In this document: positions 1-64,000 of the stretch, piece by piece
Layout: each line of letters begins with the position of its first letter
Numbering within the stretch: the stretch's first letter is position 1
From: Verrucomicrobiales bacterium
Lineage (GTDB): Bacteria > Verrucomicrobiota > Verrucomicrobiia > Limisphaerales > UBA9464
Length of the DNA stretch: 64,000 bases
Assembly (NCBI GenBank): GCA_027488845.1
Contig: JAIYBC010000025.1
Coordinates: 186,001-250,000 of the forward strand
Reading direction: 5' to 3'
The notes under the pieces: model-generated
What the model was told of the DNA's origin: nothing
What the model saw: the letters and a program-made list of their open reading frames with translations, nothing else
The model's database searches: none
Program-made: the position numbers and the translations under genes

Positions 1-314
1 TGAAGAAGCTGAGCGCTGCCGCTCTGGAAGAGGGCCTGAAGGAGATTCCGACGTGGACCCGGAAGGGTGAAGTCCTTGAGAAGACCTTCGAGTTCCCCGC
101 ATTCGGAACCGCGATCACCTTCGTGACCAAGGTCGCCTGGGCGGCCGAGAAGGTGAACCATCATCCGGACATCGACATCCGGTGGAACAAGGTGCGTTTG
201 AGCCTGACGACCCACGACGCCGGCGGATTGACCGACCTGGATCTCGGCTTGGCAGCCAAATGCGACACTTTGGCCGGACAGGTGGTCCGGGTGCGCAAGA
301 CGCCGGCGGCCTGA
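1..314 (+). CDS. phhB: 4a-hydroxytetrahydrobiopterin dehydratase (pterin-4a-carbinolamine dehydratase), 5' end at window edge
   Basis: Pterin-4a-carbinolamine dehydratases recycle the pterin cofactor of aromatic amino acid hydroxylases and also act in alternative pterin metabolism. The reading frame starts with AAG at base 3, and bases 1-2 (TG) would complete an ATG if the preceding base is A, so probably only one base is missing. Visible family features are an N-terminal LSxxxLEEGL segment, a WTRKG turn, the AEKVNHHPDI motif that carries the catalytic histidines, and LTTHDAGGLTDLDLGLA near the C-terminus. About 103 residues fit the normal family length of roughly 95-110. No aromatic hydroxylase is visible next to it. 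Confidence 0.9.
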   Translation, partial: KKLSAAALEEGLKEIPTWTRKGEVLEKTFEFPAFGTAITFVTKVAWAAEKVNHHPDIDIRWNKVRLSLTTHDAGGLTDLDLGLAAKCDTLAGQVVRVRKTPAA

Positions 315-362
315 GGAGCTGGGGCGTCTTGGGCCTGAGTCCCGGCTGTTCTGGCTGGGCTT

Positions 363-1367
363 CTACTTGGAGAGGAAGAACCCCCGCTGCTTTTCGCTGA
401 TCGGGTAACCGACCCGCTCCATGGCGAGCATCATGTCCTCCCAGACCTTCCGCTTCTCCGTGATGGCCTGGTTCCGCAGCAGGTACGCCGGATGGTAGGT
501 GGGCATGACCGGGATCCCCCGGTAATCCTGCCAGGTCCCGCGGAGCCGGGTGATGCCGAGGGCGTTTTTGCCCAGCAGACCCTCCATGGCGGTGGCGCCG
601 AGGGCGACCATGGCCTGCGGCTGGATGATCTCGATCTGCTTCTCGAGCCAGGGGATGCAGGTGTCCATCTCGTCGGGCCTCGGCTTGCGGTTGCCGGCGG
701 TCTGTCCGGGGGTGTCGGGACGGCACTTCAGGATGTTCGCGATGAACACCGTGTCCCGGGAAAGACCCATCGCGGTGATGATCTTGGTCAGCAGTTCCCC
801 CGCCTTGCCGACGAACGGTTCCCCTTGGAGGTCCTCGTCGGCCCCCGGCGCCTCGCCCACGAACAGGAGCCGAGCGTCGACGTCGCCGACACCGAAGACC
901 ACGGTGTTCCGAGAGGCGACGAGGTTGGGACAGCGGACGCAGGCGAGCACCTGTGTGCGCAACCCGGCGAGTGCGGCCTGTTTCGCTTCCCGGGTGAGCG
1001 GAGGCGGCAACGGCAGCGGCGGCTTGGAAGGAACTGGGTTGGACGGCATGGGCGCTGCGGCTTTGGACCAGCGGGAGCGGGCGGCGGCGGAAGGGACGGT
1101 GGACGGCTTCGCCGCCGAGACCGAAGGGTAACCGACCGAATCGGCGAAGGTCGGTCGGACAGCGGTGGTGGAAGCGGGAACCTTGGGCCGTTCGGAAACG
1201 GGTCCCGGCCCGGGCCTCTCAGGTGGCCGGGTGGCACGGACAACCGGCTTGGCCGACAGTGCGGCCAAGGTCTCCGATCGGACCGGCACGTGTTCGACAC
1301 CCTGAGACTTCAGGATCTCCAGGTGCCGGATCGTGGCGTCGAGCAATTGGTGGTACGCGTCGGACAT
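363..1367 (-). CDS. Type-4/5-like uracil-DNA glycosylase with [4Fe-4S] cluster and long N-terminal extension
   Basis: Removes uracil from DNA at the start of base excision repair. The 334-residue protein has a low-complexity, Pro/Ala-rich N-terminal region (about residues 1-125) before the catalytic domain. Cluster cysteines are C143 and C146 (CVRC), C215 (ILKCRP) and C237. Motif GEAPGADED lies at 171-179 and the second active-site motif HPAYLLR at 292-298. The ATG at 1367 is chosen because the reading frame beyond it is antisense to pyruvate kinase. It is divergent from pyruvate kinase with about 105 bp between starts. The family is also annotated as SPO1 DNA polymerase-related. The extension resembles that of other long family-4 members; its role is unknown. 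Confidence 0.9.
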   Translation of the reverse strand: MSDAYHQLLDATIRHLEILKSQGVEHVPVRSETLAALSAKPVVRATRPPERPGPGPVSERPKVPASTTAVRPTFADSVGYPSVSAAKPSTVPSAAARSRWSKAAAPMPSNPVPSKPPLPLPPPLTREAKQAALAGLRTQVLACVRCPNLVASRNTVVFGVGDVDARLLFVGEAPGADEDLQGEPFVGKAGELLTKIITAMGLSRDTVFIANILKCRPDTPGQTAGNRKPRPDEMDTCIPWLEKQIEIIQPQAMVALGATAMEGLLGKNALGITRLRGTWQDYRGIPVMPTYHPAYLLRNQAITEKRKVWEDMMLAMERVGYPISEKQRGFFLSK

Positions 1368-1472
1368 CCGGGTCCCGGAAGACTTTCCCTTTGCGGTCAC
1401 CTTGCCAAGGCCGCAGCGGATCGGCGACCGGTGGCTGGACGAAATTCCCCGATGGTCCACGATGGGTGCGCC

Positions 1473-2900
1473 ATGGCGTACCCGACCACCCGGAAGACGA
1501 AGATCATCGCCACTCTCGGCCCCGCCACCGAATCCCCCGAGATGCTCGGTCGGCTTCTGAAGGCGGGGGTGAACGTGTTCCGGCTGAACATGAGCCACGC
1601 GAAGACCGAGTGGGTCCGGCGTGTCGTCCGCGACATCCGGCACATCGCCGAGTCCGAGGGCATCGCCGCCGGCATCCTGCTCGACACCCAGGGACCCTCG
1701 ATCCGCACCGGGGACGTCGACGGGAAGATCCCCCTCGCCGTGGGCGACACGTTCTATTTCACGGTGAAGGGCGATTCCGTTCCCGGCGCGAAGTGGACCA
1801 GCGTCGGCTACGACCAGTTCGCGGACGACGTGAACACGGGCGACACGCTCATCGTGGACAACGGGGAGCTGAAGATGCGCATCCGGGCGAAGACCCCGAC
1901 GCGTGTGGAGTGCGAGGTCCTCACCGAGGGCAGCATCGGAAGCCGACGCCACATCAACCTGCCCGGCGTCCATGTCTCCCTGCCGGCGCTGACCGAGAAG
2001 GACCGCGCCGACGTCCGACTCGGCTTGGAGGTCGGCGTGGACTACGTGGCGCTGAGCTTCGTCCGCGAGGCGTCGGACATCGAACTCCTGCGCGACTTCA
2101 TCCGCTCGCTCAACAGCGTCCACCAGCCGCAGATCGTCGCGAAGATCGAGCACCAGTTCGCGGTGAACCACTTCGACGCCATCGCGCGGGCGGCGGACGT
2201 CATCATGGTCGCCCGGGGCGACCTCGGGATCGAATGCCCGTACGAGGAGCTGCCGATCATCCAGCGGCGCATCGTGAAGCAGTGCCAGCGCATCGGACGA
2301 CCGGTGATCGTCGCGACCCACATGCTCGAGAGCATGATCGAGAACCCGCTGCCGACCCGCGCGGAGATCACCGACGTCGCCAACGCGGTCTTCGAGCAGG
2401 CGGACGCCATCATGCTCAGCGGCGAGACCACGGTCGGGAAGTACCCCGTGGCCTGCATCGAGGTGATGGACACGATCGCGCGCCGCATCGAGCGCAGCGG
2501 CGGCGCGAACTACCACGAGGAGGCGGAGCTGACCTCGCCGCGGCAGAAGCTGGTCCGGAGCGCGGTGAAGCTGGCCGACGACCTCCGCGCGGAGGCGATC
2601 CTGATCTTCACGCGCCGCGGACACATGGCGAGGTATGCCTCGTGGATGCGTCCCCGCACGGCCAAGATCTTCGCCTTCGCTGAGCGTTGGCCGGATGCGG
2701 ACGCCTTGACGCTGTGCCGCGGGCTGACGCTGCGTGTGGTGAAGTTCAACCACGCCCAACCCGACCGCACCGTGGACAGCGCCGTCGACCAGCTGATCGC
2801 CGCCGGCCTGGTCCAACGCGGAGAGACCCTCGTCGTGGTCAGCAACGTCGCCTCCGGAGACCGCATCGTGGACGGCGTGAAGATCCGCACGATCGACTGA
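1473..2900 (+). CDS. pyk: Pyruvate kinase
   Basis: Catalyses the last step of glycolysis, phosphoenolpyruvate plus ADP to pyruvate plus ATP. The 475-residue length and the motifs fit the family: TKIIATLGPA near the N-terminus, RLNMSHA, LDTQGPSIRTG, the active-site segment IVAKIEHQ, MVARGDLGIE, and ATHMLESMIENPLPTRAEI followed by MLSGETTVGKYP. The C-terminal third is the regulatory domain. The ATG at 1473 places the conserved KIIATLGPA eight residues in; an in-frame ATG at 1452 would add only seven residues. No strong Shine-Dalgarno sequence precedes either. The only close neighbour is the divergent uracil-DNA glycosylase gene. Confidence 0.96.
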   Translation: MAYPTTRKTKIIATLGPATESPEMLGRLLKAGVNVFRLNMSHAKTEWVRRVVRDIRHIAESEGIAAGILLDTQGPSIRTGDVDGKIPLAVGDTFYFTVKGDSVPGAKWTSVGYDQFADDVNTGDTLIVDNGELKMRIRAKTPTRVECEVLTEGSIGSRRHINLPGVHVSLPALTEKDRADVRLGLEVGVDYVALSFVREASDIELLRDFIRSLNSVHQPQIVAKIEHQFAVNHFDAIARAADVIMVARGDLGIECPYEELPIIQRRIVKQCQRIGRPVIVATHMLESMIENPLPTRAEITDVANAVFEQADAIMLSGETTVGKYPVACIEVMDTIARRIERSGGANYHEEAELTSPRQKLVRSAVKLADDLRAEAILIFTRRGHMARYASWMRPRTAKIFAFAERWPDADALTLCRGLTLRVVKFNHAQPDRTVDSAVDQLIAAGLVQRGETLVVVSNVASGDRIVDGVKIRTID

Positions 2901-2939
2901 GCGGTCCGTGGTTGAGCGGGGATCCGGCCGGCCGCCGGA

Positions 2940-3341
2940 TCACTCCGGCCTTGCGAGGTCGTCGGGGAGCGGCACGCCTTCGACGAAGTCTGCGGCCACC
3001 GTCGCCGGGTTGCGCCAGCCTGAGAGACGGACGATGCCGACGCGGTTGGTGGACCGGTAGAGGACGAGACGTGTTCCCGGCGGGGGCATCTGGCTGAGCG
3101 TGTAGTCCAGCACGGCGAACCGGAGGCGCTCGTTCACCTGGATCACCCGCCCCACGCTGGCGTCGATCGGACGCAGCAGCGGAGCGCCGTTGGTTCCGGT
3201 GGCTCCCCTTCCCGACGACTTGCCTCCGCGGCAACCGGCCGCGGCGACTCCGAGAAGGACGAGCGTCAGCCCCAACCGCAGCGGGTCCGCGAGCGCGTGG
3301 GTCCGCGTGAATGCGGTGTGCGGATGCGGGGTGTGCGGCAT
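2940..3341 (-). CDS. Small lipoprotein of unknown function
   Basis: 133 residues. An N-terminal hydrophobic stretch ends in a lipobox-like AAAGC, so the mature protein is probably anchored by a lipidated cysteine. The remainder (GRVIQVNERLRFAVLDYTL ... RLVLYRSTNRVGIVRLSGW ... ADFVEGVPLPDD) has the look of a small beta-barrel domain that I associate with uncharacterised verrucomicrobial envelope proteins; this assignment is from pattern memory, not a search. The sequence is in-frame and free of oddities. It ends convergently with pyruvate kinase (39 bp gap). Confidence 0.75.
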   Translation of the reverse strand: MPHTPHPHTAFTRTHALADPLRLGLTLVLLGVAAAGCRGGKSSGRGATGTNGAPLLRPIDASVGRVIQVNERLRFAVLDYTLSQMPPPGTRLVLYRSTNRVGIVRLSGWRNPATVAADFVEGVPLPDDLARPE

Positions 3342-3409
3342 GGGGAAAGCGAAGCAGGTTCCCGAGGGCGGTCAACGGGGCGGTGAGCCGCGACACGGAC
3401 CGGAGTCCA

Positions 3410-3437
3410 TTGCATGGCCCGGTGCTTCCGTTAGGAT
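3410..3437 (+). promoter_or_regulatory. Candidate promoter for the small membrane protein gene
   Basis: TTGCAT at 3410-3415, a 16-bp spacer and TAGGAT at 3432-3437. The start codon at 3445 lies only 7 bases after the -10-like element, so transcription would begin at or beside the ATG. TTAGGA could instead serve as a ribosome binding site, since it sits at a suitable distance. Confidence 0.4.
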
Positions 3438-3444
3438 GCCTTCC

Positions 3445-3654
3445 ATGGACTGGCAGCAACCCGTGGCCTTGGCGATCGTGGCGGTCACCGCCGCGACGTT
3501 CGTCGTGCGCGCGGTGCGTGCACGGCGCAACCGCTTCGCCAAATCCATGCCCTGCGGTTGTGTGCCGCGCTCCCCGTCGAAGATGGAGGGCCTCCGCATC
3601 GAGGGCCGTCGCGGTGAACAACCGAGGATCTCCGTCGTCGGAGTCCGTCGATGA
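3445..3654 (+). CDS. Small single-pass membrane protein
   Basis: 69 residues. One transmembrane helix lies at about residues 5-22 (VALAIVAVTAATFVV), followed by a very basic stretch RAVRARRNRF and then MPCGCVP, a CxC pair. The layout resembles small FeoB-associated cysteine-rich membrane proteins, but no feoB is nearby and the function is unknown. The ATG at 3445 is preferred over 3436 because TTAGGA lies just upstream. The stop overlaps the start of the next gene (ATGA at 3651-3654), which implies translational coupling. Confidence 0.7.
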   Translation: MDWQQPVALAIVAVTAATFVVRAVRARRNRFAKSMPCGCVPRSPSKMEGLRIEGRRGEQPRISVVGVRR

Positions 3655-4343
3655 AGGTCTTCTCCGGGTTGCTGGCGGCATCCCTCGCCGTCGGTTTGGC
3701 GGCCGGTGAATCCACGCCGGACGCCGTGGCCGGTCAGGCCTTGGCGCAACGCCTTCGTTTGGTCCGACCGGAACGTGCGACGACGAACCTGGCGGTCCTC
3801 AAGCTCCGAGGCCCGGGCGGACGCAGGTCGGTGCCGTTGACCGTGGAGACCCGTCCGACGGAGTCGGGATGGGAGGTCCGCTACGAGGCGAAGCCCGAGG
3901 GTGCCGCGCCGGAAAGCCTGACCATCCTCCACGCCACCAATGCGCCGCCAACGTACCGGCCCGGGACGGAGGCCCCCACCGCGGCCGCGGAGGCGCGGTT
4001 TGCCGGCAGCGATTTCTCCCGCCTCGACCTGGGGTTGGAGTTCCTGCACTGGCCGCAACAGCGCGTGGTGGGTCGGGAACTCAGCAACGGTCGGACCTGC
4101 GACGTGCTGGAGAGCCGGCCCGAGGACGCCGCTCCCTATGGATCCGTGCGCTCGTGGGTCGACACCGAACACGGCGTCATCCTGAGCGCCGAGGCCTACG
4201 ACGCGAAGAAGGTCCGCCTGAAGCAGTTTTCGGTGACCCACTTCCGGGAGGTGGCGGACCAGTGGACGTTCAGTCTCAGCATCGTGGACGACCGTCGCGG
4301 TTCGAAGACCGAGCTGAGCTACGAGACCGCGCCGCAGCGCTAG
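3651..4343 (+). CDS. Outer-membrane lipoprotein-sorting-like secreted protein (LolA/TP_0789-type fold)
   Basis: 230 residues with a signal peptide (MKVFSGLLAASLAVGLAAG). The segment FSRLDLGLEFLHWPQQRVV followed by CDVLESRP and a repeated strand pattern (SVRSWVDTEHGVILSAEAYD, KVRLKQFSVTHFREV) is typical of proteins annotated as outer membrane lipoprotein-sorting protein, a periplasmic half-barrel that binds acyl chains. Its actual cargo cannot be read from sequence. It is coupled to the preceding small membrane protein by a 4-base overlap and ends 4 bp from the convergent yihY-like gene. Confidence 0.75.
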   Translation: MKVFSGLLAASLAVGLAAGESTPDAVAGQALAQRLRLVRPERATTNLAVLKLRGPGGRRSVPLTVETRPTESGWEVRYEAKPEGAAPESLTILHATNAPPTYRPGTEAPTAAAEARFAGSDFSRLDLGLEFLHWPQQRVVGRELSNGRTCDVLESRPEDAAPYGSVRSWVDTEHGVILSAEAYDAKKVRLKQFSVTHFREVADQWTFSLSIVDDRRGSKTELSYETAPQR

Positions 4344-4347
4344 GGGA

Positions 4348-5718
4348 TCAGACGCGGGCGACCAGGTCGGCGAGGGAACGGTCGTCGGCGCGATCCCGTT
4401 CGGCCTTCCGCACCGCGTCGAGTTCGGATCGCACCACACCGCGGAGAGGGTCGTCGGCCGTGACCAGTTCCTCGCCGTTGGCAGAGCGGAGCGCGTCGAG
4501 GATGTCCTGGACGCGGATCCTCTCGATCGGCCGTGCGGGGAGGAATGCGGGCTCCACTCCGGTGGTCTCCTGCAACAGCCGCGCATTCGCGAGGGACTTC
4601 AGCAGGTTCGCGGTCAGCTTGGGCGGGATGCCGAGGTGGTTGGACAGGCCTTGTGCACCCAACGGGTTTTCGCCGGCGGCGAAACGTCGGGCGATCTCGA
4701 CCGCGAGACGCAGCGCGGCGAACTCGCGCCCGTTCTGGTTCACCTTCTCCGCCTGGCGTTCCTGCAGGTACGCGTGCCGGTTCTGGTACACGTAGGCCAC
4801 CTGTGCGCCGAACAGGAGGATGAGCCACGAGAAGTAGAGGCCGATGAGGAAGAGCGGGATGGCGCCGAGCGAACCGTAGATCGCGGAGTAGGTGACGACG
4901 CGGGTGTTGTAGAAGGCGCTCAGCTGGGTGTTGGCCCACCAGAGGGCGGCCGCGACCACGGCGCCGACGAGGGCGGACCGCGTCTCGACACGCGTGTTCG
5001 GCATGAGCAGGTAGAAGAGCCCGAAGGCGACGGTCAACGTGGCCACCGGCAGCAACGCGGTGTTGAGCACGCCGATCAGCGGCAGCTCCTTGAGCCAGCT
5101 CACCTGGTCCACCGTCGCCCGCACATAGCTGGAGGTGGTGACGATCGCCATCACCGCGGGACCGAGGGTCATGACGCCCCAGTAGAGCAGGATGCTGTTC
5201 CACCAGGACCGGGACTTGGAGACGCCCCAGATGTCGTTGAACGCGGCCTCGATCGTCCGCATGAGGGAGATGGCGGCGAACACGAGGCCGGCCATGGCGG
5301 TGACGCCGATGGTTCCGAAACGGATCTTGCCCACGAAATCCACGATGTTCTTCACCGCCACATGGCGGGCCGAGTCGCCGTCCTTCTGGTCGGAGAGGCC
5401 GAGCGTCGGCGCCACGTGTTGTACGAGCTGTTCGATCCAGTCGTTGATGCGGGACTCGGCGTCGTTGCTCTTGAAGACGACGAGCATCGAGATCGAGACC
5501 GCAAGCAGCGGCACGAGCGCGAGGAGCGTTGTGTAGGCGAGGGCGGAGGCGCGGACCTGGCAGCGGTTCCTCCAGAAGAACGTCCCGACGAGCGTCCAGA
5601 AGTGGATGAACGCGCGATGCCACGGGGTCCGTGTCGGATCCGCGAGCAGCGACACGTCGTCGCTGGCGGAGGCGACGACCTCATCCTGGATCCGCTTGAG
5701 ACGTGACGGCTCCGACAT
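4348..5718 (-). CDS. YihY/BrkB-family inner membrane protein
   Basis: 456 residues. The N-terminal part is cytoplasmic, and the family signature ASALAYTTLLALVPLLAVSI lies at about residues 62-81. About six transmembrane helices follow, including FGTIGVTAMAGLVFAAISLM, a segment near PAVMAIVTTSSYVRA, TALLPVATLTVAFGLFYLLM, LVGAVVAAALWWANTQLSAF and SAIYGSLGAIPLFLIGLYFSWLILLFG. The C-terminal 150 residues look like a winged-helix-type cytoplasmic domain (GAQGLSNHLGIPPKLTANLL). The family was once called ribonuclease BN, a misassignment. Function is unknown, possibly transport or envelope related. Confidence 0.9.
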   Translation of the reverse strand: MSEPSRLKRIQDEVVASASDDVSLLADPTRTPWHRAFIHFWTLVGTFFWRNRCQVRASALAYTTLLALVPLLAVSISMLVVFKSNDAESRINDWIEQLVQHVAPTLGLSDQKDGDSARHVAVKNIVDFVGKIRFGTIGVTAMAGLVFAAISLMRTIEAAFNDIWGVSKSRSWWNSILLYWGVMTLGPAVMAIVTTSSYVRATVDQVSWLKELPLIGVLNTALLPVATLTVAFGLFYLLMPNTRVETRSALVGAVVAAALWWANTQLSAFYNTRVVTYSAIYGSLGAIPLFLIGLYFSWLILLFGAQVAYVYQNRHAYLQERQAEKVNQNGREFAALRLAVEIARRFAAGENPLGAQGLSNHLGIPPKLTANLLKSLANARLLQETTGVEPAFLPARPIERIRVQDILDALRSANGEELVTADDPLRGVVRSELDAVRKAERDRADDRSLADLVARV

Positions 5719-5724
5719 GGCATG

Positions 5725-5752
5725 AGGCTACGCAACGCCGTGGGTCCGGCAA
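5725..5752 (-). promoter_or_regulatory. Candidate promoter of the YihY-family gene
   Basis: Read on the minus strand: TTGCCG (5752-5747), a 16-bp spacer and TAGCCT (5730-5725). The ATG at 5718 is 6 bases beyond the -10-like element, which predicts a leaderless transcript. Confidence 0.5.
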
Positions 5753-5838
5753 CTGGCCAGTTCCGGCTTCGCCGAAGCCGGACGACCGTTGCCCACCACA
5801 ACGATGCCGGCCTTGGGAAGGAATCGGCGTTGGGGCGT

Positions 5839-6783
5839 CTAGAACCAGCCGAGGCGTCGGTGGTTGAGGTGGTAAAGCCCACCGAGCAGGCGGGCCGAGA
5901 AGAAGGCGGACCACAGGCCGTCGAATTCATCGACGACGCGGCCGACGATTCCGAGGGCACCCGGAAGATCGCCCAGCTTGCCGGTCAGGGCCTTCAGTCC
6001 GCCAAGGAGGACCAACACGAAAAGGGTGAGAAGATACTGTCCGGGAATCCGGGCGATGGACCGGACCACGAGCATGGGATTCAACGCAGCGACGCTGTCG
6101 TACATCGCGATGCCGAGCAGCGACATCGGAAGGTAGAGGGCGCCGACGAGAAGGGCCAAAAGGCCGACAACGACGCGGACCGGTGATCCGTTTGCCTTCG
6201 GTCCGATGAGCAGGAAGAAGCCGGGTGCGAAGCACAGGAGGATGGCGACCACCCATTGGGAGGTTTTCACCAGCAACTCGCCGAAGCCTTCGAACTCCGG
6301 CCAGGTGGGCGGCCGCTGCTCTCCATGCGCGCTGCCCTGCACGATCTGCTGCAGCATCAGGAGCAGATACCCCCAGGACGTAACCGTGAGGAGGAAGCTG
6401 AACTGCCCGACGAAGTTCAGGACGGTGAAGACGAGCGTGCCGGTGATCAGGATGATGATGCCATCGCCCCGGAACGGGTAGGACAGCGCATCGGAGACCA
6501 AGGTGCCGAAGCCGGGTTCCCGACTCCTGGAGTCCTGGGACTGTCCCGCGTCGGCGACCGGAGCCGGGGCTTGGGCGGACGGACCCACCCCTGGGAACAG
6601 GGAGTCCAACGTCACCCACTCGGCCATGCCTTCACCCCAGGCGAGGTCCGAAGGCTGGACCGACCCGGCTTCGAGCATGCCCCGAACCGAGTCCTTGGGA
6701 AACGGACTCACCTGCTGGTCACCCTGCAGCAGGAGCAGTTGTTCGGGGATCACAGGCCGCCATGATGCGAAGCCGGTTCGCAC
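5839..6783 (-). CDS. GYF_2-like domain plus DUF4013-like multi-pass membrane protein
   Basis: 314 residues from a GTG start at 6783; a second in-frame GTG at 6753 is equally possible. Residues about 12-60 resemble the GYF_2 domain (QGDQQVSPFPKDSVRGML ... DLAWGEGMAEWVTLDSLFP), a protein-interaction module at the N-terminus of many envelope proteins. A Pro/Ala linker follows, then a C-terminal region with about five hydrophobic helices (DGIIILITGTLVFTVLNFVG, WVVAILLCFAPGFFLLIG, VVVGLLALLVGALYLPMSL, YLLTLFVLVLLGGL) of DUF4013/YIP1 type. The role is unknown. It lies downstream of mnmG on the same strand, 126 bp away. Confidence 0.75.
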   Translation of the reverse strand: MRTGFASWRPVIPEQLLLLQGDQQVSPFPKDSVRGMLEAGSVQPSDLAWGEGMAEWVTLDSLFPGVGPSAQAPAPVADAGQSQDSRSREPGFGTLVSDALSYPFRGDGIIILITGTLVFTVLNFVGQFSFLLTVTSWGYLLLMLQQIVQGSAHGEQRPPTWPEFEGFGELLVKTSQWVVAILLCFAPGFFLLIGPKANGSPVRVVVGLLALLVGALYLPMSLLGIAMYDSVAALNPMLVVRSIARIPGQYLLTLFVLVLLGGLKALTGKLGDLPGALGIVGRVVDEFDGLWSAFFSARLLGGLYHLNHRRLGWF

Positions 6784-6854
6784 CGTCGAGCGCCGGCTGT
6801 CGCCGATTTGCCTTCGAACAAGGCGGGACTCCCGAAGAACGTTCCGTTGCCGAA

Positions 6855-6909
6855 TGGTTGCCGTATTCCAAATCAGATATAAAAACCTGATTGATAAATA
6901 CTTATGAAA
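6855..6909. other. AT-rich patch between mnmG and the GYF gene
   Basis: A strikingly AT-rich stretch in GC-rich surroundings. It holds a weak inverted repeat (AATCAG at 6871-6876, CTGATT at 6887-6892, 10-base loop). It could hold the GYF gene promoter or a weak mnmG terminator. It lacks the U-tract of a classical terminator. Confidence 0.35.
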
Positions 6910-8952
6910 CTAGAGATCCCCGCAGCATTGATTGTGCGCAGAGGGTGAGTCCAGGTTCTCCTCGGCGGCGCAGCAGGTGTTGTCCTCGGGATCCGGATTG
7001 GCAGGAGCGCACGGAATCGGAGCGGGAGGAGGCGCTGGAGTCGAAGAGGAGGTCGATGAACCCCCCGCCTTGCGAAGGGAGATCATCAAGAGGGCGATGT
7101 CTGCCGGGGTTACTCCGCTGATGCGCCCAGCCTGTCCCAACGTGCGCGGACGCACCTGTTCCAACTTCATCCGCGCCTCGATCCGAAGGCTGGGAACGAT
7201 TCCATAGTCGAACGCCTCTGGGATGACCCGCTCTTCCTGACTTCTAAGTCGTTCCACTTCAAACTCTTGACGATCGATATAGCCGGCGTACTTGAGCCGG
7301 GTTTCGACCTGGAACCAGACCTCTTCAGGAAGGTCGTCGCGGCGGCCGGGCAATGTGGCGTAGGTGACTTCCGGGCGCTTGATGATCTCGGACAGCAACT
7401 GGGTGCCATGGCGGGTGGATCGAAGACGGTCGATCTCGGAGTCGATGGCGGAAGTCTTGGCTTCGAACCGCCGGAAGTTCCGTTCCGGCAATAGGCCGAT
7501 CTCACGTCCCAACGGACTGAGACGTTGGTCGGCGTTGTCCTGTCGCAGCAACAAACGGTACTCCGCGCGGCTGGTGAACATCCGATAGGGCTCGGAGGTG
7601 CCCTTGGTCACCAGGTCGTCGATCAACACTCCGATATAGGCCTGATCCCTTCTCAGGATCACGGGAGGACGTCCTTGGCATCGGCGTGCGGCATTGATGC
7701 CGGCGATCAGGCCTTGGGCGCCGGCCTCCTCGTATCCGGAAGTTCCATTGATCTGACCGGCGAGGAACAGGTTCCGACAGGCCTTCGTTTCCAAGGACGG
7801 ATCGAGCTGCGTCGGCTGGGCGAAGTCGTACTCGACGGCGTAGGCCGGACGTAGGATCTCGGCGTTCTCGCATCCACGGATCGACCGAACCATGTCGTAT
7901 TGCACCTCGAACGGCAGGCAGGTGGAGAAGCCGTTGACGTAGAACTCGTCGGTGGCGATGCCCTCCGGTTCTAGGAAGATCTGATGATGTGGCTTGTCGG
8001 CGAATCGGACGAACTTGTCCTCGATGCTCGGACAGTAGCGGGGACCCACCCCTTCGATGACGCCCGAGTACATGGGCGACTTGTGGAGGTTCGATAGGAT
8101 CAGCTCCCGGGTGCGGTCCGTGGTGTGGGTGATGTAGCAGGGAAGCTGGCGCCCATTCTGGGCGAGGATGGAGCCCGGAGGGTAATTGCCCGCGGCAGAG
8201 CCGATCGTCGCCTTGGATTGTTCCACGTGGAACACCGGGTCCTCCCAGAGGTCCTCCTTCCAGTAGGTGAACCACGGCACGGGTTCATCTCCGGGTTGGA
8301 CCTCCATGCTGGAGAAGTCGATCGAGTTCCGGACCAGGCGGGGAGGAGTTCCCGTCTTCAGACGTCCCAGCTCGATGCCAATCTCCTTCAGGGACGCCGA
8401 CAGTCCGGTGGCGGCCGCCTCGCCGGCACGGCCCCCGGACTGTTGATTGGATCCCACGTGCATCAGGCCACGGAGAAAGGTACCGGTGGTGATGACCACC
8501 GTGGTGGCCAGGAAACGCACCTCCAACGCCGTCTCCACCCCGAGGATCTGTCCCCCCTCATGCAACAGCCGCAAGGTCTGACCCTGTTTGCAGTCGAGGT
8601 TGGGTTCCCGTTCGCAGATCCATTTCAACCGGAACTGATAGGCCTTCTTGTCGCACTGAGCGCGCGGTGCCCACACGGATGGTCCCTTTCGTGTGTTGAG
8701 CATCCGGAACTGGAGACCGGTCATGTCGGTCGCCTTGCCCATCTCGCCACCCAAGGCGTCGATCTCCCGGGCGAGGTGACCCTTGCCGAGTCCGCCAATG
8801 GCCGGGTTGCAGGACATCTGCCCGATGGTGTCGAGGTTGATGGTCAGCAGCAGTGTCTGACATCCCATGCGCGCCGCCGCCAACGCCGCTTCCACCCCGG
8901 CATGGCCGGCTCCGACCACGATCACATCGTAGCGCTTGGGATAGACGAACAT
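6910..8952 (-). CDS. mnmG: tRNA uridine-5-carboxymethylaminomethyl(34) synthesis enzyme MnmG, with cysteine-rich tail
   Basis: FAD-dependent partner of MnmE in modifying the wobble uridine of several tRNAs. The N-terminal dinucleotide-binding motif DVIVVGAGHAGVEAA is followed by MSCNPAIGGLGKGHLAREID, GGRAGEAAATGLSASL, RLKTGTPPRL and the FTSRAEYRLLLRQDNAD motif. The ATG at 8952 is chosen; the upstream extension begins with TTG and is not conserved in the family. At 680 residues it is longer than the usual ~620-630. The extra C-terminus is Ser/Pro-rich and ends in two CC pairs (NTCCAAEEN ... NQCCGDL), which is unusual. Two parS-like palindromes lie in and just upstream of this gene. Confidence 0.96.
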   Translation of the reverse strand: MFVYPKRYDVIVVGAGHAGVEAALAAARMGCQTLLLTINLDTIGQMSCNPAIGGLGKGHLAREIDALGGEMGKATDMTGLQFRMLNTRKGPSVWAPRAQCDKKAYQFRLKWICEREPNLDCKQGQTLRLLHEGGQILGVETALEVRFLATTVVITTGTFLRGLMHVGSNQQSGGRAGEAAATGLSASLKEIGIELGRLKTGTPPRLVRNSIDFSSMEVQPGDEPVPWFTYWKEDLWEDPVFHVEQSKATIGSAAGNYPPGSILAQNGRQLPCYITHTTDRTRELILSNLHKSPMYSGVIEGVGPRYCPSIEDKFVRFADKPHHQIFLEPEGIATDEFYVNGFSTCLPFEVQYDMVRSIRGCENAEILRPAYAVEYDFAQPTQLDPSLETKACRNLFLAGQINGTSGYEEAGAQGLIAGINAARRCQGRPPVILRRDQAYIGVLIDDLVTKGTSEPYRMFTSRAEYRLLLRQDNADQRLSPLGREIGLLPERNFRRFEAKTSAIDSEIDRLRSTRHGTQLLSEIIKRPEVTYATLPGRRDDLPEEVWFQVETRLKYAGYIDRQEFEVERLRSQEERVIPEAFDYGIVPSLRIEARMKLEQVRPRTLGQAGRISGVTPADIALLMISLRKAGGSSTSSSTPAPPPAPIPCAPANPDPEDNTCCAAEENLDSPSAHNQCCGDL
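8219..8234. promoter_or_regulatory. parS: parS-like centromere site inside mnmG
   Basis: A perfect 16-bp palindrome, TGTTCCACGTGGAACA. Established knowledge: bacterial chromosomal parS sites, bound by ParB, follow TGTTNCACGTGNAACA. This copy is embedded in the mnmG coding sequence, where it encodes FHVEQ. An identical copy lies 785 bp away. Confidence 0.85.
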
Positions 8953-8959
8953 CGCCACG

Positions 8960-8988
8960 AGCCTATCCGGACCGCATTCCTGCCGCAA
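8960..8988 (-). promoter_or_regulatory. Candidate mnmG promoter
   Basis: On the minus strand: TTGCGG (8988-8983), a 17-bp spacer and TAGGCT (8965-8960). The mnmG ATG at 8952 is 7 bases beyond it, again predicting a leaderless or nearly leaderless message. Confidence 0.5.
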
Positions 8989-9003
8989 CCGGGCCCCGTC
9001 TGT

Positions 9004-9019
9004 TGTTCCACGTGGAACA
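9004..9019. promoter_or_regulatory. parS: parS-like centromere site upstream of mnmG
   Basis: A second perfect TGTTCCACGTGGAACA. With its flanking bases it forms an 18-bp palindrome (9003-9020). It sits in the 113-bp spacer between mnmG and the SGNH-type gene. Two exact copies of a 16-mer within 800 bp are very unlikely by chance. Confidence 0.9.
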
Positions 9020-9078
9020 AAACCGTCTCCGTCGACGCCTCCCTTCCCTCCGCTCGGTCCGCTCGGTCCGCTTGGCCA

Positions 9079-10065
9079 CTATTTCGACCCAGCCGAGCGG
9101 ACGGCCTGAGCCAACTGTCGGGTGAAGGGTTCCCGGGCGTTCTCCGTGAGATGCGTGGAACTGGCGAAGTTCGTGTCCGGAAGACGGGTTGGAAGGCTCG
9201 ACAGGGCCTGCGTGTTCCCGCCGATCCATTCCACGAGGGTCCGAAGGGCTTGGTCACGGCGTGTGCCCAGCTCCGAACCGGCTTCCGACTCCGGAACCGG
9301 GGTGATGCCTACCAAGATCCGCGTGGACTCCGGTAACGCCTTCCGCCAGGCGCGGAAGGGAACTTCCAAGCGGGGTGATACGTTCATCGAGACCCGGGAT
9401 CCCGGTTTCGGAAGGTAGCGGTTGGGGTCCACGAGACCCCCGTCCCGATCGAGAACCGAGATCACCTGATCGGAGAAGCCGTATCGAACCCCATAGGCCC
9501 CCTTCATCGGAAAGGCGCGCCACCGACTCTCCAATCGGTCCCGGACGTGGGTCAGTCCCAGACCGTGTGCGGCGTGTTCGCCCCAATCGGCCTCCGAGTC
9601 CAAGGTGGTGGTGCCTTCTTGAATGCAGCGGAACTTGGAAAGCATCGCCGGATCCCCGGCCGGCCGGGCGAGGAACTCCGGATGAACCAGCAGCAGCACG
9701 GTTCCCGGTTGGGTGGAGCGGTGCAGGCTGTTGGAAGCCAAGACGGCGAAATCGGCGGGTTGGAGCAGGCTGAACGTCCCGAGTTGAAGGGTCTCAACGC
9801 CCAATTCCCGGCTCAACTGGCTTCCTGAGACGTCCATCAGGGCGGAGGAATCCCCAACCAAAACCATCTCCGACGGCTTTTGGGAACGTTCCCATTGCCG
9901 GGTGAGGATCGTCTCTTCCAGCGTGCTCAGGACTCTTGGGTTCGGAAGGAGTCCCATGGCGACCGAGCCGCGGACCAATGCGGCCATCGCGAGGACCACC
10001 AGCAGGGGACGGAGGATTTCCGCTGCCGCCTCTTTGGCTTGGAACTGGAACTCGTGGCTCTTCAT
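9079..10065 (-). CDS. Membrane-anchored SGNH-like partner of an MBOAT acyltransferase
   Basis: 328 residues. One N-terminal transmembrane helix (about residues 17-36, LRPLLVVLAMAALVRGSVAM) leads to an extracytoplasmic domain with the Ser motif VLVGDSSALMDVSG (GDSS at 71-74) and a C-terminal D...H element (DTNFASSTHLTENA). This matches the SGNH-fold proteins (AlgJ/AlgX or DltD style) that work beside MBOAT membrane acyltransferases when acyl groups are transferred to cell-surface polymers. Its ATG at 10065 is 16 bp after the stop of the MBOAT gene, so the two form an operon. The acceptor polymer is unknown. Confidence 0.8.
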   Translation of the reverse strand: MKSHEFQFQAKEAAAEILRPLLVVLAMAALVRGSVAMGLLPNPRVLSTLEETILTRQWERSQKPSEMVLVGDSSALMDVSGSQLSRELGVETLQLGTFSLLQPADFAVLASNSLHRSTQPGTVLLLVHPEFLARPAGDPAMLSKFRCIQEGTTTLDSEADWGEHAAHGLGLTHVRDRLESRWRAFPMKGAYGVRYGFSDQVISVLDRDGGLVDPNRYLPKPGSRVSMNVSPRLEVPFRAWRKALPESTRILVGITPVPESEAGSELGTRRDQALRTLVEWIGGNTQALSSLPTRLPDTNFASSTHLTENAREPFTRQLAQAVRSAGSK

Positions 10066-10081
10066 CGAAGATTCTTGGGCG

Positions 10082-11470
10082 TCAGAACTGGAAATAGAGG
10101 AAGGAAGCCGGCTTGCGGCTCCAAGCGAGCGCGATGGCATAGATCAACGCTCCCAACAACAGGGCCCTCGGCCATGGCGCCAAATGGGATCCCCAGTCTG
10201 CGGATCCGCGACGGCGCTGGATCCCATCCAACACCAACATCGGAACCACGAACCACAGGAGATATCCCAAACCGGTTCCGGCCCATGCGACCGATTCCCA
10301 CCGTGGCAATGCCCGCAACATTGACCAAGCGGTGGTCATGTCGGGCGCACGGAACAGGAGCCAACCCACGGCCACCACGGACTGGGTGGCGACCCAACCC
10401 AGCAAGGCGGGAGCGCTCCAGCCACGGATTCCCAGGAAATGCAGGCCCATCAAGGCCAGGCCGTGCCAGGCTCCCCAGGCGACGAAATGCCAAGACGCGC
10501 CGTGCCAGAACCCGCCCAAGACCAGGGTGATTCCCAGGTTCACAGCGGTTCGACTGTTTCCCAAACGGTTGCCACCCAGTGGGATATAGATGTTGTCCCG
10601 GAGCCATTCCGAAAGGCTGATGTGCCAACGTCGCCAGAACTCGCGGAGGTTCGTGGCGAAGTAGGGCAGGGTGAAGTTCTCCATCAGGTCGAATCCGAGC
10701 ATCCGCGCCAGACCCCGAGCCATGTCGGAGTACCCGGCGAAATCGCCATAGATCTGGAAGGAGAACGCCGCGACTCCGAGCAGCACGCTGGCGGTGGTGT
10801 GGTGCGGTTGTTGGAAGGCGATCTCCGCAAGGGAGCCGCAGGGATCGGCCACCGCCACCTTCCGAAAGAGACCCAGGACCATCCACCAAAGCCCGACTCG
10901 CAGGTCGTTCAGCGATACCGTGCGTACCGTTTGGAACTGGGGAAGGAGCCGAGCGGCCCGCTCGATCGGGCCGGCCACCAACTGGGGAAAAAAGGCGACA
11001 AAGGCCAGGAACTGGACCCTGTCCCGACATGCCTTGATTCTACCGTTAGCGATATCGGTTACGTATCCGAGGGATTGGAAGGTATAAAACGAGATTCCGA
11101 CGGGCAAAACGATGTCGAGCGTGGGTCGATCGGCTGGGATTCCAAGGCTTTGGAGCAGGCGCGCGAAGGAGTCCGCGAAGAACCCGGCGTACTTGAAGAA
11201 GCCGAGAAGTCCGAGGTTCACGACGACGCTGAGTTGTACGAGGCGACGTCGCCGGATGCCGGAGGCCTGTTCGACCGCCATTCCGAGGTGGTGATCGAGC
11301 AGCGAGGAAGCGATCAGCAGGCCGAGGAACCGCCAATCCCACCATCCGTAGAAAAGCCAGCTGGCTCCCAGGATCAGCAGGTTCCTCTGCAACAGCGAGT
11401 TGCGAACGAGCCAATACAGGCCGGCGAAGGCGGCGAAGAACAGCGCAAACGTTCCGGAGTTGAACAGCAT
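10082..11470 (-). CDS. MBOAT-family membrane O-acyltransferase
   Basis: 462 residues with roughly ten transmembrane helices. MBOAT hallmarks are LPVGISFYTFQSLGYVTDI, FFPQLVAGPIERA, the RRWHISLSEWLRD segment with H283, and GGFWHGASWHFVAWGAWHGL with the catalytic-type H336. Family members (AlgI, DltB, PatA) move an acyl group across the membrane to a carbohydrate or teichoic acid. The ATG at 11470 is the first that precedes the first membrane helix. The adjoining SGNH gene is the expected partner. The polymer modified is not indicated by neighbours; no alginate or dlt genes are seen. Confidence 0.92.
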   Translation of the reverse strand: MLFNSGTFALFFAAFAGLYWLVRNSLLQRNLLILGASWLFYGWWDWRFLGLLIASSLLDHHLGMAVEQASGIRRRRLVQLSVVVNLGLLGFFKYAGFFADSFARLLQSLGIPADRPTLDIVLPVGISFYTFQSLGYVTDIANGRIKACRDRVQFLAFVAFFPQLVAGPIERAARLLPQFQTVRTVSLNDLRVGLWWMVLGLFRKVAVADPCGSLAEIAFQQPHHTTASVLLGVAAFSFQIYGDFAGYSDMARGLARMLGFDLMENFTLPYFATNLREFWRRWHISLSEWLRDNIYIPLGGNRLGNSRTAVNLGITLVLGGFWHGASWHFVAWGAWHGLALMGLHFLGIRGWSAPALLGWVATQSVVAVGWLLFRAPDMTTAWSMLRALPRWESVAWAGTGLGYLLWFVVPMLVLDGIQRRRGSADWGSHLAPWPRALLLGALIYAIALAWSRKPASFLYFQF

Positions 11471-11489
11471 TGGCGTTGTGGCCGATGGG

Positions 11490-11499
11490 AATCTAGCCT
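11490..11499. promoter_or_regulatory. Overlapping divergent -10-like elements sharing CTAG
   Basis: AATCTAGCCT reads TAGCCT on the plus strand (11494-11499, toward the pseudopilin) and TAGATT on the minus strand (11495-11490, toward the MBOAT gene). The 41-bp intergenic space leaves no room for separate promoters. The -35 boxes are poor (TTGGCG at 11470-11475 for the plus side). Confidence 0.35.
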
Positions 11500-11511
11500 G
11501 TGCAGGCCACG

Positions 11512-12159
11512 ATGACCCCAACCCTCCATCCACGGCGAGCCTTCACCTTGGTGGAATTGCTGGTCGTCATCGCCGTCATCGCGATCCTGGCCTCGCTGCT
11601 TTTGCCGGCGTTGGGTTCGGCGAAGGCCAAGGCCGGAGCCATCCGGTGTCAGGGCAATCTGCGGCAAACCGGCCTTTCCACGCTTCTGTATGCACAAGAC
11701 AACCGGGGCTTGGTGCGGCTGCAGAATCCGTTGGCCCTGACCAACACCTGGGCGCGCGTCTTGGCCACCAATCAGAACCTTCCGGGCGCGATCTTCCTGT
11801 GCCCGACCTATCCGCCGACGCAGAACACCAACTGGCTCATGACCTTCGGTGTCTGGGTGGATCCTCCCAACGAATGGATCGTGGGCACCTTGAAGGAGTT
11901 CCTGCAGACCGAACGGGTCACCGAACCGGCCAACCACCCGCACATCGCCGACACCACCAGCCGCGGTCGGTTCGGCATCACCGCCCGGCAGTTCCACACC
12001 TTTTCCATCCGCGAGGACTTCGAGATCCACGGCCGTCACTCCGGGCGGGCGAACTCGTGGTTCCTCGACGGCCACGTGGAACCCGCGAATCGACGCCGGA
12101 TCGAGGCGTTGGGCTTCATCGGCCTGTTCGAGCGGGACACTTTCGAAGGCTACTTCTGA
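11512..12159 (+). CDS. Pseudopilin with type IV prepilin-like N-terminus
   Basis: 215 residues. The N-terminal class III signal [20 protein letters not shown] is the prepilin peptidase cleavage and methylation motif, with Glu at +5. A single hydrophobic helix precedes a globular domain. Near the C-terminus the pattern [18 protein letters not shown] is a variant of the H-x9-DG motif seen in many planctomycete and verrucomicrobial pseudopilins (DUF1559-like group). These appear as many stand-alone paralogues with unknown roles, possibly in a type II secretion-like apparatus. ATG 11512 is preferred; an in-frame GTG at 11500 also exists. The 3' end overlaps the next convergent gene by 10 bp. Confidence 0.9.
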
Positions 12160-13313
12160 GCCGAAGCGGGAAGGTCGATCAAGGCCCGCCCACCACACTC
12201 CCGGCAGACCGACGCGCTGGCCGTGAACTGGGATTCGCAGCGCGGGCAGTACCGGACATGGCTCGGATCCGAGGATTGGGGCGCCCGGCCAAAGTCGCCG
12301 GGATCGATCCCGGCGGATCGGACCGCTTCTTCCAGGAAGCCGATGGTGACCTCGCGGTGAAGTCGTTCCGTTTCAACGGCTTCCTTGAGTTCCAAAGGGC
12401 ACTCCGGAAGACGCGGAAACCGCAGGTCGCGCCAGACTTGAGAGAGGAACCGCCGCCGGGAGTCGCCTTCCAACAACACGCAGCCCAAGGCCGCCGGATG
12501 GAATTCCTCCAGCAGCGTGCGTTGAAGGGGATCCACGGCCCGGATCGCCGCCGCCGGTGAAAGGAACAGCGTCATCAGCAGACGGAACCGCTCGTCCTCC
12601 GCTTCGGGTTGGAGTGCCCGATGGGCCTTCCCGGCGAGTCGCGCCAACAGGCCGGTCATCACGAACAGCAGCGGAACCGCGATGTAGAGCGTCGGGAACC
12701 AACCGGACAACGTCACCGCCAACGGGGTGGCCACGAACACCAAGGCCGCCACGGCCATGGACAATTGGCGCACCGGTCCCAAGACGGACTCCAAGGCTTG
12801 GATCCGCTCGCGGATCATTCCCAGGTCGAAGGACTTGCGGATGGCCTCATGGATGGCGTCTTCGCGCTTGGAAGGGTCGGTCTTGCGAAGCTCCTGGATC
12901 AGCTTGCCGAGCCGAAGCGACTCGAGCGGGGAATCGCTCCGCCAGAATCCGGTGCCGTTGACCTTCAATGCCCGGCCTTCCGTTTCCACCTTCCGGACCT
13001 CTTCCCAGGCAAGGAAAGCGGCGGTTTGGAGGGGGCGTCCGGACGGGTGGAAGGCCGCGCCACTCGCATTGAGGAAACCCTTGGGCCCCAATGAGAAGGG
13101 GATTCCGTAGCTCACCGCCAATCCGCCAAAGGGCGGCAGGGGCCAAGCCCAATGGAGGTCACCGCGGTCGTTGCGGGCCAGTTCTCCTTCGACCCGGACC
13201 GTCCATCCCGAGATCCCGCGTCGGAACACCACCCCGCCGCGCCGGACCCAAAGCAGGCATTCGGTGAGATAGACCACCACCAGGACGGCGAAGAGGCTCT
13301 GGCGGTCGGTCAT
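12150..13313 (-). CDS. Membrane protein with C-terminal zinc ribbon
   Basis: 387 residues, function not recognised. One hydrophobic helix lies at the N-terminus ([19 protein letters not shown]), and two central membrane segments ([39 protein letters not shown]) span about residues 185-230. The C-terminus carries a rubredoxin-like zinc-binding pair YCPRCESQF ... VCRECGGRA (CxxC x13 CxxC). It begins just downstream on the same strand as the MBL-fold gene (42 bp gap) and may share its transcript. Convergent with the pseudopilin. Confidence 0.75.
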
Positions 13314-13355
13314 GCTCGCGGAGGCCGAAGGGATTCCGGAAGCGCGGTGTCGGAC

Positions 13356-14738
13356 TCAGACGTCGACGGTCTGACCGGGCCCGGGCTGCAGGATCTTCAT
13401 CTTGGGATGCCGTTCGGTGATGGCGTTGGCGATCCAGGCGCGGGCGTCGTGGTCGCCATGTCCAAGGACCACGGTGCGGGGATTGATGTCGGCCACCATG
13501 CCCAACAGGTCGTCGCGGTTGGCATGGGCGGTCAGGTCGAAGTCCATGACTTCGCAGCGGCGGGTGAGCTTCCCGACCGAAGGGCTGAACAGGAACCGCT
13601 CGCCATGTTTGGCCGCCTTCACCCGTCCGCCGGGGGTCTCGGGATCGGCGTAGCCGACGAAGAAGATGCCGTGGCGCTCGTCTTCGAGCAGGCGCTGGGC
13701 GAGGGCATGGGCGCCGGTGTTCTCGCTCATCATGCCCGAGGTCAGGACGCAGATCTTGCCTCCGCGCAGGGACATGGCCTCGAAGTCGGTGGCCGAGAGC
13801 ACCTGGAGGTTGAGGGCGTTGGTGAGCTTCAGCGACGGCAGCGAACGGTTGGTCCGCGCGGATTGCAGGTCGTAGATCTCGGTGAAGACCCGTCCGAGGC
13901 CGCCGATGTAGACCGGCTGTTCGCGGATCCTTCCGGCCCGCATGAGCTGGGCGAGGAAGGCGAGCATCTCCTGGGAGCGTCCGAGCGCGAAGGCCGGGAT
14001 CAGCACCGTGCCCTTGCGGGCCAACACCCGTTCGATGGCCGAGGCCAGGCGGTTCAGTTCGTCCGACCGCTTGAAGGTGGGCGACACGGCGCGGTTGCCC
14101 CGGGTCGTCTCCATCACCAGGACGTCCGCCTTCACGCCTTCGAAATCCGCGGCGCGCAGCAGGGTCTGGTCGTGGAAGCAGACGTCGCCGGAATAGAACA
14201 CGGACTGCCTGCGTCCCCGGACGAGGATGCCGGCCGAGCCGAGAGCATGTCCCGCATCGAAGAACTCGAGGGTCGGACCGCGATGACGCTGACCTGGCGT
14301 GGACTTCGGGAACTGGGCCCACTCGATCTCGCGTCGGTAGCCGAATCCCTGGAACACGGCCGCGCGGTCGTCGACCTCCTCATGGGTGTAGAGCGGATAC
14401 TCCCGGATGCCCAGTTCGTCGCGCTGACGGGTCATCACGTTGACCGAGTTGTGGAGGATGCGCTCCACGATGAAGTAGCTCAGGTCGGTCATCAGCACCC
14501 GGGCATGCGGGAAATAACGGAGGGCGACCGGGAGGGAGCCGACGTGGTCGTGATGGCAATGGGAGAGCGCGATGGCGTCGACCTCCAGGTCCTGGACCTT
14601 GTCGTAGAGCGGCAGCGACGCGAGTCCCTCCCGCTTGGGATGCGTGCCGGTGTCCATCAGCAGGGTGTGCCCGTCGATGGTGGTCATCCATGCGCTGGCG
14701 CCGATGTCCGAGTCGGGATTGAGGTTCGTGATACGCAT
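13356..14738 (-). CDS. MBL-fold beta-CASP ribonuclease-like metallohydrolase
   Basis: 460 residues. The metallo-beta-lactamase motif SHCHHDHVGSLP (H60, H62, D64, H65), then DAGHALGSAGI, SGDVCFHD and VLVMETTRGN, followed by the beta-CASP region (VLIPAFALGRSQEML) and a C-terminal RMMBL-like segment (CEVMDFDLTAHANRDDLL, VVLGHGDHDA). This is the layout of CPSF73/YSH1-like RNases and the related bacterial proteins. It probably acts on RNA with two zinc ions in the cytoplasm. TGGAG lies upstream of the ATG at a suitable distance. A minus-strand TTGCCG and TATCTA pair could be its promoter. Confidence 0.88.
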   Translation of the reverse strand: MRITNLNPDSDIGASAWMTTIDGHTLLMDTGTHPKREGLASLPLYDKVQDLEVDAIALSHCHHDHVGSLPVALRYFPHARVLMTDLSYFIVERILHNSVNVMTRQRDELGIREYPLYTHEEVDDRAAVFQGFGYRREIEWAQFPKSTPGQRHRGPTLEFFDAGHALGSAGILVRGRRQSVFYSGDVCFHDQTLLRAADFEGVKADVLVMETTRGNRAVSPTFKRSDELNRLASAIERVLARKGTVLIPAFALGRSQEMLAFLAQLMRAGRIREQPVYIGGLGRVFTEIYDLQSARTNRSLPSLKLTNALNLQVLSATDFEAMSLRGGKICVLTSGMMSENTGAHALAQRLLEDERHGIFFVGYADPETPGGRVKAAKHGERFLFSPSVGKLTRRCEVMDFDLTAHANRDDLLGMVADINPRTVVLGHGDHDARAWIANAITERHPKMKILQPGPGQTVDV

Positions 14739-14862
14739 CCGGACTCCATAGATACCTCTTTTTTGCGTTCAGCGGCAAATCCTGAAAAAAGCCTAGACGC
14801 AACGGGGGAACGGCGTAGGACAGGTTCGTGGGCATTCGCCCACTTCATCACTGCCCCTGATC

Positions 14863-17679
14863 ATGAAACCCTTCCGCATCATCCTCGCCTCCTCGGTGGC
14901 CGCGGGCCTGGGATTGGCTCCCGGTTCCCTCGCCCAGACGCTGTTCCTGGACAAGTTCGAGACGCCTTCCGCCGCGAACTACGACCTGTTCGTCGACCAC
15001 TACACCGGGTCGGTCACCAACGACTACACCATCGACTGGGCCTTCGACTACAGCCAGGCCACGTACAACTTCTTCACCTCGGCGACCGCCGATCCGGACC
15101 TGCGCACGATCCCCCTCGCGCCGAACTCCGCTGCGGGTGAGTCCAAGGGCATCAAGATCACGGTCAACAAGCTCGACGACCTCGCCGAGCGGTTCGCGGT
15201 GAACCTGTATCCGAAGATGGCCCCGGCCAGCGGCGACTACGTGCTGAAGTTCGACGCGTTCCTGAGCCACGGCTCGTTCGCTGACAGCGGCATCGGCACC
15301 ACCGAGTACCTGCTCTTCGGCCTGAACCACTCGGGCACGAACATGAACTGGGGCGTCACCTCCGGCGCCTCCATGGCCGGCACCTTCGCCACCTCGGCGG
15401 TCCTCGCCGGGAAGGGCAGCGACGGCGTGTGGTTCCAGTTCGTCGGCGACGACGGCGCTCTCCGAAGCTTCCAGTCGTTCGTCGGCAACGCCGGTGGCGT
15501 CTCGACCTACCTCGACGGCGCGTCGGGTGGTGTGATCGACCGCGACGGCAACGGCCTCGGCGACGACGACGCCGGCGAGCCCTACCTTATCAGCGCCTTC
15601 CCCGCCCCGCCCTTCGAGTCCCCGGGCGTGATGGGCAAGCGTTGGCTCCAGGTCGAACTGAGCCAGGTCGGCAACGTCCTGAAGTGGTCCATCGACGGCA
15701 AGGTCATCGCGATGCGCACCAACACCAGCGCATGGACCTCCGGCCGTCCGATGGTCGGCTACGTCGACAACTTCACCAGCATCGCCGGTCTGAAGGACGA
15801 GACCTTCCTCCTGATCGACAACCTGCGTGTGGAACGGATCCGCACGGTGGTCGTGGACACCGCGGACAACAACTCGCCTGCCGGTGACGGCAAGACCTCG
15901 CTGGCCGAGGCCCTCGCCGGTGTCCAGAACAACGACCGCATCCACTTCAACATCCCCGGTGCCGGTCCGCACTACATCGTCACCCCGGCCACCGGCTATC
16001 CGCTCATCGCGGCCGACAACGTGGTGATCGACGGCTACACGCAGCCCGGCGCCTCCCGCAACTCGGCGAACGTCCTTTCGCCCAACAACGCCTCCATCAG
16101 GATCGTCCTCGATTCGCGTGCCGGCGGCCGCACCTCGCTCGCCGACTTCGGCAGCAACGGCTTCGGCGACTCCGAGAGCGCCATCCTGCCGGTGTTCGAC
16201 GGATTCAACTTCACCCTCCGGGGCGTCTCCGTCCTGAGCGTCACCGGCGGCGATTCCGGCGAGGATCCGTTCATCTACGCCGTGGCCCTGATCAAGGGCG
16301 CCACCCAGGCGCGCATCCAGGGCAACTGGTTCGGCATCGACCCGGCCAATCCGACCGCCGCCGGCGTCCGCGGTGGCCGCGCCGCCGTGGCCTCCTTCAA
16401 GTGGGACAACGAGATCACCTCCGAGGGCCTTGTCGTGGGCACCGACTCCGACGGCTTCAATGACGTCACCGAGCAGAACCTCCTAACCGGGCAGCTCCTG
16501 GCGATCCACCTCGAGACTCCCGACGTCCGTGTCTCCGGCAACAAGTTCAACTACCTGCCCGACAACTCGCTGTTCAACTACGCCGCCGTCCCCGGCTATC
16601 TGGAAGACGGACGCGACTTCGAGTCGTTCGAGAACGGCCGTGGCCACTACAACCTGATCGGCACCGACGGCAACCGCGTCAACGACGCCAACGAGCGGAA
16701 CCTCTTCGGTCCCGTGAAGTACGACGTCTACGCCGAGTTCTGGCGCACGGCCACCGGCGCGGTCATCGCCGGCAACTACTTCGGCTACGGCCCGGAAGGC
16801 ACCGTGCTCTACACCAACCAGCAGCCCACGGCCATCGCTGTGGTCCGCAGTTTCTCCACGCTCCGCGTCGGCTCCGACTTCACAGGCTCCGCCGCCACGG
16901 CCGCCCTTGAGGCGAACTACATCCACGGCCTCGGGGCGCCGATCCTCCGCTACCATGGCAGCAACGCCAACGCCGCCGAGCCGGCCCGCGTCTCCTTCCG
17001 CGGCAACGTGATGACCGGCAACTCCGGCAACGCGCCGATCGATCCCGCCGGCGGCCTCACCGCCGAGAAGTTCCTGTCGCTGGCCCTCGCCGACTCCACC
17101 GGCGCGACCGTGCCGGTCATCGGATCGGCCAGCACGACCAGCCAGCTCGAGGTCACTGTCCCGGCCCGCAATCCGGCCAACGTGATCGAGCCCATCTCGA
17201 TCGAGGTCTACCTCGCCGACCCGACCGGCCTCGCCGCCACGCCCGCCTCCGTGCAGGGCCTGGTGTTCGTGAAGCACATCGAGCTCGACGGCACCTTCGA
17301 CGGCGGTCCGCTGTCGATCGACATCTCCACCAACGGCATCAGCGCGGCGGACCTCCGTCGCGTGACCGTGGCGACCAGCTACAAGGTGATCGCCTCGCCG
17401 GCGACCGACACCACCATCGCCGTCCCTGCGGCCTACGTGACCACGCCGTTCTCCGCGACGCTCGGCGGCTTCGTGCCTCCCAGCTCGCCGATCCGCGTGG
17501 CCATCGCCGGCGCGCCGACGGGCGTCGGTCTCTCCTGGTCCGGCGGCTCGGCGCCGTTCCAGGTCCAGTACCGTCTGCTGCTGGATTCCCCGTGGCAGAA
17601 CCTGCTGTCCACCAGCGCCACCAACGTGACGGTTCCCACGACGAACAGCTCCTCGCTGTTCCGTGTGACCAGCAACTGA
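14863..17679 (+). CDS. Large secreted protein, LamG-like N-terminus and parallel beta-helix-like centre
   Basis: 938 residues with a signal peptide ending near SLAQ. Residues about 25-320 look like a concanavalin-type beta-sandwich ([14 protein letters not shown] ... [19 protein letters not shown] ... [11 protein letters not shown]). Then [23 protein letters not shown] is like the CSLREA-type entry to a right-handed beta-helix, with repeated [18 protein letters not shown] and [10 protein letters not shown] turns. The C-terminus ([18 protein letters not shown]) resembles a fibronectin-like fold. It was probably exported as an adhesin or cell-surface protein; no catalytic motif was recognised. 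Codon use is strongly biased to GC-ending codons, consistent with high expression. A strong terminator follows. Confidence 0.8.
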
Positions 17680-17691
17680 GTCGCTTCCAGA

Positions 17692-17728
17692 GGGGGTTCC
17701 TCCGGTTCGTGGAGGAACCCCCTTTTTT
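17692..17728 (+). terminator. Rho-independent terminator after the beta-helix protein gene
   Basis: A perfect 12-bp stem (GGGGGTTCCTCC at 17692-17703 and its complement at 17711-17722), a 7-base loop and six Ts. It is the clearest intrinsic terminator in the window and lies 13 bp after the stop codon. Confidence 0.95.
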
Positions 17729-17813
17729 CCGTCCCGCCGCCCTTGACCACCCGGCCGCCACGGTGCCCCTTTTGCATGGCCCGGTGACCCAGACCCGACC
17801 CCCAGTTCCAGCC

Positions 17814-18545
17814 ATGTCTTTCCGACGGTCCGCCTTCACGCTGATCGAGCTGCTCGTCGTCATCGCCATCATCGCGATCCTCGCAGGCATGCTCCTCCCC
17901 GCCCTCGCCCGCTCGAAGGAGAAGGCCCAGCGCATCGCCTGCATCAACAACGTCAAGCAGATGGGCTACGGGTGCCAGATGTACGCGGACGACAATCCGC
18001 GGGGACGCTTCACCCCGCTCACGGACTACCGCGACGACGACATCAACTTCCTCTATCCCCGCTACGTTCCGTCGGTGCGGACCTACGTCTGTCCCAGCAC
18101 CCGGAACAACGTCCGCACCAACACCGCCCGCGACCGGATCACCGGGGCCGACCTCGGCCTGGTGGACCTCCAGGATGTCGCCCAGCATCCGTTCACCAAC
18201 GGCTACAGCTACGAGATCTACGGCCACATGTGGGGCATTGGACCCGAGAGCGGCGGTTCCATTCCCAAGACCCAGCAGACTGTGAACACCTACGTCCACC
18301 GCAACTCGGCGTTCGGTCTCCAGGGAACGATTCCCGGGCCTGCCAACATCTGGATCTTCGTGGATGCGGACGAGGACGGCTTCTACAACGGGCGGCAGGC
18401 GCAGAACGACCGTCCGGACCCGATGGACAACCACAAGGGTGACGGCCACAACGCGGCGTTCCTCGACGGCAGCGCCCGCTGGATCCCGGCCAAGCGTTTC
18501 GGCTACACGCTCGAACTGTCGCAGGACATCGGCCGCGACTTCTGA
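17814..18545 (+). CDS. Pseudopilin with prepilin N-terminal motif and H-x9-DG-like C-terminus
   Basis: 243 residues. The signal [19 protein letters not shown] is a classical prepilin cleavage site and helix. The following [24 protein letters not shown] is the usual segment of the verrucomicrobial/planctomycete pseudopilin group. The motif [17 protein letters not shown] lies at the C-terminus. Two cysteines near residues 44 and 95 may pair. ATG 17814 starts the prepilin leader; the frame upstream runs through the terminator and is not coding. Confidence 0.92.
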
Positions 18546-18570
18546 TCGGCGGGAGCGCCCCGTCGAACGC

Positions 18571-19365
18571 ATGAAGCTCCTGTTCTCCGAGGCGCCGCCG
18601 GACTACGCGCGCTACCTGTATCCCTACGTGGTCTGGGCCTATCCGGAACCCGGGGAAACGCCGGCCGACCTCTTCGAGGCCGGCTTCCTCCCGTCGCTGC
18701 CGGACCTGACCCGCTTCTACCTCGGCCGCCAGCTCCGGCTCCCGCTGGCCGGATGGAAGCCGAACTCCGAGAACCGGCGGATCCTCCGGAAGGGCGCGGG
18801 TTGGCAGTGTCGCCTGATCCCGCGGGCGGAGTTCGACGACACCCCGGCGCGGCGCGCCTCGTGGTTGGCCTACGCCGCGGAGCGGTTCCATCCGGGCGCC
18901 ATGCCGCCGGAACGGCTCGAACGTCTGATGTCGAACCGGGTGATCTCGCATCTGCTGCAGTTCACCGACCCCTCCACCGGAGCCGAACTGGGGACGGTCC
19001 TGCTCCACCTCGAGCCGCCCCGCGTCGCCTACTACTACTTCGCGTTCTACGACCTCGCCTGCAGTGACCGCAACCTCGGCATGTTCATGATGACCCGTGC
19101 GGCGGAGCTGTTCGCGGCGTCGGGCCACACCCATCTGTACCTCGGCACCTGCTACTCGGAACGGGCGCTCTACAAGACCCAGTTCGACGGCGTGGAATTC
19201 TTCAACGGCCATCGTTGGACCGCCGATCCCGACGCACTCCGGCATCTCATCCGAACCCCTTCGGAGACGCACCGCCTGGACGAGGCGGCGTATGTGGCCC
19301 TGCTGGAAGGCGGAAGCCTCGACGCGGCGATCGCGAGGGGATTCCGGGTCGCGCTGCCCCGATGA
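18571..19365 (+). CDS. Arginyl-tRNA--protein transferase-like (ATE/Bpt C-terminal domain-like) protein
   Basis: 264 residues. YLYPYVVWAYPEP, FLPSLPDLTRFYLGRQLRLP and the late block LYLGTCYSERALYKTQFDGVE resemble the GNAT-fold catalytic part of arginyl/leucyl-protein transferases, which attach an amino acid from tRNA to protein N-termini in N-degron pathways. The N-terminal cysteine cluster of eukaryotic ATE1 is absent. It follows the pseudopilin with a 25-bp gap on the same strand. The assignment rests on motif resemblance; a general GNAT acyltransferase is the alternative. Confidence 0.7.
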   Translation: MKLLFSEAPPDYARYLYPYVVWAYPEPGETPADLFEAGFLPSLPDLTRFYLGRQLRLPLAGWKPNSENRRILRKGAGWQCRLIPRAEFDDTPARRASWLAYAAERFHPGAMPPERLERLMSNRVISHLLQFTDPSTGAELGTVLLHLEPPRVAYYYFAFYDLACSDRNLGMFMMTRAAELFAASGHTHLYLGTCYSERALYKTQFDGVEFFNGHRWTADPDALRHLIRTPSETHRLDEAAYVALLEGGSLDAAIARGFRVALPR

Positions 19366-19408
19366 GGAGAACCGCCTTTCCGGAAGGGCGAAGCCGTATC
19401 ATCCCGCA

Positions 19409-19429
19409 GGTTCCGATGCGGCCGGAACC
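19409..19429. terminator. Possible bidirectional hairpin between convergent genes
   Basis: Stem GGTTCCG (19409-19415) with CGGAACC (19423-19429) and a 7-base loop, located between the ends of the transferase-like gene and the Sel1 gene. There is no long T-run on either strand. Confidence 0.4.
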
Positions 19430-19433
19430 CGTT

Positions 19434-20825
19434 TCATTCCGCGGATGACCTGTTCCGGTTCGATTCGAGCCACTCCGCCCGCCGGCGCCAGCGTTGGGCC
19501 TCCTCCGGATCGGCCGGTCCTCCGAGGCCCTGCTCCCAGCACGCCGCAAGGCGTCGGGCGGCAGCGGCGTTGCCGGCCTGGGCGGATCGGGCGAACCATT
19601 CGATGGCCTTGGAACGGTCGGCGACCAACTTCCCCTTTCCGCTCCACCACAGTTCCGCCACGGCCATCCGGCCTTCGGACGAACGCACCAACGTCGGATC
19701 CTCCAATTGGAAGGGCAGCCGGTTCAGCTCAGGAAGGAATTCCGGTTCCACATACACGCGGGCCAGACCCTCGGCGGCCTCGCCGAGGAGCGTCATCTCG
19801 ATGCCAAGCATCCGCTGGTAGTACTTGGCCGCCAGCTTCAGGTCCCGTTCCTGACCGGCGAGGCCCCTCTCGTGGATCCTTCCCAGAAGGACGTTCGCCG
19901 GGTCGCCGGGTCGCGCATTGGCCAGATGGGTGAGGTTCTCCACGTCGACACCCCGCAGTGCGGAGGCCTCGTTGTAGAGCAACACCAGACGCGCCCGGGC
20001 CGCCTCGTCGCCATCGTCCAGTCCCTTGAGCAGCCAGCGTCGGGCTTCTTCGCGTCTCCAGGCGAGGGGCCAGATGCCTTCGACATTCGGATTCAGGATG
20101 AGGTAGTCCGCCAGTTCGACCGCAGCGGACGCGACACCGCGGTCGTGGGCGATGCCGAACCACCGGATCGCCTCTTTCGGCTCCGACGGTGCGCGTTCGC
20201 CGAGGGCCGTCTCGCGGTCGTAGGCGAGTTGGTTGCCCAGCTCCATCGCGGCCATGGCGTGACCCGCCTCGGCCGCCTTGCGGAACCAGCGTCTCGCCTC
20301 CCCGGCATCCCGGGGCAATTGCCCGAAATGGTGGAGGTTGCCCAACTCGAAGGCGGCTTCCACATGCCCCTGCTCCGCGGCCTTCTCAAACCACTCCGCC
20401 GCCATCTGGTAGTTGCCCGATCCGCGGAACACGCCGGGCTCCTTCTCCTCGTCGGCGTACCGGAGGCCGGCGAGATACTGGGCCATGACAAGTCCGCCTT
20501 CCGCCGCGGAGAGGATCAACAGCCGTGCCTTGTCCGGACTCCGCGGCACACCGCGGCCGACCTGGTACCGCAGCGCGAGGAACAGCTTCGCCTCCGGATC
20601 CCCGCCTTCCGCCGCGCGGGTCAGGCGTTCCAGCGACACCAGACGCCAGGTCGAGAAGGGAAGGGTCTTGTCCAGGCGACGCGAGAAGTAGCCGCGATCC
20701 TCCCGTTCGGGCGCCGCAGGGGGCGTCGGCTCGGTGGCGCCCAGGACGACGCAGGCCAGGACGACGTGCATCCACGACACGACGGGAAGAAGACGGCGCC
20801 GCATTCCGGTACCTGTCGGTTTCAT
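19434..20825 (-). CDS. Sel1-like repeat protein, exported
   Basis: 463 residues. A signal peptide-like helix (VVSWMHVVLACVVLGA) is followed by at least six Sel1-type TPR repeats, for example YQMAAEWFEKAAEQGHVEAA, EARRWFRKAAEAGHAMAAME, EAIRWFGIAHDRGVASAA and SKAIEWFARSAQAGNAAAA. Sel1 repeats form alpha-solenoids for protein-protein contacts, often in signalling or envelope processes. The start ATG at 20825 overlaps the stop of the upstream 1013-residue protein (ATGA at 20825-20822), so the two are translationally coupled and probably act together. Confidence 0.88.
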   Translation of the reverse strand: MKPTGTGMRRRLLPVVSWMHVVLACVVLGATEPTPPAAPEREDRGYFSRRLDKTLPFSTWRLVSLERLTRAAEGGDPEAKLFLALRYQVGRGVPRSPDKARLLILSAAEGGLVMAQYLAGLRYADEEKEPGVFRGSGNYQMAAEWFEKAAEQGHVEAAFELGNLHHFGQLPRDAGEARRWFRKAAEAGHAMAAMELGNQLAYDRETALGERAPSEPKEAIRWFGIAHDRGVASAAVELADYLILNPNVEGIWPLAWRREEARRWLLKGLDDGDEAARARLVLLYNEASALRGVDVENLTHLANARPGDPANVLLGRIHERGLAGQERDLKLAAKYYQRMLGIEMTLLGEAAEGLARVYVEPEFLPELNRLPFQLEDPTLVRSSEGRMAVAELWWSGKGKLVADRSKAIEWFARSAQAGNAAAARRLAACWEQGLGGPADPEEAQRWRRRAEWLESNRNRSSAE

Positions 20826-23800
20826 GGTTGGGATGGGGTTCGGGCCGGTGGTCGATTTGTTGCCGCCGGCGGCCTGGCGGGAACGGGTCGCAGGGTCCCC
20901 GTCGCCCATCTTTCCAGCTCCGCCGCGGAGAATCCCGGGATCCCGTCTCGATCGCCCACCATCAGCGCGTTCCGGGCATGGAGGACGGCCGGGTTGAAGG
21001 GCGAGTTGATCGGGAAATGCCTCGGCTCGTTGCGCACGGCCACCGCCAGTTCCAGGCCCGACAGGCTGGCGTCGCCGTCGAGATCGTAGTCGGCCACCAG
21101 GCCGGTCCAGCGTTGGGAGGCTTCCCGTGTGCGCGACGGCACGTTCCGGCTCCGCAGTTCCTCCAACCGGAGGGCTTGGGAATAGGCGCTCTTCGGATAC
21201 TCCCGGTGGAGCGCCTCCACGCAGCGCCGGTGTCCCGCGGCGTCGGCGAGGCCGTGGACGTCCTGGGCCAGCGCGAGCAGTGTCCAATGGAGCGCCGTCC
21301 GTGACTCGGGCGGGCGCGCCTCCATCAGCGACATCGTCTTGGCGGGATCCCCGGCGAAGAGCGCCAGCGTGGCGAATTCCGGGACGGGCAGGCCTTTGCC
21401 CCGACGCAGCGCCTCCTCCAGCGGCACGGCGTCCGTGACGCCGCGGTCCGGGTCGAGCTTGCGACAGGCCGCGAGGTTCCATCTCCAGCCGAGTTGGCCG
21501 TCCTCCCGTTCCCCACCCAGGTCGGCCACCACGTCTTCTCCCTCGATGCGGAGCCGCAGGACCGTGCCGCCGGCGCGCATCGAACCGAGCCAGCGAGCAC
21601 GCCCGATGTGGTACACGGCGACCACGCTGCCCCGGGTGTCGAACGGATCGTCACACGCCGCCCACAGCCGCTCACCTTCCTCGAGGAAGCAACGGATCGG
21701 ATGCCGCAGTCGGGTGAAACCCGGGGGCCGTCCCGACTCGGCCCGCCGCGCGATCGCCTCGAAGACCCGGAACACCTCCTCGTCGGTCGCCGAATGGCCG
21801 GCGATGCGCTGGGTCTGTTCCCAGAAGCGGCTGGGGCGGGGACACGCCGGCAGCGGGGTCCAGCCGATCACCGTCTCGGTCTTCGACTCCCCGGCTCCTG
21901 TCTTCAGCAGCCTTCCCAGCTCGAGCTTCCATTCCTCGCCTGACGACGGACGGCCCACCGTCGTCTTCGTGTTGGACCGCGTGCGGTTGGTTCCCGCGAA
22001 ATACGGGACCGCCCTGACCGCCAGGGGCGGCGGCAGGAAATGGACTCCGCCCAGGCTGAAGAACTCGCGGACATCGGCCTCGTCGAGATCCGAGACACGT
22101 GGCCGTGGGAACGTGGCGACCTCGACACGGGGGGCTTCGCGCAGCGCCCGGAGACGTTGCAGTTCCCTGACAAGCTCCTCGCCGCGCTCGGGTTTCCCGG
22201 CGATCCGGTAGAAGGTCGAGACCAGGTACTCCGAGACCTGGATGGGCAGGTTCGTCCGGAGTTCCGGCGAGTCGTTGGCCCGGTTCCAGACACGTTCCAC
22301 CCATGGCAGACGCCGCAACGCCTCCTCACGGTCCGGAGTGGTCTGTTCGAAGTCCTGGATCAGCAGGGTCAGCAGCGCGGGCAACCGATGTTGGAAACGT
22401 GGGTCGGCCTCCAGCACCGGGATCCGTTGGACCAGACCGTCGATGAAATGGCGGCGCCACCGCGCGAGAACCTCGCCGCCGACGTCGTCGGGTACGCCTT
22501 GGCGGGACTTCGCATCGTTGGCCATCGTGGCCGCGAGTCCCGCTCCCGCGGCGTCGAGGAACTCGACGCTGATGGGTTTCGGCGCCAGGGCGGGTGCGGG
22601 CAGGCGGTGTACCACCGAAGTGGTCCCAAACCGGTCGAGCAGGCCGGCCCACGCCTCGAAGCGCCTCCGTTGCAGGCTGAGGAAGCCGTCCTCGCGGCCC
22701 GCCCACACCGGATTCCACCGCAGACGGGTCCACAGCTCGCGCAGGTACCGGTCGTCCGGATCGAGGTACAGGCCAGTGCGGATCCAGGACATCTCGCGGA
22801 TCCCCATGGTGGGAAGGCCATTGGTGGAGCGGACGACGGTGAATCCGCGGGCCAGTTGCTCCCTCACCGCGGAGGCGAATTCGCCGGCCAGGAAACGTCG
22901 GCGGTCGGGCGGGGCCGCTTCGTTGGCCATCTCCGTCTTCCACGCGGCCAGCAAACGGCCCAGTTCGCGATGCAGTTCCTCCGGGTCCGGGCCGGTCACC
23001 GGGATCCGAACGTCACGGGGGACGTTCACGCCGTCCCACAACACCGCCTTCCAGGTACCGGGGAAGGTGGCGGGTGGTTGCGCGGACCATCCGTAGAAGT
23101 CCGCCAACCGGGCCACGGCATTGGTCGAGGCGAGCGTGAACCCTTCCAGCTCCAGGGCATCGTCCAAACGCGGATCGCCCATCCGCGTGAAGTGGACTTC
23201 GCGGACCCCGATCGGCTGCGCGGCCGGCGCGGCGCTCCATTCGACCGGATTGCCGACGGACGGTGGCGCCGGGAGCCAGGCGAGGGTCACCGCCTTTTCC
23301 CAGCGTTTCCATCGGGGGAGTTCCCCTTCCAGCAGGCTTCGCAACGCGACGGCGATGCGTTCGGCGTCCGGTGTCACCAAGGCGTAGTGGGTGGTGGAAG
23401 CGCTGGTCAGGGTGACCTCGGCCGAGGCCAGGCTCTCCGCGTGGTGGAGGTCCACCAGCTCGAGCCGCAGCCGCCGGCTGGAAGCGATTCCGTTGGTGGT
23501 GATCCGTCCGATCACCGCCCAGTCCGCCCGCACCCAGTGTCCCGCCCGGAGGGCGTCGATGCGGTCGCCGAAACCCGCGCCGCCCAGCTGGAGTTCCCGT
23601 TCGGCGCGGACGAGTTCCTGACGTTCCACGAACTCCAGACCGTCCTTCGGTGAGGCCGAGAGGAGGACCTGCACCAGCAGGGTCATCTCCGACGCCGACA
23701 GAGCCGCGCGATAGCTCCGCTCCGCGACCGCGAGGTCCATGAGTGCGACGCGCACCACCGTCTCCGCGCCGAGCCGTGGCAGCAGTGGGAGCAGCAGGAG

Positions 23801-23863
23801 CAGGACGAGCCGGAACCGGATCGCAATGCCGGTGGATCGTGGCTGGGGCTCTGGATGGCTCAT
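20822..23863 (-). CDS. Large exported protein, CsgG/LpoB-like N-terminal domain and C-terminal EF-hand-like repeats
   Basis: 1013 residues. A signal peptide (LVLLLLLPLLPRLGA) is followed by VRVALMDLAVAERSYRAALSA and FVERQELVRAERELQLGG ... ADWAVIGRIT, a pattern like the CsgG/LpoB/TolB-N fold where a nucleotide-like lipoprotein binds partners. The middle is long and unrecognised. The C-terminus has DYDLDGDASLSGLELAV, a good EF-hand calcium loop, and a weaker second loop (MVGDRDGIPGFSAAELERW). It ends in a Pro/Arg tail. Translationally coupled to the Sel1 protein. The function is not known; a surface or assembly role is an inference. Confidence 0.72.
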   Translation of the reverse strand: MSHPEPQPRSTGIAIRFRLVLLLLLPLLPRLGAETVVRVALMDLAVAERSYRAALSASEMTLLVQVLLSASPKDGLEFVERQELVRAERELQLGGAGFGDRIDALRAGHWVRADWAVIGRITTNGIASSRRLRLELVDLHHAESLASAEVTLTSASTTHYALVTPDAERIAVALRSLLEGELPRWKRWEKAVTLAWLPAPPSVGNPVEWSAAPAAQPIGVREVHFTRMGDPRLDDALELEGFTLASTNAVARLADFYGWSAQPPATFPGTWKAVLWDGVNVPRDVRIPVTGPDPEELHRELGRLLAAWKTEMANEAAPPDRRRFLAGEFASAVREQLARGFTVVRSTNGLPTMGIREMSWIRTGLYLDPDDRYLRELWTRLRWNPVWAGREDGFLSLQRRRFEAWAGLLDRFGTTSVVHRLPAPALAPKPISVEFLDAAGAGLAATMANDAKSRQGVPDDVGGEVLARWRRHFIDGLVQRIPVLEADPRFQHRLPALLTLLIQDFEQTTPDREEALRRLPWVERVWNRANDSPELRTNLPIQVSEYLVSTFYRIAGKPERGEELVRELQRLRALREAPRVEVATFPRPRVSDLDEADVREFFSLGGVHFLPPPLAVRAVPYFAGTNRTRSNTKTTVGRPSSGEEWKLELGRLLKTGAGESKTETVIGWTPLPACPRPSRFWEQTQRIAGHSATDEEVFRVFEAIARRAESGRPPGFTRLRHPIRCFLEEGERLWAACDDPFDTRGSVVAVYHIGRARWLGSMRAGGTVLRLRIEGEDVVADLGGEREDGQLGWRWNLAACRKLDPDRGVTDAVPLEEALRRGKGLPVPEFATLALFAGDPAKTMSLMEARPPESRTALHWTLLALAQDVHGLADAAGHRRCVEALHREYPKSAYSQALRLEELRSRNVPSRTREASQRWTGLVADYDLDGDASLSGLELAVAVRNEPRHFPINSPFNPAVLHARNALMVGDRDGIPGFSAAELERWATGTLRPVPARPPAATNRPPARTPSQP

Positions 23864-24250
23864 CTCACTTCAACCGTGTGGCCGCGAAACGACCGGCACC
23901 TGCGGCGGACGACTCCACCGGGTCCGACACGCGGTCGTGGCCTCGGTCGATTCTTCGGCCGCGCATGGGCGGTCGGATGGAAGGCGGCATCGTGTCACTC
24001 CCAGAGAGATCCGTGGGACGGCCGATTCCTTGGAGGAAAATCGAACCGGAGGCGAACTTTCCGCCAGACCTCATGGGGATGGGGAGATGCGGGTTGAAGG
24101 GTGGAATCGTTGAAGGGTCGAGGGGCTGAAGGGTTGAAGGGGATGGATGAAGGCATCGCAGAATGCCTGGCGGCGAAGGGCCGGTCTCTGCCACGGACAA
24201 CAATCCACGGACGACGGACCCTCTGGCACCGAACCTGTTAAGGCATCTCC
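23864..24250. other. Intergenic region with 119-bp repeat copy 1
   Basis: The 387 bp between the large exported-protein gene (minus) and the pseudopilin gene (plus) hold no convincing gene. The right half is the repeat copy described separately; the left half shows nothing recognisable. Confidence 0.5.
24101..24219 (+). repeat. 119-bp direct repeat, copy 1
   Basis: 115 of 119 positions are identical to 25029-25147. It begins with a run of GTTGAAGGG-like and GTCGAGGGG-like units and continues with GCATCGCAGAATGCCTGGCG and CTCTGCCACGGACAACAATCC. It lies 31 bp before the pseudopilin start. Confidence 0.9.
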
Positions 24251-25003
24251 ATGACCCCCCGAAGCCCTGGTTGCTCGGCGCGAGGATTCTCGCTCGTGGA
24301 ACTCCTCGTCGTGATTGTCGTCGGAGGGCTCTTGGTGATCCAGGTGTTGCCGAGGCTTGCCGGAAACAAGCCAAGGAGTCCCCGCATCGCCTGCGTCAAC
24401 AACCTGAAGCAGATCGGAATCGCCCTCCGGACCTACGCGGTGGACTACCAAGGCGCCTACCCGTGGATGGAGGCGAAGACTGCGGTCAATGGCACTAAAG
24501 TCTTCAAGCCAAAGGTTCCGTTCGCCAATCGGGTTTCGACGGATCTGCTCGGGCTGTTCCTGTCCGTGAGCAACGAGCTTTCGACGCCGAAGATCTTGGT
24601 GTGCCCCACGGATCTCCGTCCGGGGTTGGCGACCAACCGCTGGGATTACGTGGCGGCCCATCCGCGCAGCAGCCACCGGAACCTGAGCTACTTCGTCGGG
24701 CTCGGTTCCAGCGAGGAGAAGCCGGAGTCCATCCTCGTCGGGGACCGGAGCGTGACGAATGCCGCGCCTTGGAGCCTGAACGGGAGCGACGTGGTGGAAA
24801 CGACACCGGCGTGGGTGCCTGGTCGCGATCCCAATGCTTTCCGTTCGCTGGGATTCGATGCCCGGACGATGCACAGGAGTGCCGGCAACATCCTGTTGGG
24901 CGACGGCAGCGTGCAGCAGGTCTCCAATGGCCGCCTGAGAGATGCGATGGCGGCGGCGTCAACGGTCTCCGAGACGGCGTGGCTGCTTCCCGTGGACCAT
25001 TGA
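24251..25003 (+). CDS. Pseudopilin between direct repeats
   Basis: 250 residues. The prepilin motif [20 protein letters not shown] is atypical after position 10 (VVGG rather than AIIAIL). Next comes the group-specific PRIACVNNLKQIGIALRTYA and, near the end, MHRSAGNILLGDGSVQQV, an H-x9-DG-type motif. A single CP pair (VCPTDLRPG) may form part of the usual disulphide region. Its position between two nearly identical 119-bp repeats, spaced 928 bp, is the striking feature. There is no SD sequence; TTAAGG lies about 11 bp upstream. Confidence 0.88.
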   Translation: MTPRSPGCSARGFSLVELLVVIVVGGLLVIQVLPRLAGNKPRSPRIACVNNLKQIGIALRTYAVDYQGAYPWMEAKTAVNGTKVFKPKVPFANRVSTDLLGLFLSVSNELSTPKILVCPTDLRPGLATNRWDYVAAHPRSSHRNLSYFVGLGSSEEKPESILVGDRSVTNAAPWSLNGSDVVETTPAWVPGRDPNAFRSLGFDARTMHRSAGNILLGDGSVQQVSNGRLRDAMAAASTVSETAWLLPVDH

Positions 25004-25028
25004 TGAATGCCGCTGGGGCGGCGGTTGG

Positions 25029-25147
25029 GTGGAATCGTTGAAGGGTCGAGGGGCTGACGGGTTGAAGGGGATGGATGAGGGCATCGCAGAATGCCTGGCG
25101 GCGACGGGCCGGTCTCTGCCACGGACAACGATCCACGGACGACGGAC
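25029..25147 (+). repeat. 119-bp direct repeat, copy 2
   Basis: Same orientation as copy 1 with four substitutions and no gaps. It begins 26 bp after the pseudopilin stop and ends 40 bp before the propeller protein gene. Confidence 0.9.
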
Positions 25148-25187
25148 AAACTTGTCCCCCCGCCCTGCTTCGTGATGGTTTCCACAC

Positions 25188-27506
25188 ATGTCCTCCGCCC
25201 CGTCACGGATGTCACGGTTTCTCCCGTCATGGATCTTCGGCCTCGCTGCCGTTGTCGTCGTCGCGGTCGCCGAGCCGGGTCCACTGCCGGTCGGTTCGCA
25301 TCGTTCGAGGCGGTCGCTCGCCGACGAGCCGTTCCTCCAGGAGGTCCGCCGGCCTGTCGCGGACACCACGCCGCTGAGGACCGTGGTCGTCGGCCCCGAC
25401 CGTCAGGTGTGGGCCGGCGGCGATGCGGGTCTCTTCCGGCTCGATGGTGCGCGGCTCGTGAAGGAGGACGCACCTGAAGGGTCGGTGCGACGCCTGGTCG
25501 TCGCGGACGGACGGCTTTGGGCGCTCATGGGTTCCGGACTGCATCGCCGCGACTCCGGAGGTTGGACGACGATTTCGAAGGAGCCGGTGGCCGACCTCGC
25601 GGTGTTCCGGGATGCGGTGTGGGCGGCCGCCGGTCCGCGGCTCTACCGTGTGAAGGGCGATGGGCTCGAACCGGCCACGTCCAACGCGGCGCGCTTCGGG
25701 ATCACGCGGCTCGTCCCGCACCAGGGCACGCTCTGGGTGCACGGACCGGGTCGGCTGGCGCCGTTCGCCGCGGGCCGGTTCGGCGGGCTCGACGCCTACA
25801 CCTGGCCGTCGGACCAGGCGTGGGACTGGGGCGCCTTGCCGTCGCCGGTCACCCGGGACGTGCTGTCGCTCGACGCGACGTTGTGGATCGCGACGGACCG
25901 CGGGCTCGGCGAGCTGCGGGGGATGTCGTTGATGACGCTGAAGGGCGACCGGGGGCTGCCGTTCGAGGACACGACCTGCCTTGCCCGTGGATTCGAAGAC
26001 GACCTGTGGATCGGGACGACCCACGGCGCGATCCGGCGTGCGGAGGACGGCTGGCGCTACTACGCCGGTCTACGCTGGTTGCCGGGCGACCGCGTGGAGG
26101 CGATCGCGGTGGATCCCTCGGGCCGCGGCGTGTACGTGGCCACCGACCGTGGGCTCGGCGTGATCGACCATGTCCCGATGACCCTGGAGGCGAAGGCGGC
26201 CTACTACGAACGTCATCTCGAGGCCTGGGGGCAGAAGCGCCTGGGCTTCGTCCACAAGCTGGAGTGGGACGCGGCGCGGAAGGAGTACGTCCGCGAGGTC
26301 AGCGACAACGACGGCGGCTACTCGGGCAACTTCCTTGCCGCCGAGGTGTACCGTTACGCGGCGACCGGCGACCCGGAGGCGCGGCGCGAGGCGACGAACA
26401 CCTTCCACGCGATCCGCTGGCTGGAGGCGATGACCGGCATCCCCGGTTTCCCGGCGAGGTCCGTGTGGGTGAAGGGCGAGGTCGGCCACCAGGCCGGACA
26501 TGGTTCGGGCGGCTATGCGGCCGAGTGGCATGAAACGGCCGACGGCCGCTTCGAGTGGAAGGGCGACACCTCGAGCGACGAGCTGTGTTCCCAGTTCTAC
26601 TCGGTGGGGCTGTTCCTCGAGCTGGCGGCGGAGGGTGCGGAGAAGGCGCAGGCCCGGGACCACCTCGCGCGGATCGCACGCCATCTGATCCGGCACCGCT
26701 GGACGCTGGTCGACCTCGACGGGAAGCCGACCCGCTGGGGCCGCTGGGATCCGGAGTACTTCCTCAGCGACGAAGGGCGTTACGACCGGGGCCTGCAGGC
26801 GTTGGAGCTGCTGTCCTTCCTGAAGACGGCGGAGGTCGTCACGGGTGAACCGGAGTTCGCCGAGGCGTACCGGGAACTCGTCCGGCTCGGCTACCCGGAA
26901 CACACCCTCCGCGCGAGCAACACCTTCCCGCCGGAGAGCGTCCTGCACTTCCTCGACGAGATGAACTTCTGGTGTTCGTGGAACCTGTTGCGCCACGAGA
27001 AGGATCCGGACCTTCTCGCGCTCTATCGGCGTGCGTACGAGCGGGCCTACGAGGCGGTGCGGGTGGAGGAGAACCCGTGGTTCGACTTCCTCCACGGCGC
27101 GCTCACCGGGGCGCCGGTCGACCTGGCTTCGGCGCGGGAGCATCTGCGCTCGTGGCCGCTGGACCTGCGGGCCTGGTCCTACCGGAACAGCCAGCGGTCG
27201 GACCTGCGGACGCCGCCGGGGAAGGTCGCGGTGAAGGGCGGCACGCGGACCTTCGCGCCGCGTGAGACCGGGCCGCTGCGTTGGGACCACTGGTTGATGC
27301 AGGCGGACGGCGGCGCGGGCGGACAGGACGTCGTGGAACCCGGCGCCTGGCTGCTGGCCTACTGGATGGGCCGTCACCACGGATTCATCGCGCCGCCGGA
27401 TGCGAGGGCCGCGTCGGCCGCCGGCGTGAAGGTCCCGGAGATTCCGACCGAACCGGCCCCGGGTGCGAAGCCCTATGCTGGACCCGGCCGGCCGGAGGGT
27501 TTCTGA
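25188..27506 (+). CDS. Exported propeller protein with alpha/alpha-barrel-like C-terminal half
   Basis: 772 residues. A hydrophobic N-terminal segment (WIFGLAAVVVVAVAEPG) is a signal peptide or anchor. Residues about 60-330 contain repeats such as VWAGGDAGLFRL, LWIATDRGLGELRG, LWIGTTHGAIRRAEDGW and VYVATDRGLGVIDH, the two-component-regulator propeller (Reg_prop) pattern. Residues about 340-730 (YYERHLEAWGQKRLGFVHKLEW ...) look like an alpha/alpha toroid as in glycan-active enzymes, with many aromatic and acidic residues. The role is not known; sugar recognition is an inference. The start lies 40 bp after repeat copy 2. Confidence 0.72.
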   Translation: MSSAPSRMSRFLPSWIFGLAAVVVVAVAEPGPLPVGSHRSRRSLADEPFLQEVRRPVADTTPLRTVVVGPDRQVWAGGDAGLFRLDGARLVKEDAPEGSVRRLVVADGRLWALMGSGLHRRDSGGWTTISKEPVADLAVFRDAVWAAAGPRLYRVKGDGLEPATSNAARFGITRLVPHQGTLWVHGPGRLAPFAAGRFGGLDAYTWPSDQAWDWGALPSPVTRDVLSLDATLWIATDRGLGELRGMSLMTLKGDRGLPFEDTTCLARGFEDDLWIGTTHGAIRRAEDGWRYYAGLRWLPGDRVEAIAVDPSGRGVYVATDRGLGVIDHVPMTLEAKAAYYERHLEAWGQKRLGFVHKLEWDAARKEYVREVSDNDGGYSGNFLAAEVYRYAATGDPEARREATNTFHAIRWLEAMTGIPGFPARSVWVKGEVGHQAGHGSGGYAAEWHETADGRFEWKGDTSSDELCSQFYSVGLFLELAAEGAEKAQARDHLARIARHLIRHRWTLVDLDGKPTRWGRWDPEYFLSDEGRYDRGLQALELLSFLKTAEVVTGEPEFAEAYRELVRLGYPEHTLRASNTFPPESVLHFLDEMNFWCSWNLLRHEKDPDLLALYRRAYERAYEAVRVEENPWFDFLHGALTGAPVDLASAREHLRSWPLDLRAWSYRNSQRSDLRTPPGKVAVKGGTRTFAPRETGPLRWDHWLMQADGGAGGQDVVEPGAWLLAYWMGRHHGFIAPPDARAASAAGVKVPEIPTEPAPGAKPYAGPGRPEGF

Positions 27507-27551
27507 GCCAGCCGTCCAATCGGAGAGGGGGCGGGGCACACGCCGGGAAGA

Positions 27552-27578
27552 CACGGACCGCGCAAGCTCAGGTCCGTG
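27552..27578. terminator. Hairpin between convergent genes
   Basis: Perfect 8-bp stem CACGGACC (27552-27559) and GGTCCGTG (27571-27578) with an 11-base loop between the propeller gene end and the lipA end. No U-tract, so terminator function is uncertain. Confidence 0.35.
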
Positions 27579-27609
27579 AATCCCACCGCCGGATCCGCCT
27601 TATGCCGGC

Positions 27610-28524
27610 TTATGCCGGCTTGAACTCGTCGGCGTGGTAGGAGCTGCGGACCAGCGGGCCGGAGGCGACATGGACGAAGCCCAGCGAGCGGCCGATCTCG
27701 GCGTACTCGGCGAACACGTCCGGGTGGATGAACTCGACGACGGGCAGGTGCTTCAGGGTCGGCTGCAGGTATTGGCCGAGCGTCAGCATGTCGCAGCGGG
27801 CGCCACGGAGGTCGCGGAGGGATTCGAGGACCTCGTCCCGGGTTTCCCCGAGGCCGAGCATCATGCCGGACTTCGTGTGCACCTGTGGGCCGAGCCGCTG
27901 CTTCACCTTGGCCAGGACCGTCAGGGAACGTTCGTAGGTCGCGCGATGGCGCACGGAAGGCGTGAGCCTGCGGACGGTCTCCAGGTTGTGGTTGAAGATC
28001 TCCGGCCGCGCGGTGAGCACGTTGTCGATCGCGAAGTCGCGGTCGAGGAAGTCGGGGGTGAGCACCTCGACCACCACACCCGGGTTCAGCGCCCTCACGG
28101 CCTCGATGGTCCGGCGGAAGTGCTCCGCACCGCCGTCGGCGAGGTCGTCACGGGCCACGGCGGTGATCACGACGTGCTTCAGGCCGAGCCGACGCGTGGC
28201 CTCGGCGACGCGTCGGGGTTCGTCGTCCTCGAGCGCGAGGGGCTTGGCCGTGGAGACGGCGCAGAACCCGCAGGCCCGCGTGCAGCGGTCGCCGGCGATC
28301 ATGAAGGTCGCCGTGCCCTTGCTCCAACATTCCCAGTGGTTGGGGCACTTGGCACTCTCGCAGACGGTGTGGAGCGAGAGGTCCTCGACGAGGCTGCGGG
28401 TCGCCGTGAAGGCGCTGGAGGTGGGGAGACGGACCTTGAGCCATTCCGGAAGCCGCTTCCGGGGCAGGATCGGGGACTGGACCACCGCACCGGCCTGGGC
28501 GGCATTGGACGAACACGAACTCAT
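27610..28524 (-). CDS. lipA: Lipoyl synthase
   Basis: Radical SAM enzyme that inserts two sulphurs into the octanoyl group on lipoate-dependent proteins. 304 residues. The auxiliary-cluster cysteines are C55, C60 and C66 (CESAKC ... C), and the radical SAM triad is C81, C85 and C88 (CTRACGFC). VITAVARDDLADGGAEHFR and the C-terminal RSSYHADE motif are also present. ATG 28524 is the start; upstream codons are rejected as not conserved. The sequence around the stop is a 10-bp tandem duplication (GCCGGCATAA) that duplicates the stop codon. No lipB neighbour in the window. Confidence 0.95.
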   Translation of the reverse strand: MSSCSSNAAQAGAVVQSPILPRKRLPEWLKVRLPTSSAFTATRSLVEDLSLHTVCESAKCPNHWECWSKGTATFMIAGDRCTRACGFCAVSTAKPLALEDDEPRRVAEATRRLGLKHVVITAVARDDLADGGAEHFRRTIEAVRALNPGVVVEVLTPDFLDRDFAIDNVLTARPEIFNHNLETVRRLTPSVRHRATYERSLTVLAKVKQRLGPQVHTKSGMMLGLGETRDEVLESLRDLRGARCDMLTLGQYLQPTLKHLPVVEFIHPDVFAEYAEIGRSLGFVHVASGPLVRSSYHADEFKPA

Positions 28525-28655
28525 CGCTGGCCTTAACCTCAAATCGGACCGGCGGGTTGGCAACAGCATTCCTCCTCGGCCGATGTCGGCTCCCGGGTCC
28601 CGGGTTCGGCTTCCGGATTGAACCGCGGATCCGGACGCCCGAGCGTCGGCCGTCC

Positions 28656-29495
28656 TTGAAGTTGTTCGACATCCTCCATGAATCCGACGGCCTGCTGGTG
28701 CTTCGCAAGCCGGCCGGGCTGGTGTGCCATCCGACCAAGGCCGGTCCGTTGTCCTCGTTGGTCAGCCGGGTGCGCATCCACCTCGGCCGCGAGGGCCACA
28801 TGGTGCACCGGCTGGATCGCGAGACCGGTGGCGTGATGGTCTTCGCCACCACCGACGAGGCGGGTCTGGAGATCCGGCGTCACTGGGAGGGCGGGTTCGT
28901 CACCAAGGAGTACACCGCGCTGGTGCACGGGCGCATGCCCCTCGGGGAAGGCCTGGTCGACGCGCCGTTGGGCCGCGACGAACACAGCGCCGTGGCGGTG
29001 CGGGACCGGGTCCGACCCGACGGTTCGCCGGCCCGGACCCGTTGGCGGTGCCTCGGCCATTTTGAACGCGCCGAGGGGATCTTCTCGGTGGTCCGGGTGC
29101 GCATCGACACCGGGCGCAAGCACCAGATCCGGATCCACCTGGCGCACCTCGGGCATCCGGTGGTTGGGGACAAGATCTACGGCCCGGACGAACGCATCTA
29201 CCTGGACTTCGTCGAGGGGCGGATGCCCGAGGAGCACCGTCGGAGGCTGCTCCTGCCCTACCACGCGCTCCATGCGGAACGCCTGTGGTTCCCATGGAAC
29301 GGCGAGGAGCGGCTCTTCGAGGCGCCCCCCGAGGCGTGGTTCCGGGACTTCGCGCTCGGCCGGCCTGTGCCCTGGTTCGACGATCCCCATGCGCCCGACA
29401 GGCAGGCCGTCGTCCCGGACGGGGACGGAACGGCTACCGGACCTTCCGGGTCGTGCCGAGGACCGGCTCCAGGAGGCGGCGTTCCGGGGCCTTGA
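28656..29495 (+). CDS. RluA-family pseudouridine synthase
   Basis: Converts specific uridines of rRNA or tRNA to pseudouridine. With a TTG start at 28656 the protein has 279 residues. KPAGLVCHPT, the catalytic motif HRLDRETGG (Asp54) and RIDTGRKHQIRIHLAHLGHPVVGDKIYG are all present. No S4 domain is seen. No good ATG precedes the conserved block; TTG 28656 is the best start but GTG/TTG codons further up are possible. The target site cannot be told (RluA/RluC/RluD-like). The 3' end overlaps the convergent TPR gene by 62 bp. Confidence 0.88.
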   Translation: MKLFDILHESDGLLVLRKPAGLVCHPTKAGPLSSLVSRVRIHLGREGHMVHRLDRETGGVMVFATTDEAGLEIRRHWEGGFVTKEYTALVHGRMPLGEGLVDAPLGRDEHSAVAVRDRVRPDGSPARTRWRCLGHFERAEGIFSVVRVRIDTGRKHQIRIHLAHLGHPVVGDKIYGPDERIYLDFVEGRMPEEHRRRLLLPYHALHAERLWFPWNGEERLFEAPPEAWFRDFALGRPVPWFDDPHAPDRQAVVPDGDGTATGPSGSCRGPAPGGGVPGP

Positions 29496-31176
29496 GGCGC
29501 GCCTTGGCCAAGCCCGCGGCGATCCTCTTCGCCTCGGCCGGCTGGCGGTTCGCCTCGAGGACCGCGGCCCGGACCGCCTGCCAGCGCGGCGCGGCCTTCT
29601 CCCAGTCCACGCCTCCGGTCTCCAGGATCGATTGGGCGCCGTCGCGATCCCCGAGCTGCAGCTTGGCCAGGGCCAAGGCCGCCCGGGCCCGGATGTCGGC
29701 CGGATTGCCCGACACCAGCTTCAGGAGGCTGTCATGGGCCTCCTGGAGCCGGTCGTCGTGCAGCACGGCCAGGTAGTTGGCTTCGGCGCGGATGGCCGGT
29801 TCCTCGGGCAGGATCTCGACCAGCCGCCGGTAGGCCCGGCGCTCGGCGGTGTAGTCGTCGCGCTGCGCGCCGATGCGCAGCAGCTGGTTGGCGGCGAAGA
29901 CCGTCTGGCGCGGATCCCTCATCGAGGTGGTCCAGATCTCCATCACCAGGTTCGATTCCCCGAGCTGTTCCGCGAGGTTCGCCACCATGCGGAGCTGGTT
30001 CTGGTTGCTGACCGCGAAGATCGCCGACGACTTGAGAAGGTCGAAGGTCTGCTCGATGCGCCCGAGTTGGTTGGCGTACAGCGCCAGCGTGCATTGGCGC
30101 GTGACCAGGTCGAGGGCCGGGGCGTTGGTGATGCGGCCCATCACCTCGTCCCAACGGCCGAGGTCCATCAGGGCGTTGATGCCGATCACGGCGAGCGGTC
30201 CGTTGGTTTCTCCCGCCGACTTCGGCGAGAGGGCCAGGACCGCGTCGTGACGTCCCCGCGACCGCAGGTAGTTGCCGAGGAGCGCCACGTCGTCACCTTC
30301 CAGGCGCTGCGGAAGCCGACCCAGGAGCCCGTCGACGATCTCCTTCTTCCGGTTGGGCTCGGCGGATTCCCTGAGTTCGGCGGCGAGGACCAGGTCCTCG
30401 AGCGTCGCCCCGTTGCGGTCCTCCAGTTCCTGGGCGAGGGACTTCGCCTCGGAAGGATCGAGGCCGGGAATGGAGGCGAGGGTCCGGAGGACCTGCCCGT
30501 AGCCGGGTCGGTCGGGCTTCTTCAATCCTTTCAGGACGCCCATCGCACGGGCCCGCTGAGCCGGATCGCCGTCGTAGATCAGCGCCTGGGCGAGAAGGAA
30601 GCCGGCGCGTTCCTCACCCGGATCCAGCTCCAGCGTCGCCTCCGCCTCCGCGGCCAGTCGGGTCCAGTTGCCGACCAAGGCCAACTGCTCGAGCAGCAGC
30701 ATCCGGTGGACGAGGATGGTGGGTTCCGACTCCAGCAGGCGGCGGATCTCCGGCAGCGCGAGTTCCACGCGTCCGATGTCCTGGAGGTGACGGACGTAGG
30801 TGCGGCGGTCTTCGGGCGTCGCGGCGGGGCCGGCCAGCAGGGCCTGCCAGTAGGTGAGTCCTTCCGGGGACTCGAGGTGGGAGTGGTACCGTGCCGCGAG
30901 GCGGATCGCGGCGGGATTGGTCGGGGCGAGAAGCAGCGCCGACCGGACCACGTTCGAAAGGGAATCCCAACGGCCCTGTTCCACGAGGCGGGTGCCTTCG
31001 TCGATGAGCGCGCGGGTGCGCATGCGGTTTGCAAGGCCCTGGATGGGACGGGTGGCGAAGAGCGCCACGACGCCGACGACGAGCACGGTCAGCAGGATGG
31101 GGCCGATCCAACGGCCGCGGTCCTGGAACACCGGCAGATCGGAGTCTTCGGGATCGGGATCGCTGCCGGATGCCAT
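29434..31176 (-). CDS. Membrane-anchored TPR-type repeat protein
   Basis: 580 residues. A cytoplasmic acidic N-terminus, one transmembrane helix (about residues 23-42, WIGPILLTVLVVGVVALFA) and a large helical-repeat domain with degenerate TPR units (LVEQGRWDSLSNVVRSALLLAPTNPAAIRLAARY; EAEATLELDPGEERAGFLLAQALI; RARAALALAKLQLGDRDGAQSILETGG). The same layout occurs in the 617-residue protein at 46383-48236. The likely role is protein interaction at the envelope; no catalytic motif was seen. Confidence 0.75.
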   Translation of the reverse strand: MASGSDPDPEDSDLPVFQDRGRWIGPILLTVLVVGVVALFATRPIQGLANRMRTRALIDEGTRLVEQGRWDSLSNVVRSALLLAPTNPAAIRLAARYHSHLESPEGLTYWQALLAGPAATPEDRRTYVRHLQDIGRVELALPEIRRLLESEPTILVHRMLLLEQLALVGNWTRLAAEAEATLELDPGEERAGFLLAQALIYDGDPAQRARAMGVLKGLKKPDRPGYGQVLRTLASIPGLDPSEAKSLAQELEDRNGATLEDLVLAAELRESAEPNRKKEIVDGLLGRLPQRLEGDDVALLGNYLRSRGRHDAVLALSPKSAGETNGPLAVIGINALMDLGRWDEVMGRITNAPALDLVTRQCTLALYANQLGRIEQTFDLLKSSAIFAVSNQNQLRMVANLAEQLGESNLVMEIWTTSMRDPRQTVFAANQLLRIGAQRDDYTAERRAYRRLVEILPEEPAIRAEANYLAVLHDDRLQEAHDSLLKLVSGNPADIRARAALALAKLQLGDRDGAQSILETGGVDWEKAAPRWQAVRAAVLEANRQPAEAKRIAAGLAKARLKAPERRLLEPVLGTTRKVR

Positions 31177-31273
31177 GTGTCCAGCAAACGGAGGGAACGG
31201 GGCCTTGGCAAACGCGAAACCCGTTCTTGCCAGCCGGCCACCGTCCCGGCCAAAGTTTCGTCCGCCTTGGAAC

Positions 31274-31349
31274 GGGGTCGTAGCTCAGTTGGTAGAGCGT
31301 CTCGTTCGCAATGAGAAGGTCAGGGGTTCGAATCCCCTCGGCTCCACCA
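31274..31349 (+). tRNA. tRNA-Ala, anticodon CGC
   Basis: A complete cloverleaf: acceptor stem GGGGTCG (31274-31280) with CGGCTCC (31339-31345), D stem GCTC/GAGC, anticodon stem TCTCG/TGAGA, loop TTCGCAA with anticodon CGC at 31307-31309, T stem AGGGG/CCCCT with TTCGAAT loop, discriminator A and an encoded CCA (31347-31349). The G3:U70 pair, the alanine identity element, is present. CGC reads the alanine codon GCG. Confidence 0.97.
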
Positions 31350-31489
31350 GGTCCAAGGTTTCCTCCCCCGCCGGTTTCCCTCCCTTCCGCATCGCCCGGT
31401 CATCGGCCCTGCCGCGTTGGTGGGCTGCGTGCCTGACGGGCATTCCTGCGATTGTGCCGACTTTCCACCGTCGCAAGGCAAACTCCCCG

Positions 31490-31518
31490 TTGAAACGGTG
31501 TGCCGGCGTTCCTAGCCT
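31490..31518 (+). promoter_or_regulatory. Candidate promoter for the Liv-type binding protein gene
   Basis: TTGAAA (31490-31495), a 17-bp spacer and TAGCCT (31513-31518). It is the best match to a sigma70-like promoter in the window. The ATG at 31574 lies 55 bases downstream, giving a leader of about 50 nt, unlike the leaderless cases. Confidence 0.55.
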
Positions 31519-31573
31519 GAAGCCCGAGTCCGCCCGACTGCCGAGTCCGCTTTCCCCGATCCCACCGTCCCCG

Positions 31574-32728
31574 ATGAATCCGACCACCACCCGCCGAGCC
31601 TTCCTCGCCTCCGCCTCCGTCGCCGCCACGGCCGCCCTCGTGGGCTGCAAGCCCGAGGCGTCCGCCGGCAACACCATCAAGGTCGGCGAATACGCCTCGC
31701 TTTCCGGCACCGAGGCCACCTTCGGACAGTCCTCCCACGAGGGCACCCTGCTCGCCATCGAGGAGCTGAACAAGGCGGGTGGCGTGCTCGGGAAGCAGTT
31801 CGAGCTGGTGCACGAGGACAACCGCTCCACCGCGGGCGAGTCGGTCACCATCGTGAAGAAGTTCATCAGCCGCGACGGCGTGGTCGCCGTGCTCGGCGAG
31901 GTGGCCTCCGGCCGGTCCCTCGAGGCCGGTCCCGTGTGCCAGGCGGCGGGCATCCCGATGATCTCCCCCTCGTCCACCAACCCCAGGGTGACCGAGGTCG
32001 GCGACTGCGTGTTCCGCGTTTGCTTCACCGACCCCTTCCAGGGACGCCTCATCGCGGAGTTCGCCCGGAAGACGCTGAACCTGAAGCGGGTCGCGGTGTT
32101 CTCGGACGTCTCCTCGGCCTACGGCGACGGTCTCCGGCAGTATTTCAGCGACGCCTTCAAGGCGGGCGGCGGCGAGGTCGTGGTCGAGCAGAAGTACTCG
32201 TCGAAGGACAAGGACTTCAAGGCGCAGCTCACCGCGATCAAGGCGGCGAACCCCGATGGCATCTGCGTGCCGGGCTACTACAACGAGGTGGGCCTGATCG
32301 TGAAGCAGGCCCGCGAGCTGGGGATCATGGTCCCGATCTTCGGAGGCGACGGCTGGGAGGCCCCGGAGCTGATCCAGATCGCCGGTGCGGACTCGCTGAA
32401 GAACACCTACTACACGACGCATTTCTCGCCCATCCAGGACACCCCGGAGGCGAAGAAGTTCGTGGCCGCATACAAGGCGCGTTTCAACGGGAAGGTTCCC
32501 GACGCGATGGCCGCGCTGGGCTACGATTCGGCGCTGGTCCTCGCGGACGCCATCAAGCGCGCCGGCGCCGCCGAGCCGGCCAAGATCAAGGCGGCCCTGT
32601 CCACCACCGACATGGTCGGCGCCAGCGGCCGCACCCGCATCGACGCCAAGCGCGACGCGCCCAAGGCGGCGGTGATCATCACGGTCGAGAACGGCGAGTT
32701 CAAATTCCTCCGCACCGTCGAGCCCTGA
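31574..32728 (+). CDS. Branched-chain amino acid-type ABC transporter substrate-binding protein (LivJ/LivK-like), lipoprotein
   Basis: 384 residues. A twin-arginine-like N-terminus TTRRAFLASA precedes a lipobox (ALVGC), so a Tat-exported lipoprotein is likely. The Leu/Ile/Val-binding fold begins IKVGEYASLSGTEATFGQ, with DNRSTAGESVTIVKKFI, PMISPSSTNP and GGDGWEAPEL in the expected order. Transport permease and ATPase genes are not adjacent, so it may be an orphan or serve a distant livHMGF. The ligand is not known; amino acid or other small molecule. Confidence 0.9.
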   Translation: MNPTTTRRAFLASASVAATAALVGCKPEASAGNTIKVGEYASLSGTEATFGQSSHEGTLLAIEELNKAGGVLGKQFELVHEDNRSTAGESVTIVKKFISRDGVVAVLGEVASGRSLEAGPVCQAAGIPMISPSSTNPRVTEVGDCVFRVCFTDPFQGRLIAEFARKTLNLKRVAVFSDVSSAYGDGLRQYFSDAFKAGGGEVVVEQKYSSKDKDFKAQLTAIKAANPDGICVPGYYNEVGLIVKQARELGIMVPIFGGDGWEAPELIQIAGADSLKNTYYTTHFSPIQDTPEAKKFVAAYKARFNGKVPDAMAALGYDSALVLADAIKRAGAAEPAKIKAALSTTDMVGASGRTRIDAKRDAPKAAVIITVENGEFKFLRTVEP

Positions 32729-32777
32729 TCCGACACGGCGCCTCCAGTCGAAGGCTTCGCCCAGTCGGACCCAAGCG

Positions 32778-32908
32778 GGAGGGATCGGCACGCGAGGACG
32801 CAAAGCCGCTGGATTCCCGTTTCGGAAACGCCTCCCAAGTGGTGTTCGCGGTTTCGAGCCTGGATCCTGCGTCCCGTTGGCGTCTTGGCGTCGTTGCGTG
32901 AGGCCGGT
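32778..32908 (+). repeat. Dispersed two-block intergenic repeat, copy A
   Basis: Block 1 at 32781-32808 begins GGGATCGGCAC and ends GCAAAGCCG; block 2, GGCGTCTTGGCGTCGTTGCG, is at 32879-32898. Inverted copy B occurs at 52564-52722 and partial copy C at 42391-42440. It lies in the spacer before the sulfatase gene. Confidence 0.7.
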
Positions 32909-32993
32909 TTCTCGCCGCCTCTGATCCGTTGGCCAACGTTGCGGTTCCCGTCTCCCGGCTTCCACACGGGGCCGCCGCGGCGCAGGCTGCGGC

Positions 32994-35759
32994 ATGATCC
33001 GTTCGCAAGCCCCGGGACGTCCCGACCGGACCGGCTCCGCCCTCGTGGCGGCGGTCCTTCGCATGGCCGCGTTGGTTCCCCTCCTCCTTCTCGCGACCGC
33101 CGCGGGTTCGTTCCGTGCCGGAGCCCAGGGGCAAGGGCCGAACGTCGTGGTCATCCTCGCCGACGACCTCGGCGCCCACGACCCCGGTTTCGGTGGCAGC
33201 CGCTTCCACGAGACGCCGAACCTCGATCGGCTTGCCCGGGAGGGCGTGCGGTTCACCCAGGCGTATTCGGCATGCACGGTCTGTTCGCCGACGCGCGCGG
33301 CACTGATGACCGGCAAGGCCCCGGCGCGGTTGAAGATCACCGACTGGATCGCAGGACACGCGCGTCCGAAGGCCAAGCTCTCGCCGCCGGCGGACTGGGT
33401 GAAGGCGTTGCCGTTGGCCGAGACCACCTTGGCCGAGCGCGCCCGTTCCAACGGCCTCGCGACGCTCCACATCGGCAAATGGCATCTTGGCGGCGAAGGC
33501 TTCGGTCCGCTGGAGCAGGGCTTCGACACCAATCTCGGTGGCGACCACCGCGGCCAGCCGCCCTCGTACTTCGTCCCCTACGGACTTCCCCAGCTGAAGG
33601 ACGGGCCGAAGGAGGAATATCTCACCGACCGTGAAGGACGGGAGGCCGCCGCGTTCATCCGGTCCCGGGCCGGGAAGCCGTTCTTCCTGAACGTGGCCTT
33701 CCATGGCGTGCACACGCCGCTCCAGGCGCCGGAGAAGCTGGTCCGGAAGTACCGCCGCAAGGCCGCCAAGCTCGGCGGAGCCCAGACCAACGCCGTCTAT
33801 GCCGCCATGCTGGAGAGCCTCGACACCGCGGTCGGACGCATCCTCAAGGCGTTGGAGGAAACCGGCCAGGCCGGCAACACGCTGGTGGTCTTCACCTCCG
33901 ACAACGGCGGACTGGTGCTCGGAGCCGAGCCGCCCACCTCCAACGCCCCGCTCCGCTCGGGCAAGGGTTCCCCGTACGAAGGCGGCGTCCGCGTGCCGCT
34001 GCTGGTCCGCTGGCCCGGCGTCACCACCCCGGGCACGACCTGCAACGAACCGGTCGTCACCATGGACGTCGCCGCCACCATCGCCGCCGCCCTCGGCAGC
34101 CCGCTCCCTCCCGCGACGTCCGACGGCCTCGACCTCTCCCCGTTGCTCCGTCAGACCACCGCGACCCTGCCGCGACCCGGGATCTTCTGGCACTATCCGC
34201 ACTACCATCCCGGAGGCGCCACTCCCTACGCCGCCGTCCGTTCCGGCGACTGGAAGCTGATCCAGTACTACGAGGACGGACACCACGAGCTGTTCCGGTT
34301 GTCCCAGGATCCGCGGGAGCGGACGAACCTCGCGACCCTGCAGCCCGAGAAGACGCTCGAGTTGGCGCGCCTGCTGTTCGATTGGCAGGGACGCGTCGGG
34401 GCCCAGTGGCCGTTGGCGAATCCGGACCACGTCCCGGACCCCGCGCACCATGCGGACAACACGGACATCCTGCTCCATTCCCGCACCGCCCAGGTCCACG
34501 GAAGCGTCCTGCGCTACGAGCCGATGCCCTTCAAGGACACCCTTGGCTGGTGGGCTCGCGTCGAGGACTGGGCGGACTGGAAGATCGAGCTGATCGCGGC
34601 GGGGCTCTACGAGATCGAGCTCACCCAGGGCTGCGGTCGCGGCAGCGGCGGCGCCGAGGTGGACCTGGTGGTCAATGGCCGCACGGTCCCGTTCGTCGTC
34701 GAGGAGACCGGCCACTTCCAGAACTTCATCGTGCGCCGCCTCGGGCAGGTCGACCTGGTGAAGGGTCGCAACACGATCGAGGTGAGGCCCCGGACCAAGC
34801 CCGGGGGTGCGGTGATGGATCTCCGCCAGATCCGGCTGGTTCCCGCGGACTTCGGGCGGCGGCTGACCGAGGCCGGCCGCGACGTGCTCCATGCCAAGCG
34901 GATCGCAGTGCTCGGCGACAGCATCACCTACGGCGGCGAATGGCTGGAACTGGCCGAGGCCGTGGTGCGGCGGCATCACAACGTCCGCTGCCCGCGCTTC
35001 TTCAACCTCGGCCTGCCCAGCGAGACCGTCTCCGGGCTGTCCGAGGAAGGCCATGCCGGCGGCGCCTTCCCGCGGCCGGACCTGAATGAACGCCTCCAGC
35101 GGGTGCTCGAGAAGGTCCGTCCGGACCTCATCGTCGCCTGCTACGGCATGAACGACGGCATCTACTTCCCTCTGTCCGAGGAACGCTTCGCGAAGTTCCG
35201 CGACGGAATGCGACGCCTGCACGAGACGGCGGCCAAGGCCGGCGTCCGGGTCATCCACCTGACGCCCCCCGTCTTCGATCCCGTGCCGCTGGCCGGCAAG
35301 ACGCTCCCCGCCGGACTCGACCGCTATCCGCAGCCGTTCGAAGGCTACGACTCGGTGCTCGCCGCCTACGGGGACTGGCTGCTGTCGCAGAGGAAGGTCG
35401 GATGGGAGGTCGTCGACATCCACGGACCCATGCGCCGTTTCCTCGACGAGGCGCGTCGTGCCGACCCGTCCTTCCGCCTGTCCGGCGACGGCGTCCACGC
35501 CAACGGCCAGGGCCACTGGCTCATGGCGCGGGAGTTCGTGAGGAGCCTCGGTTTCGCTGAAGAAGAGGACCTCGGACCGCTTCCCGGCCCCGGGCTTTCG
35601 GAATCCGGTCCGCTGGGGCAGATCCGTGTCCTGCAGCGCCTGGAGAAGGACGCCTGGCTCACCCATGTCGGGCACAAACGACCGGGCATGTCGGCCGGCC
35701 GGCCGATGGCGGAGGTCGAGACGGAGGCCCTGAAGATCCGGTCGGCCTTGGCCCGCTGA
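32994..35759 (+). CDS. Three-part secreted sulfatase, carbohydrate-binding-like linker and SGNH/GDSL esterase fusion
   Basis: 921 residues. A hydrophobic signal segment covers residues 24-45 (an ATG at 33063 starts directly there and is an alternative start). Residues about 48-470 form a type I sulfatase: VVVILADDLG (D57, D58), the formylglycine site C97-S-P-T-R101, GKWHLG (K162, H164) and FTSDNGG (D303, N304). Residues about 480-625 are a beta-rich domain like a carbohydrate-binding module (DUF5077-like). Residues about 636-870 are SGNH: GDS with S643, G673, N720 and D832/H835. The chain could remove both sulfate and an acyl group from a sulfated, esterified polysaccharide. Export is expected. 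Confidence 0.88.
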   Translation: MIRSQAPGRPDRTGSALVAAVLRMAALVPLLLLATAAGSFRAGAQGQGPNVVVILADDLGAHDPGFGGSRFHETPNLDRLAREGVRFTQAYSACTVCSPTRAALMTGKAPARLKITDWIAGHARPKAKLSPPADWVKALPLAETTLAERARSNGLATLHIGKWHLGGEGFGPLEQGFDTNLGGDHRGQPPSYFVPYGLPQLKDGPKEEYLTDREGREAAAFIRSRAGKPFFLNVAFHGVHTPLQAPEKLVRKYRRKAAKLGGAQTNAVYAAMLESLDTAVGRILKALEETGQAGNTLVVFTSDNGGLVLGAEPPTSNAPLRSGKGSPYEGGVRVPLLVRWPGVTTPGTTCNEPVVTMDVAATIAAALGSPLPPATSDGLDLSPLLRQTTATLPRPGIFWHYPHYHPGGATPYAAVRSGDWKLIQYYEDGHHELFRLSQDPRERTNLATLQPEKTLELARLLFDWQGRVGAQWPLANPDHVPDPAHHADNTDILLHSRTAQVHGSVLRYEPMPFKDTLGWWARVEDWADWKIELIAAGLYEIELTQGCGRGSGGAEVDLVVNGRTVPFVVEETGHFQNFIVRRLGQVDLVKGRNTIEVRPRTKPGGAVMDLRQIRLVPADFGRRLTEAGRDVLHAKRIAVLGDSITYGGEWLELAEAVVRRHHNVRCPRFFNLGLPSETVSGLSEEGHAGGAFPRPDLNERLQRVLEKVRPDLIVACYGMNDGIYFPLSEERFAKFRDGMRRLHETAAKAGVRVIHLTPPVFDPVPLAGKTLPAGLDRYPQPFEGYDSVLAAYGDWLLSQRKVGWEVVDIHGPMRRFLDEARRADPSFRLSGDGVHANGQGHWLMAREFVRSLGFAEEEDLGPLPGPGLSESGPLGQIRVLQRLEKDAWLTHVGHKRPGMSAGRPMAEVETEALKIRSALAR

Positions 35760-35801
35760 AGCCGGGACCGGTCGGATCGCGGCCATTCCGGAAAACACGG
35801 A

Positions 35802-35843
35802 GCCCGCGCGGGGAATCGTCGGAACGATGTCCCTCGCGCGGGC
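35802..35843. terminator. Bidirectional terminator-like hairpin between convergent genes
   Basis: A long GC stem: GCCCGCGCG (from 35802) pairs with CGCGCGGGC (ending 35843), extended by three more pairs, with about 17 unpaired bases in the loop. On the minus strand the stem is followed by TCCGTGTTTTCC. It lies between the ends of the sulfatase gene and the cytochrome-like gene. Confidence 0.6.
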
Positions 35844-35875
35844 CGTTCTGTGCGATGCGGAACGCGTGCGCCGCT

Positions 35876-37267
35876 TCAGTGCACGAAGTTCGGCACATGA
35901 CGTCCCCGAGGGCCGGGTCCGTTGCCGTTGGCGCCGAAGCTGGCGATCAGTTCCTCGAGTTCCACCTTGCGACGTTGGAGGTCGTTGAAGGTCCGCGTCG
36001 TCGACGGCACGACGGGATCCGGAAGCGTCGTTCCGGTCAGGAACCCGGCCAAGGTGGCGGGCTTCCCTAGCGAACGGGGGAGCGAGTGGTCCACGGGGAA
36101 CCCGATCTGCAGGAACGCGGCACCGGTCTCGGCGCGGTGGCAGCCGTTGCAGGTGTTCAGGGCGAAGCTGTGACGCGCCTCGTTGTCGCGGATGCCGGAG
36201 GCGCTCCAGGGAACGTCCACGAACGGCTCGAAGAACGGCAGCACCGTGAAGGTCCGGTCCCCGGCATCCTCGAAGTCGGAGACCTGGAACGGTCCCGAGA
36301 GCGCGGAGGCGGCCGAGGCGCCGCGCGGCACCGAGAACGTCTCCGACACCAGGCCTGCGGCGTGGGCGTTGATGTACTCCGCCAGGTCCGGGGTCCCGTT
36401 CAGCGCGAGCATGTCCGGCGTCAGGGCCACGGGTTCCTGACGGAGGCGCCGGGTGGTGGCGTCGATGACGAACTCACGCAGCTCCCAAGGGAAACCGAGG
36501 GCGAGTTCGTTCGAGCGGATCTGGTTCAGGGAGGAACCGTTCGGCCGCGTCGGGGCGGCGCCGCGGTCGGTGAAGCGTCGGGTGACGTTCTCCAGGGCCG
36601 CGTTGTAGGCCGGGCTTCCCAGCGGATGCGCCCCCAGTCCGGCCCAGAGGTTGGCCCAGTCCCGCAGTTGCCGCATGTCGGTGCCGGGCAGGCCGTACTC
36701 CAGGATCACCACGAAGGCGCCTTCGCCCGTGCCGGCCAACGACGGCAACGGAAGACCGTCCGCGCCGAGCACGCCGAACACGAAGCGGCCCTCGCCGGCG
36801 GTCGTGACCGAGTTGCCGTCCCGCACGTGCAGATCCATGCGGTTGACGATGGCGAGCAGCCTGAAGGGCGCCTTGTCGAGGTCGAGCCGGCGGCCGCCCG
36901 AGGCGCGCAGCCACGGTTCGACCACGAGTTCGCGGATCGACGGCCGGGCCGGAGCGACCGAACCGTTGAGCGTCTGGTCCGACTCCCAGTGCGCGAGCCA
37001 ATCCAGGACGAACCGCGAGGGGTCCTGTCGGCCCGCCATGTTCTCGATCAGATGCCGGAAGCTCCACGCGGCGCGCGGACCGTTCCGGGGATTCGTGCGG
37101 ACCGGATCCTCGACGACCCGCAGGTCGGTGATGAGCAGCTGGGACTCGGGTCGGATGACGGTCCGGATCGCAGGGGTGGCGGTGACCGGCGGTCCGGCCG
37201 GCTTCGGGGCCGCGTGCGATGCGCCGGTGAGGGCGAGGGCGGCGGCGAGGAGCAGTGTTTGTTTCAT
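35876..37267 (-). CDS. Secreted cytochrome c-like protein with one CxxCH motif
   Basis: 463 residues. Signal peptide MKQTLLLAAALALTGASHAA. A single heme-binding motif C373-N-G-C376-H377 sits in NTCNGCHRAETG. A methionine ligand cannot be assigned. The N-terminal 350 residues (ELVVEPWLRASGGRRLDL ... GEGRFVFGVLGADG ... ELREFVIDATTRR) are unrecognised and beta-rich, as in uncharacterised exported cytochrome-like proteins. A good ribosome binding site (GAGAGGAAA) lies just upstream, unlike most genes here. A periplasmic or surface location is inferred. Confidence 0.75.
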   Translation of the reverse strand: MKQTLLLAAALALTGASHAAPKPAGPPVTATPAIRTVIRPESQLLITDLRVVEDPVRTNPRNGPRAAWSFRHLIENMAGRQDPSRFVLDWLAHWESDQTLNGSVAPARPSIRELVVEPWLRASGGRRLDLDKAPFRLLAIVNRMDLHVRDGNSVTTAGEGRFVFGVLGADGLPLPSLAGTGEGAFVVILEYGLPGTDMRQLRDWANLWAGLGAHPLGSPAYNAALENVTRRFTDRGAAPTRPNGSSLNQIRSNELALGFPWELREFVIDATTRRLRQEPVALTPDMLALNGTPDLAEYINAHAAGLVSETFSVPRGASAASALSGPFQVSDFEDAGDRTFTVLPFFEPFVDVPWSASGIRDNEARHSFALNTCNGCHRAETGAAFLQIGFPVDHSLPRSLGKPATLAGFLTGTTLPDPVVPSTTRTFNDLQRRKVELEELIASFGANGNGPGPRGRHVPNFVH

Positions 37268-37592
37268 GGGGCTTTCCTCTCTTCCTGGATGCGTCGGGAA
37301 CCTCCCGACGTCTCCATTCAGCCCCTCCCCTGTTTCGCCCTCATTTCGGCTTCATCCGAGATTCATTAAGGCCGGGTTAAGAATCCGCCTCATTCAAATA
37401 AGCCGATCTTATCGGCAAAGAGCGTGGTTGGAACGCCTCCATGGCGACTCCGATCCTGGAAATCCCTCCACGAACGCCAGGGAAGATCCCCTTCCGGTAC
37501 CCACGCGGCTTGGCGCCTTGGAGTGGGGATCTCGTCCGGAAGGGTTCCGCTTGGTGCGTGGACGGTCCCCGCACCTGCCGTCCGATTCCGGA
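37268..37592. other. Intergenic region with a small hairpin, no gene seen
   Basis: This 325-bp stretch lies between the start of the cytochrome-like gene and the end of the Dabb gene. It has an AT-rich patch and an inverted repeat GCCGAT (37402-37407)/ATCGGC (37411-37416) that, on the minus strand, is followed by TTATTT and could terminate the Dabb transcript. The short frames over it show no protein-like features. Confidence 0.4.
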
Positions 37593-37892
37593 TCAGGCGA
37601 AGTCGTACACGATCACCTTCACGCAGACCTTCTTGAAGACGGTCTCGACGAACTCCACGTGCATCGGATGGACCTGGTAGTCGTCCTGCGACTTCTTGTC
37701 GGGGAACACGAGGTTCAGCGCGACCTGGTAGCTCTGGTCGACCACCGGACGATGGCTCGGGACCATCCGGCCGACGTGGAACGTCAGCACGCCGGGGATC
37801 GGACGGAGGAACTTCTCGCAGCCGGCGATGAGGTCGTCGGTGGCCTTCGGGTTCTTCGGGTCGGTGAAGAAGATGACGACATGGGAGAACAT
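37593..37892 (-). CDS. Dabb (stress-responsive alpha/beta barrel) family protein
   Basis: 99 residues, the usual single-domain length. MFSHVVIFFT at the start, LRPIPGVLTFHVGRMV with the typical turn, YQVALNLVFPDKKSQDDYQVH and a C-terminal VCVKVIVYDF strand give the ferredoxin-like dimeric barrel pattern. Family members have varied roles and no catalytic motif is obvious. Its promoter predicts a very short leader. Confidence 0.9.
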   Translation of the reverse strand: MFSHVVIFFTDPKNPKATDDLIAGCEKFLRPIPGVLTFHVGRMVPSHRPVVDQSYQVALNLVFPDKKSQDDYQVHPMHVEFVETVFKKVCVKVIVYDFA

Positions 37893-37901
37893 GGGACGGA
37901 A

Positions 37902-37929
37902 ACGCTAGTGGGGGAGCGGGCCGAGACAA
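37902..37929 (-). promoter_or_regulatory. Candidate promoter of the Dabb gene
   Basis: On the minus strand: TTGTCT (37929-37924), a 16-bp spacer and TAGCGT (37907-37902). The ATG at 37892 is 9 bases beyond. Confidence 0.5.
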
Positions 37930-37984
37930 CCGGGAAATCTACGCGGGCTGTGAAATCCCGGTGACCAAGACGGCCCGACCCAGC

Positions 37985-40207
<2,223 letters not shown>

Positions 40208-40300
40208 GGGAGCTTCATTGAGCAGTAACGCGATCCACGCCGGCATCCCAAGCGCAAAGTCGTGGGTTGCGTCCCTTGGGCTGCGCACCGCACGCCGGGC

Positions 40301-40328
40301 TTGCCAAGGGTGGTCATCGGAATAGCGT
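40301..40328 (+). promoter_or_regulatory. Candidate promoter of the DUF3303-like gene
   Basis: TTGCCA (40301-40306), a 16-bp spacer and TAGCGT (40323-40328). The ATG at 40382 gives a leader of about 45 nt. Confidence 0.5.
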
Positions 40329-40381
40329 GCGGAAGAACCCCCCTCGGACTTTCCGCGTCACCCCAAACGCATCGCCCCGCC

Positions 40382-40663
40382 ATGCACTACATCGCCATCG
40401 CCAGCTTCCCCAAGGACACCAAGACCCTCGCGGAGATCGCGGGACGTCGGCACACCTACCGGTATCCGGCCGCGTTCTCGAACGTGCAGAGCTACCTCGA
40501 TGTGCAGGGTGGCCGCGCGATCATCCACTTCGAGACCGACGAGGCCGCCTCGATCCTCCGCTACACTGCGGACTGGCCCGAGGTGAGTTTCGACCTGTTC
40601 CCGGTGGTTCCGAGCGACAACGCCTGGCCGACCTTCCTGGCGAGCAAGAAGCTCTCGCCCTGA
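40382..40663 (+). CDS. DUF3303-like small protein
   Basis: 93 residues. MHYIAIASFPKDTKTL, HFETDEAASILRYTADWPEVSFDLFPVVPSDNAWPTF resembles the DUF3303 and related small ferredoxin-like proteins, which often end in VPVVPS-type sequence. It lies in the space between the divergent DUF1549/DUF1553 gene and the DUF1501 gene and has no signal peptide. The function is unknown. Confidence 0.75.
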   Translation: MHYIAIASFPKDTKTLAEIAGRRHTYRYPAAFSNVQSYLDVQGGRAIIHFETDEAASILRYTADWPEVSFDLFPVVPSDNAWPTFLASKKLSP

Positions 40664-40706
40664 CGGGCTTCAAGCCTCAGGCGACGGGAATCCGACAGCG
40701 GCGCCA

Positions 40707-42203
40707 TCAGGCGAGGATCGGCCGGATCACCTCGCCGTGCACGTCGGTGAGACGGCGGTCGATCCCGTTGTGACGGAAGGTGAGCCGGGTGTGGTCGATG
40801 CCCAGGAGGTGCAGGACGGTCGCGTGGATGTCGTACACCTCGGTGATGTTGGAGCGGTCCTGGGGCTTGTAGCCCCATTCGTCGCTCTGGCCGTGGGTGA
40901 CGCCGCCCCGGATGCCGCCGCCGCAGAGCCAGTTGGTGAAGACGAACGGGTTGTGGTCCCGGCCCTTGCCGCCTTGGGCGCATGGCATGCGGCCGAACTC
41001 GGTGGTCCAGAGGATGAGGGTGTCGTCGAGCAGTCCGCGCTGCTTCAGGTCCTCGATCAACGCCGCCACCGCGATGGCCATGCCGAGGGACAGGGGACCG
41101 TGGTCGCGGGCGATGTCCTCGTGGGAATCCCAGTTCCGTCGCGGGAAGCTGTTGTCGTTGCCGGACCAGATCTGCACGAAGCGGACGCCGCGCTCGAGGA
41201 GACGCCGGGCGGTGAGGCACTTGCGGCCCATGATGTCGGCCTCCTCGGCGGCATTGATCTCGGCGGGCCACCGCTTCGTGGTGTCGTCGATGCCGTACTT
41301 CGCGCGGACCCACGCCGGTTCCCTCGAGATGTCGAGCGCCTCCGGGGCGGCCAACTGCATCCGGGCGGCCAGCTCATAGCTGCGGATCCGCGCCTCCAGC
41401 CGTGAGTCGCCGGGTCGGGTCGCGGCATGGAGGCCGTTCAGACGCGCGAGCGTCGCGAGGCTGTCCGGTTCCGACTCGGAGGTGATGAATCCGTTGCCGG
41501 GAGGCGGAAAGAGGTCCTCGACCGGAGTCTCGGCGCCGACGCGGACGAGCGTGCCCTGGTGTTCGGCAGGGAGGAACGCCGAGTCCCAGTTCTTGGCACC
41601 GTTGGACGGCATGCCGCGGAGGTCGGGCATCACCACGAAGGTCGGCAGGTTCTCGTTCAGCGATCCCAGTCCGTAGCTGGCCCAGCAGCCCATCCCTGGG
41701 AACCCCGGCGTGTTGAAGCCGGTGGCCTGGAGCAGCGTGGCCTGCGAGTGGACGCCGGTCTTGCCGACGAGGTTGTGGATGAACGCGATGTCGTCCACGA
41801 CGCGCCCGACCGGTTCGACGATCTCGCTGAGGTGCTTCCCGCAGCCGCCGTGCGGACGGAACTTCCACGGCGAGGCGAAGGTGGATCCGAGTCCGTCCTG
41901 GAACAGTTCCACGGCCTCGCCCGGATCCCACTTCTCCCCGTGGTGCCTCGCGAGGGCCGGCTTGTGGTCCCACATGTCGACGTGGCTTGCGGCGCCGGCC
42001 ATGAAGAGCTGCACGACCCGCTTCGCACGGGGCCGCGCGGGTGGGGTCTTCGAGGCGGACGGCGTGGCGGCGAGCAGACCCTGTTCGCCGAGCAACGAGG
42101 CCAGTGCGATGCCGCCGAGTCCGCCGCCGGAACGCCAGAGGAACTCGCGCCGGTTCAGCGGCTGGGCCCGACCGGGACGGTGCCAAGGCGACTGGGGGGA
42201 CAT
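40707..42203 (-). CDS. DUF1501 Tat-exported protein
   Basis: 498 residues. A twin-arginine leader (NRREFLWRSGGGLGGIALAS) is followed by VVQLFMAGAASHVDMWDHKP, PHGGCGKHLSEIVEP, NLPTFVVMPDLRG, TEFGRMPCAQGGKGRDHNP and GYKPQD, the usual DUF1501 blocks (alkaline phosphatase-like/sulfatase-superfamily fold, with DMWDHKP and FGRMP metal-like motifs). Usually encoded with DUF1549/DUF1553 proteins, the pair here being separated only by a small gene on the other strand. The ATG at 42203 lies just ahead of the Tat leader. Confidence 0.9.
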   Translation of the reverse strand: MSPQSPWHRPGRAQPLNRREFLWRSGGGLGGIALASLLGEQGLLAATPSASKTPPARPRAKRVVQLFMAGAASHVDMWDHKPALARHHGEKWDPGEAVELFQDGLGSTFASPWKFRPHGGCGKHLSEIVEPVGRVVDDIAFIHNLVGKTGVHSQATLLQATGFNTPGFPGMGCWASYGLGSLNENLPTFVVMPDLRGMPSNGAKNWDSAFLPAEHQGTLVRVGAETPVEDLFPPPGNGFITSESEPDSLATLARLNGLHAATRPGDSRLEARIRSYELAARMQLAAPEALDISREPAWVRAKYGIDDTTKRWPAEINAAEEADIMGRKCLTARRLLERGVRFVQIWSGNDNSFPRRNWDSHEDIARDHGPLSLGMAIAVAALIEDLKQRGLLDDTLILWTTEFGRMPCAQGGKGRDHNPFVFTNWLCGGGIRGGVTHGQSDEWGYKPQDRSNITEVYDIHATVLHLLGIDHTRLTFRHNGIDRRLTDVHGEVIRPILA

Positions 42204-42390
42204 CTTGGATCGAAAGTCTCCCGGAGACCCCGGTGCCGACAAGACCGGAGGGCCCGGACTCCGAGGCTGGGCTCCAGCGGAAAGGGAACCCGCGCCCAGG
42301 CGGCAGGCCGCGAAGGAACGGGAGGGAACAGCGGATCTTGTGACAGCCCAGCCGGTCTCCGCCCGGGGGTTGCCGATTCGGCTCCGGCTC

Positions 42391-42440
42391 CGGCGTCGGC
42401 TTGGCGCCTGGGCGTGTTTGCCTGAGGCGCGTCCTCGCTC
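42391..42440 (+). repeat. Dispersed two-block intergenic repeat, partial copy C
   Basis: A degenerate copy of the block 2 end: GGCGTCGGCTTGGCGCC, then GTTTGCCTGAGGCGC, sharing GTCCTCGCTCC with copy B. It lies in the 254-bp spacer between DUF1501 and thrC. Block 1 was not found here. Confidence 0.45.
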
Positions 42441-42457
42441 CCCTTCAACCGATCCGG

Positions 42458-43543
42458 CTAAGCCAGACCGACGGCGGCCATGACCGCCTCCTTGGTCGCC
42501 TTGGCGACGAGCGGTTCGAAGCCGGAGACGCGGATCGCGGTGTCGGGATCCTTCAGGCCATGGCCGGTCATCGTCGCGGTGACGAGTGCCCCTTCCGGGA
42601 TCTCGTTGTTGGCGATGGCGCGGATGAGGCCCGCCAGCGGTGCGGCGCAGGCGGGTTCGACCATGATCCCCTCGGTGCGGGCGAGCAGCCGGTACGCGTG
42701 GAGGATCTCGTCGTCGGTGACCGAACGGATCGCGCCGCCGGACTCGGAGGCGGCGTTCATGGCGCCGTGCCAGCTGGCGGGGTTGCCGATGCGGATGGCG
42801 GTGGCGACGGTCTCGGGATTGGCGACCGGATGGCCGAGCACGAGCGGGGCGGCTCCGGCGGCCTGCCAGCCCATCATGCGGGGCAGGGTGTCGGACAGGC
42901 CGGCGTCGGCGTACTCCTTGAAGCCCTTCCAGTAGGCCGTGATGTTGCCGGCGTTGCCCACCGGCAGGAAATGGAAGTCCGGCGCGTCGCCCAAGGCGTC
43001 GCAGATCTCGAAGGCCGCGGTCTTCTGGCCTTCGATCCGGACCGGATTGACCGAGTTCACCACCTCGACGAGGCCGGTCTCGCCGAGTTCGCGGACGATG
43101 TTCAGGGCGTCGTCGAAGTTGCCCTCGATGCTCACGGTCGTGGCGCCGTAGAGCAGCGCCTGGGACATCTTGCCGTGGGCGATCTTGCCCTGGGGCAGGA
43201 GCACGACGCACTTCATCCCGGCCCGCGCGGCATAGGCGGCGGCGCTGGCGGAGGTGTTGCCGGTGCTCGCGCAGACGACCGTCTTGGCGCCACGCTCGAG
43301 CGCGCGGGTGATGGCCATGGTCATCCCGCGGTCCTTGAAGGAGCAGGTCGGGTTCATCGCCTCGTACTTGAGGCGGAGGTCGAACCTCCCACCGATGGCG
43401 TCGACGAAGCGCGGGACGGGGATCAGCGGCGTGTTGCCCTCGAGCAGCGTGACGACCGGCGTCTCGGCGGTGACGGGCAGGAAGCGGGCGTAGCGGCGGA
43501 TGACGCCGGGCCACGCAGGCGCGGATGGGACGGTCGAACTCAT
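42458..43543 (-). CDS. thrC: Threonine synthase
   Basis: PLP enzyme converting O-phosphohomoserine to threonine. 361 residues. [12 protein letters not shown], then the PLP-lysine motif CSFKDRGM with K70, [28 protein letters not shown] and [10 protein letters not shown] at the C-terminal end. The ATG at 43543 begins the family N-terminus. No other threonine genes are adjacent. The 3' neighbour is the DUF1501 gene, separated by repeat copy C. Confidence 0.95.
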
Positions 43544-43679
43544 CGTGTCTGGACGCAAAAGGTCGGGAAAAACGGTCGCGGAGGCTGGAAAACCCGGCCG
43601 CCGTGCGCAAGGGGGGAAGTGCAGGCCCACCGGTTCGACGACACCCACCCCCGATGTCGCCCGAGCCCCATGCCCCACC

Positions 43680-43853
43680 TCACCTCGTCCGCTTCTCCAT
43701 GTCCCGTTCCATCGCCTTGAGCTTCTTCTCCATCTCGATCATGGCCTTGTCCACCGACTCCATGGCGTCGACGGCGCGTTCCTCCGGGGTCCGACATCCG
43801 ACGACCAACAGGCACACGAGGCCGACCGCCATCGGTTTGAGCAGGGTCTTCAT
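43680..43853 (-). CDS. Small lipoprotein with coiled-coil C-terminus
   Basis: 57 residues. [20 protein letters not shown] is a lipoprotein signal with lipobox VVGC, leaving a 38-residue mature chain [20 protein letters not shown] and a highly charged [16 protein letters not shown] helix, likely a coiled coil. It is too small for confident family assignment; a Lpp-like or small envelope role is possible. It lies 83 bp downstream of purL on the same strand with a terminator between. Confidence 0.65.
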
Positions 43854-43892
43854 GGGTGAGGGGATCAACGGTAACGGCACGCCGCTTCCCGG

Positions 43893-43921
43893 GAAAGACC
43901 CTCCATCGACGGAGGGTTTCC
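43893..43921 (-). terminator. Terminator-like hairpin after purL
   Basis: Stem ACCCTCC (43898-43904) and GGAGGGT (43911-43917) with a 6-base loop, flanked by AAA and TTT. On the minus strand it lies directly after the purL stop and is followed by TCTTTCCC. Confidence 0.6.
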
Positions 43922-43936
43922 GTTCCCGGTCCCTCC

Positions 43937-46297
43937 TCAGGCCATCGCCTTGGCGATCGAGTTCCACCAGGCGTCGTGCAGTTCGGCGACCTTCGCGGAG
44001 GACTCGCCGGCGGCGGTCTTCAGGACCAGGGCGTCGCCGCCCACGGTGCCGATGCGGCGGGCGGGCACGCCCATGAGGCGGGCCTGCTTCAGCACGCGTC
44101 CGGCGTCGATCTCGGCCACGGAGAGCACCACGCGGTTCTGGGTCTCGCCGAAGAGCAGGGCGTCCAGGCGGCAGGCCGGGACCGCGGCGTCGGGTGCGGT
44201 GAGGTCGACGGTGGCGCCGAGGAACGCGTGGGTTTCGCGGGCCTTCTGTCGGCCGAAGCAGGACTCGGCGAGCGCCACGGCCAGGCCGCCGTCGCTGCAG
44301 TCGTGCGCGCTCTTGACCACGCCTTCCCGGATCAGGCCGAGCAGGGTGGCGTGCAGCACCTTCGCCGCCTCGAGGTCCACGCGGGGAGGGAGGCCGTTCT
44401 TCACCCCGTGCAGCGCCTTGAGCGCGGCGCTGCCGCCGAGGCCCTGGAGCGGATCCGCGGTGTCCACGGGCTCGCCGAGCAGGAGGATCGCGTCGCCGGC
44501 GTCCTTGAACCACTGGGTCGTGATGTGCTCCGGCTTCTCGATGACGCCGACCACGGCGACCGTGGGTGTGGGGTCGATGGCGCCGAGGGCGCCCCGCTGG
44601 TTGTAGAGGGAGACGTTGCCGCCGGTGACCGGCGCATTGAACGCGCGGCATCCCTCGGCGAGTCCGCGCACGGACTCCTTCAGCTGCCAGAAGATCTCCG
44701 GGTTGTGCGGGTTGCCGAAGTTGAGGTTGTCGGTCGAGCCGACGGGCACCGCACCGGAGCAGGCGAGGTTGCGGCAGGCCTCGGCGACGGCGGCCTTCCC
44801 GCCTTCGTAGGGGTCCAGGTAGACGTACCCGCCGTTGCAGTCGACGGTGAACGCCACGTACTTGTCCGGCACCGGCACCGGGGCGAGGAACGGATCCGCC
44901 GTGCCGGCCTTCGCGGCGGCGTACTCGGCCTTGGTGATCGGAAGGCTGTCCGTCTTGATGCGGATCACCGCGGCGTCGCTGCCCGGGCACACCACGGAGC
45001 CGTCGCGCACCATGTGGTCGTACTGTCCGTACACCCAGTTCTTGGAGGCGATGGTGTGGTCGGCGAGCAGCTTCCGGAGGTCGGAGGCCACGTCGGCGGT
45101 GTCGGCGATGCCGTCGAGCCGGAAGGCGCGCACGCCGGCCATGTAGGACGCCTCGCGGGCCTCGCGCTGGTAGATCGGGGCCTCGTCGGCGAGCTTCTTG
45201 GCGGGGACGTCGACGACGACGCGGCCGCCGTGGCGCACGACCATGCGGCCGGTGTCGGTGACCACGCCGATCTCGGACCAGGGGAGGTCCCACTTGTCGA
45301 AGACGGCCTTCACCTCGGCCTCGCGGCCCTTGTGGACGACGATGAGCATGCGCTCCTGCGATTCGGAGAGCATGATCTCGTAGCTGGACATGTTCGGCGC
45401 GCGCTGCGGGACCTTGTCCAACTCGATCTCGATGCCGGTGCCGGCGCGGGCGGCGGTCTCGCAGGTGGAGCAGGTGAGGCCGGCGGCGCCCATGTCCTGC
45501 ATGCCGGCGACGCAACCGGTGGCGAGCAGTTCGAGGCAGGCCTCGCAGACCAGCTTCTCCATGAACGGATCGCCGACCTGGACCGCGCCACGCTGCTGCT
45601 CGGCGGATTCCTCGGTGAGGTCCTGCGAGGCGAAGGCGGCTCCGGCGAGTCCGTCCCGGCCGGTGGCGGGACCGACGTAGAACACCGGGTTGCCGACGCC
45701 GTGGGCGGCGCCCCGGGTGATCTGGTCGTGGCGGAGCACGCCGAGGGCGAAGGCGTTCACCAGAGGGTTGCCTTCGTAGCTCTTGTCGAAGCAGACCTCG
45801 CCCGCGACGGTCGGGATGCCGAAGCAGTTGCCGTAGTGGGCGATGCCGCCGACGACCCCGGTGAAGAGCCGCCGGACCTCGGGATTGGAAAGCTCGCCGA
45901 ACCGCAGGGAGTTCAACGCCGCCACCGGACGGGCGCCCATGGTGAAGATGTCGCGGATGATGCCGCCGACACCGGTCGCCGCGCCCTGGAACGGCTCCAC
46001 GGCGCTCGGGTGGTTGTGCGACTCGATCTTGAAGGCGATGGCCACGCCGTCGCCCACGTCGATGATCCCGGCGTTCTCCTCACCTGCGCCGACGAGGATC
46101 TTCTCGCCCTTCGTCGGAAAGGTCTTCAGGACCGGACGGGTGTTCTTGTAGGAGCAGTGCTCCGACCACATCACCGAGAAGATGCCGAGCTCGGTGTAGG
46201 TGGGGGTGCGGCCGAGGATGTCCAGGATCCGCTGGTATTCGTCGGGCGTGAGATTGTGCTTCGCGACAAGCTCCGGGGTGATCGCAGGTTCGTGCAT
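43937..46297 (-). CDS. purL: Phosphoribosylformylglycinamidine synthase subunit PurL
   Basis: ATP-dependent conversion of FGAR to FGAM in purine synthesis. 786 residues, the length of the small PurL type that works with PurQ and Pur[16 protein letters not shown] near the N-terminus, [38 protein letters not shown]-type, [34 protein letters not shown] and [15 protein letters not shown]-like [14 protein letters not shown] are family blocks. ATG 46297 is chosen; a longer frame to 46336 is possible. purQ and purS are not adjacent in this window. Confidence 0.96.
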
Positions 46298-46308
46298 CGA
46301 AGGGACGC

Positions 46309-46336
46309 ACCCTAGCGAATCGGACCCCGCCGACAA
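46309..46336 (-). promoter_or_regulatory. Candidate promoter of purL
   Basis: On the minus strand: TTGTCG (46336-46331), a 16-bp spacer and TAGGGT (46314-46309). The ATG at 46297 is 11 bases beyond. Confidence 0.5.
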
Positions 46337-46382
46337 GCGCGGGAAGGGCCGTCAACCCAATCGGATCCGGCTTCCGGCTGGG

Positions 46383-48236
46383 CTAGAGTCCTTCCAGCTT
46401 GGCCATGCGGCCGCTCAGCCATTCCTGCTGGTCCTGGAAAAGGAAGCGCTTCTCGACCTTCTTCGCCTCCGCCAAGGCCTTTTCCGTCTCGCCCCGCGCA
46501 TCGTGGTACTCGAACCACGCCAGGCGGGCGAAGGTCTTCTCCGACTCGCTCATCTCCGCGCGGTCCAGGCTCTGGAGCACCGGCAACGCCTCCTCCATCC
46601 GGCCGTTCCGGATCAGGGCCGAGGCCCGGTTGATCCGGACCGCCGCACTCCCGGAGAACCGGCGGAAGATCCCTTCGGTGATCTTCAACGCCTCTTCCGA
46701 ACGGACCCGCTTGGTCAGCAGGGCCGCGGCGAAATTGTTGGCGGCCACCGCGTTGGTGGGCTGCATCAGGTACAGCTGCTCGCTGGCCTCAAGGATGATG
46801 TCCCCCTGCCGGGCCTCGTAGGCCGAACGCTGGAGGAACGCCCAGAACGTGGTGCTGTCGGCAAACCGCGACTGGAGCGTCTTCAACAGCATGGTCGAAG
46901 GACCCGGATACCCCAGCCGGCGCATCTGCGCGGCCGACGAAAAGGCCAGCAGCGGGTCCTGGAAGCTGTTCGTGGCCGCGGCCGTGAACTGGCTTTCCGC
47001 ATTGGCGATACGGCTCCGGTGGTGGTCCGACACCCCTTCCAGATACAACGACCATCCGGCATAGCCCTCGCGCAGTCGGCTTGAACGGAGTTCCAGGGCG
47101 AGCGCCGACAGTTCATCCCAGTTCCGGGTCTCCATCAGCAGGTCGGCCAAAGCGGTCCAGATCCCCGGATGATAGGCGAAATTCGGCATCTCCTTGCGGG
47201 CGAAATCGATGGCGATGTCGGTCAGGCCCAGGCGTCTCCAGGCGAGGATCAACATCTCGGCCTCTTGGGCCGACTCGGCGGGAATCGTGTGTTGGCGGGC
47301 CAGTTCCACCGCCCGGTCATGCTTGCCGGACTGTTCCAACAGGATCCAGAAACGGACCTCGTCCTGGACACGGGCGTCCCGGGTGTCCTGCAGCTGGCCC
47401 AGCACCTGTTGATAGCTGGCGAGATCCAATTGGGAATAGTGCAGGGTCAGCAACAGGCGGCGGGCGATCAGGGCCCATTGTCCGCCCGTGGCCGCTGCCA
47501 GCAGCTTCGAACGTCCGGCGGAAAGCTCTTGGATCGGCCCCCATCCGGCGGCCCAGGCCGCGTGGTAGAGCGAAGCGACCGGCCGCTCTTCAAGGACGAC
47601 CCGGTTGGAGGACCAAACCCGGCCGAAGCCCTCCATGCGGCCGGTCTCGAAGAGTGCGATCAACTGGTTCTCCAACCCTTTGGGCTCCAGCGGCTCAGAC
47701 GGTTGGTCCAACAAAGCCAAGGTCTGCGGATAGAGTTCGTAGCGACGGTAGATGTCGCTGGCCAAGGCGAGGTCGGAACGGTTCGTCAGCGTCAGTCGCA
47801 GAAGGAACCGGGATTGGCCGACGCCCGTTCCCAAGTAGCCGCGTCCCGGCTTGGGCAGCGCGATCACCGCCTGAAGGAAGCCACGGATCGCCTCCGCGTC
47901 CGCCGGATTGTTGCCGATCGCCCCGATCCAGGCCGCGATCGCCTCCTCGTGACGTCCCAGAGACTCCTCCCTCCGTGCGTTCCGCTTGAGGTTCCAGCAC
48001 TGCAGAAGGTCCAGACCGCTGATCCGGATCGTCTCCTCCATGTGGGGAGGCGACGAGATCCACAGCTTCGGCGCCAAGGCCACGGCCGTCAGCAAAACCA
48101 AGCCGATCAGCAGGAGCGCGAGGCGGAACCGGCTTTCGTAGAAGACCAGGTGCAGGAAGTAGTTCTTCCGCACGATGCGCGGTGCCCTCTCCTTCCTTCT
48201 GCGGCGGGAGGGTGGTGAGGAGGGTATATCGCTCAT
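46383..48236 (-). CDS. Membrane-anchored TPR-like protein
   Basis: 617 residues. A basic N-terminus (SRRRRKERAPRIVRKNYF), a single transmembrane helix (about 38-58, LALLLIGLVLLTAVALAPKL) and a long helical region with TPR-like repeats (RREESLGRHEEAIAAWIGAIGNNPADAEAI, ANNFAAALLTKRVRSEEALKITEGIF, AVRINRASALIRNGRMEEALPVLQSL). The overall plan is like the protein at 29434-31176, so they may be paralogues. No enzyme motif. Probably organises complexes at the inner membrane. Confidence 0.75.
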   Translation of the reverse strand: MSDIPSSPPSRRRRKERAPRIVRKNYFLHLVFYESRFRLALLLIGLVLLTAVALAPKLWISSPPHMEETIRISGLDLLQCWNLKRNARREESLGRHEEAIAAWIGAIGNNPADAEAIRGFLQAVIALPKPGRGYLGTGVGQSRFLLRLTLTNRSDLALASDIYRRYELYPQTLALLDQPSEPLEPKGLENQLIALFETGRMEGFGRVWSSNRVVLEERPVASLYHAAWAAGWGPIQELSAGRSKLLAAATGGQWALIARRLLLTLHYSQLDLASYQQVLGQLQDTRDARVQDEVRFWILLEQSGKHDRAVELARQHTIPAESAQEAEMLILAWRRLGLTDIAIDFARKEMPNFAYHPGIWTALADLLMETRNWDELSALALELRSSRLREGYAGWSLYLEGVSDHHRSRIANAESQFTAAATNSFQDPLLAFSSAAQMRRLGYPGPSTMLLKTLQSRFADSTTFWAFLQRSAYEARQGDIILEASEQLYLMQPTNAVAANNFAAALLTKRVRSEEALKITEGIFRRFSGSAAVRINRASALIRNGRMEEALPVLQSLDRAEMSESEKTFARLAWFEYHDARGETEKALAEAKKVEKRFLFQDQQEWLSGRMAKLEGL

Positions 48237-48442
48237 CGCGGTTCCGGATCCGGTCCAAACGCCCGGACTCTACAAACGATTCGATCGGTCCACGACAAGC
48301 CCGAAACCCTTCGGGACGCCGGGAACGATGGACACCATTCCATGGTTGATGCCGCTGGAAGTCGATGCTGGATTCGGGGTTGTCGACCGTAAACACCGAC
48401 TCTGAATAGAAGCGCGGCTTCTGCGTCTCTACCCCCGACGTT

Positions 48443-49111
48443 ATGAAAACGCTCCTGCTGGCGCTGGTCGCCGGCTCTGCGGTCCTCCCGGTCCAGGCGC
48501 AACTGTTCGGCCCGGAATCCTTGGGAGGTGCCGTGTTGGGTGGCATCGCCGGCGGGGTCATCGGGCACAACAACGGACGTCGCACCGCCGAGGGAGCCGC
48601 CATCGGCGCCGGGGTCGGTGCCGTATTGGGTGCCATCGTCGGCAACGAACGTCGTGCCGAGGCCGGATATCCGACATCCTTCGTCGCGGACTCCCCGAAT
48701 CCACCCCGCGCGATCACCGGGGCCGTGTTGGGCGGGGTCGCCGGCGGCGTGATTGGACACAACAACGGACGTCGTACCGCCGAGGGCATCGCCATCGGCG
48801 CCGGCGCCGGCCTGCTGCTGGGCACCCTCGCGGACCAGGCGGCCCGCCCGGTTCCGCCTCCCGCCCCGGTTGTCTACGCGTCCCAGGACCCGGTCTTCGT
48901 CTCCGCACCGCCTCCCCATTTCCACGGACCCCATCACCGGCACTTCGGCCCACCGCCGCCGCCGGTGCGCTGGGTCCGGACGGTCGTCGTCGCCGCCCCG
49001 GCGGCCGTCCCGACGGTTCCGGACGCCCCGGTGGCCCCACCCGCCCCGGTCGCCTTCGAACCGTCCGCCGCCGGCTCCTTCGCCCCGGCCAATGCGCTCT
49101 TTGGGCGTTGA
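48443..49111 (+). CDS. Exported glycine-zipper protein with tandem duplicated zipper
   Basis: 222 residues. Signal peptide ending AVLPVQA. Two glycine-zipper repeats (GAVLGGIAGGVIGHNNG and GAVLGGVAGGVIGHNNG, each followed by RRTAEG-AIGAG) occupy about residues 29-68 and 94-133. A Pro/His-rich C-terminus includes PPPHFHGPHHRHFGPPPPP. Glycine-zipper domains insert in or span outer membranes and occur in envelope lipoproteins. The two repeats come from a DNA duplication (48530-48634 and 48722-48826). It starts the operon that continues with the LpoB-like gene. Confidence 0.85.
   Translation: MKTLLLALVAGSAVLPVQAQLFGPESLGGAVLGGIAGGVIGHNNGRRTAEGAAIGAGVGAVLGAIVGNERRAEAGYPTSFVADSPNPPRAITGAVLGGVAGGVIGHNNGRRTAEGIAIGAGAGLLLGTLADQAARPVPPPAPVVYASQDPVFVSAPPPHFHGPHHRHFGPPPPPVRWVRTVVVAAPAAVPTVPDAPVAPPAPVAFEPSAAGSFAPANALFGR
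48530..48826 (+). repeat. Intragenic tandem duplication encoding two glycine zippers
   Basis: 48530-48634 and 48722-48826 are homologous, with a period of 192 bp. Stretches such as CACAACAACGGACGTCG are identical in both. The spacer encodes GNERRAEAGYPTSFVADSP. Confidence 0.8.
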
Positions 49112-49149
49112 CCACACCCCTTCCGTCCGTTCAGTTCCCGCACCATTTT

Positions 49150-49779
49150 ATGAACCGCCACGCCTTCGCGCGCTCCCTGTCACTGGCCGCATCCGTGTTG
49201 CTCGCCGCCGGTTGCGCCTCCACCGGTGTCCGCAATCCCAGCGGCACCGGCGTCACCGTCCTCAAGCCCGAGGAATCCGGCTTCGTCGGCGGCACCGGCG
49301 TCGAATCCCAGGACCTCGTCCAGGTCACCGACAAGATGGCCCGCAGCATCCTCGACACGCCCCAGATCCGGAACGCCGCCGGCACCCCCCGCGTCGTGCT
49401 CGATCCCGTGGTCAACGAGACCCGGTTCACCCTCAACAAGGACATCTTCCTCACCCGCATCCGCACCGCCCTGAACCGGAACGCCCGCGGCAAGGTGGTC
49501 TTCCTCGCCCGCGACCGCATGCAGACCCTCGAGCGCGAACAGCAGCTCAAGCAGTCCGGCGCCGTCACCAGCTCCTCCGACCCCAACACGGTCGAGTTCA
49601 AGGGCGCCGACTTCTTCCTCACCGGGAAGCTCCAGGGCATGACGACACGCACCAGCAAGGGGGTCAGCGACTACGTGCTCTACAGCTTCCAGCTCATCGA
49701 CGCCCGGACCAGCGACATCCTCTGGGAGGATTCCGCCGAGGTGAAGAAGCAGGGACTCGAGGACGCCGCCTACCGCTGA
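49150..49779 (+). CDS. LpoB-like lipoprotein (penicillin-binding-protein activator family)
   Basis: 209 residues. Signal with lipobox LLAAGC. VQVTDKMARSILDTPQIRN, VVLDPVVNETRFTLNKDIF, LTRIRTALNRNARGKVVFLARDRM and SFQLIDARTSDILWEDSAEV follow the LpoB/CsgG-like fold. LpoB activates PBP1B in Enterobacteria; in this organism the partner is unknown. The ATG at 49150 starts the signal peptide. Next genes are a TPR lipoprotein and a YcfL-like protein, the same companion genes seen with lpoB (ycfM) and ycfL elsewhere. Confidence 0.85.
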   Translation: MNRHAFARSLSLAASVLLAAGCASTGVRNPSGTGVTVLKPEESGFVGGTGVESQDLVQVTDKMARSILDTPQIRNAAGTPRVVLDPVVNETRFTLNKDIFLTRIRTALNRNARGKVVFLARDRMQTLEREQQLKQSGAVTSSSDPNTVEFKGADFFLTGKLQGMTTRTSKGVSDYVLYSFQLIDARTSDILWEDSAEVKKQGLEDAAYR

Positions 49780-49828
49780 CCGGGTTCCGGTCCCACGCCT
49801 CCCGGCGACACGTCCCCGAGCCCAACGC

Positions 49829-51022
49829 ATGACACTTCCTCCGGCCATGGAGCCGCCCCCCGTCGCCCCGCCCGCCGCCGGGCGTTGGCGGATCCTCCTG
49901 CTGCTGCTTGCGCTCGGCGTGGCCGGCTGTGCCTCGGATGGGGCCACCTCGGCCCATTCCGCGGCCCCCGGCGGTCCCAAGCCCCCGCCGGCGGTGCCCG
50001 CCAAGGACCGCGTCCTCGTGCAGTACCGGCAGGCGGCGGACGCCATGCGGCAGGGTCGGTTCGCCGACGCCAAGCCGCTGCTCGACGACGCCCTGCTCAC
50101 GCTCGGCGGCCTCTCCGCCGGGGACCGCTCCGCCCGTCAGGCCCGCAGCCTCTTCCGCGAGGAGTCCCGGAAGAACTTCCGCGGCGAACCCTATGAGCGG
50201 GTCATGGCCTACTACTACCGGGGGATCCTCTACTGGATGGACGGCGAACCGGACAACGCCCGGGCCTGCTTCCGCAGCGCCCAGATCCAGGACGCCGACG
50301 CCGAGAAGAACGAGTACCAGGCGGACTACGTGCTGCTCGACTACCTCGACGGGCTCGTTTCCGCGAAGCTGGCCGGTGACGGTTCGGACGCCTACCGCCG
50401 CGCCGCCGCCGCCGCCCGCATGGCCGCGCCGCCGGCCTACGATCCGCCCGCCAACATCGTGCTCTTCGCCGAGATGGGCACCGGACCCGCCAAGTACGCG
50501 TCCGGCGAATACCGCCAACAGCTCCGTTTCCGGCCCGGACAGTCCCGCGCCGTCACCGCGGTGCTCCGCGTGGGACCGCTCGTCCTCCGGGCGCCGGCGT
50601 TCGACGACCTCAGCTACCAGGCCACCACCCGCGGTGGCCGGGTCATGGACCATGTGCTCGCCAACAAGGCGGTGTTCAAGGACACCACCGGCGGGATCGG
50701 CGACGCCGCGGTCATCGGCGGCGCCATCATGGCCACCCAGACCGGACGCAACAGCGCCATGGACGAGGCGGGCCTCGGACTCCTGGCCGCGGGCCTCATC
50801 CTCAAGGGAATCAGCGCCGCGACCACGCCGACCGCGGACACCCGCACCTGGGACAACCTCCCGAACCTCCTCGCCTTCGGCAGCGGCCGGCTCGCCCCGG
50901 GCGACTACACCGGCACCCTCGAGTTCGCCGACGCCGGCGGAACCGTGGTGAAGGCCCGCCCCGTCCGGTTCACCGTCGCGCCCGGCCGCGACACCGTCCT
51001 CTTCGTCAGCGACCGTGACTGA
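49829..51022 (+). CDS. TPR-type lipoprotein (COG3014-like)
   Basis: 397 residues. Lipobox LGVAGC after a hydrophobic core (WRILLLLLALGVAGC). The repeat KDRVLVQYRQAADAMRQGRFADAKPLLDDAL ... SLFREESRKNFRGEPYERVMAYYYRGILYWMDGEPDNARACFRSAQIQDA matches the COG3014 lipoproteins that sit beside LpoB in several phyla. The C-terminal half has beta segments (RVGPLVLRAPAFDDLSY) and hydrophobic turns (GDAAVIGGAIMATQTG). Probably acts with its neighbours at the outer membrane; direct function unproven. Confidence 0.75.
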   Translation: MTLPPAMEPPPVAPPAAGRWRILLLLLALGVAGCASDGATSAHSAAPGGPKPPPAVPAKDRVLVQYRQAADAMRQGRFADAKPLLDDALLTLGGLSAGDRSARQARSLFREESRKNFRGEPYERVMAYYYRGILYWMDGEPDNARACFRSAQIQDADAEKNEYQADYVLLDYLDGLVSAKLAGDGSDAYRRAAAAARMAAPPAYDPPANIVLFAEMGTGPAKYASGEYRQQLRFRPGQSRAVTAVLRVGPLVLRAPAFDDLSYQATTRGGRVMDHVLANKAVFKDTTGGIGDAAVIGGAIMATQTGRNSAMDEAGLGLLAAGLILKGISAATTPTADTRTWDNLPNLLAFGSGRLAPGDYTGTLEFADAGGTVVKARPVRFTVAPGRDTVLFVSDRD

Positions 51023-51044
51023 ACTCCGTCTCCGTCCAAAAGCC

Positions 51045-51512
51045 ATGAACCTCCGTCCCGTGTTCCCCATCGCCGCGACCGTCGTCCTCGCCCTCGCCAG
51101 CGGCTGCGCCCGCACCGGCGAGAAGGTCGGCGGCGCCTCACGCGCCATTTCGACCGGCCAGGCCGGTGGCGCCTATCCCGCCCGCAACGCCGGCAAGTAC
51201 GACACCGAGAACCGCGAGCGCTTCGTCACCATGAACTTCCGCGCCCAGCGCAGCGTCACCGCCAGCGGACTGATGTCCCGGCCGCTCGAGGACGGCCGGC
51301 TCGAGGTCGCCGCCAACCTGCGCAACCGCCTCAACCGCCGCATCGAGGTCCAGGTCCAATGCGTTTTCAAGGAACTCGACGGGTTCTCCTCCGGCGACGA
51401 GACCCCGTGGCAGACGCTCATCCTCACCGAGAACGGCCAGGAGTCCGTCCGCTTCGTCTCCATGAACGACAAGGCGAAGGACTTCACCATCCGCGTCCGC
51501 GAAGCCCGTTGA
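51045..51512 (+). CDS. YcfL-like (DUF1425) lipoprotein
   Basis: 155 residues. Signal peptide with lipobox LASGC. FRAQRSVTASGLMSRPLEDGRLEVAANLRNRLNRRIEVQVQCVFKELDGF and WQTLILTENGQESVRFVSMN follow the DUF1425/YcfL pattern, an Ig-like beta sandwich that in Enterobacteria is encoded beside lpoB. The ATG at 51045 starts the signal. Gap of 22 bp from the TPR lipoprotein gene, so one operon. Confidence 0.82.
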   Translation: MNLRPVFPIAATVVLALASGCARTGEKVGGASRAISTGQAGGAYPARNAGKYDTENRERFVTMNFRAQRSVTASGLMSRPLEDGRLEVAANLRNRLNRRIEVQVQCVFKELDGFSSGDETPWQTLILTENGQESVRFVSMNDKAKDFTIRVREAR

Positions 51513-51556
51513 ACGGTCGTCTCCGGCGCCGTCGGCGCCAGCATCAGGATCCCGCC

Positions 51557-52531
51557 ATGAACACCGTCTTCCGTCTCCTCCCCGCCGGCCTCGCCGTCGC
51601 CCTGGCCACCGCCCACGCCGCGGATCCGGTGCCGCCCCCGCCCCCGGCCGTTCCCCCCGGTGGTCTGCCTCCGATCATCGCCGTGCCGACTGGCGAGCCG
51701 CGTCCCACCTACGAACAGCGCCCGATCCAGGGTCGGGCCCCGCTGGTCTCCCCGGATCAGGCCCGCACCGTCATCGACCGCTTCAAGGCCGGTTATCCCA
51801 AGCTCGGCGGCCCGCGCTTGGTCCTCTTCGTCAACCGCGACCTCGTGGACGAATCCGGCGGGCTCCGTCTCACCGGCCGTCGTGAATCCACCGAGTCGCT
51901 CCGGTCCGACCTCCATCCCACCGGCGCCAATCCCGCCGTCGGCGGCCCCCTCGGACAGAACGTCACCGTGGTCGGCAACCTCTCCGGCATCGGCACCTCG
52001 CCGGTCCAGCCGCTGCGCGGCACCCAGGACCGCGTGACCGGCGAGAACGCCTACACCAACTCGCCCCGCCCGCAGGTGCCCCTCAACGACCGCCAGACGG
52101 TCCGCGACATCGAGCGTCTGCTCGGACGTCCCCTCCGCATGGGCGGAGCCAAGCTCGCCGACCAGCGGGTCGCCGCCCAGCTCCTCGCCGACCGGCCGGT
52201 CCAGGAGTTCCTCGGCACCACCGGCTCCCCCGCCGCCGCCAAGGACCGTGAGGCCTTGCAGAAGATCGCCGACGTCGTCGTCGAGGTTCTGATCTCCTCC
52301 CGCAACATCACCGTGCCGGCCGTCTCCGGCGACCAGACCTACTCCGCCCCCGACGTCCAGATCACCGCCATCCGCCTCGATTCCGCCCAGATCCTCGGGC
52401 AGGCCTCGTCGCGCGACATCCTCGGCCCCGACCGCTTCGCCGGCCGGCTGCTGCGGAACTACGACATCAACGAGATCACCGAGGCCGTCGGCCTCGCGTT
52501 GATGGAGGACATGATGCAAGGGGTGCAGTGA
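51557..52531 (+). CDS. Secreted protein of unknown function, last gene of the LpoB-like operon
   Basis: 324 residues. Signal peptide ending AHAAD, then a Pro-rich tract PVPPPPPAVPPGGLPP. The mature part has GPRLVLFVNRDLVDESGGL, RDIERLLGRPLRMGGAKLADQRVA and VVVEVLISSRNITVPAVSGD, again with beta-alpha segments like CsgG/LpoB proteins, but no clear family. It closes the operon, 44 bp after the YcfL-like gene. No recognised catalytic motif. Confidence 0.7.
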   Translation: MNTVFRLLPAGLAVALATAHAADPVPPPPPAVPPGGLPPIIAVPTGEPRPTYEQRPIQGRAPLVSPDQARTVIDRFKAGYPKLGGPRLVLFVNRDLVDESGGLRLTGRRESTESLRSDLHPTGANPAVGGPLGQNVTVVGNLSGIGTSPVQPLRGTQDRVTGENAYTNSPRPQVPLNDRQTVRDIERLLGRPLRMGGAKLADQRVAAQLLADRPVQEFLGTTGSPAAAKDREALQKIADVVVEVLISSRNITVPAVSGDQTYSAPDVQITAIRLDSAQILGQASSRDILGPDRFAGRLLRNYDINEITEAVGLALMEDMMQGVQ

Positions 52532-52563
52532 CGCTGGCCCGCATGGGTCGTTGCAAAACATCC

Positions 52564-52722
52564 GGAGCGAGGACCGGCCCCGCGCAACAGCGCCAAGACG
52601 CCGACGGTGCGTCGGATCCGGGACCGGGAAGGCGTTCACCCTTCGGCGCCGGGTCCTGCTGAGGGAAACCCGGGGCTTCCCCACCGCTCCCCAACGGCTT
52701 TGCGGCTCCGGGTGCCGATCCC
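52564..52722 (-). repeat. Dispersed two-block intergenic repeat, copy B (inverted)
   Basis: On the minus strand this reads block 1 at 52722-52695 (GGGATCGGCAC ... GCAAAGCCG) and block 2 at 52602-52583 (GGCGTCTTGGCGCTGTTGCG), in the same order as copy A. Block 2 matches copy A at 18 of 20 positions. It lies between the LpoB-like operon and the next membrane protein. Confidence 0.7.
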
Positions 52723-52753
52723 TTCCGCATCCTCGGCTGAGTCGGCTCGGCGC

Positions 52754-52781
52754 TCGACGGACCCGTGGCACCCGCTAGGTT
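52754..52781 (+). promoter_or_regulatory. Candidate promoter of the multi-pass membrane protein gene
   Basis: TCGACG (52754-52759), a 16-bp spacer and TAGGTT (52776-52781). The ATG at 52789 is 7 bases beyond, so the message may begin at the start codon. Confidence 0.45.
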
Positions 52782-52788
52782 GCCGGGG

Positions 52789-53853
52789 ATGACTCCGCCG
52801 CCGGTCCCTTCACCGGAAACCCCGTTGCCGTCCCGGCCCCCACGGCCGCGGCTTTCGCGCCTGGCGGTGGTCGCCTTCGTCTTCGCCCTGATCGCCTTCC
52901 CCGCCGGGGTCGTCGCCGCAATCCGGATTGCGGGCTTCGTCTTCGAGAATCCGGGTCCCGAGGCGGGGCCGTGGTTCGTCGCGCTGCTCATCTCGACGAT
53001 CCTCGGATTCGTCGCCGCACTGCTCGGCTCCATCCCGATGGTCCGCATGCGGGGCAGGACCCCGGAACTGCGCGGCCGCGGCCTCGCCCTCTTCGCGGTG
53101 CAGGCGCCACGGGCCCTGGTCCTCGGCGCCGGCCTCGCCTTCGGCACGATCTGGCTGGGCGGCCAGATCCGAATGGCCCACGGGCCGGCCGTGGAGGAGG
53201 AGCGGATCGTCCGGACCCTGTGGTTGGTCTCGGCCGTCCTGGTGTTCTGGTACGTCGCCGCCGGCATCCGCCGGATCCGCGGCGAACTGCGCAGCCGGAC
53301 CCGGGCCTGGCTCCTCTACTCCTTCGGCGTCGTCCTGCATCTCGCGCTGATGTTCGGACTGCCATTCTCCCTCGTGGGCGCGTTCATGGCCCTGCATCCC
53401 GACCAGTTCGGCGTGGGCCAGGAACGGCACGTGCCCCAACAGCCGGTGTACGCCGGTTCCTATGCCTTCCGTGAGCTCTGGTTCGACCAGCCGGCCCGCG
53501 CGTCCGCCCGGATGACCCTCCGCAAATGGGAAAAGGGCCGGTCGGCCGAACTGGGTTCCTTGACCCTGACCGGGACGAACCGCATCCGCTGGGTGCTCAC
53601 CGAACCGGGTCCCGCGGGCGCCCACACCGTGACTTGGGAGGTGGTCTCCGGAGCCAAGGAACGTGGATCCGAATCCATCGAGGTCCCGGCCGAGGTGACG
53701 CTGGTTCCGAACGACCTGCGCACCGCCTTCCCGCTGCCGGCCCAAGGCGCGACCAACTACTGGCTCTTCGTACCGCTGGGTCCGAACGGCCCCTTGGCGC
53801 CCGAGGCCAGGCCCGATTCCGCCATCGAGCTGGTCCTCGAGGCGGCCCGCTGA
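52789..53853 (+). CDS. Multi-pass membrane protein with extracytoplasmic C-terminal domain
   Basis: 354 residues, function unknown. The N-terminus is Pro/Arg-rich. About five hydrophobic helices occur: LAVVAFVFALIAFPAGVVAAIRI, FVALLISTILGFVAALLG, ALVLGAGLAFGTIWLG, LVSAVLVFWYVAAGI and YSFGVVLHLALMFGLPFSLVG. The C-terminal 120 residues (ARASARMTLRKWEKGRSAEL ... LVPNDLRTAFPLPAQGATNYWLFV) are a soluble beta-type domain. No family recognised. It lies just left of the prophage module. Confidence 0.72.
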   Translation: MTPPPVPSPETPLPSRPPRPRLSRLAVVAFVFALIAFPAGVVAAIRIAGFVFENPGPEAGPWFVALLISTILGFVAALLGSIPMVRMRGRTPELRGRGLALFAVQAPRALVLGAGLAFGTIWLGGQIRMAHGPAVEEERIVRTLWLVSAVLVFWYVAAGIRRIRGELRSRTRAWLLYSFGVVLHLALMFGLPFSLVGAFMALHPDQFGVGQERHVPQQPVYAGSYAFRELWFDQPARASARMTLRKWEKGRSAELGSLTLTGTNRIRWVLTEPGPAGAHTVTWEVVSGAKERGSESIEVPAEVTLVPNDLRTAFPLPAQGATNYWLFVPLGPNGPLAPEARPDSAIELVLEAAR

Positions 53854-54190
53854 GGCGACCGTTCCGCTGCCTTCGCCCCCGCAGGCCAACCCCACCTCAC
53901 GCCGGACGGCCAAGAAACGGCGTGTGTAGCCGCGCACGACAGATGAGATGAATTCGCATCAAAATGAGAATTCCCGCCTCACCACCGTCCCGCTGGGCAA
54001 TGTAGCGCCAGCGTCTCCGGCGCTCGTCGCACCGGGTTCCTCCAGCATCCAAGGCCGGGATGGAAGCACCCTCCCGCTTCGCTCCATCGGCAGCCCTTGC
54101 ACGACCTCTCAATGCGGGCTGCCTGCAACGCTCCTGCAGGCGACCTGCGGAGCACCGACATCCGGCCGTATTGAATGCGCCAGCGCACAG
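53854..54190. other. Boundary region between host genes and prophage module
   Basis: 337 bp without a credible gene. A short AT-richer patch with two GAATTC sites (near 53949 and 53970) is followed by about 200 bp of atypical sequence (around 53990-54190) that looks like a repeat or decayed element. A possible 116-residue frame overlaps the phage gene and is not supported. Confidence 0.35.
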
Positions 54191-57100
54191 TCAGTCCTGA
54201 ATCGGAACCACCAGCGCGATGGCGTTGGTCTCAACTGGCAGGTAGCTGAGGGTGTTGGGGGCGCTGCTCTGGCTGCAGACCCCCGGATCGGTGCCTGACC
54301 AATAGGCTCCGGCAATGCTCTGGTAGCCCAACGGATCGGCCGAAACCACCCCCACGCTGGGCACCAGGCTGCAGGTCGTCTGGTTCACCGGGGTCGTCAC
54401 GCCCTGGGCAAGGTACGCCGAGCCGGTAATCCAGCGGCCGGTGGCGGACCGGCAGGTCATCCCATCCACGCTCGACGCCACCTGCTCAAAGCCTGTGTGG
54501 CTGACCGTCCGGGTCACCACCGCCAGCATCTTGGCGGCGCCGGCAGCAATCATGTCCGCCCACTCGGCGTTGAATGCCTGGACGGCATCGTCGGAGACGT
54601 ACCCCCAGCGGTACTCGTCGTCGCTGCGGGACGTCTGAACAGCCCAGTTGGACCCGTCGCAATCCCACACCGACGGCGTCGTCACCGTGTCCGCCCGGAA
54701 TGCCGCCGAGACAGAGCTGCCAGCCGCCACCCCATCCACCCAAGAGGCCGCGGTCAGGATGGTCGCGTCCGGCGGGACCCCCTTCCACACCACCCCAGCG
54801 CCGGCAGAGGATCCCGCAGTCGTGCTGCAGGGCGCCGGGGTGCCATCTCCGGTCGTCACGTCGGTCACCGTTCGATCCACCGTCCCCGTCAACGCCCGGG
54901 TCTGAAACTGGAACGGCACGACGATCCGGACCGAGACCAGGAGGTTCACGCAGGCGGCCATCTGGTTGAAGACCTCGCCGCTGGTCGGAATGGTCGGGAC
55001 CGGGCCGAATCCCGTCAGGAGATGGGTGCGCACCTCGTTGGCCAGATTGTGCTCAGTGGCCTTGGACGGCATGATGCCAATCTGACGGCCGCCGAACGCC
55101 TGAAAGCACAGGTTTTCAAAGGTGAAGTCGTAGAGACTGTCGATGCCGGTTTCGCACCCGTACTCGGCCGAGGTCTTGCCGTCGACCCACCCCTCGCAAC
55201 CCACCCGGATGGCCACCTCGGCGTGCAGCAGTGGATCGACGCTCAGGACCGTGGCGGTTTCGTCCGGATCCTCAGCGGTCGGCAGGTAGGGTTTCGGGAC
55301 CAGTTTGGTCCACAGCATGTGGGGAATGATGCATCCCACAAACCCCTCAGAGGCCGCCCACCCGTCCACCGACTGATCGCCCACTTTCAGGGTGGGCAGG
55401 TGAGCCCGTTGAGACCATGCGATGTACTGCCGGATGGCGTTGTCGTCGGTTCGGTACCCTTCGGCATCCAAGGCCGCCAAATCCCACCCGCTGGAATCCG
55501 CATCCACCGTCGCCGGGGCGTCTGGATGACTGCGGAACCGAGTCTTGAAGACCACCTTCACCACCTCCTCGCCGCCGAGGATCTCGAGGGCCGTGCTCTC
55601 GACCTCGTAGGGTTTCTCGTAGATCTGGCATGAGGAGTAGAACTGCGACCGCTCGTCCTCGCACGGCACGTCGCCGACCGTGCAGAGCCGACGGTTGGTG
55701 CCGATGACGTATCGGTAGCCACTCGGAGCCTCTGGAGCGATCCACACCTTGCTGTCCGCGCTGCCCAGATACAACGATTGGCCAGGCACAAAGTGCCGCT
55801 GCAGCTGAATCGGAGGCTGGGGCAACACGGGCGGAAACAGGTGGGCCCGTTCCGCGAACGGAAAGTGGTCGCCGTAGACCTCCGGCCGGAAAAGCGACGT
55901 GCTGCCGGGATGGATGTTCTTCCACTGCCACAGCATCACCCACTCGTTGGAGTACCCACCTGGGGGCGCGTCGGCGTAGATGCCCTCCCCCTCCTTAACC
56001 ACGGCCTCGCCAGACCACGCAGTTTCGCCATCGCGACCGGTGAATTGCTCACCGGCAGAGTACCACTTGTCGACGTACCACAGACGCCCGGATCGAACCT
56101 CGTAGATCCGCCCGGTCTGGACCTCGCCGTTGGCTACCGCCGCCGCTGATGGGGCAATGCCGTCCATCCAATCCCGGGCGCCCCGGCCGCTGACTCCCAG
56201 AGGAGTCCTCGAGAGCCAGAGCACCGACTTGCCGTCCTCGACGGCGTAGGCCCGGATCACGTGCCGATTCTGGATCCGGACCATCTTGGAAAACCGGCGG
56301 AACGCATCGGCCACGGCGTTGGTGTTCAGCTCCACGAACGAGCCCGGCAACCCCCGGCCGTCCAGGCTCACCAAGCACGCGTTCTCGAAGTACAGGTCGG
56401 ACAGAGTCCGAGCCGTGTCCTCGTAGAGCCCGGATCCGTCCAGGTTGCGGTCCAGATCCAGCTTCCCGCCGGCGATCCGCAGCAGCATCGCCCAGTCGTG
56501 GTGCCGAGGCTTGTACTCCAGCAGCTCGGCCACCTCGACGGCGACACCGGCACCGGCTGTCCGGGTGAACTGAGCCCCGTCAGGCGCACGCACAGTCAAC
56601 ACGCCGCGAGCCGGCTCCTCGAGCACCACGATGGCAGAGGCGCCTCCCATGGCCCCAGACGGGGTCAGAGTGACCGTCTGGATCACCTCGCCGTCCTCTA
56701 GGATCTCGACGCGGGTGTCGCCGGCCAGGTACCAGCCCCAGACCAGCGCCGCCGCGCCCACAAACCCGGGCGTGATCGAGTAGGGCGTTCCAATGCCTGC
56801 GTTCCCTTTCAAACGCGGGATGTTGGATGCCCGGAACAACGGATAAAGCCCCTCGATGGTGTCGCCCGATTGGGCTCCTCGAGCCGGCGCCAGCAAGTAC
56901 TGGCTTTCGAAGAACCGCGCGCTGTCGAATGCCGACTCGGTCCACGCCTTCTCGCCAGCCTCCTCTTCTGCCTGTTGGTCTGCCGTGCCGCGGAACTCGA
57001 CGGCAAAGGCGTTCAGCGAACGCTCGATGTGCCGGCCCCACGTCCTGCGCAGACGGCCGCCGCCCTTGTACGGACCCTCGATGTAGTCCGAGGTCGACAG

Positions 57101-57871
57101 GATGACGTCGGGCGCGTTCACCCGGATCACCCGGTAGTAGTCCGGATACGTGTGAACAACCAACACGTGCCCGTCCTCATCCGGGCAGGTACCTGGGAAA
57201 GTGACCATCGACAGCCCCTCCTTCAGCGGGGTGAAGAAGATCTCCAGATTGGCCGAGGCCACCGTGGTCGCGGTGCCGTCGCCGCAGTCGCCCTGGCTCA
57301 TCGGCTGCGGCATGAACCCGCCATAGGAATTGCCGTGGGGCGAGTAGGGATTCTGGGTCAATCCGTAGAAGGATCGAGCCGCGTCCAACGCCGGGGTGTA
57401 GGCCACGCCGGTGATCGGATCCACGGCGCCACGCTGCCGGCGGCCAAGGATCCATGCCTCGAGCGCGTTGGCGGGGCGGCCGGTGGGGAGACCGCCAACG
57501 GACTCCTCGGCCAAGCGCTGGTCCTCGGCCTCAATGTCGCCAACGCCGAACACGTAGGACCCCAGAAGCGAGGCCACGTTCGTTCCCTCCGGATTTCCGG
57601 GCCCCGCCTCCGGCCACGTGTACTCCGCTTCGGGCGGAACCGACTGGTAGAACTCGAAGAACTCTCCTTGGGAGGGCCAGACAAACCCGCTCGCGTCGGG
57701 ATTGCGGATCTGTCTGGCCCCTTGGAACCAGTAGTAGGGCAGGCGCCACGCCCAATCGCCCAATCCGGACCTAATGCGGGCGTTGATGCCGTTGGCCAGG
57801 CTGACCAGGTCGGTCGCCCGGATTTCGTCCCCCGGGGACACCAGGTGGACCCGAGGAAACGTGATCGCCAT
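54191..57871 (-). CDS. Phage large structural protein, likely tail tip or receptor-related
   Basis: 1226 residues, the largest protein in the window. No known family recognised. The N-terminus MAITFPRVHLVSPGDEIRATDL is followed by an even mixture of beta-rich segments, many Trp/Tyr and a Cys-containing C-terminus (DPGVCSQSSAPNTLSY). Position after the tape measure on the same strand fits a tail hub, tip or side fibre. No internal repeats obvious. Codon use is similar to the neighbouring phage genes. The start ATG 57871 lies 8 bp after the upstream stop. Confidence 0.7.
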   Translation of the reverse strand: MAITFPRVHLVSPGDEIRATDLVSLANGINARIRSGLGDWAWRLPYYWFQGARQIRNPDASGFVWPSQGEFFEFYQSVPPEAEYTWPEAGPGNPEGTNVASLLGSYVFGVGDIEAEDQRLAEESVGGLPTGRPANALEAWILGRRQRGAVDPITGVAYTPALDAARSFYGLTQNPYSPHGNSYGGFMPQPMSQGDCGDGTATTVASANLEIFFTPLKEGLSMVTFPGTCPDEDGHVLVVHTYPDYYRVIRVNAPDVILSTSDYIEGPYKGGGRLRRTWGRHIERSLNAFAVEFRGTADQQAEEEAGEKAWTESAFDSARFFESQYLLAPARGAQSGDTIEGLYPLFRASNIPRLKGNAGIGTPYSITPGFVGAAALVWGWYLAGDTRVEILEDGEVIQTVTLTPSGAMGGASAIVVLEEPARGVLTVRAPDGAQFTRTAGAGVAVEVAELLEYKPRHHDWAMLLRIAGGKLDLDRNLDGSGLYEDTARTLSDLYFENACLVSLDGRGLPGSFVELNTNAVADAFRRFSKMVRIQNRHVIRAYAVEDGKSVLWLSRTPLGVSGRGARDWMDGIAPSAAAVANGEVQTGRIYEVRSGRLWYVDKWYSAGEQFTGRDGETAWSGEAVVKEGEGIYADAPPGGYSNEWVMLWQWKNIHPGSTSLFRPEVYGDHFPFAERAHLFPPVLPQPPIQLQRHFVPGQSLYLGSADSKVWIAPEAPSGYRYVIGTNRRLCTVGDVPCEDERSQFYSSCQIYEKPYEVESTALEILGGEEVVKVVFKTRFRSHPDAPATVDADSSGWDLAALDAEGYRTDDNAIRQYIAWSQRAHLPTLKVGDQSVDGWAASEGFVGCIIPHMLWTKLVPKPYLPTAEDPDETATVLSVDPLLHAEVAIRVGCEGWVDGKTSAEYGCETGIDSLYDFTFENLCFQAFGGRQIGIMPSKATEHNLANEVRTHLLTGFGPVPTIPTSGEVFNQMAACVNLLVSVRIVVPFQFQTRALTGTVDRTVTDVTTGDGTPAPCSTTAGSSAGAGVVWKGVPPDATILTAASWVDGVAAGSSVSAAFRADTVTTPSVWDCDGSNWAVQTSRSDDEYRWGYVSDDAVQAFNAEWADMIAAGAAKMLAVVTRTVSHTGFEQVASSVDGMTCRSATGRWITGSAYLAQGVTTPVNQTTCSLVPSVGVVSADPLGYQSIAGAYWSGTDPGVCSQSSAPNTLSYLPVETNAIALVVPIQD

Positions 57872-57879
57872 GGGTCAGA

Positions 57880-58287
57880 TCAGGCGGGCTTGGCCTCGCA
57901 GGCAACCACCTCGACGTTGCAGGCGGCCGTATCAGCCTGCAGTCGGAGCTTCGGGTAGCCTCCCGACTGAGCCGGCATGCGCACCGGGCCCCAGGTCTCG
58001 GATGGGTAGATCCGGCCCACGTGGGTGTCGGTCGGCGTCGCATCTTTGCGGACGTAGATGTCCACGAAGTTGGTCGCGTCCTTGTTGGTGAACATGACCT
58101 TCTGCTGCTCGGTCAGCGTCAGATCCTGCATGTCAACATCCTCGGCCGAGGTGCCGACCGCCTGGACGTTCTTGAACGCCTTCAGTGCAGTCGTGTCGGG
58201 ATCCGTGCCTTGGGTCTTGGTGGTGTTGGAGGCCTCGATTCCCCCGTAGGAGAACTGGAACGTGACGTTGTTGGTGATGACAGCCAT
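57880..58287 (-). CDS. Small phage structural protein
   Basis: 135 residues. MAVITNNVTFQFSYGG start, then TTALKAFKNVQAVGTSAEDVDM, FVDIYVRKDATPTDTHVGRIYP and a C-terminal VVACEAKPA. Beta-rich and lacking hydrophobic segments, like tail or decoration proteins. Function not identified. It lies between the 65-residue gene and the tip gene, 33 bp and 8 bp away. Confidence 0.65.
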   Translation of the reverse strand: MAVITNNVTFQFSYGGIEASNTTKTQGTDPDTTALKAFKNVQAVGTSAEDVDMQDLTLTEQQKVMFTNKDATNFVDIYVRKDATPTDTHVGRIYPSETWGPVRMPAQSGGYPKLRLQADTAACNVEVVACEAKPA

Positions 58288-58320
58288 GTCGTGATTGGAT
58301 GGGATTCCTGAACGGGTGAA

Positions 58321-58518
58321 TCAGCGCCAACGCGGGATGGAATCGACCCCGGTGGAATTGCCTGAAGCGACCGAACGGCGGCCGCTCCGGAAAAGGGTGC
58401 CGCGGGGCCCGGCATAGGCCGGCGCGTCAGAACCGCGCAAAGGCGTTCCGCGATCGAAAGCAGCCTGCAGCTCGGTGATTGCCCGCGAGATCTTGCCCTT
58501 GGAGGTCAGGGTGGTCAT
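58321..58518 (-). CDS. Small phage protein coupled to the upstream tail gene
   Basis: 65 residues: MTTLTSKGKISRAITELQAA and a basic, Ser/Gly-rich C-terminus. Its start codon ATG at 58518-58516 overlaps the stop of the upstream 275-residue gene (ATGA at 58518-58515). The overlap is the main support that it is translated. Function unknown. Confidence 0.6.
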   Translation of the reverse strand: MTTLTSKGKISRAITELQAAFDRGTPLRGSDAPAYAGPRGTLFRSGRRSVASGNSTGVDSIPRWR

Positions 58519-59342
58519 TCGGCGATGGGAGCCCCGTAGCTCCACTGGTTGTAGTCCTGCGAGAATTCGTACATCTCCTCGACCAAGATCCGGGTGGCAT
58601 CTTGGGTCTTCACCCGAGGCGCGTTGATCAGCCAGTAGCCAACCGCCAGATCCCGCTCGATGCCCTCCTTGATGATGTCCGGCATGGATGGAAACCGGGC
58701 CAGCAAGGTCGACGTCGCGATGAAGCGGTTGAGGCCTCCAAACGCCGCGCGGATGGAACTGCCGGGAGGCGTGACCCGCTGGACCTTCAGCACCGGGATC
58801 TCGAACATGAACTCTTCGTCGCCGGCAGCCAGGCTGCTGGCCAGCTGGCGGAAGAGATCGACGGAGATCCCGAACTTGGCGGCCGCTGCCAAAACCGTCT
58901 CAAAGTCCAATGCCGTCTGGGTCGCGCGACCGGCCTCGGACACGTTCAGCACCACCCGCTCGCCACGAGCCAAGGCGGTGATGTCGGACCGGAACTGCGC
59001 CCGACCAGCAGGATCGGTGATCTTGGCCAGCTCTGCCTGGACATCCGGACGCAGCCAGTGGGACCGCTGCGCCTTGGCGTAGTCCAGCTCGTAGACGGTT
59101 ACCACCTGCTCATCAGGACTGGGTGAAGCACCGCCGGCGACAAGACCCGCCGACGGCGCCTCCATCAGGTGCCAAACGGCATCTTCTTGGCTGATCTTGA
59201 CCTTGCCGACGAACGTATCTGCCAACGCCTGAAGATCCTCCTGGAGACCTCTCCAGCGGCGGATGGTTGTCCACCGGCCGGCGTCATCCCGGTCGAAGAT
59301 CGGCGGCAGTTCCACCGGATCCGATGTTCCGTAGAGGGTCAT
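58515..59342 (-). CDS. Phage tail protein downstream of the tape measure
   Basis: 275 residues. DPVELPPIFDRDDAGRWTTI near the start, FGISVDLFRQLASSLAAGDEE and AVGYWLINAPRVKTQDATRI later. The order suggests a distal tail or minor tail protein, but no family was recognised. The start overlaps the tape measure stop (ATGA at 59342-59339) and the stop overlaps the next gene. Confidence 0.68.
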   Translation of the reverse strand: MTLYGTSDPVELPPIFDRDDAGRWTTIRRWRGLQEDLQALADTFVGKVKISQEDAVWHLMEAPSAGLVAGGASPSPDEQVVTVYELDYAKAQRSHWLRPDVQAELAKITDPAGRAQFRSDITALARGERVVLNVSEAGRATQTALDFETVLAAAAKFGISVDLFRQLASSLAAGDEEFMFEIPVLKVQRVTPPGSSIRAAFGGLNRFIATSTLLARFPSMPDIIKEGIERDLAVGYWLINAPRVKTQDATRILVEEMYEFSQDYNQWSYGAPIAE

Positions 59343-60511
59343 AGGCTCTCAGCGACCGCGCGGCCGATGGCGTTGGCGTCCGACTTCTCCAGCAGCGTCT
59401 GCACCTTGCGCAGCGTCTCGAGGCTCTGCTTTGGGATGTCGTTGGTGGCGTTGCCGGCGCCGAAGAAGTACCGACCCACACGGGTGAACTGGTCCGACGG
59501 ATTCATCGCAATCTGCGAGGTGGGTCCATTGCCCCCGGACGGAGCGGTCGATGTGGTCAGCTGGTTCAGCTCCGACATGCGGGCGGCCTGCCGCGAGATC
59601 TCCTGCTGCCGAAGCGGAGTGTTGGCCATGCCAAGGATCCGCTGGTCGGCGTCGGCGATCTCCTTCCGAAGGGCAAGGATCCGCTCCTGAACCGGCAGCT
59701 GGTCGCGGAGCGCCTTGTTGTAGGCCTCGGCGTTGGCGAGGCGGCGGCCCTCGACGTCTTGGGAGCGGCCATAGTTGGCCAGCGGCTCGAGGTCGGTCTT
59801 GAACTGGCCCCGAAAGTTCTCCAGCTCGGTGTTGCGACCCAGATCTCCGAACCGGCCGTCACCGATCGCCTTGATCGCGCTGGTGAACTCCGAGGCGGCC
59901 ATCTTTCCGCTGGATCCAGCCAAGTCGATCACCTGCCTGTTGCCGAAGAACCCGCCCACGGCGAACTCGTCGATGGCGCCACCCTCACGCTCTCCAACCA
60001 GCCTGCGGAACGCCTCGCGGGACCGGTTGTCGCCGCGGCCGGTCATGTTCTGGGCCAGCTCCTGGAACATCTGATCCGGCTCCATGTTCTTGATCTTCTC
60101 GAGGCTGAGCCCGAGGTCCTCGAAGGCGCGCACCGCTTCAGGCGATCCGGCAAGGGCGTCCGACCGGGCCTGCCGGAGGTTTCCGACGGCGTTGTTCACC
60201 GTGCCCTCTTCGACTCCCATGATCTTGGAGAGGTTGCGGTTGTACTTGGCCGACTCGGGATTGATGTTGAGTTCCTGAGCGGTCCGGGCGAGGTCGCGCG
60301 CCTCCTGGATCACCGACCGGATCTTGTCGACGGCGAACGACACGGCGCCGGCAATGCCACCGCCAACGAGGCCGCCCGTCAGGGCAGACCCGAGGCCCAT
60401 CGCCTCCTTCTTGAGTTCGTTCAGGCTCGCGGCGGCTGTCTTGGTCGACTGCCCCAGCTCGCGGGCGTCGCCCGTGATCCGCAGCCGGAATTCCTTGTCG
60501 GAGTTGGCCAT
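59339..60511 (-). CDS. Short tape-measure-like protein
   Basis: 390 residues. MANSDKEFRLRITGDARELG and TKTAAASLNELKKEAMGLGSALTG is the typical N-terminus of tail tape measure proteins. A Gly/Ala-rich hydrophobic patch (GGLVGGGIAGAVSFAV) follows near residue 47, then long predicted helices (EARDLARTAQELNINPESAKYN, QERILALRKEIADADQRIL). Tape measure length sets tail length; 390 residues would predict a short tail or a divided protein. It begins 2 bp after the upstream stop. Confidence 0.75.
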   Translation of the reverse strand: MANSDKEFRLRITGDARELGQSTKTAAASLNELKKEAMGLGSALTGGLVGGGIAGAVSFAVDKIRSVIQEARDLARTAQELNINPESAKYNRNLSKIMGVEEGTVNNAVGNLRQARSDALAGSPEAVRAFEDLGLSLEKIKNMEPDQMFQELAQNMTGRGDNRSREAFRRLVGEREGGAIDEFAVGGFFGNRQVIDLAGSSGKMAASEFTSAIKAIGDGRFGDLGRNTELENFRGQFKTDLEPLANYGRSQDVEGRRLANAEAYNKALRDQLPVQERILALRKEIADADQRILGMANTPLRQQEISRQAARMSELNQLTTSTAPSGGNGPTSQIAMNPSDQFTRVGRYFFGAGNATNDIPKQSLETLRKVQTLLEKSDANAIGRAVAESL

Positions 60512-60513
60512 GG

Positions 60514-61155
60514 TCAGGCTTTCCCTTTCTGGGCGGCGGCGACCAGATCCAGCACCGCCTGCGGATCGGCCTCGAACTGGCGGCGTTGCTCGCTGGCCGC
60601 GGCCGCAAACGCCTGAAACTCCTCACTCTCGACCTGCACATGGCCGTCCTGCTCCATCTGCATCGCGTAGAGCCAGTGAGCCGTTGCCAGCGGGGTGTTT
60701 AGCGCCTCCTCCACCGAGTTGCTGTAGTGCCGGCTCAACGTGGCAAGCAGCACTCCGTACCAGGGCGACCCAGACACCTCCCCCTCCGGCGTCCTCCTGA
60801 GCTTGATGGCCGGCTTCCGGTGAGCGGCGGCGATGTACCGGAACAGGGCCAGCCGATCCTGATCGAGGTAACCCAGCCGGGTCAGCCGCTTGTACCTGAG
60901 CCAGATTTTCTGCGGCAGCTGGTCGAGATCCCGCAACGCCACGGCCGCCGGCCGGGAGCAGACCCACGCGGCCACCAGCACGTCACCGAAACCGGGCATC
61001 CGCTGCTCTTCGGCCTTGTCCGGCGCGATGAAGGGCGAGCCGAGCCGACGCAGCAGCATTGCATGGCCAATGCTGAAGGGCTGCAACGCCACCCCAGCGG
61101 CAAACCACTGATCCGGCATCAGAGCCTCGCAGAATTGGTCGGTGACAGAGCTCAC
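60514..61155 (-). CDS. Phage tail-assembly chaperone-like protein
   Basis: 213 residues from GTG 61155, whose first base pairs overlap the stop of the 52-residue gene (GTGA). PDQWFAAGVALQPFSIGHAMLL, IWLRYKRLTRLGYLDQDRLAL, and a Gln/Ala-rich C-terminus (EEFQAFAAAASEQRRQFEAD) are seen. Position just before the tape measure is where tail assembly chaperones normally sit. No frameshift site was identified. An upstream TTG start at 61179 is less likely. Confidence 0.68.
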   Translation of the reverse strand: MSSVTDQFCEALMPDQWFAAGVALQPFSIGHAMLLRRLGSPFIAPDKAEEQRMPGFGDVLVAAWVCSRPAAVALRDLDQLPQKIWLRYKRLTRLGYLDQDRLALFRYIAAAHRKPAIKLRRTPEGEVSGSPWYGVLLATLSRHYSNSVEEALNTPLATAHWLYAMQMEQDGHVQVESEEFQAFAAAASEQRRQFEADPQAVLDLVAAAQKGKA

Positions 61156-61310
61156 GACAGGTACAGACCGGCGCTCCAAACAAACAGCGTGACCCGGATT
61201 CCCCAGTAGGGTTCGGCGCAGTGCTCACACTCGCACCTGCCGACCACGCCGATCACGACGCTTGGCAGCAGGTGAAGCTCCTCAACGTGCGTTTCGAAAA
61301 AGCCCCTCAC
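61152..61310 (-). CDS. 52-residue phage protein with CxC-x2-C motif (short gene)
   Basis: GTG start at 61310, stop at 61152. The start overlaps the TGA of the upstream tail-tube-like gene (GTGA at 61310-61307), and its TGA overlaps the GTG of the next gene (61155-61152). The sequence includes VIGVVGRCECEHCAEPYWGI, a possible metal-binding cysteine group, and a hydrophobic C-terminal WSAGLYLS. Double coupling in a dense operon makes it very likely real. Function unknown; many phages carry a small chaperone-associated protein at this position. Confidence 0.75.
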   Translation of the reverse strand: MRGFFETHVEELHLLPSVVIGVVGRCECEHCAEPYWGIRVTLFVWSAGLYLS

Positions 61311-61753
61311 GAGATGGCGGCGTGGTGGGTCGGGTTGCCGTCCGAATCGACCGTGTTGGCGCGGCGCAAGGTCAACCGCAGCGCCATGCCGGCAGTCGTC
61401 GACGGAGTGACTTGGGCGTCGCCGTCGTAGTTCCAGCTGCCGTTGAGTGCAGCCAGCGGCATCGAGGCCAACGTGACCGTGGCACCGGGAGCCGGGATCG
61501 GCGTTGCACCCGCAGCGATCGCCACCGGCTGGCCACCGGACACGGTGGACGTCGGCACGAACTCAATCTCGAGGGTGTCGATCGGCCGGCCGTAGCCGAC
61601 GGCGGACACGTCGCCCTGTCCATCGGTCTGCTGCGCCTTGGGCGTGGTGCGCCGATGGCTCCAGGTGTTCAGGGTGCGGGCAGTACCGACGACGGTGGCA
61701 GCGCCATTGACGCCGAGGAAGACGGCCGTGCCGTATTGGGTGAATGCACTCAT
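61307..61753 (-). CDS. Phage tail-tube or major tail protein-like
   Basis: 148 residues. MSAFTQYGTAVFLGVNGAAT, VVGTARTLNTWSHRRTTPKA, RPIDTLEIEFVPTSTVSGG and PLAALNGSWNYDGDAQVTPS form a beta-rich single domain as expected of a tail tube subunit. The motif is short and the family was not recognised. It overlaps the completion protein start (ATGA at 61753-61750) and is followed by the 52-residue gene. Confidence 0.65.
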   Translation of the reverse strand: MSAFTQYGTAVFLGVNGAATVVGTARTLNTWSHRRTTPKAQQTDGQGDVSAVGYGRPIDTLEIEFVPTSTVSGGQPVAIAAGATPIPAPGATVTLASMPLAALNGSWNYDGDAQVTPSTTAGMALRLTLRRANTVDSDGNPTHHAAIS

Positions 61754-62214
61754 GGGAGTTGGGTGACGGTTTCAAAGACGACCTCCCACACGAGGAGTTC
61801 GCCGGTGTTGGTGACTAGGGACAACTGGTCGCCACGCTCCGGGGCTTCGAGCGTGGAAAAGGTTTCGGGAGCCCATCCCGAGAGGTCGATCAGCAGCTGC
61901 AGGGCTACGTCGCCGGAATCCTGCTGCGTGCCCCGCGGCCCGCGGTTCATGGCGATGTTCTCGCTGACCTGAAGAATCACGCGGACGATCAGCGTCTTGG
62001 CCTGAGCCATCCGGTACCGGCAGCTGACGGCCACGCACATGCCAGACCCGCCTTCGCCGGTGCTACGGCGCAGCGCCTGGTTGATCTTGGAGACGAGGTC
62101 CCGATCGTAGTCGCCGATGACGGCCGCCGAGGGCGGATCCGCGATGTAGCTCAACCCGCCGATCTTCTCGATCAGCGCGTCCATCAGTCTGGAACGAAGG
62201 GTTGGCTCGGACAT
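61750..62214 (-). CDS. Phage tail completion/terminator-like protein
   Basis: 154 residues. MSEPTLRSRLMDALIEKIGGL ... YDRDLVSKINQALRR ... LIVRVILQVSENIAMNRG ... LVTNTGELLVWEVVFETVTQL resembles the small alpha/beta proteins that cap phage tails (Gp37-like/minor tail). Position between the virion morphogenesis gene and the tail tube supports it. The end overlaps the tail-tube-like gene by 4 bases. Confidence 0.66.
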   Translation of the reverse strand: MSEPTLRSRLMDALIEKIGGLSYIADPPSAAVIGDYDRDLVSKINQALRRSTGEGGSGMCVAVSCRYRMAQAKTLIVRVILQVSENIAMNRGPRGTQQDSGDVALQLLIDLSGWAPETFSTLEAPERGDQLSLVTNTGELLVWEVVFETVTQLP

Positions 62215-62283
62215 CGCACCGAAGGATGCCTGAACCGAATCACCGCCTCCCGTTCGCGGGGAACAGCGAGGGATGTGTGAAGG

Positions 62284-62823
62284 CTAAAGAGGGATCTCCC
62301 GAATAGCCCGGACCGCGCTGTCGAGCAGTCGTCCGGATGGCGGCAGCGCATTGGGATCCGCTGGGAGCACGGCCTGCCTGACGAGCCTGTAGACCACCAT
62401 TGCCTCGGGGCCTTCGGTCACCAACGCCGGCCCCACCCCATCGACGATGGCAAACTGCAAGCCATCGAACTCCCCGGCGCGCTTGCCGTAGGCCGCGGCG
62501 ATGGCCGGGATGGTGAGATACTTGCCTTTGACCGGCTTGATCGTGGCGCCGAGCACCTTCGCCCGCATCGGGTACGGGAACACCAGGGTGACGCCATTGG
62601 AGTCGACCTCCTGCCGCGTTCCGCGGGCGATTTGCTCCCAGAAGTGCTGTTTGGGGAACCCGGTCTTGTTGGGTTCCTGATCGCGCGCTGCCAGGTGGGC
62701 CTGCGCCTCGTCAAACACTGCGGCACCGATGGCCTCGTAGACTGGAAGAGATCCGTACCGCTCAACCACCGTGGTGAAAAGGCCGCTGGGATCCGGTGGG
62801 GTCGATTGGACGGCAAAAGCCAT
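62284..62823 (-). CDS. Phage virion morphogenesis-like or head-tail joining protein
   Basis: 179 residues. PSGLFTTVVERYGSLPVYEA, AVFDEAQAHLAARDQEPNKTGFPKQHFWEQIARGTRQEVDSNGVTLVFPYPMRAKVLGATIKPVKGKYLTIPA is like phage virion morphogenesis (Mu gpG/HK97 gp10) proteins at the head-tail junction. Starts 2 bp after the head morphogenesis gene stop and is followed by a 69-bp gap. Confidence 0.7.
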   Translation of the reverse strand: MAFAVQSTPPDPSGLFTTVVERYGSLPVYEAIGAAVFDEAQAHLAARDQEPNKTGFPKQHFWEQIARGTRQEVDSNGVTLVFPYPMRAKVLGATIKPVKGKYLTIPAIAAAYGKRAGEFDGLQFAIVDGVGPALVTEGPEAMVVYRLVRQAVLPADPNALPPSGRLLDSAVRAIREIPL

Positions 62824-62825
62824 GG

Positions 62826-63704
62826 TCAGATTGCCTCGAGGATGCCGTCGTCGTTGACCTGGAACTCGGACTGCAGTCCCTGCTCAAGGACCTCCTGCAG
62901 TCGACGGGCCAGCTCAGCATCCCAGTCCGAGACGTTGGCGGCGACGCTGTCGTCCAGGCCGAACTCCTGACGGGGATCCGAAACCCTCTGCTCGGGCTGA
63001 ATCAGACCCAGCCGGACGCATTCACGGCGGCCGATGTTCTGAACCCCCATCCCGGAGTTGAAGTCGAAGGGCGGCCACGGAGTGCCGAAGCGGCTGATCT
63101 TTGACCAGACCTCCGAATCCTTCAGCGCAATCATCCGGCCGCTGTAGATCTCGCCGCCGGCAGCCCGCCACCGGTCTTCCCAGTAGCGGGGATTGACCTC
63201 GACCACCTGCCCCTGGCGGACCTCCGAACCCCTTGGCACCCGCCGCATGAACTGGCGGAAGAGTTCCTGGGCTGGAAACGCCAGGCGCGCACCGTCGGAG
63301 TTGGTCCGGGTCCATTGCCCGTACCCCTGCGCCATGCGCGTCTGCGTTTCGATGATCAGGTTGAGTCGAGCGTCGGACCGCAGATCCTGAATCCCGCCCT
63401 CGGCGCCGGCGCCGGGCTGGTAGGAGGACCGGGCGATCAGCTCCTTGAGGCGCAGACGCACCGTGGCCTGGTCGAGGCCCTGCCCGGGACCGTCGGAGAT
63501 GCCGCGTGCCAGCTGGGCCAGCTGGTCTTGAACGTCCTGTAGCAGACCGGCCTCGGTGATCCGGGCGGACAGGAACGAGGCCCGCCGGATCTCTGCCGGG
63601 ATCGACTCCAGCTCGCGGCTGGAAAGAGAAGTTGGCAGCACCCCACGCCGGCGCGCCCACTCGACGGCGTCCCGGAACTCCATGGGGTTGGCTGGAAGGG
63701 GCAT
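62826..63704 (-). CDS. Phage head morphogenesis protein (Mu gpF/SPP1 gp7-like)
   Basis: 292 residues. An N-terminal helical part (PMEFRDAVEWARRRGV) precedes the characteristic C-terminal block WPPFDFNSGMGVQNIGRREC and VRLGLIQPEQ. Members of this family assist prohead assembly and are found next to portal genes. The portal and capsid genes would lie to the right, beyond the window edge. A 3-bp gap separates it from the 95-residue gene. Confidence 0.78.
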   Translation of the reverse strand: MPLPANPMEFRDAVEWARRRGVLPTSLSSRELESIPAEIRRASFLSARITEAGLLQDVQDQLAQLARGISDGPGQGLDQATVRLRLKELIARSSYQPGAGAEGGIQDLRSDARLNLIIETQTRMAQGYGQWTRTNSDGARLAFPAQELFRQFMRRVPRGSEVRQGQVVEVNPRYWEDRWRAAGGEIYSGRMIALKDSEVWSKISRFGTPWPPFDFNSGMGVQNIGRRECVRLGLIQPEQRVSDPRQEFGLDDSVAANVSDWDAELARRLQEVLEQGLQSEFQVNDDGILEAI

Positions 63705-63707
63705 CGC

Positions 63708-63995
63708 CTACGGGGCGTTCGTTAAAATCGTCGGCATGGCAGCTCTCAATTCCTCTCGGACCAGCACCAGCGACGGCGAGATGTTGGTCGCCTGAGCCCA
63801 AGGCAATCGCACAGAACGAAGCTCCTTGAACGACGTAGGCTTCCCATCAACGCGGACAACTTCCTCGTACATGGACGACACCGTGATCTCACCGGTGGCT
63901 GGGTCCGCGTCGAAAACAAAGCGACGCCATTCGCGGGTTTTGATTTCAACCACGGTACGCGTGGTGGTCGATACTGTGATAGCGTCATCCGGCAC
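63708..63995 (-). CDS. Small phage protein, start uncertain at window edge
   Basis: 95 residues from a GTG at 63995. VVEIKTREWRRFVFDADPATGEITVSSMYEEVVRVDGKP suggests a small beta-rich protein. No upstream stop is visible in the five remaining bases, so the true start may lie beyond the window. Function unknown; position next to the head morphogenesis gene. Confidence 0.55.
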   Translation of the reverse strand: MPDDAITVSTTTRTVVEIKTREWRRFVFDADPATGEITVSSMYEEVVRVDGKPTSFKELRSVRLPWAQATNISPSLVLVREELRAAMPTILTNAP

Positions 63996-64000
63996 TTGAG

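Follow-up and report, generated by a model that had tools for sequence, protein, structure and literature searches.

The locus raises two questions: whether the dense run of genes at the right edge of the window, as we call the whole 64,000-nucleotide stretch of DNA analysed here, belongs to an undescribed tailed phage, and by what route such a phage would have entered the chromosome.

Extent of the element and its insertion site

Both ends of the prophage were placed exactly by reading the rest of the contig. It occupies 53,925-92,947 (39,023 bp) at an intergenic site of a bacterial chromosome that is probably verrucomicrobial, judging by how related MAGs are labelled, and the window contains about its tail quarter, with the remainder at 64,044-92,947 beyond the window. 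The original prediction had put the left boundary near 53.9-54.2 kb, an interval that brackets the true end at 53,924/53,925, and it had correctly placed the rest of the prophage to the right. Mean G+C was ~0.65 in ten 1-kb intervals at 54-64 kb versus ~0.70 in six at 48-54 kb. The termini are TG...CA and are flanked by the 5-bp target repeat GCGTG. Phage Mu has TG...CA ends and a 5-bp target repeat.

53,920-53,924, no strand: left copy of the target-site duplication GCGTG; a single GCGTG stands at the empty site in three same-genus genomes
53,925-53,971, plus strand: tail-side terminus (TG end, attR-like) carrying a pair of degenerate repeats, at offsets 17 and 38, that are candidate binding sites for the transposase
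92,948-92,952 (window numbering, beyond the window): right copy of GCGTG

For comparison with the candidate repeats, a motif scan placed the right-end sites of Mu at offsets 6, 28 and about 56. Short repeats are common, and a scan of the flanks returned, besides GCGTG, one further pair of 5 bp and two of 4 bp; the choice among these was decided by the empty sites. Among the loci of 17 congeners, three kept the empty site (91-92% identity), and the left flank was unmatched in the other 14. As a chance control, TG/CA ends, a 5-bp repeat and a terminal match of at least 16/25 coincided in 2 of 2000 random window pairs. We conclude that the insertion postdates the split from the three congeners with an empty site.

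Tail-side genes in the window

The minus-strand block at 54,191-64,043 holds 12 densely packed ORFs, namely those listed below and one of 52 aa between the 221-aa and 148-aa proteins. An undescribed tailed-phage structural module of eleven packed genes on one strand had been predicted here; the block and its packing are real and form the tail end of the prophage, but the number of genes is 12.

54,191-57,871, minus strand: 1226-aa orphan, last tail gene, 16 cysteines
57,880-58,287, minus strand: tail-region protein, 135 aa, no Pfam or PHROG family
58,321-58,545, minus strand: open reading frame, 74 aa
58,515-59,342, minus strand: tail-region protein after the tape measure, 275 aa, no match
59,339-60,511, minus strand: short tape-measure protein, 390 aa (PHROG_9483, E 9.6e-11; PHROG_8462, E 6.8e-9)
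60,514-61,179, minus strand: 221-aa protein between the tube candidate and the tape measure, no family, putative chaperone by position
61,307-61,753, minus strand: candidate tail-tube protein by position, 148 aa, no family
61,750-62,214, minus strand: tail terminator candidate, 154 aa (Phage_tail_terminator PF23840 at E 3.7e-4, which falls short of the curated cut-off)
62,284-62,823, minus strand: 179-aa protein placed like gpG, with conserved counterparts in relatives and matching neither Pfam nor PHROGs
62,826-63,704, minus strand: putative gpF-like minor head protein, 292 aa, conserved in relatives
63,708-64,043, minus strand: 111-aa protein with a signal-peptide-like N-terminus; the gene passes the window end by 43 bp

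The PHROG_9483 match bears out the earlier assignment of the 390-residue protein as tape-measure-like. The 292-aa protein had been assigned to the Mu gpF/SPP1 gp7-like head proteins. In favour of this, it matched PHROG_220 at E 5e-4, a family annotated as "minor head protein and DNA pilot", and two of five relatives matched a minor-head PHROG (E 2e-6 and 3e-6), the other three matching none. Against it, PF04233 had no match in the whole genome, and the gpF-like proteins of the five relatives matched no Pfam family, leaving the protein a weak candidate for gpF. In relatives its gene adjoins that of the 179-aa protein, which had phmmer or profile matches in G099, G105, G102, G487, G196 and G126. 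The tube, terminator and chaperone calls are likewise weak or positional.

The 1226-residue protein was predicted to be unique, and it appears to be without a convincing relative at the sensitivity used. We found no Pfam family, a single, very weak match to a PHROG whose function is unknown (E 0.005), no phage record by tblastn, and no IMG/VR relative in a single-sequence scan able to find close relatives only. The 387 genomes of the phylum yielded, besides the protein itself, two partial matches (E 4e-4 and 8e-4), and a PDB sequence search gave three matches at E about 0.4, none useful. Single-sequence AlphaFold of residues 31-1226 failed to fold (pLDDT 31.8). Its position suggests that this is probably a tail-tip or receptor protein.

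Head and early genes beyond the window

Examination of the flanks for terminase, portal and capsid genes had been proposed, and all are present beyond the window, along with a protease. The late genes there encode a terminase, a gp29-type portal, a Mu I-type protease, a cement protein and the major head protein, and all head and tail genes of the element lie on one strand. Because the flanking contig carries terminase, portal, protease and capsid genes, the tailed-phage assignment stands. A secretion-related contractile system, which had been named as the competing case, is not indicated, since the element proteins scanned gave no match to a sheath or baseplate family (Pfam and PHROGs; these proteins are divergent, and absence is not proof). 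We rejected it on the presence of the four head-side genes and the unmatched sheath.

The early operon is divergent from the late genes and encodes a MuA-like transposase, whose gene starts 19.5 kb past the window, an adjoining MuB-type AAA+ ATPase (PHROG_296, E 8e-22; TniB PF05621, E 3e-11), Mu Gam and an adenine methyltransferase, the last being the sole PADLOC match among 10 proteins. GemA was unmatched among the early-gene products scanned, which included part of the small early ORFs. An integrase had also been expected in the flanks. Instead of a site-specific integrase, for which there is no need, we found these Mu-type transposition genes. Taken together, the MuA-like TnpA, MuB-like ATPase, Gam, TG/CA ends and 5-bp repeat show, as far as sequence can indicate, the marks of Mu-type transposition.

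An ordinary lambda-type prophage integrating by a tyrosine or serine recombinase would have the same head-to-tail gene order, which is general among tailed phages, but this element is bounded exactly, no tyrosine or serine recombinase or integrase was found among those of its products that were scanned against Pfam and PHROGs, its early genes are those of transposition, and its TG/CA ends carry a 5-bp target repeat; on this transposition scar we rejected a site-specific prophage, which is very improbable. We conclude, with a probability of about 0.93, that the element at 53,925-92,947 is a Mu-like transposable temperate phage present as a prophage, with a transposase of the D-E-E branch described below.

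How such a phage would work can be proposed from its genes. The transposase would bind the repeats near each end and synapse the ends, then cut and join with a 5-bp stagger at targets picked by the ATPase. Transposition would serve lysogeny first and replication later, the terminase would package DNA from integrated copies, and the virions would have a short non-contractile tail, predicted to measure about 60 nm if each of the 390 tape-measure residues contributes 0.15 nm.

We also considered that the Mu-like prophage may already have decayed into a defective or partly domesticated element, such as a tail-like particle or a remnant. Several late genes are without a family, and the element proteins scanned (which included part of the small ORFs) gave no recognisable repressor, Mor/C activator or endolysin. 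However, both ends are present, the terminase, portal, protease, capsid, tape-measure and transposition genes are open frames, and the insertion followed the split from the three empty-site congeners at 91-92% identity. Decay of this kind is unlikely.

A transposase branch with a probable D-E-E triad

The transposase of the element matches PHROG_310. Compared as a family (31 of 35 rows used) with nine classical transposases, it gave an hhalign E of 6e-23 and a probability of 99.5. We used the model of a homologue with 38-39% identity to the element's enzyme (mean pLDDT 61, pTM 0.44, moderate confidence). This model matched the MuA core structures 1bcm and 1bco with Z 12.2 (rmsd 5.9 over 265 residues and 5.3 over 246, respectively; Foldseek TM-scores of 0.51-0.55 when normalised by target length) and TnsB with Z 12.0, with IstA and retroviral integrases behind at Z 10.2 and less. 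By profile and model, the enzyme is predicted to be a MuA-family transposase with an RNase H fold plus beta-barrel.

Within this fold, the triad of the element reads D190, E267 and E322. In one joint alignment, D-E-E was found in all 33 family members, counted after removing L072 and L073 (duplicates of L033 and the element's own protein), versus D-D-E in 9/9 classical transposable phages. Branch support for the family was 0.96 in a tree with the classical set; when the tree was rooted, the family formed one group and the classical set did not, the latter being root-dependent. The second triad position was also glutamate in 55/55 IMG/VR loci, which comprise 50 distinct proteins, overlap with the 33 members and include two that end short of D190; 39 of the 55 had no match to the only search pattern containing the second-position residue.

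Glutamate 267 could instead be no metal ligand at all, the site being formed by D190 or D191, E322 and another residue, or the alignment could be shifted. The profile comparison with MuA alone was two residues out of register, that with Mushu alone stopped short of the motif, D191 next to D190 is conserved in 53/53 IMG/VR loci reaching it, and the homologue model is of moderate confidence. Yet three comparisons pair E267 with an aspartate: the multi-sequence profile alignment sets it opposite MuA D336, the D3112 comparison opposite the D of the DNG motif, and the joint alignment opposite the aspartate in 9/9. E267 is moreover invariant, and in the model the glutamate comes right after strand 272-276, itself following helix 245-265, the place expected for the second aspartate. 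We consider this alternative unlikely. The transposase is thus best read, on alignment and model, as a distinct branch whose second catalytic carboxylate is glutamate (D-E-E) rather than aspartate (D-D-E). Because the D-E-E triad is fixed throughout the branch and the element bears a transposition scar, we infer that the enzyme is functional with it. The D-D-E triad expected of Mu-like transposable phages is absent from the element, and because the triad residue is changed within the fold, the element is a variant rather than a plain member of that group.

Distribution and implications

The transposase family occurs in 43/387 genomes of the phylum, the element's own included. With two family members as tblastn queries, there was no match in 50,697 phage records. 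A single-sequence scan of IMG/VR recovered no relatives, whereas alignment queries did. A literature search on narrow terms, which is weak evidence, found no published description of a D-E-E transposase.

DDE recombinases, which include transposases and retroviral integrases, are described as depending on a pair of aspartates plus one glutamate, and replacing either aspartate with glutamate generally cripples those enzymes that have been studied. If true, a second-position glutamate throughout a large natural family would permit a direct test of the D-D-E rule and of what compensates. Being common in its phylum, the family could also give transposon tools for bacteria that are poor in genetic tools.

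Proteins whose starts resemble signal peptides, by heuristic count, are encoded within the head/tail block both here and in 7/9 relatives checked. One of them, 1404 residues long, contains a sialidase-type domain; a PDB sequence search with it gave nothing useful. Signal peptides in the structural operon of a tailed phage raise the question of what purpose the export of fibre-like proteins would serve for a phage. We give even odds to a broader proposal: that a branch found widely in one phylum transposes with a natural D-E-E triad, the aspartate having changed to glutamate once and become fixed, and that its virions are built with or accompanied by fibre-like and glycan-active proteins that are encoded in the head/tail operon and first exported by the Sec pathway.

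Comparison with known phages

The element resembles Escherichia phage Mu (Muvirus) in its TG...CA ends, 5-bp target repeat and repeats near both termini, and in its MuA-fold transposase, MuB-like ATPase, Gam, I-type protease and gp29-type portal. It differs in its D-E-E triad, in an early operon that runs away from the late genes toward the attL-like end, in F/G-like genes downstream of the major head gene, and in giving no sheath, baseplate or Gin-type match among the proteins scanned. Pseudomonas D3112 and Thiobacimonas vB_ThpS-P1 share Mu-type head genes and have no annotated sheath, but their transposases are D-D-E and nearly all of their genes are co-oriented. In vB_ThpS-P1 a ParB-like gene just before the transposase takes the place of the element's 291-aa gene, a likeness of position only. 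The portal of Pelagibaca vB_PeaS-P1, a transposable phage without an annotated sheath, is 25% similar to that of the element.

Leptospira transposable prophages, in the part of their description drawn on here, are also about 38 kb with a tail module at the end and a MuA-like TnpA with ATPase and Gam and no Mor/C, whereas they have 6-bp repeats, partly TA-TA ends and a TnpA predicted to be D-D-E (PMC8705779). Among phages of the phylum, compared by partial description alone, the defective prophage carried by the verrucomicrobial MAG 'Ca. Marcellius' is described as degraded, without integration and propagation genes (PMC6920513), and those of Akkermansia muciniphila YL44 are reported to have pac-type lateral transduction potential, with the term Mu-like absent from the main text (PMC8008629).

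The divergent early/late layout was found in 12 of 13 loci of the family, the remaining one being colinear; the count leaves aside L034 and L035, in which a late marker is lacking, as well as the portal contig of G096, which has no transposase. We rejected this layout as a novelty, as it is not universal in the family and has parallels in two transposable phages whose early block is inverted or divergent relative to the capsid and tail genes. These are Burkholderia phage KS10, which according to part of its published account differs from the element in having split capsid genes (PMC2628397), and, by its annotation, Microcystis phage Mwe-Yong1112-1, which unlike the element has an annotated integrase and a D-D-E transposase. 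On the G096 portal contig, the ATPase and portal genes lie on opposite strands.

The structural block belongs to a transposable prophage

The assembly spans 5.39 Mb in 69 contigs. Positions plus 186,000 give coordinates on the contig (C25), and we also read the 42 kb of it past the window, up to the contig end. The minus strand at 54,191-64,043 holds a genuine block of tightly packed ORFs. Family libraries recognised only three of its products: a tape measure, a weak tail terminator and a weak minor-head match. The original prediction had assigned 54,191-64,000 to a tailed-phage structural module, a reading that would fail if the flanking sequence lacked capsid, portal and terminase genes. We looked there and found all three to the right of the block on the same strand, supporting the claim.

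Late genes beyond the window

64,050-68,264, minus: 1404-aa protein with a signal-peptide-like start, and a sialidase-type (BNR) and LamG-like segment
69,117-70,145, minus: major head protein (PHROG_1005, E 7e-8)
70,232-70,873, minus: cement protein with a hydrophobic N-terminus (PF09956, E 1.2e-6; also PHROG_673 'head scaffolding', E 1e-8)
71,221-72,510, minus: Mu I-type protease (PF10123, E 5e-15; PHROG_328, E 7e-23)
72,513 to about 74,000 (start not fixed), minus: portal (PHROG_113, E 7e-36)
74,407-76,533, minus: terminase large subunit (PHROG_675, E 1.5e-21)
77,908-78,411, minus: holin (PF23987, E 4e-19)

By tblastn the portal matched 30 phage records, with 21-26% identity among the 20 matches listed. 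The holin ORF, of the Pam3 gp28 family, runs on into a lipobox-like LLLSGCGS and looks as if a holin and a lipoprotein (spanin-like) part had been fused. Also on the late strand, 78,586-79,948 holds a low-G+C pair, a 158-aa membrane-type protein and a DUF6731 protein (PF20505, E 9e-16); G+C is 0.54 in the 79-80 kb window and 0.62-0.67 in adjacent windows. The pair is possibly passenger cargo, and PADLOC gave no match to it.

The strand switches from late to early genes at about 82.6 kb.

Early genes and early-side end

Early block, before the transposase, plus: 291-aa gene, no family
83,492-85,561, plus: transposase (PHROG_310, E 3e-14; no Pfam)
85,583-86,791, plus: MuB/TniB-like ATPase (PF05621, PHROG_296)
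87,785-88,333, plus: Mu Gam (PF07352, E 2e-29)
91,415-92,251, plus: D12 adenine methyltransferase (PF02086, E 2e-22)
92,260-92,787: last early gene, beside the attL-like end; 175-aa protein, no Pfam or PHROG family
92,799-92,947: early-side terminus with three repeats
92,948-92,952: target repeat, right copy

The element lies between two host genes, with limits at 53,925 and 92,947 (39,023 bp). A flank scan for TG...CA ends with a direct repeat returned two 5-bp pairs, two 4-bp pairs and no 6-bp pair. For one 5-bp pair the inverted terminal bases match at 16 of 25 positions, which 31 of 200,000 random 25-mer pairs equalled, and an end candidate just as good arose in 2 of 2000 trials with random pairs of contig windows. 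Empty sites were sought by using a portion of the adjacent host gene to search 19 genomes of the genus, our own among them, and comparing the flanks by blastn against the 18 returned loci (own and those of 17 of 18 congeners). Both flanks join at a single GCGTG in three of the 17 congener loci (genomes G013, G012 and G005), whereas the left flank had no match in the other 14, which are hence uninformative on the empty site.

Near the early end, repeats of the form AGATGAGAAT/-A are found at offsets 17, 100 and 140, and the tail end has two degenerate copies, at 17 and 38; these are probably transposase sites. For comparison, a scan of Mu with its site consensus placed left-end sites at offsets 6 and 151 and right-end sites at 6, 28 and about 56; two further matches were weak, and Mu L2 scored below threshold. 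The element carries the marks of a transposable phage in its ends, transposition genes and head genes. The host gene to its right (93,022-96,138) is a member of a large family of paralogues: residues 1-326 have 42 matches in the own genome and 29-80 per genome in 18 congeners (E up to 0.001).

The transposase carries a D-E-E triad

Residues D190, D191, E267 and E322 of the transposase are invariant in an alignment of 10 members of its family (this transposase and its homologues). The family profile matched nine classical transposases, those of the known transposable phages Mu, Mushu, D3112, martha, Mwe-Yong, ThpS-P1, RR1-B, Kp4866-3 and POA1180, at E 6e-23, pairing E267 with MuA D336. Compared with D3112 only, in a weak match, E267 also fell on the DNG aspartate; with MuA only, the motif was two residues out of register, and the Mushu-only comparison stopped short of it. 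In the joint alignment the triad is D/E/E in 33/33 family members and D/D/E in 9/9 classical transposases, and the family forms one branch with support of 0.96. Glutamate also occupies the second position in 55 of 55 IMG/VR loci (50 distinct proteins, some already among the 33). E267 is part of one search pattern out of three, and 39 of the 55 loci have no match to that pattern and were found via the other two.

In an AlphaFold2 model of a homologue from locus L033 (mean pLDDT 61, pTM 0.44), the D pair lies in strand 192-199, E277 (equivalent to E267) comes right after strand 272-276 and E331 (E322) is inside helix 325-342; the top structural matches of the model are MuA and TnsB. We consider the D-E-E triad established as a sequence feature, and it probably acts in catalysis. 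Judged by the predicted active site, the element is a new variant of transposable phages. A narrow-term literature search found no D-E-E transposase, which is weak evidence of absence.

Relatives differ in gene layout

Among 96 genomes (own included), a transposase search found one good relative, G059, from the same order, and weak partial matches in two further genomes. A two-sequence profile retrieved three named contigs, whose MAGs carry the labels Lentisphaerae, Pedosphaera and Kiritimatiellae, and seven IMG/VR contigs. The 10-sequence profile matched 43 of 387 phylum genomes (own included) and 39 of the 311 of high quality, a few matches being partial or weak. Two family members had no tblastn match in 50,697 phage records. 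PMC6920513 reports a verrucomicrobial MAG whose degraded prophage bears a large terminase and two Mu-like proteins; the presence of Mu-like phage genes in the phylum is therefore not in itself new.

In thirteen elements (own included) the transposase was seen together with a late marker. Their early and late genes diverge in 12 (own, G059, L033, G099, G100, G102, G103, G104, G105, G126, G487 and G196), the orientation in G059 and L033 each resting on one weak marker, and are colinear in one (G129). G126 (L097-L099) and G129 (L106-L108, colinear as in Mu) are from the same genus, which shows that the early block has switched orientation within the family. The 175-aa protein has a counterpart near the same end in G099, G100, G105 and G102 (loci L051-L053, L054-L055, L056-L057 and L058-L060 between them), and a weak match near that end in G196.

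Late proteins with signal-peptide-like starts

The 1404-aa protein runs from a signal-peptide-like segment through fibre-like sequence to a fibre-like C-terminus, a label that we presume from its motifs. Its middle (339-1098) is 34% identical to proteins in two other genomes of the phylum, and segment 334-730 matches further proteins. When five matching proteins were scanned, four had BNR_2, one of these with Laminin_G as well; the 1404-aa protein itself matched only a beta-propeller model, below cut-off.

Similar starts occur in a 111-aa protein (63,708-64,043) and in late blocks of relatives. A simple hydrophobicity, charge and cleavage heuristic, applied to late blocks with hand-set limits, called 27 of 173 late-strand ORFs in our phage and nine relatives; among the six transposable phages taken as controls (Mu, Mushu, D3112, RR1-B, ThpS-P1 and Mwe-Yong), it called 1 of 132. 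About nine of the 27 are doubtful by eye, including our protease and major head protein. Good cases are left in eight of the ten phages (own, G099, G100, G102, G103, G104, G487 and G196); G105 has none and G126 a single doubtful one. The domains in G100 include M14 carboxypeptidase, a beta-helix start, LamG and Ig. Our best guess is that these are late-expressed, exported proteins predicted to bind surfaces or cleave glycans, for example receptor-destroying enzymes that would release progeny from debris. Export may instead serve display on lysogens, or attachment to virions at lysis.

A probable short tail and a possible minimal tip

None of the element's proteins that were scanned matched a sheath or baseplate family. 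A tape measure of 390 aa leads us to expect a short tail. The 1226-aa orphan (54,191-57,871) is the last gene, where tip or receptor proteins sit, and by position probably has such a role. In G099 and G100 one gene (596 and 624 aa) separates the late-block end from the tape-measure candidate, which was assigned by position with no PHROG match; minimal tail tips may therefore be common in these phages. The 1226-aa protein contains 16 cysteines, and disulphides in it would be odd in a tail put together in the cytoplasm.
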